Origin: Oscillospiraceae bacterium | GTDB taxonomy: Bacteria; Bacillota; Clostridia; Oscillospirales; Acutalibacteraceae | DNA length: 40,386 nucleotides | Assembly (NCBI GenBank): GCA_015065505.1 | Contig: SVQE01000017.1 | Coordinates: 1 to 40,386, forward strand | Reading direction: 5' to 3' | In this document: positions 1 through 40,386 of the stretch, piece after piece | Position numbering within the stretch: the first letter of the stretch is position 1 | Layout: the number at the start of each line of letters is the position of its first letter | Position numbers and translations under genes: made by a program | Notes under the pieces: model-generated | Databases searched by the model: none | Seen by the model: the letters and a program-made list of their open reading frames with translations, nothing else | What the model was told of the DNA's origin: nothing

Positions 1-75
1 CCGAGCATTTTTAACGCAGTATTTCGCTAAAAGATGCATTTTTAGGCTATCAAATCCCTAAGTCGCCCACCCTAA
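1..75. repeat. 75-bp repeat, inverted copy of 38157-38231
   Basis: These 75 bases are the reverse complement of 38157-38231 with one mismatch, at position 21. The copy continues off the left edge of the window. A shorter piece (TTTAACGCAGTATTT) recurs near 40351. The block contains no ORF. It belongs to a family of modular intergenic repeats in this genome, and similarity stops right after the CCCTAA at 70-75. Confidence 0.85.
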
Positions 76-173
76 AGTCCAGATATTTTTGTTTCTGTTT
101 TCCGCCTTTTTATTGTTATAGGACAGGATTATTACCCAGGGCTTGTTAAGAATATTACCTACTCTTGTGCACA

Positions 174-206
174 AAGAAATGCGGAGCAGAATTTCTGCTC
201 CGTTTC
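174..206 (-). terminator. Rho-independent terminator of the PP2C/HAD operon
   Basis: A GCGGAGCAG / CTGCTCCG stem with an AATTT loop is flanked by A-rich and T-rich arms. On the minus strand it follows the HAD stop codon at once and ends in a TTTC/TTTG tract. It is the likely end of the operon that starts at the promoter near 6100. Confidence 0.75.
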
Positions 207-207
207 T

Positions 208-1311
208 TTATTTTCTTGTTACCTTATCACCGTAAATGGTTTTCCAGTCGTTTTTCATTGAAATTGCTGTCCAGCCGTTTTCTTTGCAGCTGTTTGCCAT
301 TTTCTCTGCTTTTTCGGGATTGCCGTTCTCGCGCTCGGTATCGTCACAGCAAAGCATAAATGCTTTTGCCTTATACTTGTTATTGTTGATTGTATATTCA
401 GCCATACTTGAATCGCTGCCGCTGTTTCCGAATGAAAGCACGGGCTGTTTTCCGATTTCCTGCTGAATAACCGTAACCTTGTTCATATCAAGGTTTTTGA
501 TGATAAATTCACCGCCCATTACAAGCTGGTCGTCATCATCAAACTGATAATCAAGTCCGTCGGTATCGCCCTGGTCGGTTGCTACCATTGATTCATCGGA
601 ACCGATTAACTGTCTGTCGGGAAGCTCAAGCGGAGATGACTTTACTAAGCCTCTTACAATAAATCTGTCTGTTCCGCTTACAACATAAACCGTGAAATCG
701 TTCTGCTTAAGAAGCTCTATTACCTCAAGCATCGGTTTATAAAACGCCTCTCCCCTTGTCATATTGTTATAACCTGCTGTGGGAGTTTTGGCGTACTCAG
801 CAACATAATCAATATATTCCTCGGGAGTTAAGCCCTTGAACGCCGAGGCAACTGCCTTGCCGTGCTTCACCATTAAATCCTCCGGTGAAACTCCCGTATC
901 CATATACTGCTTAACCTCTGCCGCAACCTCTTTTTCAAAATCGCTTGCCTTATCCTTATAATCGGGGTCTTCCATAACACGATGATAAAAAATACAGTGG
1001 TCAAAATATACGGGGTCCGTTTCGCAGGCAAGAGTTCCGTCAAGGTCGAAAACAGCAATTCTGTCCTCAACGGGAATAAAATCCTTGCCGTCCTTGGTGG
1101 TAACAGCCTTAACATAATCAATAAGCTCTTTTTTTGCAGCGGCGTCGTCGTTCCATAAAGACAGAGCTGCCTGCTTTGTTTCGGTAACGGCTTCCGGCGC
1201 TTTTTCACCTTTGCGGTAAACTATATAAAGCGTGCTTACCGCAATCAAAGCACATGCGAGTATCAGAGAAATTATTTTCCAGATAAATGAGTTACTTTTA
1301 GCTTTTTCCAT
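208..1311 (-). CDS. membrane-anchored HAD-superfamily phosphatase
   Basis: This 367-residue protein has an N-terminal hydrophobic segment (about residues 10-32) that should anchor it with the catalytic part outside the membrane. HAD motif I is DLDGT at about 89-93, with nucleophile Asp89 and acid/base Asp91. Motif II is the VVSGTDRF stretch and motif IV the GNSGSDSS stretch. The family hydrolyses phosphoesters on small molecules or proteins; the substrate cannot be read from the sequence. The start at 1311 is chosen because GGGAG lies just upstream; a longer reading from 1347 would run through the upstream gene's end. It is the last gene of the operon, 19 bases after the LURP-one-like gene and before a strong terminator. 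Confidence 0.85.
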   Translation of the reverse strand: MEKAKSNSFIWKIISLILACALIAVSTLYIVYRKGEKAPEAVTETKQAALSLWNDDAAAKKELIDYVKAVTTKDGKDFIPVEDRIAVFDLDGTLACETDPVYFDHCIFYHRVMEDPDYKDKASDFEKEVAAEVKQYMDTGVSPEDLMVKHGKAVASAFKGLTPEEYIDYVAEYAKTPTAGYNNMTRGEAFYKPMLEVIELLKQNDFTVYVVSGTDRFIVRGLVKSSPLELPDRQLIGSDESMVATDQGDTDGLDYQFDDDDQLVMGGEFIIKNLDMNKVTVIQQEIGKQPVLSFGNSGSDSSMAEYTINNNKYKAKAFMLCCDDTERENGNPEKAEKMANSCKENGWTAISMKNDWKTIYGDKVTRK

Positions 1312-1330
1312 TATTTTTTCTCCCTTCAAA

Positions 1331-1804
1331 TCAGTTATTCTGAGCATCCATCACTGCGTCGATAGCAAGAACAACTGCCATAGCGAGGATTTCGTTTTTC
1401 TCATCGGGAATATCAAGTTCGAAAGAATCGCCCCATGACATCCATTTTTTATGAATTGAAACTATGATTCTGTCCGAATCAACTATATCATAGTTATGGC
1501 TTAAGAAATCTCCTTTAACCTCCCAGCCGGGACCTTCAATAAGGTACTTGGGCTTAAACATTGTAATCTTCTTTTTTATAACCGCCACTTCTTCTCCGTT
1601 CATTTCAACGCAGAATTTCGGCATAAAGGAAACGACCTTCTCATTTATAAATGCAAGTTCAGTACCGTTTTTGTCGTAAACGCGAAGCTTTTTGCCGATT
1701 GAAATAGCCTTTCCTTCAACGAAATATTTGTCTTCGCCGTTTGAATCTTTTACGCTGAATTTGTCTTTCCAAGAAAAAACTTTTTGTTTCATATAAAGCT
1801 GCAT
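1331..1804 (-). CDS. LURP-one-related (LOR/YxjI-type) protein
   Basis: This 157-residue protein has no signal peptide. It is a series of short beta strands with the pattern typical of LURP-one-related/Tubby-C-like proteins: SVKDSNGEDKYFVEGKA, LRVYDKNG, then a K-rich turn, and a C-terminal hydrophobic helix around LAMAVVLAIDAVMDAQ. The fold resembles the membrane-tethering Tubby C-domain, but the role of bacterial members is not established. GGAGA lies 8 bases before the ATG. It sits between the dipeptidase and the HAD gene in one direction, so it is probably cotranscribed. Confidence 0.75.
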   Translation of the reverse strand: MQLYMKQKVFSWKDKFSVKDSNGEDKYFVEGKAISIGKKLRVYDKNGTELAFINEKVVSFMPKFCVEMNGEEVAVIKKKITMFKPKYLIEGPGWEVKGDFLSHNYDIVDSDRIIVSIHKKWMSWGDSFELDIPDEKNEILAMAVVLAIDAVMDAQNN

Positions 1805-1899
1805 AATTTTTCTCCTTTATAAAACTTCAAATGCGGTACGTCATATATAAGCTTGTGTAAGTATACAAACTTTACTTTATCCGCAATAATTTCATCTTA

Positions 1900-2559
1900 T
1901 TATCTTTTTAACACTTCAGTTGATACGGGGAAATCGAAATATGTTTCGGGATATGGCTCATTTTTCAGCGTGAAATGCCACCATTCGCAATCAATCGGCT
2001 CAAAGCCGTTTCTGAGCATAATATTTCTTAAAAACATTCTGTTTTCATACTGCTCTTCGGTTATTCCCTTATAGTCGGGATGCGAAACCTCGCTGAAATA
2101 ATCGAACGGACTTCCCATATCAAGCTCTTTGCCCGTTGCCATATCGAGAAGCGTTAAATCAATAGTGCTTCCGCGGCTGTGGCTTGAACGGCTTGCAATA
2201 TATCCAAGCTCAAAGAGCGATTGCTTTTCGAGGTCGGGATAGAAAAACGGTTTTGTTCTTAAATCCAAATCCTCAATTCCCCAGAGCACAAAATGCTTAA
2301 CAGCTCTTGCAGGACGGTATGCATCAAAAACCTTAAGACGATAGCCCGAAACATTTGCCTCGTTGCTTACCGCCTTCAGCGCTCTTGCAGCTTCCGCCGT
2401 TATTATTGCACAGGGCTGCTCGTAGCCGTCTATTCTGTCGCCGACAAAATTATATGTTGAGAAATATCTTATTTCCTGAATTATTGAAGGAACATAATCC
2501 GAAAGCAAAACAAAGCCCGAAGTATCAAGCTCGGCATTTCGCTTATAATCAATTGCCAT
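1900..2559 (-). CDS. D-alanyl-D-alanine dipeptidase (VanX/DdpX family, M15D)
   Basis: This zinc peptidase of 219 residues should cleave D-Ala-D-Ala. The M15D signature is complete: SSHSRGSTIDLTL supplies zinc ligands His127 and Asp134, and CEWWHFT supplies catalytic Glu192 and zinc ligand His195. The YRP at 81-83 matches the substrate-site arginine. No signal peptide is visible, so it is probably cytoplasmic, as VanX is. No VanH or VanA homologue lies nearby, so a cell-wall turnover or nutrient role is likelier than glycopeptide resistance. Its ATG lies 11 bases inside the end of the PP2C gene, which implies translational coupling. Confidence 0.88.
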   Translation of the reverse strand: MAIDYKRNAELDTSGFVLLSDYVPSIIQEIRYFSTYNFVGDRIDGYEQPCAIITAEAARALKAVSNEANVSGYRLKVFDAYRPARAVKHFVLWGIEDLDLRTKPFFYPDLEKQSLFELGYIASRSSHSRGSTIDLTLLDMATGKELDMGSPFDYFSEVSHPDYKGITEEQYENRMFLRNIMLRNGFEPIDCEWWHFTLKNEPYPETYFDFPVSTEVLKR

Positions 2560-4603
2560 TTACATCCTCCGCATAATCTTTGGTAAGCGTTAAAATATTT
2601 TTTCCTTCTTTGAAATCATATGTAACGCTTGTCATATTCTTTTTAACAAGGTAAATTCCCAGACCGCCGATTTTCCTTTTTTCAGCGGAAAGACCTATAT
2701 CGGGGTCGGGCTTTTTAAGCGGATTGTAAGGAACACCGCCATCCTCAAATATAATTGTGAGTATGCCGTCTTTAACGCCTGCGCTGATTTTTGCGTCGCC
2801 CGTTTCATCGCCGTAGGCATAATTTGCAATGTTTACAAATATTTCCTCAACCGATAAATCAACCTTCATACGCGATTTCATCGGGCAGCAGCTTTCCTCA
2901 AGAATATCGTCAACAAATTCCATAACCTTATCAAGATTATCGTTGCTGGCTTTAAGAGTTAATGTTTTTAAATAGCTTGTTTTCTTAAGCTCAACGCAAA
3001 GCATTGTTAAATCGTCGAACTGCGGCGCATCGCCGACAAATTCATTAACGCTTTCATTAATTCCGTTAAGAATTCCCTTAGGGGATTCATCCTTATATTT
3101 ATTGAGCGCTTCAATCATTCTTTCAATTCCGAACATCTGCTCATCCGCCGTTGTTGCTTCGGGAATTCCGTCGGTATAAATAAAGAGCTTATCGCCCTCG
3201 CCGAGGCGGAATTCATAATTTCTGTATTTAACCGATTCCATAGCGCCTATAACAAGGCCGTGGGTTTCATTGATGATTTCAAAGCCCTCGCCCTTGCGGT
3301 ATATTGCAGGGTCGTCGTGGCCTGCATTTGTTGCAATAACCTTGCCCGTTGAAATTTCAATAATTCCGAGCCAAACGGTTACAAACATATCGGCTTGATT
3401 ATGCTTGCAGATTCTGTCGTTGATATATTCAAGAATCTCTGCAGGCGTTCCGCCCGAGCGCGTTCTTTCGGTTATGAGAATATTTGAAACCATCATAAAC
3501 AGCGCGGCAGGTATTCCCTTGCCCGATACATCTGCAATCAAAACTGCAAGATGGTCTTCGTCAATAAGGAAGAAATTATAAAAATCTCCGCCAACCGCTT
3601 TTGCAGGCGTCATAGATGCATAAACATCAAAATCGCTTCTGTCAGGGAATGCAGGGAAGGTATTCGGAACAGAGTTTTCCTGTATAGTGCTTGCGATTGA
3701 AAGCTCTGCGGTTATACGCTCTCTTTCACCCGTTATGGTTGTTAAATGATTGATATAGCTTATCATATCCTTGCCCATTTTTTCAATGGAGGAGGAAAGG
3801 TCCGCTATTTCTTTAATTGAACCAACATCCTGAAGCTTGTGTATTTCCAAATCGCCCTTTGAAAAGCGCGCAGCTTCCTCTGAAATCTTTTTGATCGGAA
3901 CAACAAAATTCTTTTTGTTATTTTTAAGAACGAGGACTGCCGCAATAATTGAAAATACCGTTGCAAGCGAGGCAATAACGCCTAAATAAATCAGAATTCG
4001 GTTTCTGAAAGCGCTCATCGGACGCTGCATACAAAGAATGCCGACAACCTCGCCCTTTGAATTGTGAACGGGAACAAGAGTTGTTATATGCTGCTTTTTG
4101 CCGTCCGTTATACGCAGGCGGTAAACGGTTTCATATTTTGAACCGTCCTCATAAATTGCCTTATATTTTTCGCGGTAGGTGTTGTTTGTTGTATCTCTTT
4201 CGTGACCGAGCTCCCACTCATCATAATCAGTATCGTCAACCTCGTTGTAAACGGTGTTATAAAGGCATCTGAAATGCCCGTAGTCGCTCTGGTCAACAAC
4301 AATAACATAAATCAGCGAAACATAAATTTTTCGGCAATAAACCTCAAGCAGCTCTTTGTTTCTGCGATAGTTTTCGTCCTCACCCTCGGCAAGATATTTT
4401 TCAAGATTATCTCCGTCAATAATCGCAGCCGCAGTATCAGCCATACGGTAGGTTGACTCTGCATAGTCCTTTTTCAGAGCATCCGCATATCCGAGCGAAC
4501 CGCAAATGCTTACAAGAATACTGAACAGAACGAGCATTGAGATAATGCCGTTAATAATACTTGCAGAAAGAGAGATTTGCCTTTTTTTCTTTTTAATTTT
4601 CAT
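2549..4603 (-). CDS. membrane sensor PP2C (SpoIIE/RsbU-type) phosphatase with C-terminal RsbW-like ATPase domain
   Basis: Domains of this 684-residue protein in order: TM helix (about 13-35), extracytoplasmic sensor region, second TM (about 203-226), HAMP-like linker, PP2C domain (about 320-540), and a GHKL ATPase domain (about 560-684). PP2C metal motifs are visible as GGDFYNFF, ADVSGKG, IYTDGI and FDDLTML. The ATPase part shows EEIFVNIANYAY and GGLGIYLVKK. Known relatives dephosphorylate a STAS protein, while the RsbW-like part phosphorylates it or binds a sigma factor. Here both opposing activities sit in one chain, directly downstream of the STAS gene (4-base gap). The natural target is the STAS protein at 4608-4904 and perhaps the STAS domain at 4916-6049. 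Confidence 0.9.
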   Translation of the reverse strand: MKIKKKKRQISLSASIINGIISMLVLFSILVSICGSLGYADALKKDYAESTYRMADTAAAIIDGDNLEKYLAEGEDENYRRNKELLEVYCRKIYVSLIYVIVVDQSDYGHFRCLYNTVYNEVDDTDYDEWELGHERDTTNNTYREKYKAIYEDGSKYETVYRLRITDGKKQHITTLVPVHNSKGEVVGILCMQRPMSAFRNRILIYLGVIASLATVFSIIAAVLVLKNNKKNFVVPIKKISEEAARFSKGDLEIHKLQDVGSIKEIADLSSSIEKMGKDMISYINHLTTITGERERITAELSIASTIQENSVPNTFPAFPDRSDFDVYASMTPAKAVGGDFYNFFLIDEDHLAVLIADVSGKGIPAALFMMVSNILITERTRSGGTPAEILEYINDRICKHNQADMFVTVWLGIIEISTGKVIATNAGHDDPAIYRKGEGFEIINETHGLVIGAMESVKYRNYEFRLGEGDKLFIYTDGIPEATTADEQMFGIERMIEALNKYKDESPKGILNGINESVNEFVGDAPQFDDLTMLCVELKKTSYLKTLTLKASNDNLDKVMEFVDDILEESCCPMKSRMKVDLSVEEIFVNIANYAYGDETGDAKISAGVKDGILTIIFEDGGVPYNPLKKPDPDIGLSAEKRKIGGLGIYLVKKNMTSVTYDFKEGKNILTLTKDYAEDVNGN

Positions 4604-4607
4604 ATTT

Positions 4608-4904
4608 TTATTCGATTGTTAATATATCCGAAAATCCGGTCATTTCAAATATTTCCATAACATCCTCGGAAACATTGATAACCTTCATTGAGCCCTGCTG
4701 ATTCATAAGCTTCTGTGCCTTAAGAAAAACACGAAGCCCCGATGATGAGGTATAGCTCATTTCTTTTAAATCAAGAACAAGCTCTGTTATGCCGTTTGCA
4801 TTATCAAAGATTTCTTTTTCAAGCTCGGGTGCTGTTGTTGTGTCAACTCTGCCCGAAACAGCAATGGTAAGCTTTGAGTTTTCAGTATTTTTTGTAATAG
4901 TCAT
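4608..4904 (-). CDS. SpoIIAA-like anti-anti-sigma factor (STAS domain)
   Basis: The protein is a single STAS domain of 98 residues, the usual length. The segment SYTSSSGLRVFL aligns with the SpoIIAA phosphorylation loop, so Ser54 is the likely phospho-acceptor. When unphosphorylated such proteins bind the partner kinase/anti-sigma factor. It lies between the STAS-kinase fusion (11 bases) and the PP2C/ATPase protein (4 bases), with GGAGAG before the ATG. No sigma factor gene is present in the window, so the output of the switch is unknown. Confidence 0.9.
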   Translation of the reverse strand: MTITKNTENSKLTIAVSGRVDTTTAPELEKEIFDNANGITELVLDLKEMSYTSSSGLRVFLKAQKLMNQQGSMKVINVSEDVMEIFEMTGFSDILTIE

Positions 4905-4915
4905 AGTGCTCTCTC

Positions 4916-6049
4916 CTAAAAATATAATTTATCCACATCGGGAACATTATTGATAAGATAGTTCTTGCAGAATTCAGCTTCCTGCTTGTGAATTTCGGTT
5001 GTGCCGCGTCTTGTTTTCCATCTGAAAATTCTTGCGTAGCTGATTACCTCAGCCATTTTCTTAATGCTTTCAACCTTTTCCTGAGGCTCGCCTTCAAAGT
5101 AATACTTTATTGTGTAATCCCAGAAATCAAGGCACTGCTGTCTTGTTATGCCGAGGAACTGCGCGCCGTTTTCTTTATCAACACAGCTGAAGCCGATATA
5201 TGCAGCGAAGATTGCCGCAAATTCGAAAATCGGATGTCCCATTGAAAGGGTGTCCATATCAATAAGCAGGTTTTCGCCGTTTTGCTGCATTATGTTCTTA
5301 ATATGGAAATCGCCGTGAAGCATACTGTTTGTTTCGGGAATATCGTTAAACAGCTTAAGAAGCTTTGTTCCGATTTCCTCGGGAAGATAATCAACATCAA
5401 ATTCAGCCCATACCAAAGCTTCCTTCTTTTTGCTCGGAAGCTCGCCGTCCTTAAGAATTGTTGAATGAATTGTTTTAAGGATTTTAACGCTTTCTTTTGC
5501 AAGCTCTTCAACGCTTACACCCTCATTTAAAAGCTTTGCAAAGGATTTTGCGTTAAGAAGCTCGAAAACAGAGCCGTATAAATCGCCGACCTGAACAACA
5601 TCATAGGGAATGGCTGTTGGTATACCCATAACGAAAGCCTTGCGCGCAAGCTCTCTTTCATTATGGATTTCCTCAAGTGAATCGGGGCTCTTATAAACCT
5701 TAACGATGGTATCGGGATCTGTGCGGTAAACAATTCCGTTTGCGCCCTCGCCGATAACCTCGCAGCCCTCAACCGAAAGCTTTCTGTAGGCTTTTGAAAT
5801 ATCCATCATTTCGGTAAAGCCGGTCATATCAAAGATTTCATAAACATCGCTCTGACAGTTTATAACCTTTGTTTCGGGGTTAGCCTTTTTCAGACGAAGA
5901 ATAACGCGCAGCCCTGCACTTGAAATATAATCAAGCTCTGAAGCGTCAAGGATAATCTCGCCGCTGTAATCCCCTATCTGCTCGTTGATATAGTTTTCTG
6001 TTTGAGATGCGTTTGAAGAATCAATTCTTCCCTTCAATTTAATAGTCAT
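4916..6049 (-). CDS. STAS domain fused to an aminoglycoside-phosphotransferase-like kinase
   Basis: This 377-residue protein has an N-terminal STAS domain (about 1-90, loop DYISSAGLRVIL with Ser43/44) and a C-terminal APH/choline-kinase-like domain (about 95-350). Kinase landmarks are a glycine-rich loop GEGANGIVY, Lys117 in IVKVYK, the catalytic loop HGDFHIKN (245-252) and the metal-binding IDMD (263-266), so it looks catalytically intact. It resembles the STAS-phosphotransferase architecture I associate with TIGR02172-type proteins. The start at 6049 is set by AAGGAG 7 bases upstream. As first gene of a partner-switching operon it may phosphorylate STAS proteins or a small molecule; antibiotic resistance is not implied. 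Confidence 0.85.
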   Translation of the reverse strand: MTIKLKGRIDSSNASQTENYINEQIGDYSGEIILDASELDYISSAGLRVILRLKKANPETKVINCQSDVYEIFDMTGFTEMMDISKAYRKLSVEGCEVIGEGANGIVYRTDPDTIVKVYKSPDSLEEIHNERELARKAFVMGIPTAIPYDVVQVGDLYGSVFELLNAKSFAKLLNEGVSVEELAKESVKILKTIHSTILKDGELPSKKKEALVWAEFDVDYLPEEIGTKLLKLFNDIPETNSMLHGDFHIKNIMQQNGENLLIDMDTLSMGHPIFEFAAIFAAYIGFSCVDKENGAQFLGITRQQCLDFWDYTIKYYFEGEPQEKVESIKKMAEVISYARIFRWKTRRGTTEIHKQEAEFCKNYLINNVPDVDKLYF

Positions 6050-6098
6050 AAGCCGCTCCTTAATAAATAAAAACATTTATTTGTATTAACAATAAAGT

Positions 6099-6127
6099 AT
6101 TATAGCATAACTTTTTTACTAATACAA
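6099..6127 (-). promoter_or_regulatory. promoter of the STAS/PP2C operon
   Basis: Read on the minus strand there is TTGTAT, a 17-base spacer and a perfect TATAAT. It lies 50 bases before the start codon at 6049 and just past the terminator of the preceding unit, so the operon 6049-208 has its own sigma-A-type promoter. Confidence 0.75.
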
Positions 6128-6133
6128 GAAAAA

Positions 6134-6157
6134 ACGGGGCTGCTTTTTTGCAACCCC
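6134..6157 (-). terminator. terminator after the DUF3592 gene
   Basis: On the minus strand GGGGTTGC pairs with GCAGCCCC (one G-T pair) around an AAAAAA loop, followed by a T-rich tract. It separates the L,D-transpeptidase/DUF3592 unit from the STAS operon. Confidence 0.75.
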
Positions 6158-6195
6158 ACAATATTTTTTCAAAAATGCTTTTAAGCTGCTTAATT

Positions 6196-6612
6196 CTATC
6201 TTCCCATCAACGCTTTAATAACAAGAAATATGCCGACAATCAGCAGCAAAGCGCCCACGCCGATTATTATTGCAGCGGTTTTACTGATATCCTTTTCCGA
6301 TATTTTTTCGGGATTCTTTGACTGATACAAAATTTCAACAGTGTCGCCAACCTTCATGGAATCTTCCGATACGGGTGATTCAACATGTTCATATTTTACA
6401 CCGTTGATTTCATAGTCGATATAGAAGGTTTTAACAAGATGGTCGCTTCCGTCACCGTCTGATTCCCAGCTTTCTTCAACATCAACGATAGTTGCAGTAA
6501 CGCTTGAATCATATAAATGCTTTGTTGAAAGACTGTAAATTCCGTAAGCAATAAGTGCAATACCGATAACAACGGCAATTACTGAAAAGATAATTTTTTT
6601 GAGTTTTTCCAT
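6196..6612 (-). CDS. DUF3592-type two-TM membrane protein
   Basis: This 138-residue protein has an N-terminal TM (about 6-28), a central extracytoplasmic beta-rich part and a C-terminal TM (about 112-134). The centre contains VTATIVDVEESWES and FYIDYEINGVKYEH, then VGDTVEILYQSKNPEKI, the usual pattern of DUF3592 proteins (a mu-transferase/OB-like small fold). Function is not known. GGGAG precedes the ATG. It follows the L,D-transpeptidase by 27 bases with no terminator between, so the two are probably one transcript. Confidence 0.75.
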   Translation of the reverse strand: MEKLKKIIFSVIAVVIGIALIAYGIYSLSTKHLYDSSVTATIVDVEESWESDGDGSDHLVKTFYIDYEINGVKYEHVESPVSEDSMKVGDTVEILYQSKNPEKISEKDISKTAAIIIGVGALLLIVGIFLVIKALMGR

Positions 6613-6639
6613 AATTATTCTCCCTGTTTTTGTGTTGAG

Positions 6640-7410
6640 TTAATAAATTGTTACTGCTGTTCCCGGTGTTACGGTCTGAAGTATTTTAACCATACTTTCC
6701 TCAGAAACCGCAACGCATCCCCCTGTGGGATAATCAGGCTCCTTCCAGCAGTGAAGGAAAATAGCGTTGCCTGCATATGGCGCGCCAGCCTTGTTGTAGC
6801 CCATATCAAGGAAATATGCGTATCTTATGGGATAATCCATAAGATGCTCATCCTCTGAATAATCGTTATTGGGGTCATCCTTTTTATTGAGAAGCGTGTT
6901 GTACTTCTTGCCGTTTGAGCCCGTTGCACACCAATACATATCATCGGTAACCTTTGTAAACGGAACCTTGCTGCCCGGGTCGTCCTTAATACCGTATGCC
7001 TGACCGATTTCCCATGTGCCAAGCGGAGTTTTTGTGTCGCCCTCGGACTGTTTGCCCGGACCGTTTTTACCTACAAGCGCTTCACAGTTGAACACCTTTT
7101 CATATTTGCCGCCCTTTGCCTGATAAACGGTCAGTTCAGCGTGATAATCGCCGTCAACGGCAGTTTTAACACCTATGCGGTATTCGCCGTCACGCTCGGT
7201 TGAAATCGGCTGACCGAACAGAGTCTTTTCAACCTCATCCTGTGATATGATGTTCTTGTACAGCTTGTAATTATCCACTACATCCTGATACTTTGCGTTT
7301 GCTGCTTCAATCTTCTTTTGAGAATCTGTGCAAATGTAAACCAGTGAGCCTGCAAGAACGAGAATGATTACTGCCATAACGGCAATAATTGATTTTGCTT
7401 TTTTATTCAT
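6640..7410 (-). CDS. L,D-transpeptidase (YkuD domain), secreted/anchored
   Basis: This 256-residue protein has an N-terminal hydrophobic segment (about 6-26), a linker with coiled-coil character and a C-terminal YkuD domain (about 85-256). The catalytic signature is HCWKEPDYPTGGCVAVSEES, with His220 and the nucleophile Cys232. Such enzymes make 3-3 peptidoglycan cross-links or attach proteins to the wall. The conserved LGTWEIGQAYG region matches the family's TPxGxF strand. The ATG at 7410 is preceded by GGAGG. It acts outside the membrane, beside an otherwise wall-related set (the D-Ala-D-Ala dipeptidase lies in the next operon). Confidence 0.88.
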   Translation of the reverse strand: MNKKAKSIIAVMAVIILVLAGSLVYICTDSQKKIEAANAKYQDVVDNYKLYKNIISQDEVEKTLFGQPISTERDGEYRIGVKTAVDGDYHAELTVYQAKGGKYEKVFNCEALVGKNGPGKQSEGDTKTPLGTWEIGQAYGIKDDPGSKVPFTKVTDDMYWCATGSNGKKYNTLLNKKDDPNNDYSEDEHLMDYPIRYAYFLDMGYNKAGAPYAGNAIFLHCWKEPDYPTGGCVAVSEESMVKILQTVTPGTAVTIY

Positions 7411-7515
7411 AAATATTGCCTCCATTAATAATTTATATTATTGCGTTTTACTATGCAACTGCCAATGCTGCTTTCAGCAGAAAAAGGCGGTTTTACATAT
7501 TAGCTTTGCATATTA

Positions 7516-7544
7516 AATTTATCACACATACGTTTATAGGTCAA
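7516..7544 (-). promoter_or_regulatory. promoter of the L,D-transpeptidase unit
   Basis: On the minus strand there is TTGACC, a 17-base spacer and TAAATT. The predicted 5' leader is about 95 bases and contains a short TGCTG/CAGCA hairpin, but I see no known riboswitch in it. Confidence 0.65.
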
Positions 7545-7554
7545 GATATTTAGT

Positions 7555-7580
7555 AACAAAAAATCGCGCTGTTTTTTGTT
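7555..7580 (-). terminator. terminator of the GTPase-nuclease gene
   Basis: The arms AACAAAAAA and TTTTTTGTT surround a GC-rich loop and overlap the stop codon of the TetM-like gene. The A/T stem could work as a terminator on the minus strand. Confidence 0.5.
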
Positions 7581-10155
7581 AAAATTCACCTTCAATAATG
7601 CTTTTTATTTCCTGCTGAACGCTTAATATTTCTTCATAAAACATTCGTGAAGAAACCCTGAGTGCTCCGTTTCCGAGAATAATAAGCTGTTCAAGCGCAT
7701 CCGAGGTAACAACCCGAACCTTATGATTTTTTGCAAGCTTATGGGTTGCTTTTTCGATATACATATCGGCGGTTTCGGCTTCCTTCGTGTAAACAATATT
7801 GATATTGTTTATTTTTTCAACCTCGCGGTTTCCCTTAACCTTATATGCATCGAAAACAAGAATAACCTCGCATTTTTTATAGCCCTGATAATTGCTTAAA
7901 ATTTCAATCAGCTTGTTTCGTGCGCCCTCAATATTATCCTTTGAAAGCGTTTTTAGCTCCTCCCACGCAAAAATAACATTGTAGCCGTCAACAAGAAGGT
8001 ATTCCTCGCCATCGAATTTCTTTGTGTCCTTGCGCTTATAGTTTTCCTTTTTCTCGGATTTAGTATAAAACGAGCTCACCTGATTATAGTTTTTCGGCTC
8101 GATTTTTCCGAACATCTTTTCATACATTTCCATAAGCTCTTTATCAAGAGCAAAAATGTCCTTCGGCTTGCTTGATTTGGCAAAGCTGCGAACTGCGCCG
8201 TTTTCCGCGTTAACGGGTTTTTGCTGGCTTAAAGCACTTTGAAGATGCATATGGCTTTTAACCTCATCCCACTTAACATTATAGCCTGCGCCGTGGGAGC
8301 AGAAAACGGAATCGGCAGTGTTTTCCAAATCCGAATCAGGATTATATCCCCTGCTCTGAACAACCTCATCGGTGTTATGGCAGATATCGTATCCGCCGAA
8401 GCTGCAAAAAAGCTTGCCCTCGCCGTGGGTATACTGCATAACCTCTTTTGAATAATCGCACATTGTTGCAACGGGCGCTCTGCCTTTGATAAGCGTTTGC
8501 CCGCCTATGATTTCGGGGCTTTCAAACTCGCCGTTCATTCGCTGAATATCCGAAAGCGCGCGCCCGACATTATCGTTTGGAATTTCAAGAGAAAAATCGT
8601 AAATCGGCTCAAGAAGAAGGCTCTTTGCGCTTCTTAGCCCCTGGCGCACAGCCCTGTAGGTTGCCTGGCGGAAATCGCCGCCCTCGGTGTGCTTTTCGTG
8701 CGCTCTGCCCGATGCAAGAATTATTTCCATATCCGTTATCGGCGAGCCCGTCAAAACGCCTATATGCGTTTTTTCGTATAGGTGGGTGAGAATAAGGCGC
8801 TGCCAGTTTTTATCAAGCACATCCTCTTTGCATTCGGTTTTAAAGGTCAGTCCGCTGTTTCTCGGCTTGGGTTTAAGAATTAAATGAACCTCGGCATAGT
8901 GCCTCAGCGGTTCAAAATGACCAACGCCCTCAACGCTTGCCTCTATTGTTTCTTTATAATTGATGTTGCCCCTGCCGAATTCAACCTCTAAATCAAATCT
9001 GTTTTTGATTATGGATTTCAGAATTTCAAGCTGAATATCCCCCATAAGCTGAAGCTGAATTTCTTTAAGCCTTTCATCCCAGACAACCTTTAGCTGGGGG
9101 TCCTCATCCTCAAGGATTTTCATATTTTTCAGCGCGCCGTTTATATCAACGCCCTCGGGCAATTCAACTTTATAGGTTAAAACGGGTTCAAGCACGGGAA
9201 GCGCGGAATCGTTTTCAAAGCCAAGACCGTCGCCCGAATGTGCAAAATTTATGCCCGTAACGGCGCAGATTGTTCCTGCAACAGCCTCGTCAACAGCAGT
9301 GAACTTATCGCCCGAATATATCCTTATCTGATTAACCTTTTCATTTTCCTTGTTGTTTTTGCTTTCAAGAACATCCTTAACCCTTAAAACACCGCCGGTG
9401 ATTTTGAGATGGGTTAATCGGTTTCCCTTTTCATCCTGCGAAATCTTATAAACCTTTGCGCCGAAGGCTTTAGGATATTCCTCCTGTGCTGTGAAATCAT
9501 TCAAGCCGTTTAAAAAGCTTTCAATGCCCTCAAGCTTAAGCGCCGAACCTGAAAAGCAGAGAAACGCCTTTCTTTGCTTAACGGCGTTAATTATTTCTGA
9601 ATCGCTGAGAGTTTCGTTTTCGGAATACGCTTCAAGAAGCGCGTCATCGCAAAGGGCAACGCTTTCGGAAAGCTCGCTTCTGTTTTCGGTATATTCAACG
9701 CATTTATCGCTGAGCCTTGTTTTCAGCTGATGAAAAACAACATCTTTATCAAAGCCGCTCAAATCGGTTTTGTTTACGAAAATAAAGCATGGCACGCCGT
9801 ATTTTTCAAGCAGCTTAAACAGCGTTAAGGTGTGGCTCTGAACGCCGTCCGTTCCGCTGATAACAAGTATTGCATAATCAAGCACCTGAAGCGTTCTTTC
9901 GGTTTCAGCGGAAAAATCAACATGCCCCGGTGTGTCAAGAAGCGTGAAGCAGGTGTTTTGATATTTAAGCTCTGCCTGCTTTGAAAAGATAGTAATGCCC
10001 CTGTCTCTTTCAAGATAGAAGGTGTCTAAAAACGAATCTCTGTGGTCAACTCTTCCGAGCTTGCTTATGTTGCCCGAGCAATAAAGCATTGCTTCCGACA
10101 GCGTTGTTTTGCCCGAATCAACATGCGCCAGTATGCCCAGTGTTACGCGTTTCAT
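7579..10155 (-). CDS. TetM/EF-G-like translation GTPase fused to a YacP/Rae1-type NYN nuclease domain
   Basis: This 858-residue protein starts as a ribosomal-protection-type GTPase: AHVDSGKTTL (G1), RGITIF (G2), DTPGHVDF (G3), NKTD (G4). EF-G domains II-V follow, to about residue 640. After a charged linker comes a NYN/PIN-like domain (about 695-858) beginning LLVDGYNVIFAW, with acidic residues in VFDAYKVKG, ETADMYIE and VVTSDALEQ, the pattern of YacP. Bacillus YacP (Rae1) is an endoribonuclease acting at the ribosomal A site, and TetM binds the same region. I infer a factor that clears and cleaves at stalled ribosomes. Length exceeds TetM (about 640) by exactly the extra domain. GGGAGGTG sets the start at 10155; longer readings are unsupported. 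Tetracycline resistance is possible but not shown. Confidence 0.88.
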   Translation of the reverse strand: MKRVTLGILAHVDSGKTTLSEAMLYCSGNISKLGRVDHRDSFLDTFYLERDRGITIFSKQAELKYQNTCFTLLDTPGHVDFSAETERTLQVLDYAILVISGTDGVQSHTLTLFKLLEKYGVPCFIFVNKTDLSGFDKDVVFHQLKTRLSDKCVEYTENRSELSESVALCDDALLEAYSENETLSDSEIINAVKQRKAFLCFSGSALKLEGIESFLNGLNDFTAQEEYPKAFGAKVYKISQDEKGNRLTHLKITGGVLRVKDVLESKNNKENEKVNQIRIYSGDKFTAVDEAVAGTICAVTGINFAHSGDGLGFENDSALPVLEPVLTYKVELPEGVDINGALKNMKILEDEDPQLKVVWDERLKEIQLQLMGDIQLEILKSIIKNRFDLEVEFGRGNINYKETIEASVEGVGHFEPLRHYAEVHLILKPKPRNSGLTFKTECKEDVLDKNWQRLILTHLYEKTHIGVLTGSPITDMEIILASGRAHEKHTEGGDFRQATYRAVRQGLRSAKSLLLEPIYDFSLEIPNDNVGRALSDIQRMNGEFESPEIIGGQTLIKGRAPVATMCDYSKEVMQYTHGEGKLFCSFGGYDICHNTDEVVQSRGYNPDSDLENTADSVFCSHGAGYNVKWDEVKSHMHLQSALSQQKPVNAENGAVRSFAKSSKPKDIFALDKELMEMYEKMFGKIEPKNYNQVSSFYTKSEKKENYKRKDTKKFDGEEYLLVDGYNVIFAWEELKTLSKDNIEGARNKLIEILSNYQGYKKCEVILVFDAYKVKGNREVEKINNINIVYTKEAETADMYIEKATHKLAKNHKVRVVTSDALEQLIILGNGALRVSSRMFYEEILSVQQEIKSIIEGEF

Positions 10156-10230
10156 ATCACACCTCCCATATTTTCTGAGAATTATAATAACACAACTGTT
10201 TAAAAAAGTACAGATTGCGCGCAAAAATAA

Positions 10231-10250
10231 AAGGGCGGAAATCCGCCCTT
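10231..10250 (-). terminator. terminator after the small membrane ORF
   Basis: A perfect AAGGGCGG / CCGCCCTT stem with a four-base loop is followed on the minus strand by TTTTATTTTT. It closes the short unit 10468-10265. Confidence 0.85.
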
Positions 10251-10264
10251 ACAATATTTTAACT

Positions 10265-10468
10265 TTAGTAAACTGAGTTAGCTAAATCAGCGTACGAAAT
10301 GCCTAAAACAGCCGTTAAAATGAAAATGCTAACAACTGTTACAAGAGTAACAATCAAGCCGTAAATAATTGAACCGATAACATAGTTTTTCTTGTTTCTG
10401 TTAACATCATCGCCGAAAAGCCTTGATTTTCGATACTCTATTTTATCATTTGTATAAAATGTTGTCAA
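10265..10468 (-). CDS. small single-TM hypothetical protein (start uncertain)
   Basis: The frame codes for up to 67 residues: a charged N-terminal part with KIEYRKSRLFGDDVNRNKKN and one long hydrophobic helix (about 30-57), ending ADLANSVY. I do not recognise the family. The only in-frame start is a TTG at 10468, which has no ribosome-binding site and coincides with the TTG of a consensus -35 box, so either the start or the promoter call is wrong. A clear terminator downstream shows the region is transcribed as a unit. It could be a small membrane protein or a transcript whose function is not coding. Confidence 0.45.
   Translation of the reverse strand: MTTFYTNDKIEYRKSRLFGDDVNRNKKNYVIGSIIYGLIVTLVTVVSIFILTAVLGISYADLANSVY
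10440..10468 (-). promoter_or_regulatory. consensus-like promoter overlapping the small ORF
   Basis: On the minus strand there is TTGACA, 17 bases, then TAAAAT. Transcription would begin about 10433, inside the small ORF, and run about 200 bases to the terminator at 10231-10250. Confidence 0.55.
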
Positions 10469-10482
10469 TAATTCAAATTGTG

Positions 10483-10638
10483 ATTTGATGAATTGATGCG
10501 TTGCATCATGAATAGGCTACGCCATGAATTCTCGCTTTGCTCCATGAATTGAATTGCTGAACATTCAATGCCGATAGGCAATTCACGACCGAAGGTCAAT
10601 TCATGCATTTATGCAATTCATGCGTTCACGCAATTCAT
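10483..10638. repeat. array of short hairpins separated by ATGAATT/CAATTC spacers
   Basis: The stretch repeats a spacer (ATGAATT or CAATTC) at intervals of about 17-23 bases. Between spacers the bases differ but most are self-complementary: GATGC gtt GCATC, GGC tac GCC, GCC gata GGC, GACC gaa GGTC, TGCAT tt ATGCA, TGCG ttca CGCA. Arms change together while pairing is kept. There is no ORF. It lies between the histidine kinase terminator-like hairpin and the small ORF. Confidence 0.75.
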
Positions 10639-10640
10639 TG

Positions 10641-10664
10641 TCGAGCCCAGAGGGCTCGACAAAT
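10641..10664 (-). terminator. hairpin downstream of the histidine kinase
   Basis: TGTCGAGCCC and GGGCTCGACA form a perfect stem with a short AGAG-type loop a few bases past the kinase stop codon. The T-tract is weak, so it may terminate poorly or protect the 3' end. Confidence 0.6.
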
Positions 10665-10666
10665 CA

Positions 10667-11893
10667 TTATTTGAAAACAACCTTGAATGTTGTTGTTCCG
10701 TTATCCGAAGCTGCGGATATTTCCGCATTATGGCTGAGGGCAATATTTTTTGCGATTGCAAGCCCTAAGCCGTAGCGGTTTTCATTTCTGTTTCGCGATT
10801 CATCGGCGCGATAGAAGCGCTCGAAGATTTTTTCTTCATCGCCCTTAGGAATACCCTCGCCAGTGTTTGAAACGATTAAAACAATATCCCTGTCCTTCTT
10901 AAGATTAACATTAATTTTTCCGTTTTTATCGCTGTGCTTAATCGCATTGTCAAGAAGAATTGAAACAAGCTGCTGAATTTTGTATTCATTCATTTCGATT
11001 TCAATATTCTCATCAATCGAATAATCAAGCGTTATGCCCTTTTCAAACATAATGCCCTCAAAGGTTAAAACGGATTTTTCAACCGTTTTTGAAATATTGC
11101 CCGTTTTGAATTCGCTTCTGTCGTCAACCGATTCGGATTTCGCAAGCTCAAGCAAATCGGAAATGAGCTTATTCATTCTGTCCGACTCGCTTTTGATGTT
11201 TTCAAGCCATTTTGTTTCACTTGGATTGCTTTCAAGCGCCTCGCTGCTTGCCATAATAACCGCAAGCGGAGTTTTAAGCTCGTGGGATGCATCTGCAATA
11301 AACTGCTTTTGCTTTTCAAAGCTTTCTTCAACGGGCTTGATAATCCATTTCGTTATTTTAAGTGATATAAGCAGAATAAGCAGTTCAAGCGCAATAAGCA
11401 GCGCAAACGAAATCAAAAGAGTTTTCAGAAGAACTGAATTTGTGTTTTCGTTATCAATAATAACAAGCGTGCTGTTGCTGATTGAATAAGAATACTTGCA
11501 GGTGTAAAGATTACCGATTTTGCTTTCCCTGTTTTCAGCTAAAATATCATTTGCGATTTCTTCAATCTCTTCATCGGTTTTATCATCGCTTGAATGATTA
11601 ACAATCTCACTTACGGAATTATCGTCGTTTAACAAAACAGTATATACGGTGTTATCCATATATCTTATGTTTTTGAAATCCCTCTGCTCGGGTTCATCGG
11701 GCATCTGGGGCGGTTCATTGCCGTCAGGGAAATCCACTCTTTTGCCGACTCTTTCTATCTGAGTAAAATTCCGGACTATCTCAAGACGCTCACCGTTATA
11801 CTGCTGAACGTTGTAAACCGCAAAAACGCTTGTTGTGAATATTGTGAGAATTAAAAATATTACCCAGAAAACCTTTTTTCTCAGTTTATCCAT
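10667..11893 (-). CDS. membrane sensor histidine kinase (OmpR/EnvZ class)
   Basis: This 408-residue kinase has a TM at about 9-28, an extracytoplasmic region of about 130 residues, a second TM (about 160-182), a HisKA domain with the H-box ADASHELKTPLA, and a HATPase domain with LLDNAIKH (N box), SNTGEGIP (G1), FERFYR (F box) and YGLGLAIAK (G2). It should autophosphorylate on the H-box histidine and pass the phosphate to the regulator encoded just upstream. Its ATG (11893, GGAG upstream) overlaps the regulator's end by 8 bases, so the pair is coupled. The sensor region is not similar to one I can name. Longer readings from 12022 would lie inside the regulator gene. Confidence 0.9.
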   Translation of the reverse strand: MDKLRKKVFWVIFLILTIFTTSVFAVYNVQQYNGERLEIVRNFTQIERVGKRVDFPDGNEPPQMPDEPEQRDFKNIRYMDNTVYTVLLNDDNSVSEIVNHSSDDKTDEEIEEIANDILAENRESKIGNLYTCKYSYSISNSTLVIIDNENTNSVLLKTLLISFALLIALELLILLISLKITKWIIKPVEESFEKQKQFIADASHELKTPLAVIMASSEALESNPSETKWLENIKSESDRMNKLISDLLELAKSESVDDRSEFKTGNISKTVEKSVLTFEGIMFEKGITLDYSIDENIEIEMNEYKIQQLVSILLDNAIKHSDKNGKINVNLKKDRDIVLIVSNTGEGIPKGDEEKIFERFYRADESRNRNENRYGLGLAIAKNIALSHNAEISAASDNGTTTFKVVFK

Positions 11894-12572
11894 TTGCCGT
11901 CTCCATTCTGTAGCCCATTCCGCGAACAGCCTTGATATTAACGCACGAGCCCACTGCCTTAAGCTTTCTTCTGATAAATGAAAGATATGCTTCAAGGTTG
12001 TTTGACTCAATTTCGTTATCATATCCCCAAACCTTATCGTATATCTGCTCTTTTGTTAAAATGCGGTTGGGGTTGTTTATGAAATATTCAAGCAGCTGAA
12101 ATTCCTTGTTGATAACATTAATGCTCTCTCCGCTTGATGTGCAAAACAGCGAAGAGGTTGCAATATTAAGCTGCAAATCGCCGAACTCAATATAATCCTT
12201 TTTAACGCTTGTTTCATCCTGGCGAAGCTGAATATTAACCCTTGCAATAAGCTCGTCCATATGGAAGGGCTTTGTTAAATAATCGTTTGCACCGCCATTG
12301 AGCCCCGTAAGCTTATCCTCAAGCATTGATTTTGCCGTGAGCATAATAACCTTCGAGGTGATTCCCTCTTCACGGATTTCGGAAAGAATATCAAATCCGT
12401 TCATTTTGGGAAGCATAACATCAAGAATTATTAAATCATATATTCCGCTTTCGGCATTGTATAAGCCATCCTCACCGTCGAGCGAAACATCAACCTCGTA
12501 TTTTTCTTTTTTAAGCCTGTTTGCAATCAAATCCGCAAGCTTATATTCATCTTCTACAACAAGTATTCTCAT
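11886..12572 (-). CDS. OmpR-family response regulator
   Basis: This 228-residue protein has a receiver domain (1-118: acidic VEDE pocket, phospho-acceptor Asp51 in LIILDVMLPK, Lys in LTKPF) and a winged-helix DNA-binding domain (about 128-226) with EFQLLEYFINNPNRILT and VRGMGYRM. It is a phosphorylation-dependent transcription factor paired with the kinase that overlaps its 3' end. The ATG at 12572 follows AAAGGTG; a GTG nine bases upstream is the alternative. The targets are unknown; it lies next to the cohesin operon but is separated from it by a terminator. Confidence 0.92.
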   Translation of the reverse strand: MRILVVEDEYKLADLIANRLKKEKYEVDVSLDGEDGLYNAESGIYDLIILDVMLPKMNGFDILSEIREEGITSKVIMLTAKSMLEDKLTGLNGGANDYLTKPFHMDELIARVNIQLRQDETSVKKDYIEFGDLQLNIATSSLFCTSSGESINVINKEFQLLEYFINNPNRILTKEQIYDKVWGYDNEIESNNLEAYLSFIRRKLKAVGSCVNIKAVRGMGYRMETANG

Positions 12573-12588
12573 AATAATCACCTTTTAC

Positions 12589-12617
12589 ATAATATCATAG
12601 TTTCTTTAATTGTGCAA
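12589..12617 (-). promoter_or_regulatory. promoter of the OmpR-type two-component operon
   Basis: On the minus strand there is TTGCAC, a 17-base spacer and TATTAT, followed by a leader of about 10 bases to the ribosome-binding site. Confidence 0.65.
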
Positions 12618-12818
12618 AACAAATATCCTGCCCCTCAGTATTATTCATCGTCAGAGCAGGACATTTGCAAAGAAAGGAGAGTATGTTAGCTGAAGTTTCC
12701 TCTCAGCTTGGCTGTATAATAAACCGCAAACCTTAAACGAAAATTAAAAAACACCCGAAAATTAAAACTTTTTTAAGGTGGGACAATTGGGGACTGTCCC
12801 CAGTTGTCCCAAACAAAA
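12618..12818. other. intergenic stretch with hairpins, no gene
   Basis: No credible ORF. It holds a TCCTGC/GCAGGA inverted pair near 12627-12662 and a near-perfect 31-base palindrome at 12780-12810 whose arms are GGGACAATTGGGGA and TCCCCAGTTGTCCC. The palindrome sits directly beyond the terminator of the cohesin operon and looks like a dispersed repeat rather than a regulator site. Confidence 0.6.
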
Positions 12819-12849
12819 GGAAAAACGGCAGCTTTCGCCGCCGTTTTCC
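12819..12849 (-). terminator. terminator of the cohesin operon
   Basis: On the minus strand GGAAAACGGC and GCCGTTTTTCC form a stem around GGCGAAAGCT, followed by CTTTTGTTT. It lies 50 bases past the stop codon at 12898. Confidence 0.8.
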
Positions 12850-12897
12850 CTTACTGCCCAATTTATCTAAAACGAAATTAATCGTCAAGATATAAGA

Positions 12898-15800
12898 TTA
12901 TTTTTCTCTGTACTGAACCCACTTCTGAACATTGGAAATATTTTCTGTACCTGTCGGATCAGTTGCAGATTCCTTAGCGTTATCTTGATAATAATAGTAT
13001 GTATATACTTTAGCACGATCACGATATCTGTACTCTGTGCGATTAACATCTCTTGACCAAGTTGTACTTACAGAATGGTTGTAACTAGAACTTGCTTTAA
13101 TCCATCTGTTGGCATATGTATCGCTTCCATAGTATCCAAAATCAGCATCATTTGTTTTGGTTGAACGTGGCAATACATATGTAAACCATTGTTCTTCTAA
13201 GTGAAGGCTGGAACTTTGTTGATAGGTATAAACAGTGCTACCGTTAACCCATCTGTAGTAGTGATATTCTGTATGGTCGTAAACCGATCTGCTTTCTACT
13301 TGTCGTGAATCTGAAGCAGTGTATTTTGTTGTTGACCATCCACTCCAGTTACCATAAGATCCCCAAGCCGAAGTGGTATTATACTTTGTCCAACCACTCA
13401 TAGATGAAGAGCCCGATGTTGTATATGAACGTAAAGTATAAGTGTATTTAGTATCAACAATCTCTGCATCGATCGGAGCCTCCGATTCTAATACCCAACC
13501 TTTAACATCATTTTGTGTCCAACGAGCAGTTAATGTAACATCATCAGGAGAAGCGAATTCGGTGTTTTCGGTTATTTTGTCTCCATTCGGAGCATACCAA
13601 CCGTCAAACCTGTAATAATCTCTTGTCGGTTCCGGTAATTCTCCTATTTCATCACCATAGAATAAATCACGTGTTGTTTCTGATACTGTACCTTCACCTG
13701 CGTCGAATGTTACAACAAAATGACCGTTAAGGTATTTATCAAATGTTTCCTGATCAATTATCTCAATACTATTGTCTTTATAGCTTATTAGTGATATGTT
13801 TTCAGAAATTCCGCCACAAGTTAATATCTTTCCGCTGACCTGTAAAACCGTAGTTAATGAACTGTCAATTTGGTTGGTGCTTATATTTTTGCAAAGAATT
13901 GAATTCTCGTTACTTGAATTAATATAGCAATTTCCTCTTAACGAAAGATTTGTAAGAACACTTGTCAAAGCCAAACCGATTCCGGATGAAGATATTGAAA
14001 CCTCGTGAAGCTCAACGTTTTCTGAGGAAATTATAATCGGTATTGAACCTGTTGTGTTGAAATTAACTCTGTTGAAAACAGTCTTTTGAGCGTCGGACTT
14101 AATTTTCAGATTGTTAAATGTTTTACCAAAACCGTTAATCAACAGTTTTTCGGTTGTAGAAGGAACTTCAAGAGTGGTATTTTCCAGATCGTTACATTCA
14201 TCAAGAATACTGATTGCAATCACCTTTGCATTTGAATTAACAGCTGCCTCAACAACACTCTTGTTTGTTGCTTCCACATACAACCTTGTTTCGTTACTTA
14301 CAACATTTTCGCCAAGTTCTGTTACCTGCTCACAAACCTGCAATTCCTCAATTGAAGTACATCCGGCAAAAGCAGAATCGCCTATCTTCGTTACACCAAG
14401 AGCATTAATATGAGTTAAAGATGTGCAGTTCTCAAATGCACCGTCAGGAATTTCTGTGACAAAGTTAGAAACTTCAACAGTTTCAATGTTTTCGTTTCCT
14501 GCGAAAACATTTTCGCCTATGCTCGTAACCTTTACAACTGTCTTTGTTCCGTCCTGATTGTCAAAAACTTTGTATTCGGGTATAATAACATTTTTATCAC
14601 TACCCGTGTACCTTGTTACCTTACCGCTCTTTGAAACTTCCAGACCTTCGCTTTCGCAAATTCTGTTATTGACACATTCGGCAATATCCATAGGTGCTTC
14701 AAATTTAATAACTGTATTTTCGAAATCATTATAGTCAGCAGTTTTATATGAGTAATCTTCAAATTGGTGAACTTTGTCATCCATCATAGTAAAGGTCGAT
14801 ACAAAATATTCACCCGAAGCAATATCATATCCGACCTGACCGAAAACATGAGCTGTTCCGGCAAGAATCCAACGATGATAACCGGTCTTTGTGTTTGTTG
14901 TTGTAAATGTTTCTTCAATTTCTTCACCGATAACAGTTGAATATGTTACAGCTGATGAGTATTCGTCCTGATTACTGCTTGAATCCTCATGTCCCTGAGT
15001 TTCAGATTGTGTATTACTCTTCAGATAGCTTGTCTGAAGATTGTAATTCTTACTGCATTCTGTTGAAACCGTTTCAGAAACACTATTGCTTTTCGTAGTT
15101 GAAGAGCTACCGCCTCGACCGGATTCGGTGTTCCAACCGGATGTGCTGCTTGAACTTGTTTCAGAATGATTTGCAGTACCGTTATTATTAGAAACCGTGT
15201 TGTTTGTCTTTACATCTGAAAGTCTGTCAGTCTTAACATTACTTACAGCAGATGTTCCCGATTCAACACTTGTACCGACTTTTGCAGAGAAAGGACCGTA
15301 ACCGGCACCAACCTCTGCACTTACGGTAGTTTTTAATTCTGCCGATACAGTGTCATCAGTTGAATACTGATTTCTGTTTCTAGTGTTAACATTGTATTCA
15401 CTTGAATTATTATTATACGAATCAGAACTATTCATACTTGAAATAGTATTAGAGCCGCTTGTTCCGCTGCTTACATACCAATTGCTGCTCTCGTTGCGAG
15501 AAATTTCTTCAACCTCTGTTCTCGACTTTCCTGTTTTCTGAAGCCATCCCTCATCAATTGTTGTTCCTTCATTCCAGGAATCCGACAATGTCCATCCAAA
15601 TGAGTTGGTAGTTTCTTTCTTAACAGTATTGGTGAGCGTTTTCATCTGTGTATCGTCAACAGTTTTTGTAAAGCGTTTTGTAACTGTTTTAGATATGCCG
15701 TCTTCATTTATGTAACCGAAATCATTAATTACAGAAACAGGAACATTATTGATTTTACCAATGTAGTATGTGTAAAGAATTCTTTCATCATCCTCATATA

Positions 15801-17295
15801 CAGTCGGTTCTGCAATTTTTGTAAATGTTTCCGCCTTGTTTCTTTCGCTGATCCAGTTAGCGGTGTATGTTTTATGTCCATAAGTTGAACCCGCAGGAAT
15901 AGTTGACAAAATTTCACCATCTTCATCAGACCATCCGACAAACACATATCCCGAAAGCTTCGGAGTTGGAAGAATCTTATCCTGATTAATCTGATATGTT
16001 TCACTCGGAACAGCAAATAATCCTGTGTTGTCAAAAGAAATATTATACTTAACGGGAGTCCATTTTGCATATAAATCAACTTCGCCTGTTGTACCTGCAG
16101 GAATCTTTTTAATTATTTCTGCATTAGCGCCTTCTCCGTCATACCAACCTTCAAATATATATCCGGGAACGCTTAAATTGCGCAACGTTAATCCATCTTC
16201 TTTTGTGTAGGCAGAAGGATTCGGGTTTTCAATTTCCAAGCTTTCAAGATATACATCGTTATTTGTTATATAGTAATTAATTGCATATTCATTCTTCTGT
16301 AGCATCGGAATAACTACCTGAGGCACAATAATCGTTTCACATTCTGAACAATGTGAACCTTCGGTAAGACCGGTGGAAGTATATGTCGGCGCCACAGCCT
16401 CATCAATTACAACTGTATGCCCGGTTGCTTCAATTACTGTGTTTTCAACTGATATCTCAGTTGCACAGCTTTCATCTCTATAGAACTTGTTACAGGATTT
16501 ACAATGCCAGCAAGCAATATGTCCGTCTTCCGTACAAGTTGCTTCAACTCTTTCTATCTTTTCAAGGTCATGAGTATGAGCGGGTGCAACCGGTAATTCA
16601 ACATCCCAGCCGCCTGCAATAAATCTGCGGATATAGATAACATCCGTCATATTAATTCTTGTATCGCCGTTAACATTTGCTGCGTTCTCGTTAATAGTAA
16701 CATCATATCCACCTGCGATGAATCTTCTGATTAAGATTACATCCATAATGTTAACATTCATATCGCCGTTTGCGTCACCGTAAATAAAATCAATAACTTT
16801 AACAGAACCGTTTGTTATTGATAAACTTACTGCGTTCAAGTTTGAATCAACAATATCACCGTTATTATATGTCAATTCTACTTCACACTGTGAATCGTCC
16901 TCAGCTTCCTCTGAAACCTGAAATTCCAAAGTAAGAATCGTTCCGTCTTTAATATCGGAATCGCTGAGTTCAATTCCGTCCCATGTGAACTGACAGGGCG
17001 ATTGAAATCTGCCGGGTTTTGTCATTGCCAATGCACTGAAAGCATCGCCCGATGTTGCATTAACAAGAGTTAAATTCTCATCGTAACGCAATGTAAAAAC
17101 AGCACCCAATATTCCTGGGTTGTTTGCAATTTTTACATCAACGCTGACGGTAGAGCCCGGTGTTGCTGTTACATTTGAAACAGTTACAGCCGCCTGCTCT
17201 GAGTTTGCCATTGCTGAAAAGCTTCCTATCGGCAGAACGGATACCAACATAAGAATACTTAACAGTAAAGCTATAAGTTTTTTTGTTTTATTCAT
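12898..17295 (-). CDS. giant secreted mosaic: cohesin + dockerin + InlB repeats + Ser/Thr-rich domain + BspA LRR
   Basis: This 1465-residue protein has a signal peptide (1-31, cleavage after SAMA). Domains in order are a cohesin (about 33-170), a two-repeat type I dockerin (about 175-240, GDANGDMNVNIMDV and NVNGDTRINMTDV, each with IRRFIAGG), two CxxC repeats (about 245-335), two InlB-type repeats (GWYDGEG, YVFVGWSDEDG), a Ser/Thr/Asn-rich beta region (about 500-850), BspA-type leucine-rich repeats (IGDSAFAGCTSIEEL), a beta-rich part, a third InlB repeat and two C-terminal Trp/Tyr-rich repeats. There is no enzyme domain and no LPxTG motif, so surface attachment would come through its dockerin or cohesin. 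The Ser-rich region looks like aerolysin/ETX-type pore formers but this is weak. AAGGAGG sets the ATG at 17295. It is last in the operon. Confidence 0.85.
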   Translation of the reverse strand: MNKTKKLIALLLSILMLVSVLPIGSFSAMANSEQAAVTVSNVTATPGSTVSVDVKIANNPGILGAVFTLRYDENLTLVNATSGDAFSALAMTKPGRFQSPCQFTWDGIELSDSDIKDGTILTLEFQVSEEAEDDSQCEVELTYNNGDIVDSNLNAVSLSITNGSVKVIDFIYGDANGDMNVNIMDVILIRRFIAGGYDVTINENAANVNGDTRINMTDVIYIRRFIAGGWDVELPVAPAHTHDLEKIERVEATCTEDGHIACWHCKSCNKFYRDESCATEISVENTVIEATGHTVVIDEAVAPTYTSTGLTEGSHCSECETIIVPQVVIPMLQKNEYAINYYITNNDVYLESLEIENPNPSAYTKEDGLTLRNLSVPGYIFEGWYDGEGANAEIIKKIPAGTTGEVDLYAKWTPVKYNISFDNTGLFAVPSETYQINQDKILPTPKLSGYVFVGWSDEDGEILSTIPAGSTYGHKTYTANWISERNKAETFTKIAEPTVYEDDERILYTYYIGKINNVPVSVINDFGYINEDGISKTVTKRFTKTVDDTQMKTLTNTVKKETTNSFGWTLSDSWNEGTTIDEGWLQKTGKSRTEVEEISRNESSNWYVSSGTSGSNTISSMNSSDSYNNNSSEYNVNTRNRNQYSTDDTVSAELKTTVSAEVGAGYGPFSAKVGTSVESGTSAVSNVKTDRLSDVKTNNTVSNNNGTANHSETSSSSTSGWNTESGRGGSSSTTKSNSVSETVSTECSKNYNLQTSYLKSNTQSETQGHEDSSSNQDEYSSAVTYSTVIGEEIEETFTTTNTKTGYHRWILAGTAHVFGQVGYDIASGEYFVSTFTMMDDKVHQFEDYSYKTADYNDFENTVIKFEAPMDIAECVNNRICESEGLEVSKSGKVTRYTGSDKNVIIPEYKVFDNQDGTKTVVKVTSIGENVFAGNENIETVEVSNFVTEIPDGAFENCTSLTHINALGVTKIGDSAFAGCTSIEELQVCEQVTELGENVVSNETRLYVEATNKSVVEAAVNSNAKVIAISILDECNDLENTTLEVPSTTEKLLINGFGKTFNNLKIKSDAQKTVFNRVNFNTTGSIPIIISSENVELHEVSISSSGIGLALTSVLTNLSLRGNCYINSSNENSILCKNISTNQIDSSLTTVLQVSGKILTCGGISENISLISYKDNSIEIIDQETFDKYLNGHFVVTFDAGEGTVSETTRDLFYGDEIGELPEPTRDYYRFDGWYAPNGDKITENTEFASPDDVTLTARWTQNDVKGWVLESEAPIDAEIVDTKYTYTLRSYTTSGSSSMSGWTKYNTTSAWGSYGNWSGWSTTKYTASDSRQVESRSVYDHTEYHYYRWVNGSTVYTYQQSSSLHLEEQWFTYVLPRSTKTNDADFGYYGSDTYANRWIKASSSYNHSVSTTWSRDVNRTEYRYRDRAKVYTYYYYQDNAKESATDPTGTENISNVQKWVQYREK

Positions 17296-17318
17296 ATACA
17301 ATCCTCCTTAAAATTGTA

Positions 17319-18962
17319 TTATTTACTGATATTAACGCTTCCATTAACAACATCTGCTTCAACTTCGTTCAGCTCGTTGTCAACGATATCGCCTTTTTTA
17401 TATGTGAAAGATACAGGATAGCTTCCCGCTTTTGCATTATCACTTATATCAAAAAAAAGAATTAGAACATTACCGTCTTTAACCTTGTCTTTCGGCATTT
17501 CAATTCCGTCCCACATAAAGTTACAGCCGTTTTCAAGAGTTTTTGCTTTTGTTAAAGTTAAGCAATCAGATACCGCTTCTCCGTTTTGAGCAGATTTCAG
17601 TTTCATAACAGAATCATCATAAGCAATTTGAAGCGTCATTCCCAATATTCCGGGATTATTCTTAACCGAAACGGCAAGCTCAACATTATTACTTCCCGCA
17701 GAAGCAGTAGTATTTTCGGTAATTATTGTTGGATTATCGCTTTTTTCAACTTTTTCCTCAGTTTCTGTTTCAACAATTCTTTTATCAATAGCCTCCGGCT
17801 TTCCGATATCGATTTTTGTTGAGTCGTTGAGTTCGACAATAACATTGCCTTTTTTATTTTTGTAAACCTTTGAAATGACGGAAGTGTTTTTGTTTTTACT
17901 TGCTTTTTTCTTTTTGAGCTGATTTGCAACTTCTTTATAAAACTCTTCTTCCGTTCCCTTATAACCGTGTTTAACTGCTGTTTCAAACGGTGACGAAGAA
18001 TAGTTACCCGATATAATTGATATGAATTCTTCCTTTGTGCCTTTATATCCGTCGAAAGCAATCTCATCAAAAGCACTGCTTTTTGAATTATATTCCTGAA
18101 CAATCGTATTTAAAAACTCGTATATCGATTCATTATATCCGCTGTCTTTAAGGACTTCATACGGTGATTTGCTATCATACTGCTTGTTCAGAAGAAAACT
18201 AAGCCATTCCGCAAAGCTTCCGTCAAAGCCGTTTTGCTTTGCAAGATTATAAGTTGAAAGACGCTTTTTATCTAATTCCTCCGATTTAGCAAAGCATTCA
18301 AGCCATTCAGCAAGCGAACCTTCAAAACCGTTTAATAAAGCTATTTCATACAGGGATTTGCCATCGGAAGAATAAATCTTTTCATCTTTTACAAGCTTAA
18401 ACAGTAATTCACCTTCACTGCCTTTAAACCCGTTGTTTTTCGCAAATTTGTATAAGGTCTTCTTATTTTTTCCTACATAGCCCTTAAGGCAATCAATCCA
18501 ATCAGCGGAAGAGCCTTCAAATCCGTTTTCAAGAGCTGCTAAATAAGCAGATTTCCCATCTTTATTGCCAAGAAGCTTAAGAGATTTTTCCCACTTATCT
18601 TCGGTTCCCGTAAACCCGTTTTCGCAAGCCGAATCGTAGGAGGATTTATCCTCTGTTTTAAAAGCCCCTTTTTCGTTGATAAATATATTCAGCCAATCTT
18701 CATCTTTGCCCTCATATCCGTTATTAAGAGCAATAACATAAGCCGTCTTTTCATTATCAAAGCTGTCACCTGCTAAAACAGCAAGCAGCTCTTCTTTGCT
18801 TCCTTTATATCCGCCTTTTTCAAGCTGTGAATATGCCGATTTTACACTTGTGTTATACGGAACAGGCTTACTGTTTGAAGTAAACACAACAGCAATAACC
18901 GCTATAGCCGCAAGAATTACCACAAGTGTGCCGAGTATAATAAATTTATTCTTTTTGCTCAT
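17319..18962 (-). CDS. membrane-anchored stalk protein with ten ~31-residue repeats and a C-terminal cohesin
   Basis: This 547-residue protein starts with a signal-anchor helix (about 7-29) and no clear cleavage site. Residues about 38-350 are ten repeats of about 31 residues following SxYxxAxxNGFxGSxxEWL, a motif also seen in spacer parts of other Firmicute surface proteins. A Lys-rich and then Glu-rich linker follows, and residues about 412-547 form a cohesin-like domain (NNPGILGMTLQIAYDD, CNFMWDGIEMPKDKVKDG). The arrangement suggests a cell-attached post presenting one cohesin away from the membrane. AGGGG precedes the ATG. It lies 23 bases from both neighbours. Confidence 0.85.
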   Translation of the reverse strand: MSKKNKFIILGTLVVILAAIAVIAVVFTSNSKPVPYNTSVKSAYSQLEKGGYKGSKEELLAVLAGDSFDNEKTAYVIALNNGYEGKDEDWLNIFINEKGAFKTEDKSSYDSACENGFTGTEDKWEKSLKLLGNKDGKSAYLAALENGFEGSSADWIDCLKGYVGKNKKTLYKFAKNNGFKGSEGELLFKLVKDEKIYSSDGKSLYEIALLNGFEGSLAEWLECFAKSEELDKKRLSTYNLAKQNGFDGSFAEWLSFLLNKQYDSKSPYEVLKDSGYNESIYEFLNTIVQEYNSKSSAFDEIAFDGYKGTKEEFISIISGNYSSSPFETAVKHGYKGTEEEFYKEVANQLKKKKASKNKNTSVISKVYKNKKGNVIVELNDSTKIDIGKPEAIDKRIVETETEEKVEKSDNPTIITENTTASAGSNNVELAVSVKNNPGILGMTLQIAYDDSVMKLKSAQNGEAVSDCLTLTKAKTLENGCNFMWDGIEMPKDKVKDGNVLILFFDISDNAKAGSYPVSFTYKKGDIVDNELNEVEADVVNGSVNISK

Positions 18963-18985
18963 AAACTTTACCCCTGTGCATATTT

Positions 18986-20740
18986 TCAGCTATTCGTTTT
19001 TTTCAAAGACAGCTTGTTTATCAAAGCAAAATCTTTTGCGTTAATTATTCCGTTATCAACGACATTTAACAATGAACAGTTATCCGTTTTTGTTCTGTTG
19101 GTTGTTGAATTTGGTTTTTTATTAATATAATTGCTGTTCCACATTGCTAAAACCTCATCGGCATTAACCGAAATTGTTACATTGCAGTCAACGCATTTAT
19201 ATGTCATAACATAATCCTTTTGATTGCCTGTGTATTTATAGTAATGTCCGATTTCATCGGTATAATCAGTCTTATAGCTATCAACGCAAACAGAACAGGT
19301 GTGTAAAACATATCCTTTTTGTGTGCAAGTAGGGCTAACCGTTCGCTGAGTATATGTATGAGTATGACTGCCGATTGTAATTCCGCCTGAAACGAACTCT
19401 GCTTCAACAGGGTTTAAATCGGCGTCTACAATGTCGCCCTCATTACTTGATATATTAATACTGTATTTATATCCCGACGGTGCATTTGAGGGTATTTCAA
19501 AAGTCAGGGTAAGAACAACTCCGTCTTTAATATCATCTTCAGGAAGCTCTATTGCGTCCCAGGTAAACTGACAGGGCGACTGAAATCTGCCCGGTTTTGT
19601 CATTGTAAGAGGTGCAAAAGCCGAACCCGAGGCAGCCTGTTTTAAAACCAATCCGTTATCATAACTAAGTGAAAGAACCGCACCTAATATTCCGGGGTTA
19701 TTCTGAACGGACACATCAACATCAACTATACTTCCCGGAGTACTTTCAATTGAAGCGACGGTAAATCTTGTTTCATTTGTTGTCGGCTCTTCCGGTTCGG
19801 TTGGTTCGGTTGAATCGCCTATTTGAACATTTCCTGAAACACAATCCACATCAACAACATTTAAATTCGAATCGATTGTATCTCCGACAAGACTTGATAT
19901 TTCAATATCGTAAACATCGCCGTTTTGTGCATTTGACGGAACTTCAAAAGTCAAAGTTAAAATCGTACCGTCCTTAACATCGGATTCATCTATTTCCACT
20001 CCGTCCCAAGCAAACTGACAGGGAGAAGTGAATCTTCCGGGCTTTGTCATGGTCAATGCCGAAAACGCCGAACCGTTAGCAGCGCTTTTAAGCGTTAATC
20101 TGCTGTCATAATTAAGAGAAAGAATTGTGCCAAGTATTCCCGGATTGTTTTCAACATTAATATCAACAGCCACTGTTTCACCGGGATTGCCTTTTACGGA
20201 ATTAACCTTGAATGCTGTTTTATCCGAATGAGTCGGTTTTGTTGTTGCGTCAACAGAAATTTTTCCCGAAACGCAATTAACATCAACAGGATTCAAGTTG
20301 GTATTAACAATGTCTCCTGTTTTACTTGAAAGTGAAACATTGTAAACATCCCCATCTTTTGCAGATGAAGGAACCGAAAAGGTTAATGTTAATATCGTTC
20401 CGTCTTTAATATCGTTCGATGAAATATCAACGGCGTCCCATGTGAAATTACACGGAGAAGAAAAAGAACCCGGTTTTGTCATATCGAGCGCTGAAAAAGC
20501 AGCGCCTGATTTAGCGCTTACAAGTGTTAATCCGCTGTCATAACCCACTGTTAACACAGCGCCCAATATTCCGGGATTGTTTTCAATTGATATATTGACA
20601 TCAACAGTTTCACCTGCTTTTGCATTAACACTTTCAGCAGAAATCTTTGTTCTGTCAGAATTTGCAAAAACATATAAAAAGCCGGTTGACAAAATAAATA
20701 ACACTGCTAATACGATAGCTGTAATCTTTTTCGTTTTCAT
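18986..20740 (-). CDS. secreted triple-cohesin scaffold with degenerate dockerin end
   Basis: This 584-residue protein has a signal peptide (1-27). Three cohesin-like domains (about 30-165, 172-310, 325-455) each carry NNPGILG, an MTKPG turn, SPCxFxWD and KDG(T/V)xLTLTF. Domains 2 and 3 are joined by an acidic Thr/Pro linker (TEPTEPEEPTTNE). Then come CxxC pairs (about 457-525) in the style of the HTH-TPTCT-CxxC repeats, and one dockerin-like half (NVVDNGIINAKDFALINKL). Only half a dockerin is present, so calcium-dependent binding by it is doubtful. It is first in the operon and should hold several dockerin-bearing partners. AAGGTGA sets the ATG at 20740. Confidence 0.88.
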   Translation of the reverse strand: MKTKKITAIVLAVLFILSTGFLYVFANSDRTKISAESVNAKAGETVDVNISIENNPGILGAVLTVGYDSGLTLVSAKSGAAFSALDMTKPGSFSSPCNFTWDAVDISSNDIKDGTILTLTFSVPSSAKDGDVYNVSLSSKTGDIVNTNLNPVDVNCVSGKISVDATTKPTHSDKTAFKVNSVKGNPGETVAVDINVENNPGILGTILSLNYDSRLTLKSAANGSAFSALTMTKPGRFTSPCQFAWDGVEIDESDVKDGTILTLTFEVPSNAQNGDVYDIEISSLVGDTIDSNLNVVDVDCVSGNVQIGDSTEPTEPEEPTTNETRFTVASIESTPGSIVDVDVSVQNNPGILGAVLSLSYDNGLVLKQAASGSAFAPLTMTKPGRFQSPCQFTWDAIELPEDDIKDGVVLTLTFEIPSNAPSGYKYSINISSNEGDIVDADLNPVEAEFVSGGITIGSHTHTYTQRTVSPTCTQKGYVLHTCSVCVDSYKTDYTDEIGHYYKYTGNQKDYVMTYKCVDCNVTISVNADEVLAMWNSNYINKKPNSTTNRTKTDNCSLLNVVDNGIINAKDFALINKLSLKKTNS

Positions 20741-20760
20741 GCTTATCACCTTAAAAAACA

Positions 20761-20850
20761 ACTAATTATACAATCATATTATACTATTACAATTAGTGCG
20801 TGTCAACATCAAATAACTAATTTTAGCGGTATATTGTTAATATAATTAGT
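20761..20850. promoter_or_regulatory. four ACTAATT boxes shared by divergent promoters
   Basis: ACTAATT occurs at 20761-20767 and 20817-20823, and its inverse AATTAGT at 20791-20797 and 20844-20850. They form two inverted pairs spanning 37 and 34 bases. One box lies inside the spacer of the cohesin promoter; another overlaps the TATAAT (20841-20846) of the Xre gene. This is the expected layout for a small helix-turn-helix regulator repressing the operon and itself. Confidence 0.7.
20778..20806 (-). promoter_or_regulatory. perfect-consensus promoter of the cohesin operon
   Basis: On the minus strand TTGACA, exactly 17 bases and TATAAT match the sigma-A consensus at every position. The spacer contains an ACTAATT box, so a bound regulator would block polymerase directly. 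Confidence 0.85.
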
Positions 20851-20875
20851 GTACAATGGCTATGAGGTGATTAAT

Positions 20876-21190
20876 GTGGATGAGGATTTCATCAGACAGC
20901 GAATTACTCAGCTCCGTATTCAAAAAAATGTTTCGGAATACAAAATGAGTATGGATTTAGGTCATAGCAAGGGTTATATTCAAAGCATATCCTCCGGCAG
21001 AGCACTCCCTTCAATGAGTGAGTTTTTATATATTTGCGAGTATTTTGGTATCACCCCTCTTGAATTCTTTGATACAACTAACAGCGAGATTATTGTGTTT
21101 AAAGAATTAAATAAAGAAGTTAATAAAATGGAAAAAGATGATGTTTCTCTACTAATAGAAATAGCAAAAAGGCTAAATAGACAAACATAA
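20876..21190 (+). CDS. Xre-family helix-turn-helix regulator
   Basis: This small regulator of 104 residues has an N-terminal HTH (about 5-60: IRQRITQLRIQKNVSEYKMS, then LGHSKGYIQSISSGRALPS and LPSMSEFLYICEYFGITPLEFF) and a short charged C-terminal helix. The GTG at 20876 is chosen because GAGGTG precedes it; an upstream GTG would overlap the -10 box. It is divergent from the cohesin operon, sharing the box-filled intergenic region, so it most likely controls that operon and itself. Neither ligand nor sensing domain is visible. Confidence 0.85.
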   Translation: MDEDFIRQRITQLRIQKNVSEYKMSMDLGHSKGYIQSISSGRALPSMSEFLYICEYFGITPLEFFDTTNSEIIVFKELNKEVNKMEKDDVSLLIEIAKRLNRQT

Positions 21191-21226
21191 AAACCGACAC
21201 TCTGAAAAACTTAGAGTGTCGGTTTT
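21190..21226. terminator. bidirectional terminator between Xre and GH3 genes
   Basis: AAAACCGACACTCT and AGAGTGTCGGTTTT form a perfect 14-base stem. It ends in T-tracts in both directions and serves both convergent genes. Confidence 0.9.
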
Positions 21227-21234
21227 ATGTTTTT

Positions 21235-22359
21235 TTATTCAATTATTCCGTATTTTAATTTCACTATCAGAATTCTTTTAACGCTTTCGTCTATTCTTGA
21301 TTCCTTGATTTCGCCTGATTTAACTGATTTTTTAATTGCATTCAGGCTTGTTTCGCCGTATGGGGTACAGAGCATATCGTTTCCTGCCTTAACCGCTTTA
21401 ACCGCGATTTCGGCGTTGCTTCCGTATTTCTTTTTCACTCCGTCCATTGCAAGACCGTCGGTTATGATTATTCCTTCAAAACCCATATCCTCGCGCAGAT
21501 AATTATGCACCTTTTTAGACATTGAAGCGGTGTTTTTCTTATCAAAGCAGTTAACAACGTTATGGCTTACCATAATCATCGGAGCATCTGCTTTGATTCC
21601 TGCAGCGAATGGCTTTAAATCCCTTGTTTCAAAGGTTTCCTTACTGCGCTTATCAACAATAACGCTTGTGTGGGTGTCGCCGTTATTGCCGTAGCCGGGG
21701 AAGTGTTTCAGGGCTGAAACACAGTTTTTATTATTCATTTCCGTTACGGTCAGCCTGATGAATTTTGATGTGTTTTTAACACTTGTTGAAAACGAACGAC
21801 TGTAAATGAAATTGCTCTTTTTATATGCAACATCGGCAACAGGCGCAAAATTTGTGTTGATTCCAAGAGATGTCAGCAGCTTTGATTTGCTTTTTGCATC
21901 GCTTGTGACAGCGTCCCACCCGCCGTTTTGATATACCGTGTGGGGCGATTTATACGGCGTTTTGCGAAACTGCTTGTATTTTGAAACACGAACAACGCTT
22001 CCGCCCTCTTCGTCTACCGCGATAAACATATTGGTTTTTGAAACCTTCTGAAAGCCGTTAATCCTCTTTTTGATTTTCTCCTTGTCGCTGTTTTTGAAGG
22101 CTGAAGCAAAAAGAAGATATCCGCCGTACTGCTTCTTTTTCTGAATATTCTTTGCATCCTTCTCGGGAAGATAGACAAAAAGCATCTGCGAAACCTTTTC
22201 GCTCAGCGTCATTGATTGCAGAATTTCCTCGGCTCGCTCTTCAATTTCTTTTTGTTCCTTTTGCGCTGCATAGGCAAATGACGCGACCTGAAAACTGCTT
22301 CCAATCGCTGCAACAATGCATAATATAATGCAAAATGTTTTAAAAATGTTTTTCTTCAT
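21235..22359 (-). CDS. secreted GH3 beta-N-acetylhexosaminidase-like enzyme (NagZ type)
   Basis: This 374-residue protein has a signal peptide or anchor (about 1-31). A GH3 TIM-barrel follows with VDEEGGSVVRVS, the NagZ loop KHFPGYGNNGDTHTSV (which supplies the Asp-His general acid pair) and ITDGLAMDGV, where the Asp is the nucleophile. It should remove beta-linked N-acetylglucosamine from peptidoglycan or chitin-type sugars outside the cell. KHFPGYG in place of the usual KHFPGHG is a small departure. It lies 38 bases behind the PHP gene and ends at a strong terminator. Confidence 0.87.
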   Translation of the reverse strand: MKKNIFKTFCIILCIVAAIGSSFQVASFAYAAQKEQKEIEERAEEILQSMTLSEKVSQMLFVYLPEKDAKNIQKKKQYGGYLLFASAFKNSDKEKIKKRINGFQKVSKTNMFIAVDEEGGSVVRVSKYKQFRKTPYKSPHTVYQNGGWDAVTSDAKSKSKLLTSLGINTNFAPVADVAYKKSNFIYSRSFSTSVKNTSKFIRLTVTEMNNKNCVSALKHFPGYGNNGDTHTSVIVDKRSKETFETRDLKPFAAGIKADAPMIMVSHNVVNCFDKKNTASMSKKVHNYLREDMGFEGIIITDGLAMDGVKKKYGSNAEIAVKAVKAGNDMLCTPYGETSLNAIKKSVKSGEIKESRIDESVKRILIVKLKYGIIE

Positions 22360-22397
22360 CTGAAAACCCTTGCTTAGAATTATTTATAAGTATTTTA

Positions 22398-23366
22398 TCA
22401 CATTGCTTGTTCGTTTTCAATGCTTCCTGTATATATCGGTGAGGTGACGGCGAGGGGCATTACGCAGCCGTCCATAGTTCCCCATAGCTCTGCTCTGTAC
22501 CAGCTGTTCGGGTTCAGAGTCAGGCTTATTTTTGTTTCGTTTCGGTTTGCTTTATAAACACAGGTGCTGCCGTTTGTTACAATTCTGATTTCATCATATG
22601 AAATGCTTTTAAAATCCTGATGCCTTGCATAAACATCGCAAAAAAGGTTTACTTCGCATTCACCCGAAGGAACGGTTTCGCCGAGCTTATATCTTTTACC
22701 GTCTTTTATAACCTCGAAAAAGAGCTTCATTCCGAGGCTCGCAACGGTTCTGCCGTTTCTGATTGACTCAAGCGCCTTTTCGGCGGTTGGTGCTCCCTCA
22801 AAATCAATATATGTGCAGCCGAAATAGCCCTTGCGCTCGTTTGAATGCCAATCCCTGCCGTATGACGCAGCTATATGGTATCCCTTATCAAGCAGGCTGC
22901 TCCAAAATTCAAGCGCTTTTATATTCTCACAGTTATCCTTTGAAAAATCCTCATGAAAGATTTCGATATAATCAACATTTTCCCATTTGCGGATATTAAA
23001 TTCAAAGCGTCCGCCCGTACAGAACGGTGAGCCGAGCTGAAACGGATGAGCAATACCTATAACACCGCCGTTTTGCTTAACCTCATCAAGCTTTTCATCA
23101 ACATTATCGGGCAATGCACTTCGCCAGTCAACAAAGCCCTTTGCTCCGAGAACAAGAATGTGGCCGAAATAGGTTGTCCATTCAATTCCCGAAACCGAGG
23201 GAATAACGCTGCAATCAAGCTCACTGCAGCCGCTGAAGGTGTTATGGTCGGTCAGCGCAATAAGCGAAAGCGCGTTATCCTTTGCGGCGCTCTGAAGCTC
23301 TTTAACGGTGAATTTTCCGTCGCTGTGGCAGGTGTGGCAGTGAAGCTCGCAGGGTAAAAAGCTCAT
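22398..23366 (-). CDS. PHP-domain phosphoesterase (CehA/McbA-like)
   Basis: This 322-residue metal-dependent hydrolase has the PHP signatures ELHCHTCHSDG (His9, His11), ALTDHNTF, GIAHPFQLG and ASYGRDWHS. Known relatives hydrolyse phosphoesters, and some carbamates. The C-terminal third is beta-rich (about 215-322) and probably a separate accessory domain. There is no signal peptide. Its ATG overlaps the stop of the 23363-23797 gene as ATGA, so the two are translated together and probably work together. Confidence 0.85.
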   Translation of the reverse strand: MSFLPCELHCHTCHSDGKFTVKELQSAAKDNALSLIALTDHNTFSGCSELDCSVIPSVSGIEWTTYFGHILVLGAKGFVDWRSALPDNVDEKLDEVKQNGGVIGIAHPFQLGSPFCTGGRFEFNIRKWENVDYIEIFHEDFSKDNCENIKALEFWSSLLDKGYHIAASYGRDWHSNERKGYFGCTYIDFEGAPTAEKALESIRNGRTVASLGMKLFFEVIKDGKRYKLGETVPSGECEVNLFCDVYARHQDFKSISYDEIRIVTNGSTCVYKANRNETKISLTLNPNSWYRAELWGTMDGCVMPLAVTSPIYTGSIENEQAM

Positions 23367-23797
23367 AGCGTTTCCTCCTCAATTTCAATGCTGTATTCAA
23401 CCTCGCAGCCTGCAAAATGAACATTTAAAACTGCGTCCCACTCGCCTGCTTCCATCTGCTTATTGATAATACCGGGCGTGCTCTTTTCATCCGAAATAAT
23501 AATGGTCTGTTCATTCGGATGGCGGTGGCACGCGCCTCTGTACTTCCCGTTTTCATCAAAGGAAAGAGTTAGAAGATTATTTATCGGAAGAAACTGCGAG
23601 GGGTTATCGCTTTCAATATTATATTTTTCAAGTCCGTTTTCAATAAGTTCAAGCGAATGGGCAGCTTCAACCTCCTTAGGATAGTATGAAAAGCCGATAA
23701 CAAGCCTTTTTGCGTTATCACAAACGGTGAATTTATGGCTGATATTGGTTTTGCTGCTTCCTTCGCTTATTTTTCCTTTAAAGGATAAATGCTTCAT
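23363..23797 (-). CDS. conserved hypothetical partner of the PHP phosphoesterase
   Basis: This 144-residue protein without signal or TM is beta-rich, with HKFTVCDNAKRLVIGFSYYP near the start and CEVEYSIEIEEE at the end. I do not recognise a named family; the pattern suits a small beta-sandwich. GAGG precedes the ATG at 23797. The ATGA overlap with the PHP gene argues for a joint function. The shared promoter region with the divergent PI-PLC gene is noted separately. Confidence 0.65.
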   Translation of the reverse strand: MKHLSFKGKISEGSSKTNISHKFTVCDNAKRLVIGFSYYPKEVEAAHSLELIENGLEKYNIESDNPSQFLPINNLLTLSFDENGKYRGACHRHPNEQTIIISDEKSTPGIINKQMEAGEWDAVLNVHFAGCEVEYSIEIEEETL

Positions 23798-23827
23798 ATT
23801 TTTCCTCAAATATTTTTTTACAATGTT

Positions 23828-23856
23828 ATAATGCGCTTTCTATTGAATAATGTCAA
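23828..23856 (-). promoter_or_regulatory. promoter of the hypothetical/PHP/GH3 operon
   Basis: On the minus strand TTGACA, a 17-base spacer and CATTAT. It overlaps the divergent promoter at 23843-23871, so the two directions compete for polymerase. Confidence 0.6.
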
Positions 23857-23871
23857 CAAAAATGCTATAAT
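23843..23871 (+). promoter_or_regulatory. promoter of the PI-PLC/PFK/HD operon
   Basis: TTGAAT, a 17-base spacer and TATAAT with a TGC just upstream (extended -10 type), 28 bases before the ATG. Confidence 0.7.
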
Positions 23872-23898
23872 TTTGTAAGCAAATACAAGGTGATACTT

Positions 23899-24792
23899 AT
23901 GAACAAAGATTTAAAAAACTGGATGAAGGATATAAGCTCTGACAAACCGCTTTTCTCGCTTAATATCCCGGGAACACATGATGCCGCTGCGCGATATGTT
24001 CAGTATGCCCACATTGCAAAATGCCAGGATTTGAGCATATACGACCAGCTTTGCATTGGCGTTCGTGCGCTGGATATAAGGGTTATGCCGCAGGATAACA
24101 GACTGCTGATGATTCACGGCGTTGCAAAGGTTTACTGCACTGCACGCAAGCCGAAGCTTCAGATGGATTTGGAATATGTTTTAACCCAGATATATGCGTT
24201 CCTTAAAGAAAACCCGAGTGAAGCTGTTATTATTCAGTTTAAAAACGATTCGGGCAAGGATTTTGAAAAGAGCTTTGATATTCTTTACAACACATATATC
24301 AAGCCCTGCAAAGACCGCTGGTATCTTAAAAGCGAATGCCCCTCACTCGGCGAGGCAAGAGGAAAAATTGTGCTTGTCCGCCGCTGTGCAATAAACGAAA
24401 ACGGCGCTGAATACGGCAAAGAAAACAGCGGAATTGATTTCTCATCATGGGTTGAGCAAACCGAAATGATTCCCGAGCCGCTTATTCTGCAAACAGGCGC
24501 AAAGGACGGCGCAGAGTTTATTATTCAGGACAGATTCAAATACAAGGCTGAGGATAAGTGGGGCGAATGCATTAAGCCCTTCCTCAAAAAGCTTGAGCCC
24601 TTTGAGAAGCAATATGTTATATGCTATTTCTCAACCGCAGGCGGAATTGCAGGTCCTAAAAACAATGCTAAGCTGCTTAACAACGCATTTATAAATTACC
24701 CGATACAAAGGGGAATCAATTTAGGCACAATCTATCTTGATTTTCCGTCGAAAAAAATAACAACAAAGATTATAGAGAGTAACAAAATATGA
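23899..24792 (+). CDS. PI-PLC X-domain phosphodiesterase-like protein
   Basis: This 297-residue protein covers the phosphatidylinositol-specific phospholipase C X domain: SLNIPGTHDAA (His27, first catalytic His), QLCIGVRALDIRV (Asp59, Arg61) and LLMIHG (His73, second catalytic His). Bacterial relatives cleave phosphatidylinositol or GPI-type head groups and are usually secreted. Here no signal peptide is seen, so a cytoplasmic role or another export route is likely. AAGGTG sets the ATG at 23899. It overlaps the PFK gene by four bases. Confidence 0.83.
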   Translation: MNKDLKNWMKDISSDKPLFSLNIPGTHDAAARYVQYAHIAKCQDLSIYDQLCIGVRALDIRVMPQDNRLLMIHGVAKVYCTARKPKLQMDLEYVLTQIYAFLKENPSEAVIIQFKNDSGKDFEKSFDILYNTYIKPCKDRWYLKSECPSLGEARGKIVLVRRCAINENGAEYGKENSGIDFSSWVEQTEMIPEPLILQTGAKDGAEFIIQDRFKYKAEDKWGECIKPFLKKLEPFEKQYVICYFSTAGGIAGPKNNAKLLNNAFINYPIQRGINLGTIYLDFPSKKITTKIIESNKI

Positions 24793-26039
24793 AAAACAAT
24801 ATGATTATAGGTCAGTCAGGCGGACCTACCTCGGTTATTAATTCAAGTCTTGCAGGCGCTATTGAATACGCAATAAACAGCGAAAGCATCAACAAGGTTT
24901 ACGGAATGATAAACGGCGTTGAAGGGCTTTTTGAAGAAAACATTATCTGCCTTTCGGATATGTTTAAGGCAATGCCCCAGGAAATTCACCGCTTAAAGCA
25001 TTCCCCTGCTATGTTCCTTGGCTCGTGCAGATATAAGCTCAGCCACACGCAGGAGGAATACGACAGACTTTTTGAAATACTTGATAAATATGAAATCGGA
25101 TATTTCATCTATATCGGCGGAAACGATTCGATGGATACCGTTGAAAAGCTTTCGCGCTACACAAGGGAAAACGGCATTGATATTAAAATTGTCGGCATTC
25201 CGAAAACCATTGATAACGATTTGGTTGGCATAGACCACTCGCCGGGCTTTGGCTCGGCAGCAAAATATATTGCAACCTGCGTTCGTGAGGTTGCATACGA
25301 CACAAGCATTTATTCAATCAAGAGCGTTCATATTATTGAAGCTATGGGAAGAAACGCAGGCTGGCTCACCGCTGCTTCCGTTCTTGCAAGAGCTGAATAT
25401 ATGCCTGCGCCCCACCTTATCTATCTTCCCGAGGTTCCGTTTTCCGTTGAGCAGTTTGTTGAGGATGTTAAGAAAAAGCTTGCGGAATATAACTCGGTTA
25501 TAGTTGTTGTAAGCGAGGGCATCAGGGATGCAAACGGCGAATATATTTCGGCAAACAGCGCAACAACCGCCGACCAGTTCGGCCACGCAAGGCTGAGCGG
25601 TGCCGCAGCATATCTTAAAACAGTTGTTGAAGAGCAGATAGGCTGTAAGGTTCGTGCGCTTGAGCCGAGCGTTCTTCAGAGAAGCGCAGGCCACATAATT
25701 TCTCAGACGGATGTTAACGAGGCATTCAACCTCGGAACAGTTGCCGCAAGGGCTGCCGAAGAGGGCAACACGGGCGTTTTCGCAACCCTTACCAGAGTTT
25801 CAAACAAGCCATACAGCGTTCAGTACGGCGTTGAGGATGTTAAGGTTATTGCAAATCAGGAAAACAAGGTTCCCCGCGACTTCATAAACGAAGAGGGCAA
25901 CGATGTAACCGATAAAATGATTGCATATCTCAGACCGCTTATCAGGGGCGTTGCTCAGACTCCGTTCAGAAACGGACTTCCCGATTATATAGATATCCGC
26001 CACCTTGATGTAAGAGCTCAGAAATACAGAAATTCTTAG
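24789..26039 (+). CDS. pfp: PPi-dependent-type 6-phosphofructokinase
   Basis: This 416-residue enzyme has the phosphofructokinase motifs QSGGPTSVINSS, YIGGNDSMDT and GIPKTIDNDL, plus MGRNAGW for substrate binding. Asp113 after GGN and Lys139 in PKTIDND are the residues that mark pyrophosphate use in this superfamily (ATP enzymes have Gly at both positions). The phosphoryl donor is inferred, not shown. It phosphorylates fructose-6-phosphate in glycolysis. The ATGA overlap with the PI-PLC gene and one-base gap to the HD gene show a tight operon. Confidence 0.88.
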   Translation: MKNNMIIGQSGGPTSVINSSLAGAIEYAINSESINKVYGMINGVEGLFEENIICLSDMFKAMPQEIHRLKHSPAMFLGSCRYKLSHTQEEYDRLFEILDKYEIGYFIYIGGNDSMDTVEKLSRYTRENGIDIKIVGIPKTIDNDLVGIDHSPGFGSAAKYIATCVREVAYDTSIYSIKSVHIIEAMGRNAGWLTAASVLARAEYMPAPHLIYLPEVPFSVEQFVEDVKKKLAEYNSVIVVVSEGIRDANGEYISANSATTADQFGHARLSGAAAYLKTVVEEQIGCKVRALEPSVLQRSAGHIISQTDVNEAFNLGTVAARAAEEGNTGVFATLTRVSNKPYSVQYGVEDVKVIANQENKVPRDFINEEGNDVTDKMIAYLRPLIRGVAQTPFRNGLPDYIDIRHLDVRAQKYRNS

Positions 26040-26040
26040 T

Positions 26041-26715
26041 ATGAAAAAAGAAACATTCAAACTTCTTGAAAGCTATATGCTTTCGTGTATGGATAATAAT
26101 GCCCACGATAAAGAGCATATTTACAGAGTGCTTTACACCGCGCTTGATATAGCGCAGAGTGAGGAAAATGTTAACGGCGATATACTCATTGCCGCCTGCC
26201 TGCTGCACGACATCGGAAGAAAAGAGCAGTTTGAAAACCCGAAGCTCTGCCACGCAGAGGTCGGCGCAAAAAAGGCATATAATTTTCTGATTGAAAACGG
26301 TTTTGAAAATGAATTTGCCGCTGCCGTTTCAGACTGCATAAGCGCCCACCGTTTCAGAGGAAACAATCCGCCGAAAACGATTGAGGCGAAAATCCTTTTC
26401 GATTCGGATAAAATTGATGTTGCAGGAACAATGGGCATTGCGCGCACTCTTTACTATAATTCCTACCTCGGCGAGCCGCTTTATAACCTTGATGAAAACA
26501 AAAATGTTCTTAAAGGCGAGGACGATAATGGCGTTTCGTTCTTTCAGGAATATAAATTCAAGCTTGAAAAGGTTTATTCAAAGCTGCAAACAAAAAGAGG
26601 AAAAGAAATCGCCGAAAGCAGGCGCAAATCGGCAGAGGATTTCTATAACAGTATGCTAAGCGAGGTTTGCGAAACATACGAAGCTAAAAATCATTTAAAA
26701 AGCTATCTTGTATAG
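26041..26715 (+). CDS. HD-domain phosphohydrolase
   Basis: This 224-residue metal-dependent hydrolase of the YedJ/HD type has HDKEHIYRV (His26), ACLLHDIGR (His56-Asp57), CHAEVG and SAHRFRG motifs. Substrate not predictable; related proteins act on nucleotides or phosphate monoesters. It starts one base after the PFK stop without a good ribosome-binding site, so translation probably depends on the upstream gene. Confidence 0.83.
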   Translation: MKKETFKLLESYMLSCMDNNAHDKEHIYRVLYTALDIAQSEENVNGDILIAACLLHDIGRKEQFENPKLCHAEVGAKKAYNFLIENGFENEFAAAVSDCISAHRFRGNNPPKTIEAKILFDSDKIDVAGTMGIARTLYYNSYLGEPLYNLDENKNVLKGEDDNGVSFFQEYKFKLEKVYSKLQTKRGKEIAESRRKSAEDFYNSMLSEVCETYEAKNHLKSYLV

Positions 26716-26744
26716 TTGACCGATACATTTGGTTTTGATATAAT
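26716..26744 (+). promoter_or_regulatory. promoter of the GMP synthase gene
   Basis: TTGACC, a 17-base spacer and a perfect TATAAT begin directly after the HD stop codon. The 5' leader is only about 27 bases, too short for a purine riboswitch. Confidence 0.8.
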
Positions 26745-26778
26745 TACAAAAAACTGTAAACTTATTGGAGGAAATAAT

Positions 26779-27765
26779 ATGAACAGTAATGTAAGACCCG
26801 AAACAATGGAAAGAATAACCACACCCGAACTTGCAAACGCTTTTATCGACGAGCAAATCAAAGAGATAAAAGAGCAGGTTGGCGACAAGAAGGTGCTTCT
26901 TGCTTTATCGGGCGGCGTTGATTCATCAGTTGTTGCAGCGCTTCTCATCAAGGCAATCGGCAAGCAGCTTGTTTGCGTTCATGTTAACCACGGCTTACTC
27001 AGAAAGGGCGAGCCCGAGCAGGTTATCGAGGTTTTCAGAAATCAGATGGATGCAAACCTTATCTATGTTGACGCTGTAGACCGTTTTCTTGACAAGCTTG
27101 CAGGCGTTGCAGAGCCTGAAAAGAAGAGAAAGATTATCGGCGCTGAATTCATCAGAGTTTTCGAGGAAGAAGCAAGAAAGCTCGACGGAATTGAATTTCT
27201 CGCTCAGGGAACTATTTACCCCGATATTCTTGAAAGCGACGACGGCGTTAAGGCTCACCACAATGTTGGCGGACTTCCCGAAGACTTACAGTTTGAGCTT
27301 GTTGAGCCCGTTAAGCTTCTTTTCAAGGATGAAGTTAGAGTTGTCGGCAAGGCTCTCGGACTTCCCGATAATATGGTATACCGTCAGCCCTTCCCGGGAC
27401 CTGGTCTCGGCGTAAGATGCCTCGGCGCAATCACAAGGGAAAGACTTGAAGCAGTAAGAGAATCCGACGCAATTCTCAGAGAAGAATTTGCTAAAAACGG
27501 ACTTGAAGGCAAGGTTTGGCAGTATTTCACCGCAGTTCCCGATTTCAAATCGGTTGGTATCGACGAAAACGGCAAGCGCACCTTCAAATACCCCGTTATC
27601 ATCAGAGCTATCAACACTAAGGACGCTATGAGCGCAACAGTTGAAAACGTTCCGTTCGTACTCCTTGAGCACATAACAAACAGAATCACAAGCGAAGTTG
27701 AAAATGTTAACCGCGTTCTCTTCGACCTCACCCCGAAAGCCCCTGCGACTATTGAGTGGGAATAA
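26779..27765 (+). CDS. guaA: GMP synthase ATP-pyrophosphatase subunit (stand-alone)
   Basis: This 328-residue protein corresponds to the C-terminal half of a normal GuaA: the PP-loop LSGGVDSS (44-51), the [21 protein letters not shown] region, the signature [12 protein letters not shown] and the dimerisation domain ending [13 protein letters not shown]. It adenylates XMP and aminates it to GMP. The usual glutaminase domain (about 200 residues with a Cys-His-Glu triad) is missing and no separate glutaminase gene is in the window, so it needs a partner elsewhere or free ammonia. GGAGG sets the ATG at 26779. Codon use is that of a well expressed core gene. Confidence 0.92.
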
Positions 27766-27775
27766 GAAAATCATC

Positions 27776-27960
27776 TTTGCCGATTTTCGAGAGACGAGCT
27801 TTCGCATTGCGGTGCCCAAAATTTTGTTAAATGCCTGATACGGCATTTCAAAATTTTGACCGCGGCTAAGTTCTTTTTGCTCCCTGTACCTCCTACTGGG
27901 AGCGGTCGCAAACGAACCAAATCTCTGATTTGATAAGAAACAGTCCGGTGGACTGTTTCG
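27776..27960. repeat. cluster of unlike palindromes behind guaA
   Basis: Four hairpins follow each other: a nested 42-base palindrome at 27817-27858 (arms CAAAATTTTG and AAATGCC/GGCATTT), GCTCCC/GGGAGC at 27879-27903, CAAATC/GATTTG at 27918-27932 and GAAACAGTCC/GGACTGTTTC at 27937-27959. Linkers resemble one another (CGCGAGTGAAA-like). The only ORF on the minus strand here is an unlikely extension of antisense guaA. Confidence 0.65.
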
Positions 27961-28026
27961 CCGCGAGTGAAAACTAAAAGTCTTGCCCGGCTTTGTGGCG
28001 AGTGAAATCATAATTATTTTTGCTTT

Positions 28027-28064
28027 AAAAGGCTAATTGATTTTCTGTAATCAATTAGCCTTTT
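28027..28064. terminator. terminator, 16-bp stem
   Basis: AAAAGGCTAATTGATT pairs perfectly with AATCAATTAGCCTTTT around a six-base loop, giving a T-tract in both directions. It ends transcription from guaA and shields the TnpV remnant. Confidence 0.8.
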
Positions 28065-28091
28065 GCCGTAATAAAATATCTATACACTGAT

Positions 28092-28256
28092 ATGCTTACA
28101 GATATGTATAATCGTCTTGTGAAGCAGTTCAAAGATTGGCAAGGCATTACTGAACAGCTCAAAACAGAAGACATGATGGCTTGGGTTCAAACAATGAACA
28201 ACATCTCAAATCAGGCAAAAGAAATTGTAAACACCGAAGAGATTTACAACGTATAA
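28092..28256 (+). pseudogene. TnpV C-terminal remnant
   Basis: The 54-codon frame reads MYNRLVKQFKDWQGITEQLK, then MMAWVQTMNN and AKEIVNTEEIYNV, which fits the C-terminal half of the transposon protein TnpV (normally about 110-130 residues). The first half is missing and no ribosome-binding site is present, so it is a leftover of a mobile element. It marks the left edge of an AT-rich accessory stretch. Confidence 0.65.
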
Positions 28257-28264
28257 CGAACAAG

Positions 28265-28284
28265 GGCAGGAGTAATATCCTGCC
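28265..28284 (+). terminator. hairpin after the TnpV remnant
   Basis: GGCAGGA / TCCTGCC stem with a six-base loop, 8 bases after the remnant's stop, followed by TTCT. Confidence 0.5.
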
Positions 28285-28641
28285 TTCTATTGCTATGAAC
28301 CTTATCCTCCTAAGCAATAGTTTTCTTAAAATGTTAAGCTATACTATATTAGAGGAAAACACAAAGGTAAACTTTAGAGTACCATAGGCAAAGATAACTC
28401 TTTTTTGGGCAATTTATTTATAAACACTGAGAAAGTTTTTTGAAAGATTTCGTCAACGGACATTATTATAGGAAAGCTAACTTTTATATATGTATTATCA
28501 ACGGTACTCATATGTGATACCAAAATAGTGTATATTTCAACAGATTATTATTTAATCTATTACACAATTGGTTATAATAGAATTATTTATCCCTAAGTAA
28601 TCGTTCAAAATCATGTTAAGGGTTTCTCTATTAAAATTAAC
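28285..28641. other. AT-rich intergenic stretch, nothing recognised
   Basis: About 350 bases without a credible ORF on either strand, clearly richer in A+T than the guaA side. I see no RNA gene or repeat pair here. Confidence 0.5.
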
Positions 28642-28671
28642 TTGACAAATATGATAATTATATAGTTTAAT
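28642..28671 (+). promoter_or_regulatory. promoter of the DUF2806-like gene
   Basis: TTGACA, an 18-base spacer and TTTAAT, with a 5' leader of about 70 bases to the start codon. Confidence 0.6.
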
Positions 28672-28748
28672 ATATTGTAAGAATTATAAGATGTTTGTTA
28701 TTTTTTATATTAGTAACATCATCATTATATTAACAAAGGAGAGTATAA

Positions 28749-29618
28749 ATGAATATTGAATTACCAATAGAAAATGCTTTGGATAGATTTGTTCCTAGCT
28801 TTGATACTGTTGTTCACTGGTTTAACACTCCAAAAGAAGAAGCGAGGCTATTTTTTTTGGAGCTTGTTAAAGATAACAATCAACTAACAGATAAAGAAAA
28901 AATCGCATTGATATATAATTCAAGGAAGGCTATTAGAGAATTTGGAAATTGTAAATCCATTTATGAAAACGCAATCAATATTTTCAGAAATAATAATCAA
29001 AATATAACGTGTGAAGAAATTGACGGAAATACAATAGATGTTGATTGGCTTGAGCTTTTTTTTGACAAAGCGAAATTAGTGAACAACAAGGATTTACAGA
29101 TTATTTGGTCAAATATTCTTGCAAACAAAATGGAAAAACCTGATTCGATTAACCCCTCGTTAATTCATACACTTTCAATTATTAGTACTGAACAAGCAAA
29201 CTTCTTTTGTAACATATCACGGTTTTGTTTTGAAGAAAGAAAAAGTGATATAGTTCATCCTTTGATTTTCATAAAGACAAATAAAAAAGCATATGAAAAT
29301 TCTGGGATAACTGATCAAAAATTAAGAGAATTACACCGACTTGGGCTAATCGAATATAACCCAGAAAAGGAGTTTGTTTTCGAAAATAAAAAAACTATTG
29401 TTAAAGGGAATTTCCAAATTGATATTTATGGAGATGAAAACGACCGAAATATTATTAAAGCCGGAAATGTTTTTTTTACTCAGGATGGACTAGATTTATA
29501 TTCAATTGTTGGAAGCGATGTTAAAAAATATCGAAATGATATTCTAGATTTTACTGTAGAAAGACTAATACACAGAAAGTGCAAGGTTTATATAAATGGA
29601 AAGGCGATTATTTTTTAA
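28749..29618 (+). CDS. DUF2806-like protein in AT-rich island
   Basis: This 289-residue soluble protein has an acidic helical N-terminal half and the segment DVDWLELFFDKAKLVNNKDL followed by QIIWSNILANKMEKPDSINP, which matches the pattern I know from DUF2806/TIGR03899-type proteins. The C-terminal part is a wHTH-like GITDQKLRELHRLGLIEYNP and beta strands. Function unknown; relatives tend to occur in variable genome regions. The gene is much more AT-rich than core genes here, stands alone between a TnpV remnant and a terminator, and has its own promoter and a GGAGAG site. Acquisition by transfer is likely. Confidence 0.65.
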   Translation: MNIELPIENALDRFVPSFDTVVHWFNTPKEEARLFFLELVKDNNQLTDKEKIALIYNSRKAIREFGNCKSIYENAINIFRNNNQNITCEEIDGNTIDVDWLELFFDKAKLVNNKDLQIIWSNILANKMEKPDSINPSLIHTLSIISTEQANFFCNISRFCFEERKSDIVHPLIFIKTNKKAYENSGITDQKLRELHRLGLIEYNPEKEFVFENKKTIVKGNFQIDIYGDENDRNIIKAGNVFFTQDGLDLYSIVGSDVKKYRNDILDFTVERLIHRKCKVYINGKAIIF

Positions 29619-29713
29619 ATACCGTGTGTACTACTTATGATTAATAAAATATTAAGTGTTGACAAATGAAAAATAGTTGTTTTCAGTTGAAAAATATAAG
29701 TGATAAAATGACA

Positions 29714-29741
29714 AAAGAGATTGGCGGATGCCAATCTCTTT
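29714..29741. terminator. bidirectional terminator
   Basis: AAAGAGATTGGC and GCCAATCTCTTT form a 12-base stem with a GGAT-type loop and T-tracts on both strands. It separates the DUF2806-like gene from the convergent lipoprotein operon. Confidence 0.88.
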
Positions 29742-29745
29742 TTGG

Positions 29746-30222
29746 TTAATACCACCTATTTATCCAGCCTTCTGAGTCGGTTGGGGATTCTGAAGGTGTT
29801 GTTTCAGTTTCTAATACGGATTCCGATGTAGTGGACTCGATTTTTGTGGAGGTGGTGGGTTCGTCTGTGTTGTCAGATGACACATCGATATCGTCTGCAG
29901 CTGCAGTTGTGGTTTCGTATATAATAACTGTTGTTGATTCTGTCGTTACATATTCGCCGGTGCGATTAGTTATCGGCTCTCCGCTTTTATCTGTTGCTAT
30001 TTCAACTAAAACCGTAGTAGCGTTTTCTCCCTGCGAATTGTCTGATACGATTTTATAATAATGCGTTGTGCCTTCTTCATCGACAATTACGGTTGTTGCT
30101 TCCTGTGCAGTTGATTCGCTGACTTTTTCAGTAGCGTTTTCAGTTATGCTTCCTTGCCTGCAGGATGCAAAAGCAGCAGCAAAAACAATAATAACAGAAA
30201 TCGCAATAATAACCCTTTTCAA
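29746..30222 (-). CDS. Thr/Ser-rich lipoprotein with peptide-like C-terminus
   Basis: This 158-residue protein (from the TTG at 30222) opens with KRVIIAISVIIVFAAAFASC, a lipoprotein signal whose lipobox Cys would be residue 20. The rest is Thr/Ser/Glu-rich and low in hydrophobics, as in a flexible surface tail. Its last residues, EGWINRWY, match the end of the small peptide at 30353-30469 (EGWIDKWY), and the DNA of both ends is alike. An ATG at 30243 is the alternative start but would overlap the upstream peptide gene. Function unknown; it ends the peptide operon and probably stays on the outer face of the membrane. Confidence 0.7.
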   Translation of the reverse strand: MKRVIIAISVIIVFAAAFASCRQGSITENATEKVSESTAQEATTVIVDEEGTTHYYKIVSDNSQGENATTVLVEIATDKSGEPITNRTGEYVTTESTTVIIYETTTAAADDIDVSSDNTDEPTTSTKIESTTSESVLETETTPSESPTDSEGWINRWY

Positions 30223-30223
30223 A

Positions 30224-30340
30224 TTAACTTCCGAACGGTACATCGTTGTCATCGCCCTGAACATCGCCGCTTGTTGTGATAACGTCAACTGTTTTGTATT
30301 CCTCAACATCAAATTCAGGTTTCAAATACTTTTCTTTCAT
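30224..30340 (-). CDS. 38-residue peptide B (shared leader, acidic tail)
   Basis: The frame of 38 codons begins at ATG 30340 after GGAGG. The first 24 residues are MKEKYLKPEFDVEEYKTVDV followed by ITTS and align with peptide A; the last 14 are GDVQGDDNDVPFGS, acidic and unlike A. It is too short for most gene finders. I know similar short KPE...DVITTS peptides in clostridial genomes, with no assigned function. The constant start and variable end resemble leader and core of a secreted or modified peptide, but no Cys and no modifying enzyme is seen nearby. Confidence 0.7.
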   Translation of the reverse strand: MKEKYLKPEFDVEEYKTVDVITTSGDVQGDDNDVPFGS

Positions 30341-30352
30341 TTCAAATCCTCC

Positions 30353-30469
30353 TTAATACCATTTATCAATCCAGCCTTCATCGTCTACGCCTACCGTACT
30401 TGTTGCAATTACATCAACGGCAGAGTATTCATCAATGCTGATTTCGGGTTTAATATATTCTTCTTTCAC
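30353..30469 (-). CDS. 38-residue peptide A (shared leader, EGWIDKWY tail)
   Basis: This frame of 38 codons starts at GTG 30469, two bases after the stop of the LRR gene, with GGAGG inside that gene's end. The first 24 residues are MKEEYIKPEISIDEYSAVDV followed by IATS, matching peptide B position by position; the tail TVGVDDEGWIDKWY is different. Same length as B, 12 bases apart. The tail's final eight residues recur at the end of the lipoprotein. Function unknown. Both peptides should be made together with the LRR protein. Confidence 0.75.
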   Translation of the reverse strand: MKEEYIKPEISIDEYSAVDVIATSTVGVDDEGWIDKWY

Positions 30470-30471
30470 AG

Positions 30472-31935
30472 CTAATCCTCCAATAGATTGTTCAGTTGGT
30501 CTTTTATGCTTTGGTCAATATCAGGATCAGCAAGTACTGCGTTTGCAACGCCCTCAAATGAACGAGTTATGATGTCAGAATAGAAATATACGCCGTCAAT
30601 GCAGACGTAAGCACGTGCAGAAATTTCAGTTTTGTAATTCTCTTTGGGAATATCAGTGAATACAAGGTTAAACGAGGTTTTACCGTCGTTGTCAATACGC
30701 TTTTCGGCAACCTTTGTTTTGCCGTTTTCCACGGTCAAGTCGTCCGTGCGTTCATATGCATATACAAATCCGTATTCGGTGTTATCCTCGCCGTAAGCCG
30801 CCTGATAATCGGTGCTATTGTCCCAGTTAAATCCGAAGCGCAGTCCGCTGTCCGACAGCCTGATTGAGCCACCCAGCGCCCCTGCGAGCTTGGGAACATA
30901 GACACAGGACAGCAATCGGTATTCTTGATAGATTGAAGAATACTGTGTTCTTAGAGCATATCTGCTGATTTCCGTTACGCCCTCTGCACGAATCTCTTTC
31001 AGGTTGTAACAGTAATCAAACATATACGGCTTGAGTTCGCTTACTTTCTTTCCTAATTCAATATTAGTGAGAGGTCCGCATTCAGCAAATACATAATTTC
31101 TGTAATTTTCAAGATTAGGCAAAGAGATAGTCCTAAGGTCAAAAGTGTTTTTGAAGCAGTGACTTCCTAATGTGCTTATTGTTTCGCTTCTTACTTCAGG
31201 TATTGACGTGTAAATAAATGCTTCGCCACCTATTGAAACAGTGCTGGAAAAATCAATATTTGTCAATGCCCAGCATTCTCTGAAACAGTTTTGACCGATT
31301 ACCTCTGCTTTTCCATAAACACTTTTTAATCCTGTACATCCATAAAAAGCGTAATCACCAAGTGTTTTGCAGGTATCCGGCAGGGTAATAGACCTTAGAT
31401 AATTCGAATAATAATCATCATTTACACCGTTCGGTGATGCTTCAGAAGGCTTAACCATTTGCGAAAAGCAGTTGTCACCTATTGCATTAACGGGTATTCC
31501 ATTTACCTCGTCGGGAATTACAAGGTCTGATGTGTTTCCTGCGTATGCTGTCAGCACGCCGTTTTCATCAACGGTGAATCTGCCTTCATCACTTGCATAA
31601 CGAATATAGTACCGATTTGTTACTGCTTCGCTGGTTTCGTTGTTCCTTTCAGTCCAAGCAGTGATATAGCACGGCTCAGTTATTGTGAGTGACGATGTGT
31701 ATTTGGTTGCCGATTGTTTAAGTGCACCCTTAAAATTGCTCATGCCGTATTCATAAATCTCATAATAAATATCGGCAAACAAGTTTGTTGTGCTGATTGA
31801 TACTTTTACGCTGCCGTCATAAGCACCGCTCTCCTTTGAAAATGTCGGCGTTGCCAAATCTGCTGCATAAGCAGATAACGGCAATGCAGCGATAAACATT
31901 AATAACGCTAATAATAATGATATTGTTTTTTTCAT
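30472..31935 (-). CDS. secreted BspA-type leucine-rich-repeat protein
   Basis: This 487-residue protein has a signal peptide (1-24, cleavage after AYA). A chitobiase-C-like beta domain follows (about 28-108, PTFSKESGAYDGSVKVSIST, YITAWTERNN). LRR_5/BspA repeats run from about 115 to 340 (IGDNCFSQM, TLGDYAFYGCTGLKSV, IGGEAFIYTSIPEV). The C-terminal beta domain (about 350-470) contains GLRFGFNWDN and ARAYVCIDGVYFYSD. Such proteins bind host or matrix partners; the ligand is unknown. It is first gene of the operon with the two peptides and lipoprotein, preceded by LytTR-type boxes. Confidence 0.83.
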   Translation of the reverse strand: MKKTISLLLALLMFIAALPLSAYAADLATPTFSKESGAYDGSVKVSISTTNLFADIYYEIYEYGMSNFKGALKQSATKYTSSLTITEPCYITAWTERNNETSEAVTNRYYIRYASDEGRFTVDENGVLTAYAGNTSDLVIPDEVNGIPVNAIGDNCFSQMVKPSEASPNGVNDDYYSNYLRSITLPDTCKTLGDYAFYGCTGLKSVYGKAEVIGQNCFRECWALTNIDFSSTVSIGGEAFIYTSIPEVRSETISTLGSHCFKNTFDLRTISLPNLENYRNYVFAECGPLTNIELGKKVSELKPYMFDYCYNLKEIRAEGVTEISRYALRTQYSSIYQEYRLLSCVYVPKLAGALGGSIRLSDSGLRFGFNWDNSTDYQAAYGEDNTEYGFVYAYERTDDLTVENGKTKVAEKRIDNDGKTSFNLVFTDIPKENYKTEISARAYVCIDGVYFYSDIITRSFEGVANAVLADPDIDQSIKDQLNNLLED

Positions 31936-31954
31936 AAAATCACCTCAAGTACAG

Positions 31955-32020
31955 AGTATAATAATCGTTAAAAAAAGCAATATATAATGCAGAAACGCAG
32001 AAAAATCGTGCAGAAACGCA
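31955..32020 (-). promoter_or_regulatory. LytTR-type control region of the LRR/peptide operon
   Basis: Two direct repeats GCAGAAACGCA lie at 31989-31999 and 32010-32020, exactly 21 bases apart (two helix turns). A -10-like TATACT (31955-31960, minus strand) lies about 28 bases beyond, with no good -35, as expected for an activated promoter. The same pair occurs upstream of the LytTR regulator gene. Confidence 0.75.
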
Positions 32021-32026
32021 ATAAAA

Positions 32027-32152
32027 AGGCTTCCCCTTGAGGGGAAGCTGGATGCGAACAAAGTGAGCAGACGGATGAGGTGGAAACGCAAACGATACTT
32101 CGTATCTACACCTCATCCGTCACTTCGTGACACCTTCTCCTCAATGAGAAGG
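32027..32152. mobile_element. MITE-like palindromic element
   Basis: The element starts AAGGCTTCCCCTTGAGGGGA and ends CACCTTCTCCTCAATGAGAA. Inside, GACGGATGAGGTG pairs with CACCTCATCCGTC, so the whole can fold on itself. I know very similar non-coding elements from many Ruminococcaceae genomes. It directly abuts the kinase stop codon and can act as its terminator. Confidence 0.75.
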
Positions 32153-32153
32153 T

Positions 32154-33437
32154 TTATTTGTTTTGCAGTATTATTGTTAATTTGAATTGTTTATCGGTCT
32201 GGCTGTATTCCCACTCACAATCGCCGCCGTATTTCTTCAGCGTCTTTGCAATGCTTTTCATTCCGATACCGTGGGAGCCTTTGTTTTTCTTAGTCGTTTT
32301 CAGTTTTGAATCGGGCGGAATATCGCAGCTGTTTTCAATAATAACCGTGTCGTAAGTATTAACCCGTTTTGTTGAAAACAAAATCTTCTTTGCTTCCGAT
32401 TTTTCGGCTGCATCAAGCGCGTTATCAAGAGCGTTGCCGAGAATTGTTACAAGGTCAAAGCTTTCAACATAGTTAAGATTGCAGAGCTTAACATCAAAGG
32501 CGAAATCAATATTTTTTGAATAACACTCGGTAACATATTTATTGATGAGAATATCAAGCGTATGGTTTCCGCTGTGGCAGGCGCTGTTTGCAGTTTTGAT
32601 TTCATCATTCATTTTGTCGATATACTCCGCAACCTCGTCACGGCTGCTCATATCGCGTATTGCCGCAAGATGATTTTTGTAATCGTGAGTTAAAATCTGC
32701 ATTTCGCGGTTCTTCATTTCAAGCAGGTCGAGATACTGCATATCAATTTCGTTTTTCATCTGCTGAGTTTTCAGCTCGGCAAATTCGTTTTCCTGTTTTT
32801 GCAAAGCTTGATTGTATATAAAAATGAAACAACATAGAGCCAACGAAAGAACGCTTATTACAGCACAAATCATATTAATCTTTTTAGAGAGGCTGTAATA
32901 AGAAGAAACATAAAATAATAATGTCAGCGTTACTGTAATCATAACCGGATAAAGAAACAGCATAAATGCTTTTTTCATATCATTGACGGCATTGTTTCTT
33001 TTATATGAAAAGCATAATGATATAAGCTTGCAAATAATTAAATATAATGCTTTACAGGTTATGCCTAAAATAATTAATGCCGATAGACTATTTTTATATG
33101 CATCGATAGGTATATTTAACAAATATGATGCGATATATTCAACTATCATTTCACTTATAAACATAATTGCAAGAAGTATTGAGGAGTGAAATATACCGCT
33201 TATCCATGAGATGTTAAAGGACAGCTTACAATATACTACATTGATAATGAAAAATGTTAATAGATTAATTGCTAAACTGTTTTTGTCTATATAATTAACT
33301 GCAAATCCGATTAAATATAACCCAAGCGACAGCAAAACGGAATACGCTGGTTTTATCTTGATTTCATAATTATCCGAGAAATAAACATAGGCAATAACTG
33401 ATTCAAAAACATAAACTAATAAATAGAATAATATCAT
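32154..33437 (-). CDS. AgrC-like membrane histidine kinase (GHKL, HPK10 class)
   Basis: This 427-residue kinase has six to seven TM segments (about 1-205), a coiled-coil (about 210-240), a phospho-acceptor motif QILTHDYKNHLAAI and a GHKL ATPase domain (TILGNALDNALDAAEKS, KGSHGIGMKSI). The class senses peptides (AgrC) or other signals through the membrane part. It starts 6 bases after the regulator stop, and AGGAGA overlaps that stop. No AgrB/AgrD pair is near, so the peptide signal, if any, is unknown; the two small peptides at 30.2-30.5 kb are candidates only by location. Confidence 0.88.
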   Translation of the reverse strand: MILFYLLVYVFESVIAYVYFSDNYEIKIKPAYSVLLSLGLYLIGFAVNYIDKNSLAINLLTFFIINVVYCKLSFNISWISGIFHSSILLAIMFISEMIVEYIASYLLNIPIDAYKNSLSALIILGITCKALYLIICKLISLCFSYKRNNAVNDMKKAFMLFLYPVMITVTLTLLFYVSSYYSLSKKINMICAVISVLSLALCCFIFIYNQALQKQENEFAELKTQQMKNEIDMQYLDLLEMKNREMQILTHDYKNHLAAIRDMSSRDEVAEYIDKMNDEIKTANSACHSGNHTLDILINKYVTECYSKNIDFAFDVKLCNLNYVESFDLVTILGNALDNALDAAEKSEAKKILFSTKRVNTYDTVIIENSCDIPPDSKLKTTKKNKGSHGIGMKSIAKTLKKYGGDCEWEYSQTDKQFKLTIILQNK

Positions 33438-33443
33438 ATCGGC

Positions 33444-34139
33444 TTATCTCCTCTTGATATAATCAAACCAGAATTTGTGAAAATCCGCTTGCTTCCTTGT
33501 TGCAACGGATACCCTTGTTTCGCCGAGGTATATTTCTTTATATCCGTACTGAGTGATATAGTGGATATTAACCAGAAATGATTTATGAACCAAATAGAAA
33601 AATGTATTCGGCAGTTTTGAAACAAGGTCTTCAAATGTGGTCTTCACCAGGTATGTTCCGCTTGTTGTGTAAACGGTTATCTTCCTGTTTTCGCGCTTGA
33701 TATAGATAATATCATCAACAAGCACGCGAACGCTGGAGCCGCCTTTATCAAGGAAAATATCAACATAAGTTTCATCAAGATATTCCATTGCTTTATCAAG
33801 ACCTGCATAGAGGCGCTTTTCATCAAACGGCTTTTCAAAGAAACGGAAGATGTGCAAATCCATTGCCTCGTCCTGATATTCTTCATAAGCCGTAACAAAG
33901 AAAATGATTGTTTTGCTGTTGCGCTCTTGCAGTGCCTTTGCAACTGAAATGCCGTCAGCCCCGGGCATCTGAATATCAAGAAACGCAAGGTCAAAAGCAG
34001 CTCCGCCAGCAAGCACTTCATCGGGCGAAACCGAGGCGGTTATCTCTGTGCTTATCAAGTGAGTTGCCATATACTTTTCAATATTAAATTTTAAATCATC
34101 AACAAACTTCTGCTCGTCATCAAGAATTAAGATACGCAT
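33444..34139 (-). CDS. LytTR-family response regulator
   Basis: This 231-residue protein has a receiver domain (1-125, Asp55 in LAFLDIQMPGADG) and a LytTR DNA-binding domain (about 135-231: DIIYIKRENRKITVYTTSGT, FYLVHKSFLVNIHYI). It should bind pairs of short direct repeats about two turns apart, and such pairs lie before its own gene and before the LRR/peptide operon. Partner kinase is the next gene. GGTGAT precedes the ATG. Confidence 0.92.
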   Translation of the reverse strand: MRILILDDEQKFVDDLKFNIEKYMATHLISTEITASVSPDEVLAGGAAFDLAFLDIQMPGADGISVAKALQERNSKTIIFFVTAYEEYQDEAMDLHIFRFFEKPFDEKRLYAGLDKAMEYLDETYVDIFLDKGGSSVRVLVDDIIYIKRENRKITVYTTSGTYLVKTTFEDLVSKLPNTFFYLVHKSFLVNIHYITQYGYKEIYLGETRVSVATRKQADFHKFWFDYIKRR

Positions 34140-34191
34140 AATATCACCGCTGTTATTTTAACATTAACAGATAAAATAATAAAGTCATTTT

Positions 34192-34223
34192 GCAGAAACG
34201 CAGAAAAATCGCGTCGAAACGCA
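34192..34223 (-). promoter_or_regulatory. LytTR-type boxes before the two-component operon
   Basis: GCAGAAACGCA (34192-34202) and GTCGAAACGCA (34213-34223) are 21 bases apart, with the same AGAAAAATCG spacer as at 31989-32020. A TAAAAT-like -10 lies about 31 bases nearer the gene. This suggests autoregulation. Confidence 0.7.
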
Positions 34224-34252
34224 AGAAAGTAAGCATTTAGAACCCAATTTTT

Positions 34253-34284
34253 GAGGGTAGCAATGATATACCATTGCTACCCTC
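34253..34284. terminator. 13-bp hairpin
   Basis: GAGGGTAGCAATG and CATTGCTACCCTC form a perfect stem around ATATAC, flanked by T-rich sequence on both sides. Likely a terminator for the Fic remnant's former unit. Confidence 0.6.
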
Positions 34285-34394
34285 ATTTTGACATTTTGAA
34301 ACACAGTATCTATGCAGGATTAGAACCGCTAAATACTTCTTATTACTAAAATATTCTCAACATTTCGCTTTTATAAATTCAATCATTTAACCAC

Positions 34395-34547
34395 TATCTT
34401 CCTCTCATAATAGGCACAAGTAGTTTTTTGAATTCTGGAACATCGTCTTCGGAAACAGCTATAAAGCTTCGCCCTTATAAATTAGATAAAGATTCGCAAA
34501 AAAACTGCTATGCGTTTGTTGCCGTCGTTGAAAAGCTGAGTTTTCAT
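34395..34547 (-). pseudogene. Fic-domain protein remnant (frameshifted)
   Basis: On the minus strand one frame reads MKTQLFNDGNKRIAVFL, matching the Fic active-site helix (FxDGNKRTA), then stops. A second frame resumes with FIAVSEDDVPEFKKLL, the usual segment that follows in Fic/Doc proteins. Both halves lie in the right order and distance, so this is a decayed gene; the part coding for the first two thirds is gone. Confidence 0.7.
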
Positions 34548-34644
34548 AGTATACCCCCAGTATGCATTAGTGTACCCTAAATTGCTAATATTTTGTTTTA
34601 TAAAAGTATAAAAATCAATTTGAATCAAAGTAAATAAACGAATT

Positions 34645-34720
34645 ATTGTTCACATATGTTTGAATATTGAACAATAATTGAACAATTTAAGTTGACAAAT
34701 GATAAACATAGAACTATAAT
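34645..34720 (+). promoter_or_regulatory. promoter of the nitrilase-type operon with TGAACAAT boxes
   Basis: TTGACA (34692-34697), 17 bases and TATAAT (34715-34720) are a perfect consensus promoter. Just upstream lie TGAACAAT at 34668-34675 and 34679-34686 (11 bases apart) and an inverted copy ATTGTTCA at 34645-34652. The winged-helix protein of the operon could bind them. Confidence 0.75.
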
Positions 34721-34756
34721 AAATGCAGATGAATTATAAAGAAAGGAGGAAAAAGC

Positions 34757-36244
34757 TTGTTAACTTATAGTACCAATACAGAATACTTCAACATGATATC
34801 CGAATTAATTCAGTTTGTAATTAGTTTTGATGATTATGAACATGATGAAAGCATATCGCCTACAGATTCTGACAGATATTCAAAGCAAGCCGAAGAACTA
34901 ATAAATAAAAACTTAGGAAAATATGATATGGGCGACAAACTTCGCGTAACAGAAGCTGGAAAACATGCTATTATTAACAGTTGCAAGGAAAAAAGCAGCT
35001 TGTTTTTTACAAATGCGGTAATATCTAAGTTGGATGCTTTTATAAATATTGATGATTTCGTCAACGGGTATAACGCTTATAATGTGCCTTGTTTTGAAGA
35101 GGCTGAATTCTTTTCTCTAAATGATAATTATTCAGATACTGGGATAGTGGTTTTGCCCCTAGTATCACGAACCAGAACAAGTGTTAGCTACATTACCTAT
35201 AGCGGAAAAAAGCGCAATCATATTAGACAAACAGCTTTAAGCTTAAAAAACCGCCTTACAAATTGTCTGCAAAACATATTCTTTGTTGAGTATTCAAAAA
35301 TTAAAAAACACATAATTAAAAACATTGTTTTAAAAATTCCAGATGCAGTCACGAAAAAGGGGTATATAGACATCGCTGCATCCCCATACTGTTGCAGACC
35401 TCTTAGTGATGTGTTAAGTATAAACTATTATGAACAATCTAACGGAGAAGAAACGCATGGAAAGTTCATTATTGAAAAAATAATAAACAGCGATGAAATA
35501 AAAGAAGTTTTCCTTAAGGTTTTCAAATATTCTCAAGACAATAACATAGATGTTATATTAGGACCGGAAATATTATGTACCGAAGAATTGTTTGCTGAAA
35601 AATCGGGTGCATATAATAATTTAATTATTGAAAACACCATTAATTCAAATCCATATCTTATTATTCCGGGTAGCTATTGGAGCGATAATATGAATCGTGC
35701 GCCCATATATTATACAGGTGGACGGTGCGTCGGCATACAACAAAAGCACAGAAGGTTTAAACAAAAAAAAGATGACAAAAACTATACTGAGGATTTAAAC
35801 AAATCAAGTGAATACGAAATATTATTGATTCATATCCCTGGATGGGGCAGAATTTCTGTTCTAATATGCAAGGACTTTATCGACCCAAATATAAGAACAT
35901 TGTTGGTTGAAGAGCTACAAGCAACACTTATACTTTGCCCGTCTTTTTCTCCGTCAATGAGCAGTTTTGAAAATGCAGAACAATCATTAGCGGAATATGA
36001 CGCTTCTGCTGTGATTGTAAATTCGTGCACAGCATTAAGTGAATCAAAAGCAGATATAGACTTTGCAGGGGAAGTTTTTACGCCTACCGTATCGTCGATT
36101 GGAGGTAAGTGCCGTCTTAATCGAGAATGCAACGGTATATGCGAATCGGGCTGTGTTTTTAAAATTAGGTTACCTCTTGACAGAAAAGGTGAATCAGATT
36201 ATGAAGAAAGAGGAGCTGAATTCGAACAGTTTATTTTTAACTAG
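34757..36244 (+). CDS. nitrilase-fold (carbon-nitrogen hydrolase) protein with unknown N-terminal half
   Basis: This 495-residue protein starts with TTG after AAAGGAGG. Residues about 1-190 are helical and unrecognised. Residues about 195-480 form a carbon-nitrogen hydrolase with the catalytic triad Glu271 (VILGPEIL), Lys330 (GIQQKHRRF) and Cys371 (SVLICKDFID). The fold cleaves or forms C-N bonds. Nitrilase-like domains also occur in reverse-transcriptase and other phage-defence proteins, but no RT is here. Strongly AT-rich with many ATA and AAA codons, first of three genes read from one consensus promoter. I infer an accessory, possibly defensive, function; the substrate is unknown. Confidence 0.75.
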   Translation: MLTYSTNTEYFNMISELIQFVISFDDYEHDESISPTDSDRYSKQAEELINKNLGKYDMGDKLRVTEAGKHAIINSCKEKSSLFFTNAVISKLDAFINIDDFVNGYNAYNVPCFEEAEFFSLNDNYSDTGIVVLPLVSRTRTSVSYITYSGKKRNHIRQTALSLKNRLTNCLQNIFFVEYSKIKKHIIKNIVLKIPDAVTKKGYIDIAASPYCCRPLSDVLSINYYEQSNGEETHGKFIIEKIINSDEIKEVFLKVFKYSQDNNIDVILGPEILCTEELFAEKSGAYNNLIIENTINSNPYLIIPGSYWSDNMNRAPIYYTGGRCVGIQQKHRRFKQKKDDKNYTEDLNKSSEYEILLIHIPGWGRISVLICKDFIDPNIRTLLVEELQATLILCPSFSPSMSSFENAEQSLAEYDASAVIVNSCTALSESKADIDFAGEVFTPTVSSIGGKCRLNRECNGICESGCVFKIRLPLDRKGESDYEERGAEFEQFIFN

Positions 36245-36289
36245 AAAAACATTTAAAGACCCACAATTATATTATTTAGGAGGAGTAAT

Positions 36290-37120
36290 ATGGATAAAAC
36301 TTTAAGTATTAGTGAACTTGATGTGTTTTCAGCAGTTTACAAACGTGACGCTAACCAAATGCGAGATATTGAGAATAAATACATCAAGTTTTCGTCCAAA
36401 TTAATTAATGACAATAAATATGACGAATTACAAAGTTTGGCATTTAATCAAAAGGCGAGATTATCAAGAATATTTTTTGAAATGGACAATAACAATAACA
36501 CTGATTATTTTGTCGGAAGAGCTTCAGGAATTATTGATATTCTTGAGCAAATATCAAACACGCTTGTTGACTACAAAAACAGACTTGATTCTATTAACGA
36601 TAATGATATAAAGAATATTCCGCACATTGATAATATCATATTTAATATTGCAAATAATGAAGGTGTACGCCACGGAAAGCTTTCTGAATTAACGAAAATC
36701 GAAAAGAATAATTTATCTGGTCTTATGAAAAGGATAGATAAAACTGTAGTTATTTCAGTAAGACAAGGAAAGTATAAACATTATTATTTGACTGATTTTG
36801 GAAAGAAATACTATGAAAACAATTTAAAATACAAAAAAACCGAAGCCAATCTAGATAAGCTTATTGAAGAAATGGCTATAACTATAAGTACAACTGAAGA
36901 CAAGCAATATGCACTGACCAAATTTATATCACTATTATTAAGTCAAGATAATTCTAGTATGCATAAAAGTTTTTCGGGCAATAACATTAATACTTATTTG
37001 TATTTTCGTAATGGCTCTATTAATAGTGAAACAAAAAACAAAAATCAGTATAAAACAAAAATAATAAACAGTTCCTTATCAAATATGAAAGATTTGTTTT
37101 TAAATGAAATAAAGGGGTAA
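36290..37120 (+). CDS. winged-helix protein of the nitrilase operon
   Basis: This 276-residue protein has a helical N-terminal part (about 1-100), a MarR-like winged helix (about 112-178: IIFNIANNEGVRHGKLSELT, LSGLMKRIDKTVVISVRQGK, YYLTDFGKKYYENN) and a helical tail. It may bind the TGAACAAT boxes before the operon, or read out a signal. Start is set by TTAGGAGGAG. It lies 45 bases after the nitrilase-type gene and 3 before the next. AT-rich like both. No family name recognised. Confidence 0.65.
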   Translation: MDKTLSISELDVFSAVYKRDANQMRDIENKYIKFSSKLINDNKYDELQSLAFNQKARLSRIFFEMDNNNNTDYFVGRASGIIDILEQISNTLVDYKNRLDSINDNDIKNIPHIDNIIFNIANNEGVRHGKLSELTKIEKNNLSGLMKRIDKTVVISVRQGKYKHYYLTDFGKKYYENNLKYKKTEANLDKLIEEMAITISTTEDKQYALTKFISLLLSQDNSSMHKSFSGNNINTYLYFRNGSINSETKNKNQYKTKIINSSLSNMKDLFLNEIKG

Positions 37121-37123
37121 AAA

Positions 37124-37762
37124 ATGAACAAAAAGGAATTTTTAGAAAAGGCAAATGGCAGCATATTTGATATATGCACCAAGTATTATAGAGAATATAT
37201 TGATGGAAAAATTAACAAGGAACAAAAAGAAGCATTTTTATATCTTCTAAAATGGAATATGATAAGTGATTATAGCTTAAAGATTGAGTCTATTTACACA
37301 GATGGTGAATATAATGAATTAATAGAAAAAACATCCGATATTGTTGATAAATTCATTAATGGATTGGTTGAAAAAAGAGTCAGTGAAAAAGAATTCTATA
37401 AATGTTTATGGGAATTATATTCAAATGAATCTATTTTTAATGGTCATAATGAAAGAATTAGTGCCTTGATAAATATATTTTCAAGTCCATATATTCCCTA
37501 CTTCTGTTTTGCTGAAGGAATCAATATTACTGACGACGAGTATACTGAAATATTTAAAAACAACATGCTAAACACTCAAAAGTTTTTGTTTATTATTAGC
37601 AATAACTATGATAAAAAATCAGAAGAAGCTTCTTTGATTTATAATCTCTTTAAAGATCTTTCAACAGAAAAGGAAAAAATAGTTTTTCTTTCCAGTATAA
37701 TTGATTATTATAATTTTAGATACGAAGCTCTATTAAATTCAGTTAGTTCTGAAAAAGAATAA
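37124..37762 (+). CDS. unknown helical protein of the nitrilase operon
   Basis: This 212-residue soluble protein is almost all alpha-helix with many Glu/Lys and aromatic residues (FSSPYIPYFCFAEGINITDD). No motif or family recognised, no signal peptide. GGGGTAAAAA precedes the ATG, which lies 3 bases after the winged-helix gene, so coupling is likely. It is the last gene of the AT-rich unit. Confidence 0.6.
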   Translation: MNKKEFLEKANGSIFDICTKYYREYIDGKINKEQKEAFLYLLKWNMISDYSLKIESIYTDGEYNELIEKTSDIVDKFINGLVEKRVSEKEFYKCLWELYSNESIFNGHNERISALINIFSSPYIPYFCFAEGINITDDEYTEIFKNNMLNTQKFLFIISNNYDKKSEEASLIYNLFKDLSTEKEKIVFLSSIIDYYNFRYEALLNSVSSEKE

Positions 37763-37830
37763 GAAAATACTGTATTGTAATATTGCTGATTTTGATTATA
37801 ATAACTATTATCAAGCCATCGGGTGATTAT

Positions 37831-38139
37831 ATGCAAAATACATTTGAAAGAATATATGAGGTTGTTAAGAGAATACCCTATGGCAGAGTTGCAACCTATG
37901 GGCAGGTGGCGATGCTTGCAGGCAATCCGCACTGGAGCAGGGTTGTTGGGTATGCGCTGCATGTTAATCCCGACCCTGACAGCATTCCCTGTTTTCGTGT
38001 TGTTAACCGCTTTGGCGAGCCGTCCTCTGCATTTGCGTTCGGCGGAAAAAACACACAGATATTGCTGCTTGAGGGCGAGGGCGTTGAGTTCACCGACGGA
38101 AGAGTTGATTTAAACCGTTATCAATGGGACGGAAAATAA
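37831..38139 (+). CDS. MGMT/ATL-like alkyltransferase DNA-binding domain protein
   Basis: This 102-residue protein matches the C-terminal DNA-binding domain of O6-alkylguanine transferases: YGRVATYGQVAMLAG (recognition helix) and the active-site region SIPCFRVVN. The acceptor Cys54 is kept, but the usual His of PCHR is Phe55, while alkyltransferase-like (ATL) proteins have Trp for Cys. Activity is therefore uncertain; it may flag damaged guanine for repair. The start at 37831 follows GGGTGATT. It lies 68 bases after the AT-rich operon and has core-like composition. Confidence 0.85.
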   Translation: MQNTFERIYEVVKRIPYGRVATYGQVAMLAGNPHWSRVVGYALHVNPDPDSIPCFRVVNRFGEPSSAFAFGGKNTQILLLEGEGVEFTDGRVDLNRYQWDGK

Positions 38140-38141
38140 TA

Positions 38142-38450
38142 AATCCCCAATCATCCTTAGGGTGGGCGACTTAGGGATTTGATAGCCTAAAAATGCATCT
38201 TTTAGCGAAAAACTGCGTTAAAAATGCTCGGAATAAACAAATTATTCCTGTGCTTTTTGCCTTGTCTTTCACAAAAATCTGCTATTTTTAGGTGCAAAGC
38301 AATTTTGAAATAGGTATTTTTCGTTAGAACAATGAACAAACAAGGGTTAAGGCTGGCGCCTTAACCCTTGTTTTGAAGCTGTTATAGCGGAAAAGAGCAT
38401 TTCAAAATCTATTAAATCCCTAAGTTGCCCACCCTTTTGATGATTGGGGT
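38142..38450. repeat. ~310-bp element with ~38-bp terminal inverted repeats
   Basis: The left end (38142-38180, CCCCAATCATC then GGGTGGGCGACTTAGGGATTT) is inverted at the right end (38414-38450) with a few mismatches. Inside are the 75-base unit shared with 1-75 (38157-38231), a perfect hairpin at 38341-38370 (CAAGGGTTAAGG / CCTTAACCCTTG) and AAGGCTGGCGCCTTA, which recurs at 40329. No ORF. It looks like a non-autonomous mobile or modular intergenic repeat. Confidence 0.75.
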
Positions 38451-38455
38451 GTTTT

Positions 38456-39010
38456 TTATCCGTTGTAGCCGCCTTCAATTATTGAGCTTATATTATCAAT
38501 AATAAAATGCTGGGCGTTTTCGTTATAAAGCACTGCATAGTAAGGACCGTAATGACCGTTGCGCTGTTCAAGTATTATGCCGATGCCTTCGCCGTTTTTT
38601 GTCGGGCGCTTGTGGTTTTTGCCGTTCATCTGAATAATCGACAGCATATCAACATCAACAAGCCAGTTTGTTATCGCGGTTACCTTTAGCTTTTTCATTG
38701 TTTCGGGCTTCATTTCGTTTATTCTTTTTGCAAATTCGGTTATTGAAACGGGCTCGGCAAAATATTCAAAGCTGTTCATATCAAGCCTTTGAATATCAAA
38801 ATTCTCCTGCGGCTTTGATTTCTTTTTAACTCCGCCGTTTTCAATAACCTCTTCAAGGACATCCGAAACATAAAGCAGGCAGCGCGAAATTCTTATGTTA
38901 TTAATAACATCGTCGTCGCCAACCGCTTCAAGTGTTAACGGGTTTACGCCCCTTGCCAGAGAGTCTATATAATCCTTTGCGTGCTTAATAGTTTTTATAT
39001 CAAGTTCCAT
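38456..39010 (-). CDS. conserved hypothetical protein, 184 residues
   Basis: This soluble protein has an N-terminal helical part with IKHAKDYIDSLARGVNPLTL and DVINNIRISRCLLYVSDVLE, and a C-terminal wHTH-like part (VSITEFAKRINEMK, MKKLKVTAITNWLVDVDML) followed by a short beta region with Gly-rich IGIILEQRNGHYGPYYAVLY. I have seen this pattern in Clostridia as hypothetical; function is unknown. It has its own promoter (39040-39068) and GGGAG before the ATG. The wHTH part suggests nucleic acid binding. Confidence 0.6.
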   Translation of the reverse strand: MELDIKTIKHAKDYIDSLARGVNPLTLEAVGDDDVINNIRISRCLLYVSDVLEEVIENGGVKKKSKPQENFDIQRLDMNSFEYFAEPVSITEFAKRINEMKPETMKKLKVTAITNWLVDVDMLSIIQMNGKNHKRPTKNGEGIGIILEQRNGHYGPYYAVLYNENAQHFIIDNISSIIEGGYNG

Positions 39011-39039
39011 AGCCGTTCTCCCGTAATTAATATATAATT

Positions 39040-39068
39040 ATCATACAATATTAGCACATATGTGTCAA
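39040..39068 (-). promoter_or_regulatory. promoter of the 184-residue hypothetical gene
   Basis: On the minus strand TTGACA, 17 bases and TATGAT, 30 bases before the start codon. Confidence 0.7.
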
Positions 39069-39133
39069 TATCAAATTGATGTATTCGTTTTGGCTAATGG
39101 TTTTTGAGATTTATAAAAAGTATTACTATTAGT

Positions 39134-39162
39134 TTGCAATATGCTTTTTTTGATGTTAAAAT
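39134..39162 (+). promoter_or_regulatory. promoter of the D-2-hydroxyacid dehydrogenase gene
   Basis: TTGCAA, 17 bases and TAAAAT, 48 bases before the ATG; the leader shows no obvious structure. Confidence 0.65.
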
Positions 39163-39209
39163 GGTATGGATTTAAGTATACACTTATAAAGGATTTGTTG
39201 GGTGATTAT

Positions 39210-40145
39210 ATGAAGGTTGTATTATCCGCAAGAAATTTCTGTTTTGAAGGCTGCAGGGCAAAGGAGCTGCTTGAAGAAAACGGCTTTGAGGTTGTTGATA
39301 TTTCGAACAGAAAATTTGATAACGAAAATGAATATGCCGCGGCGCTTTGTGATGCCGATATAATCATAAACGGCTTTGAAAAAATGAGCACCGCCGTTAT
39401 TGAAAACTGCAAGAAGCTTAAGCTGATTTCAATTCGCGGCGTGGGTTATGATTATATTGATGTTGAAGCCTGCAAAAGAAAGAATATTGCTGTTCTGAGA
39501 ACTGTCGGAACAGTCGGCGAGGCGGTATCTGAGCAGGTTATTGCATATATTATGCACTTTGCAAGGCAGATTGAAACGCTGAATTCCTGTATGCAGCAGG
39601 ACAGCTGGAACAGAATTATGACCGAGGGCGCATACGGCAAAACAATCGGCATTATCGGCTTCGGTGAAATAGGCAGTGCCGTTGCAAGAAAAGCGAACGC
39701 ACTCGGAATGAAAATAGTTTATAACTGCAAAAGCAAGAAAGATAACCCCTATGAATTTATGGAGCTCAGCGAGCTTCTGAAAATCAGCGATTATGTTGTG
39801 CTTGCCCTTCCGCTGAACAGCGAAACCGAAGGCATAATTGATGAAAAAGCGCTTTCGCTAATGAAGCAGAATGCGGTTTTAATAAATGTTGCGAGGGCGA
39901 AAATCGTTGATGAAAAAGCGCTGAGAAACGCAGTTGATAACGGGGTTATAAAGGGCGCGGCGGTTGATGTTTTTGAAAGCGAGCCCTGCACAAACAGCGT
40001 GCTCAAAGGCAGCGAAAGCATTCTTCTTACTCCGCACACAGCGCCGTTTACAAAATCAAATTTCAATATGATGAACACACTCGCAAGTGAAAATGTCATT
40101 AATTTTTTCAGCGGAAATCTTGATGAGAAATACAGATTAATATAG
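39210..40145 (+). CDS. D-isomer-specific 2-hydroxyacid dehydrogenase
   Basis: This 311-residue NAD-dependent enzyme has the Rossmann motif GIIGFGEIGSAVARK (about 147-161), catalytic Arg in INVARAKIVDE, Glu in VFESEPC and His in LTPHTAPFT. It reduces 2-oxoacids or oxidises D-2-hydroxyacids; the substrate (3-phosphoglycerate, lactate or other) cannot be set from the sequence. There is no ACT domain, so it is not a long-form SerA. GGGTGATT precedes the ATG at 39210; readings from 39141 lack a site. It stands alone between repeat-rich regions. Confidence 0.88.
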   Translation: MKVVLSARNFCFEGCRAKELLEENGFEVVDISNRKFDNENEYAAALCDADIIINGFEKMSTAVIENCKKLKLISIRGVGYDYIDVEACKRKNIAVLRTVGTVGEAVSEQVIAYIMHFARQIETLNSCMQQDSWNRIMTEGAYGKTIGIIGFGEIGSAVARKANALGMKIVYNCKSKKDNPYEFMELSELLKISDYVVLALPLNSETEGIIDEKALSLMKQNAVLINVARAKIVDEKALRNAVDNGVIKGAAVDVFESEPCTNSVLKGSESILLTPHTAPFTKSNFNMMNTLASENVINFFSGNLDEKYRLI

Positions 40146-40386
40146 GCATTCGGGATTCGAACCGAGTAAGCCTTAAATTGCATATTTCACGCCCCTTTTT
40201 CCGCTTTTTGTCTCACCATACGGAAGTATGCTTTCACCAAAAAACGAAAAAATGAACGCAAACTATGAAATTTAAGGTGCTTCGCAGTTTTGACCTGTTC
40301 ATTTTTTGCCAAGGCAAAGCGGTGAAGCAAGGCTGGCGCCTTACAAGGCGCTTTAACGCAGTATTTGTGAAAAAGGGACGGTCAAA
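40146..40386. repeat. structured repeat region at the window end
   Basis: No ORF. Hairpins include GCATACTTCCGTATG near 40218, TTGCCAAGGCAA near 40308 and AAGGCTGGCGCCTTA at 40329-40343, the last shared with 38349-38363. TTTAACGCAGTATTT follows at about 40352 as at 10-24. The outer AAATT arms (TTAAATT near 40173, AAATTTAAGG near 40266) are inverted. It belongs to the same modular family as 1-75 and 38142-38450. Confidence 0.65.

Follow-up and report, generated by a model that had tools for sequence, protein, structure and literature searches.

Tandem short genes in an Oscillospiraceae genome as probable precursors of RRE-dependent, LPP-like peptides whose tails in some loci recur on surface lipoproteins

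Introduction

What do two reading frames of 38 codons encode when they lie in tandem between a gene for a large secreted surface protein and a gene for a lipoprotein, and what could become of their products? The frames are found in a stretch of 40,386 nucleotides from an Oscillospiraceae bacterium (GenBank assembly GCA_015065505.1, contig SVQE01000017.1), referred to here as the window. A first-pass annotation, made from the sequence alone, proposed that the frames are peptide precursors with a constant leader and a variable end. Our analysis supports this proposal in part and adds a feature that it had missed, namely that the end of one peptide recurs on the lipoprotein encoded by the next gene.

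Results

Two conserved frames belong to a large family in the Oscillospirales

The two frames and the end of the first are located as follows.
30469-30353, minus strand: precursor P2, 38 codons plus stop, GTG start, tail ending in VDDEGWIDKWY
30353-30376, minus strand: terminal motif of P2 with its stop
30340-30224, minus strand: precursor P1, 38 codons plus stop, ATG start, tail ending in GDDNDVPFGS

Both frames are real, and each start is preceded by a GGAGG (identified by eye) 7 nt upstream, in agreement with the good ribosome-binding sites described earlier. The leaders of 24 residues, previously reported to match, are clearly similar, but only 15 of the 24 positions are identical; the tails, reported to differ fully, have 1 of 14 residues in common. 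With P1 as the query, P2 was recovered at E 3.9e-5 and a further copy from the same genome at E 2.2e-8, among 11 matches at E<=10 that include weak ones. With P2 as the query, half of a set of 60 genomes (30) gave matches at E<=1, several of the weakest lying inside long frames and not being relatives, and the best match is the orthologue in genome G005 (E 1.2e-15). The similarity exceeds what chance would give. Both genes are conserved at the codon level, with changes mainly at third positions. For P1, the comparison with G005 (one codon of an indel dropped) gave 5, 5 and 17 differences at codon positions 1, 2 and 3 (dN 0.15, dS 1.56) and that with G031 gave 6, 3 and 16 (dN 0.149, dS 1.14), while P2 and its G005 counterpart differ at 10, 5 and 22 positions (dN 0.21, dS saturated). 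No Pfam or NCBIfam model matched P1 or P2.

Alignment of 31 peptides from the same genus revealed an ungapped leader of 24 residues in which Y5, P8, D19 and S24 are invariant. At E<=0.1, a profile of this leader, built without other genera, had matches in 79 of the order's 295 genomes, representing 50 of 148 genera; 18 matches are in the window's own genome, several peptides of which had been built into the profile. The loci that we studied contain 151 peptides; 142 were kept after a length and score filter, and 139 of these could be anchored on the leader (3 could not). The anchor residue is Tyr in 136 and Phe in 3, followed by Pro at Y+3 in 138 (the YxxP motif), by Asp at Y+14, eleven residues past the Pro, in 134, and by Ser at Y+19 in 134, with a Ser somewhere in Y+18 to Y+21 in all 139. 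The absence of Cys noted for P1 and P2 extends to the tails of all anchored relatives. P1 and P2 are thus members of a large family in the Oscillospirales. A literature search, with most subscription journals outside its reach, returned no description of a clostridial leader family of this kind or of tail sharing.

Tails recur at the ends of surface lipoproteins

Downstream of P1 lies the following gene.
29746..30222, minus strand: Thr/Ser-rich stalked lipoprotein with a lipobox-like FASC (by eye) and the C-terminus SEGWINRWY at 29746-29769

We propose a TTG start at 30222 for this gene, whose frame is open to 30321. Its terminal EGWINRWY resembles the EGWIDKWY of the P2 tail. Across 60 genomes, the DNA pattern for GW[IV]x[KR]WY followed by a stop was hit 15 times, in 9 of the genomes, and the reversed control gave no hit. 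The 15 places comprise three leader peptides (P2 of the window and one each in G005 and G020), 11 Thr/Ser-rich lipoproteins and, in G007, a frame of 67-76 codons that has the stalk and GW-type tail of the lipoproteins. Similarly, TP[YF]IP[IV]P before a stop occurs at 7 places in 4 of the 60 genomes (control, 0), corresponding to four leader peptides and three lipoproteins, the latter presumably carrying a flavodoxin-like domain. Loci L195-L197 (in G030, G028 and G031) encode lipoproteins with a Thr-rich stalk and a TP[YF]IPIP end as found on short peptides, and we take these proteins to be flavodoxin-like.

When each peptide tail was compared with the last 16 residues of the proteins encoded within 6 kb, 10 of 143 peptides reached a score of 33 or more, and 200 shuffles of the loci yielded 0.46 such peptides on average and 3 at most; the other 133 fell below this score, and tail sharing is thus absent from most loci. 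Two matches above the threshold were judged coincidental, one between the tail DDNDVPF of L050 and an SSB-like C-terminus and one acidic match in L056, and the acidic DDED matches of L042, L074 and L144 were regarded as low-complexity. In the remaining eight pairs the partner bears a signal or lipobox (by eye). The shared ends are GWI[DN][KR]WY in the window and G005, IELPIIPV in L178, TP[YF]IP in L063 and L055, where the partner is on the opposite strand, ELPF in L176, GDEY in L236, and EGDNGTGWG in L276, where the partner has an SLH domain. In addition, motif A, D[NT][DENT][VILT]x(1,2)[FW], which describes P1-type tails, is present in 23 of 142 tails and internally in 15 of 21 lipoproteins with GW tails (expected 0.11; shuffled mean 0.16, maximum 2 of 500), as counted with a rule made after both sets had been viewed and among lipoproteins that are related to each other; the window's own lipoprotein lacks it. 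The recurrence of peptide tails at the C-termini of stalked lipoproteins or of an SLH protein, in some loci, is new here.

The peptides follow secreted surface proteins

Upstream of P2 the window contains three further genes of interest.
30472..31935, minus strand: secreted BspA-type LRR surface protein of 487 aa, directly upstream of P2 at a distance of 2 nt
32154..33437, minus strand: GHKL histidine kinase, a neighbour whose association is not obligatory
33444..34139, minus strand: LytTR response regulator, likewise a neighbour without obligatory association

The C-terminal domain of the LRR protein, grown by iterated profile search, was recovered from 52 of the 113 proteins encoded upstream of peptides, as against 5 of 1761 other genes. 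A gene of at least 100 aa lies on the same strand within 800 nt upstream of 125 of the 142 peptides, at a median gap of 20 nt; five of the 17 peptides that have no such gene are at contig edges. Among the upstream genes with a complete start, 93 of 110 encode proteins of at least 300 aa that are signal-like by a simple hydrophobicity rule, compared with 23% of 1001 baseline genes. The peptides thus sit behind huge secreted surface proteins, an arrangement that is new relative to the published account of linear polyphosphorylated peptides (LPP). Elsewhere in the window, the protein encoded at 28749-29618 has two Pfam matches above cut-off, one to DUF2806 at 47 bits and one to Abi_alpha at 33.5 bits, and 12898-20761 encodes three adjacent large secreted proteins with NNPGILGA...-type repeat domains, presumably akin to cohesins, and dockerin-like repeats.

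The order response regulator, histidine kinase, surface protein, peptides, lipoprotein raises the question of whether the peptides are secreted signals that the adjacent GHKL/LytTR system reads, the tail of the lipoprotein being their tethered counterpart. In five other distinct loci (L067, L203, L230, L066 and L115), a relative of the kinase is encoded on the strand of a leader peptide and no more than 3.6 kb away from it, and L203, from another genus, repeats the entire order of the window from regulator to lipoprotein. However, none of 11 further regions around kinase relatives contains a leader peptide, genome G018 has a kinase relative and no P2 match, and most of the listed peptide loci have no such kinase and regulator pair. 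We have dropped an obligatory tie between the two-component system and the peptides on account of the 11 further regions, and consider the signalling explanation as a whole unlikely. Genes near relatives of the window's kinase in L336-L339 suggest an agr-like kinase family; we assume that the neighbouring proteins there are AgrB-like.

Putative processing enzymes are encoded elsewhere in the genome and beside the leader in relatives

The first-pass annotation had found no modifying enzyme. This is correct for the locus: the window's contig has no match to the PqqD/RRE, HprK-like or SipW-like peptidase families, and precursors and enzymes do not form one cluster here. It is not correct for the genome, in which all five genes of the LPP type (discrete RRE, HprK-like kinase, SipW-like peptidase, MsbA-like ABC transporter and NTP_transf_5 nucleotidyltransferase) are encoded on other contigs. 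PqqD is found on contigs C55, C66 and C72, the HprK-like protein on C72 and C91, and the peptidase on C95; the kinase is paired with an RRE on C72 (L251), an RRE with the nucleotidyltransferase on C66 (L250) and the peptidase with the ABC transporter on C95 (L309), while the second HprK-like gene is that of L310 on C91 and the third PqqD gene that on C55. In L309, L311, L313, L314, L317 and L319, all from this genus, the pair of peptidase and ABC transporter has no adjoining RRE.

In relatives, leader, HprK-like kinase and RRE share one strand at eleven loci, namely L252, L270, L271, L272, L273, L274, L276, L277, L279, L176 from Ruminococcus flavefaciens ND2009 and L322 from the window's genus. 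Four of them (L252, L274, L277 and L176) have the complete set of five enzymes together with a precursor. The first three follow the order of the lpp core operon, which is precursor, kinase, RRE, peptidase, ABC transporter and nucleotidyltransferase; L176 has the same genes, but one precursor sits between kinase and RRE. This last locus (NZ_JHXI01000007.1) unites the whole operon, two precursors and a tail-matched lipoprotein in a named strain. Among 15 regions examined, which include several of the above, the combination of leader and HprK-like gene was not seen in L275, L278, L280, L281, L282, L283 and L284; L280 has machinery and no leader nearby. The earlier interpretation of a constant leader and variable end as a precursor layout is supported by the YxxP leader and by the RRE-type machinery adjoining it in relatives.

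The same association is apparent across genomes. Of the order's 295 genomes, 135 have PqqD (PF05402, the RRE family). A leader at E<=1e-3 is present in 57, of which 50 have PqqD and 7 do not (odds ratio 12.9, p 3.5e-13, uncorrected for phylogeny); these seven are metagenome-assembled genomes of 68-90% completeness. At E<=0.1, PqqD accompanies the leader in 68 of 79 genomes (p 6.8e-18, likewise phylogeny-uncorrected). All 16 leader-positive genomes that were tested have the peptidase and the HprK-like protein, as against none of four genomes from the same genus picked for lack of a discrete PqqD (G003, G014, G018 and G021; G014 has one match below cut-off, and the absence of leaders from the four refers to the P2 search only).

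The enzyme labels differ in strength. PqqD passes the Pfam cut-off, and the scores of peptidase, RRE and kinase fall below the cut-offs of curated models, the best such model for the peptidase being archaeal-type signal peptidase I (E 1.6e-5, below cut-off). All 14 peptidases have an invariant Ser25 and His64 at the spacing of 39 seen in LppS (S29-H68), and their conserved Asp lies 15 residues past the His as against 25 in LppS. The P-loop is invariant in 14 HprK-like proteins, which give weak model matches only and owe their label to gene order, the P-loop and these matches. A search of solved structures returned no relative of the HprK-like protein and nothing useful for the peptidase.

Three other explanations were weighed. 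The tight spacing behind secreted proteins would suit small intracellular proteins that remain unprocessed and aid the folding or secretion of the surface protein, with the YxxP motif and operon context being coincidental. We consider this improbable, since it accounts neither for the RRE, kinase and peptidase genes that accompany the leader, both in cis and across genomes, nor for the variable tails held in common with exported proteins. Lasso peptide precursors, with a YxxP leader, cleavage by B2 and a core closed by a macrolactam synthetase, are a second candidate: paeninodin-like clusters also have a YxxP leader, a discrete PqqD/RRE, a kinase and a nucleotidyltransferase. Yet the lasso leader peptidase PF13471 is absent from the window's own genome, for which reason we dropped this candidate, and was found in 2 of 26 genomes (once at cut-off and once below); the tails do not have the lasso core pattern of Gly1 with Asp/Glu at 8-9, and a lasso product is very improbable. 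Finally, precursors of the double-glycine bacteriocin type, which leave the cell through a peptidase-C39 transporter, also combine a leader with a variable tail, but the leader consensus has no GG site and PF03412, present in 6 of 37 genomes, is absent from this one, which led us to discard C39 export as having practically no chance of being correct.

Discussion

We interpret P1 and P2 as precursors of ribosomally synthesized and post-translationally modified peptides (RiPPs) that depend on an RRE, either of the LPP kind or of a close clostridial sister, which would be processed in trans, and assign this reading a probability of roughly 0.83. The leader family, gene sets, co-occurrence and tail sharing are observed. 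A PqqD-type RRE would read the leader of 24 residues through YxxP, the near-invariant Ser24 is the probable target of the HprK-like kinase, and the SipW-like (S26) peptidase is predicted to cut near Asp19-Ile21. The MsbA-like transporter would then export the tail, which the nucleotidyltransferase may decorate. Because the enzymes are absent from the window but present on other contigs, processing would take place in trans, with one set probably serving many precursors, as the 18 profile matches in the genome suggest.

The exported tails would be short linear motifs. The recurrence of the P2 tail at the end of the neighbouring lipoprotein suggests that peptide and lipoprotein display a common motif on the cell surface, with a single partner as its probable target. 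A more tentative extension, to which we give limited credence, is that the pathway supplies, in soluble and modified form, a docking tag that cell anchors carry as a genetic fusion, and that the freed peptides tether, release or regulate the upstream surface protein; anchors and freed peptides would then draw on one vocabulary of C-terminal motifs, perhaps comprising GWIxKWY, TPYIPIP, xELPxIPV, EGDNGTGWG and GDEYxF. If the main reading is right, LPP-type peptides are spread widely in the Oscillospirales and a single RRE system handles numerous precursors encoded at scattered sites, short genes of a class that escapes cluster-based mining because the enzymes are elsewhere. The shared tails would furthermore be the first testable link of LPP peptides to a cell-surface function, including in R. 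flavefaciens ND2009.

LPP were described from Bacilli in May 2026 on the basis of the lpp cluster of Paenibacillus alginolyticus, and were reported there without known roles (PMC13381572). In that system, cleavage of LppA by LppS, after T-1, depends on the RRE LppB, LppK phosphorylates S3 only, and the leader consensus of Bacilli is YxxPxVLxHQxIxFETxxS (PMC13381572). The clostridial family shares with LPP the YxxP leader, an acidic residue at Y+14 (Glu-2 of LPP corresponds to Asp19 when counted from the Tyr), a near-invariant Ser past the predicted cut as a candidate counterpart of S3, and the set of HprK-like kinase, discrete RRE, SipW-like peptidase, MsbA-like exporter and NTP_transf_5, in the same order in cis relatives. 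Only YxxP and the acidic residue agree with the full Bacilli consensus, however; T-1 is replaced by V/I, and the conserved Ser is at Y+19, one residue further than the phosphorylated S3 at Y+18. As the architecture agrees and the consensus does not, we file the family as a variant of the LPP type, and from sequence LPP itself and a close sister would look alike. Further differences from LPP as there described are the many precursors presumably served in trans, the coupling to giant secreted surface proteins and the mirroring of tails on anchored proteins; the main text of the LPP paper does not mention ruminococci, clostridia, surface or lipoprotein (PMC13381572).

Lasso peptides have been surveyed in rumen bacteria (PMC7533575, PMC13289728). 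The paeninodin type resembles the present family in its RRE, HprK-like kinase, nucleotidyltransferase and YxxP/WxxP leader, and differs from it in that the genome studied here has no B2 peptidase and the tails have no ring-forming core pattern. A precedent for a lipoprotein and a short open reading frame that encode near-identical peptides is provided by the enterococcal pheromone and inhibitor pairs, such as cAD1/iAD1. In those pairs the pheromone lies within the signal peptide of the lipoprotein, whereas here the shared peptide forms the C-terminus of the lipoprotein stalk.
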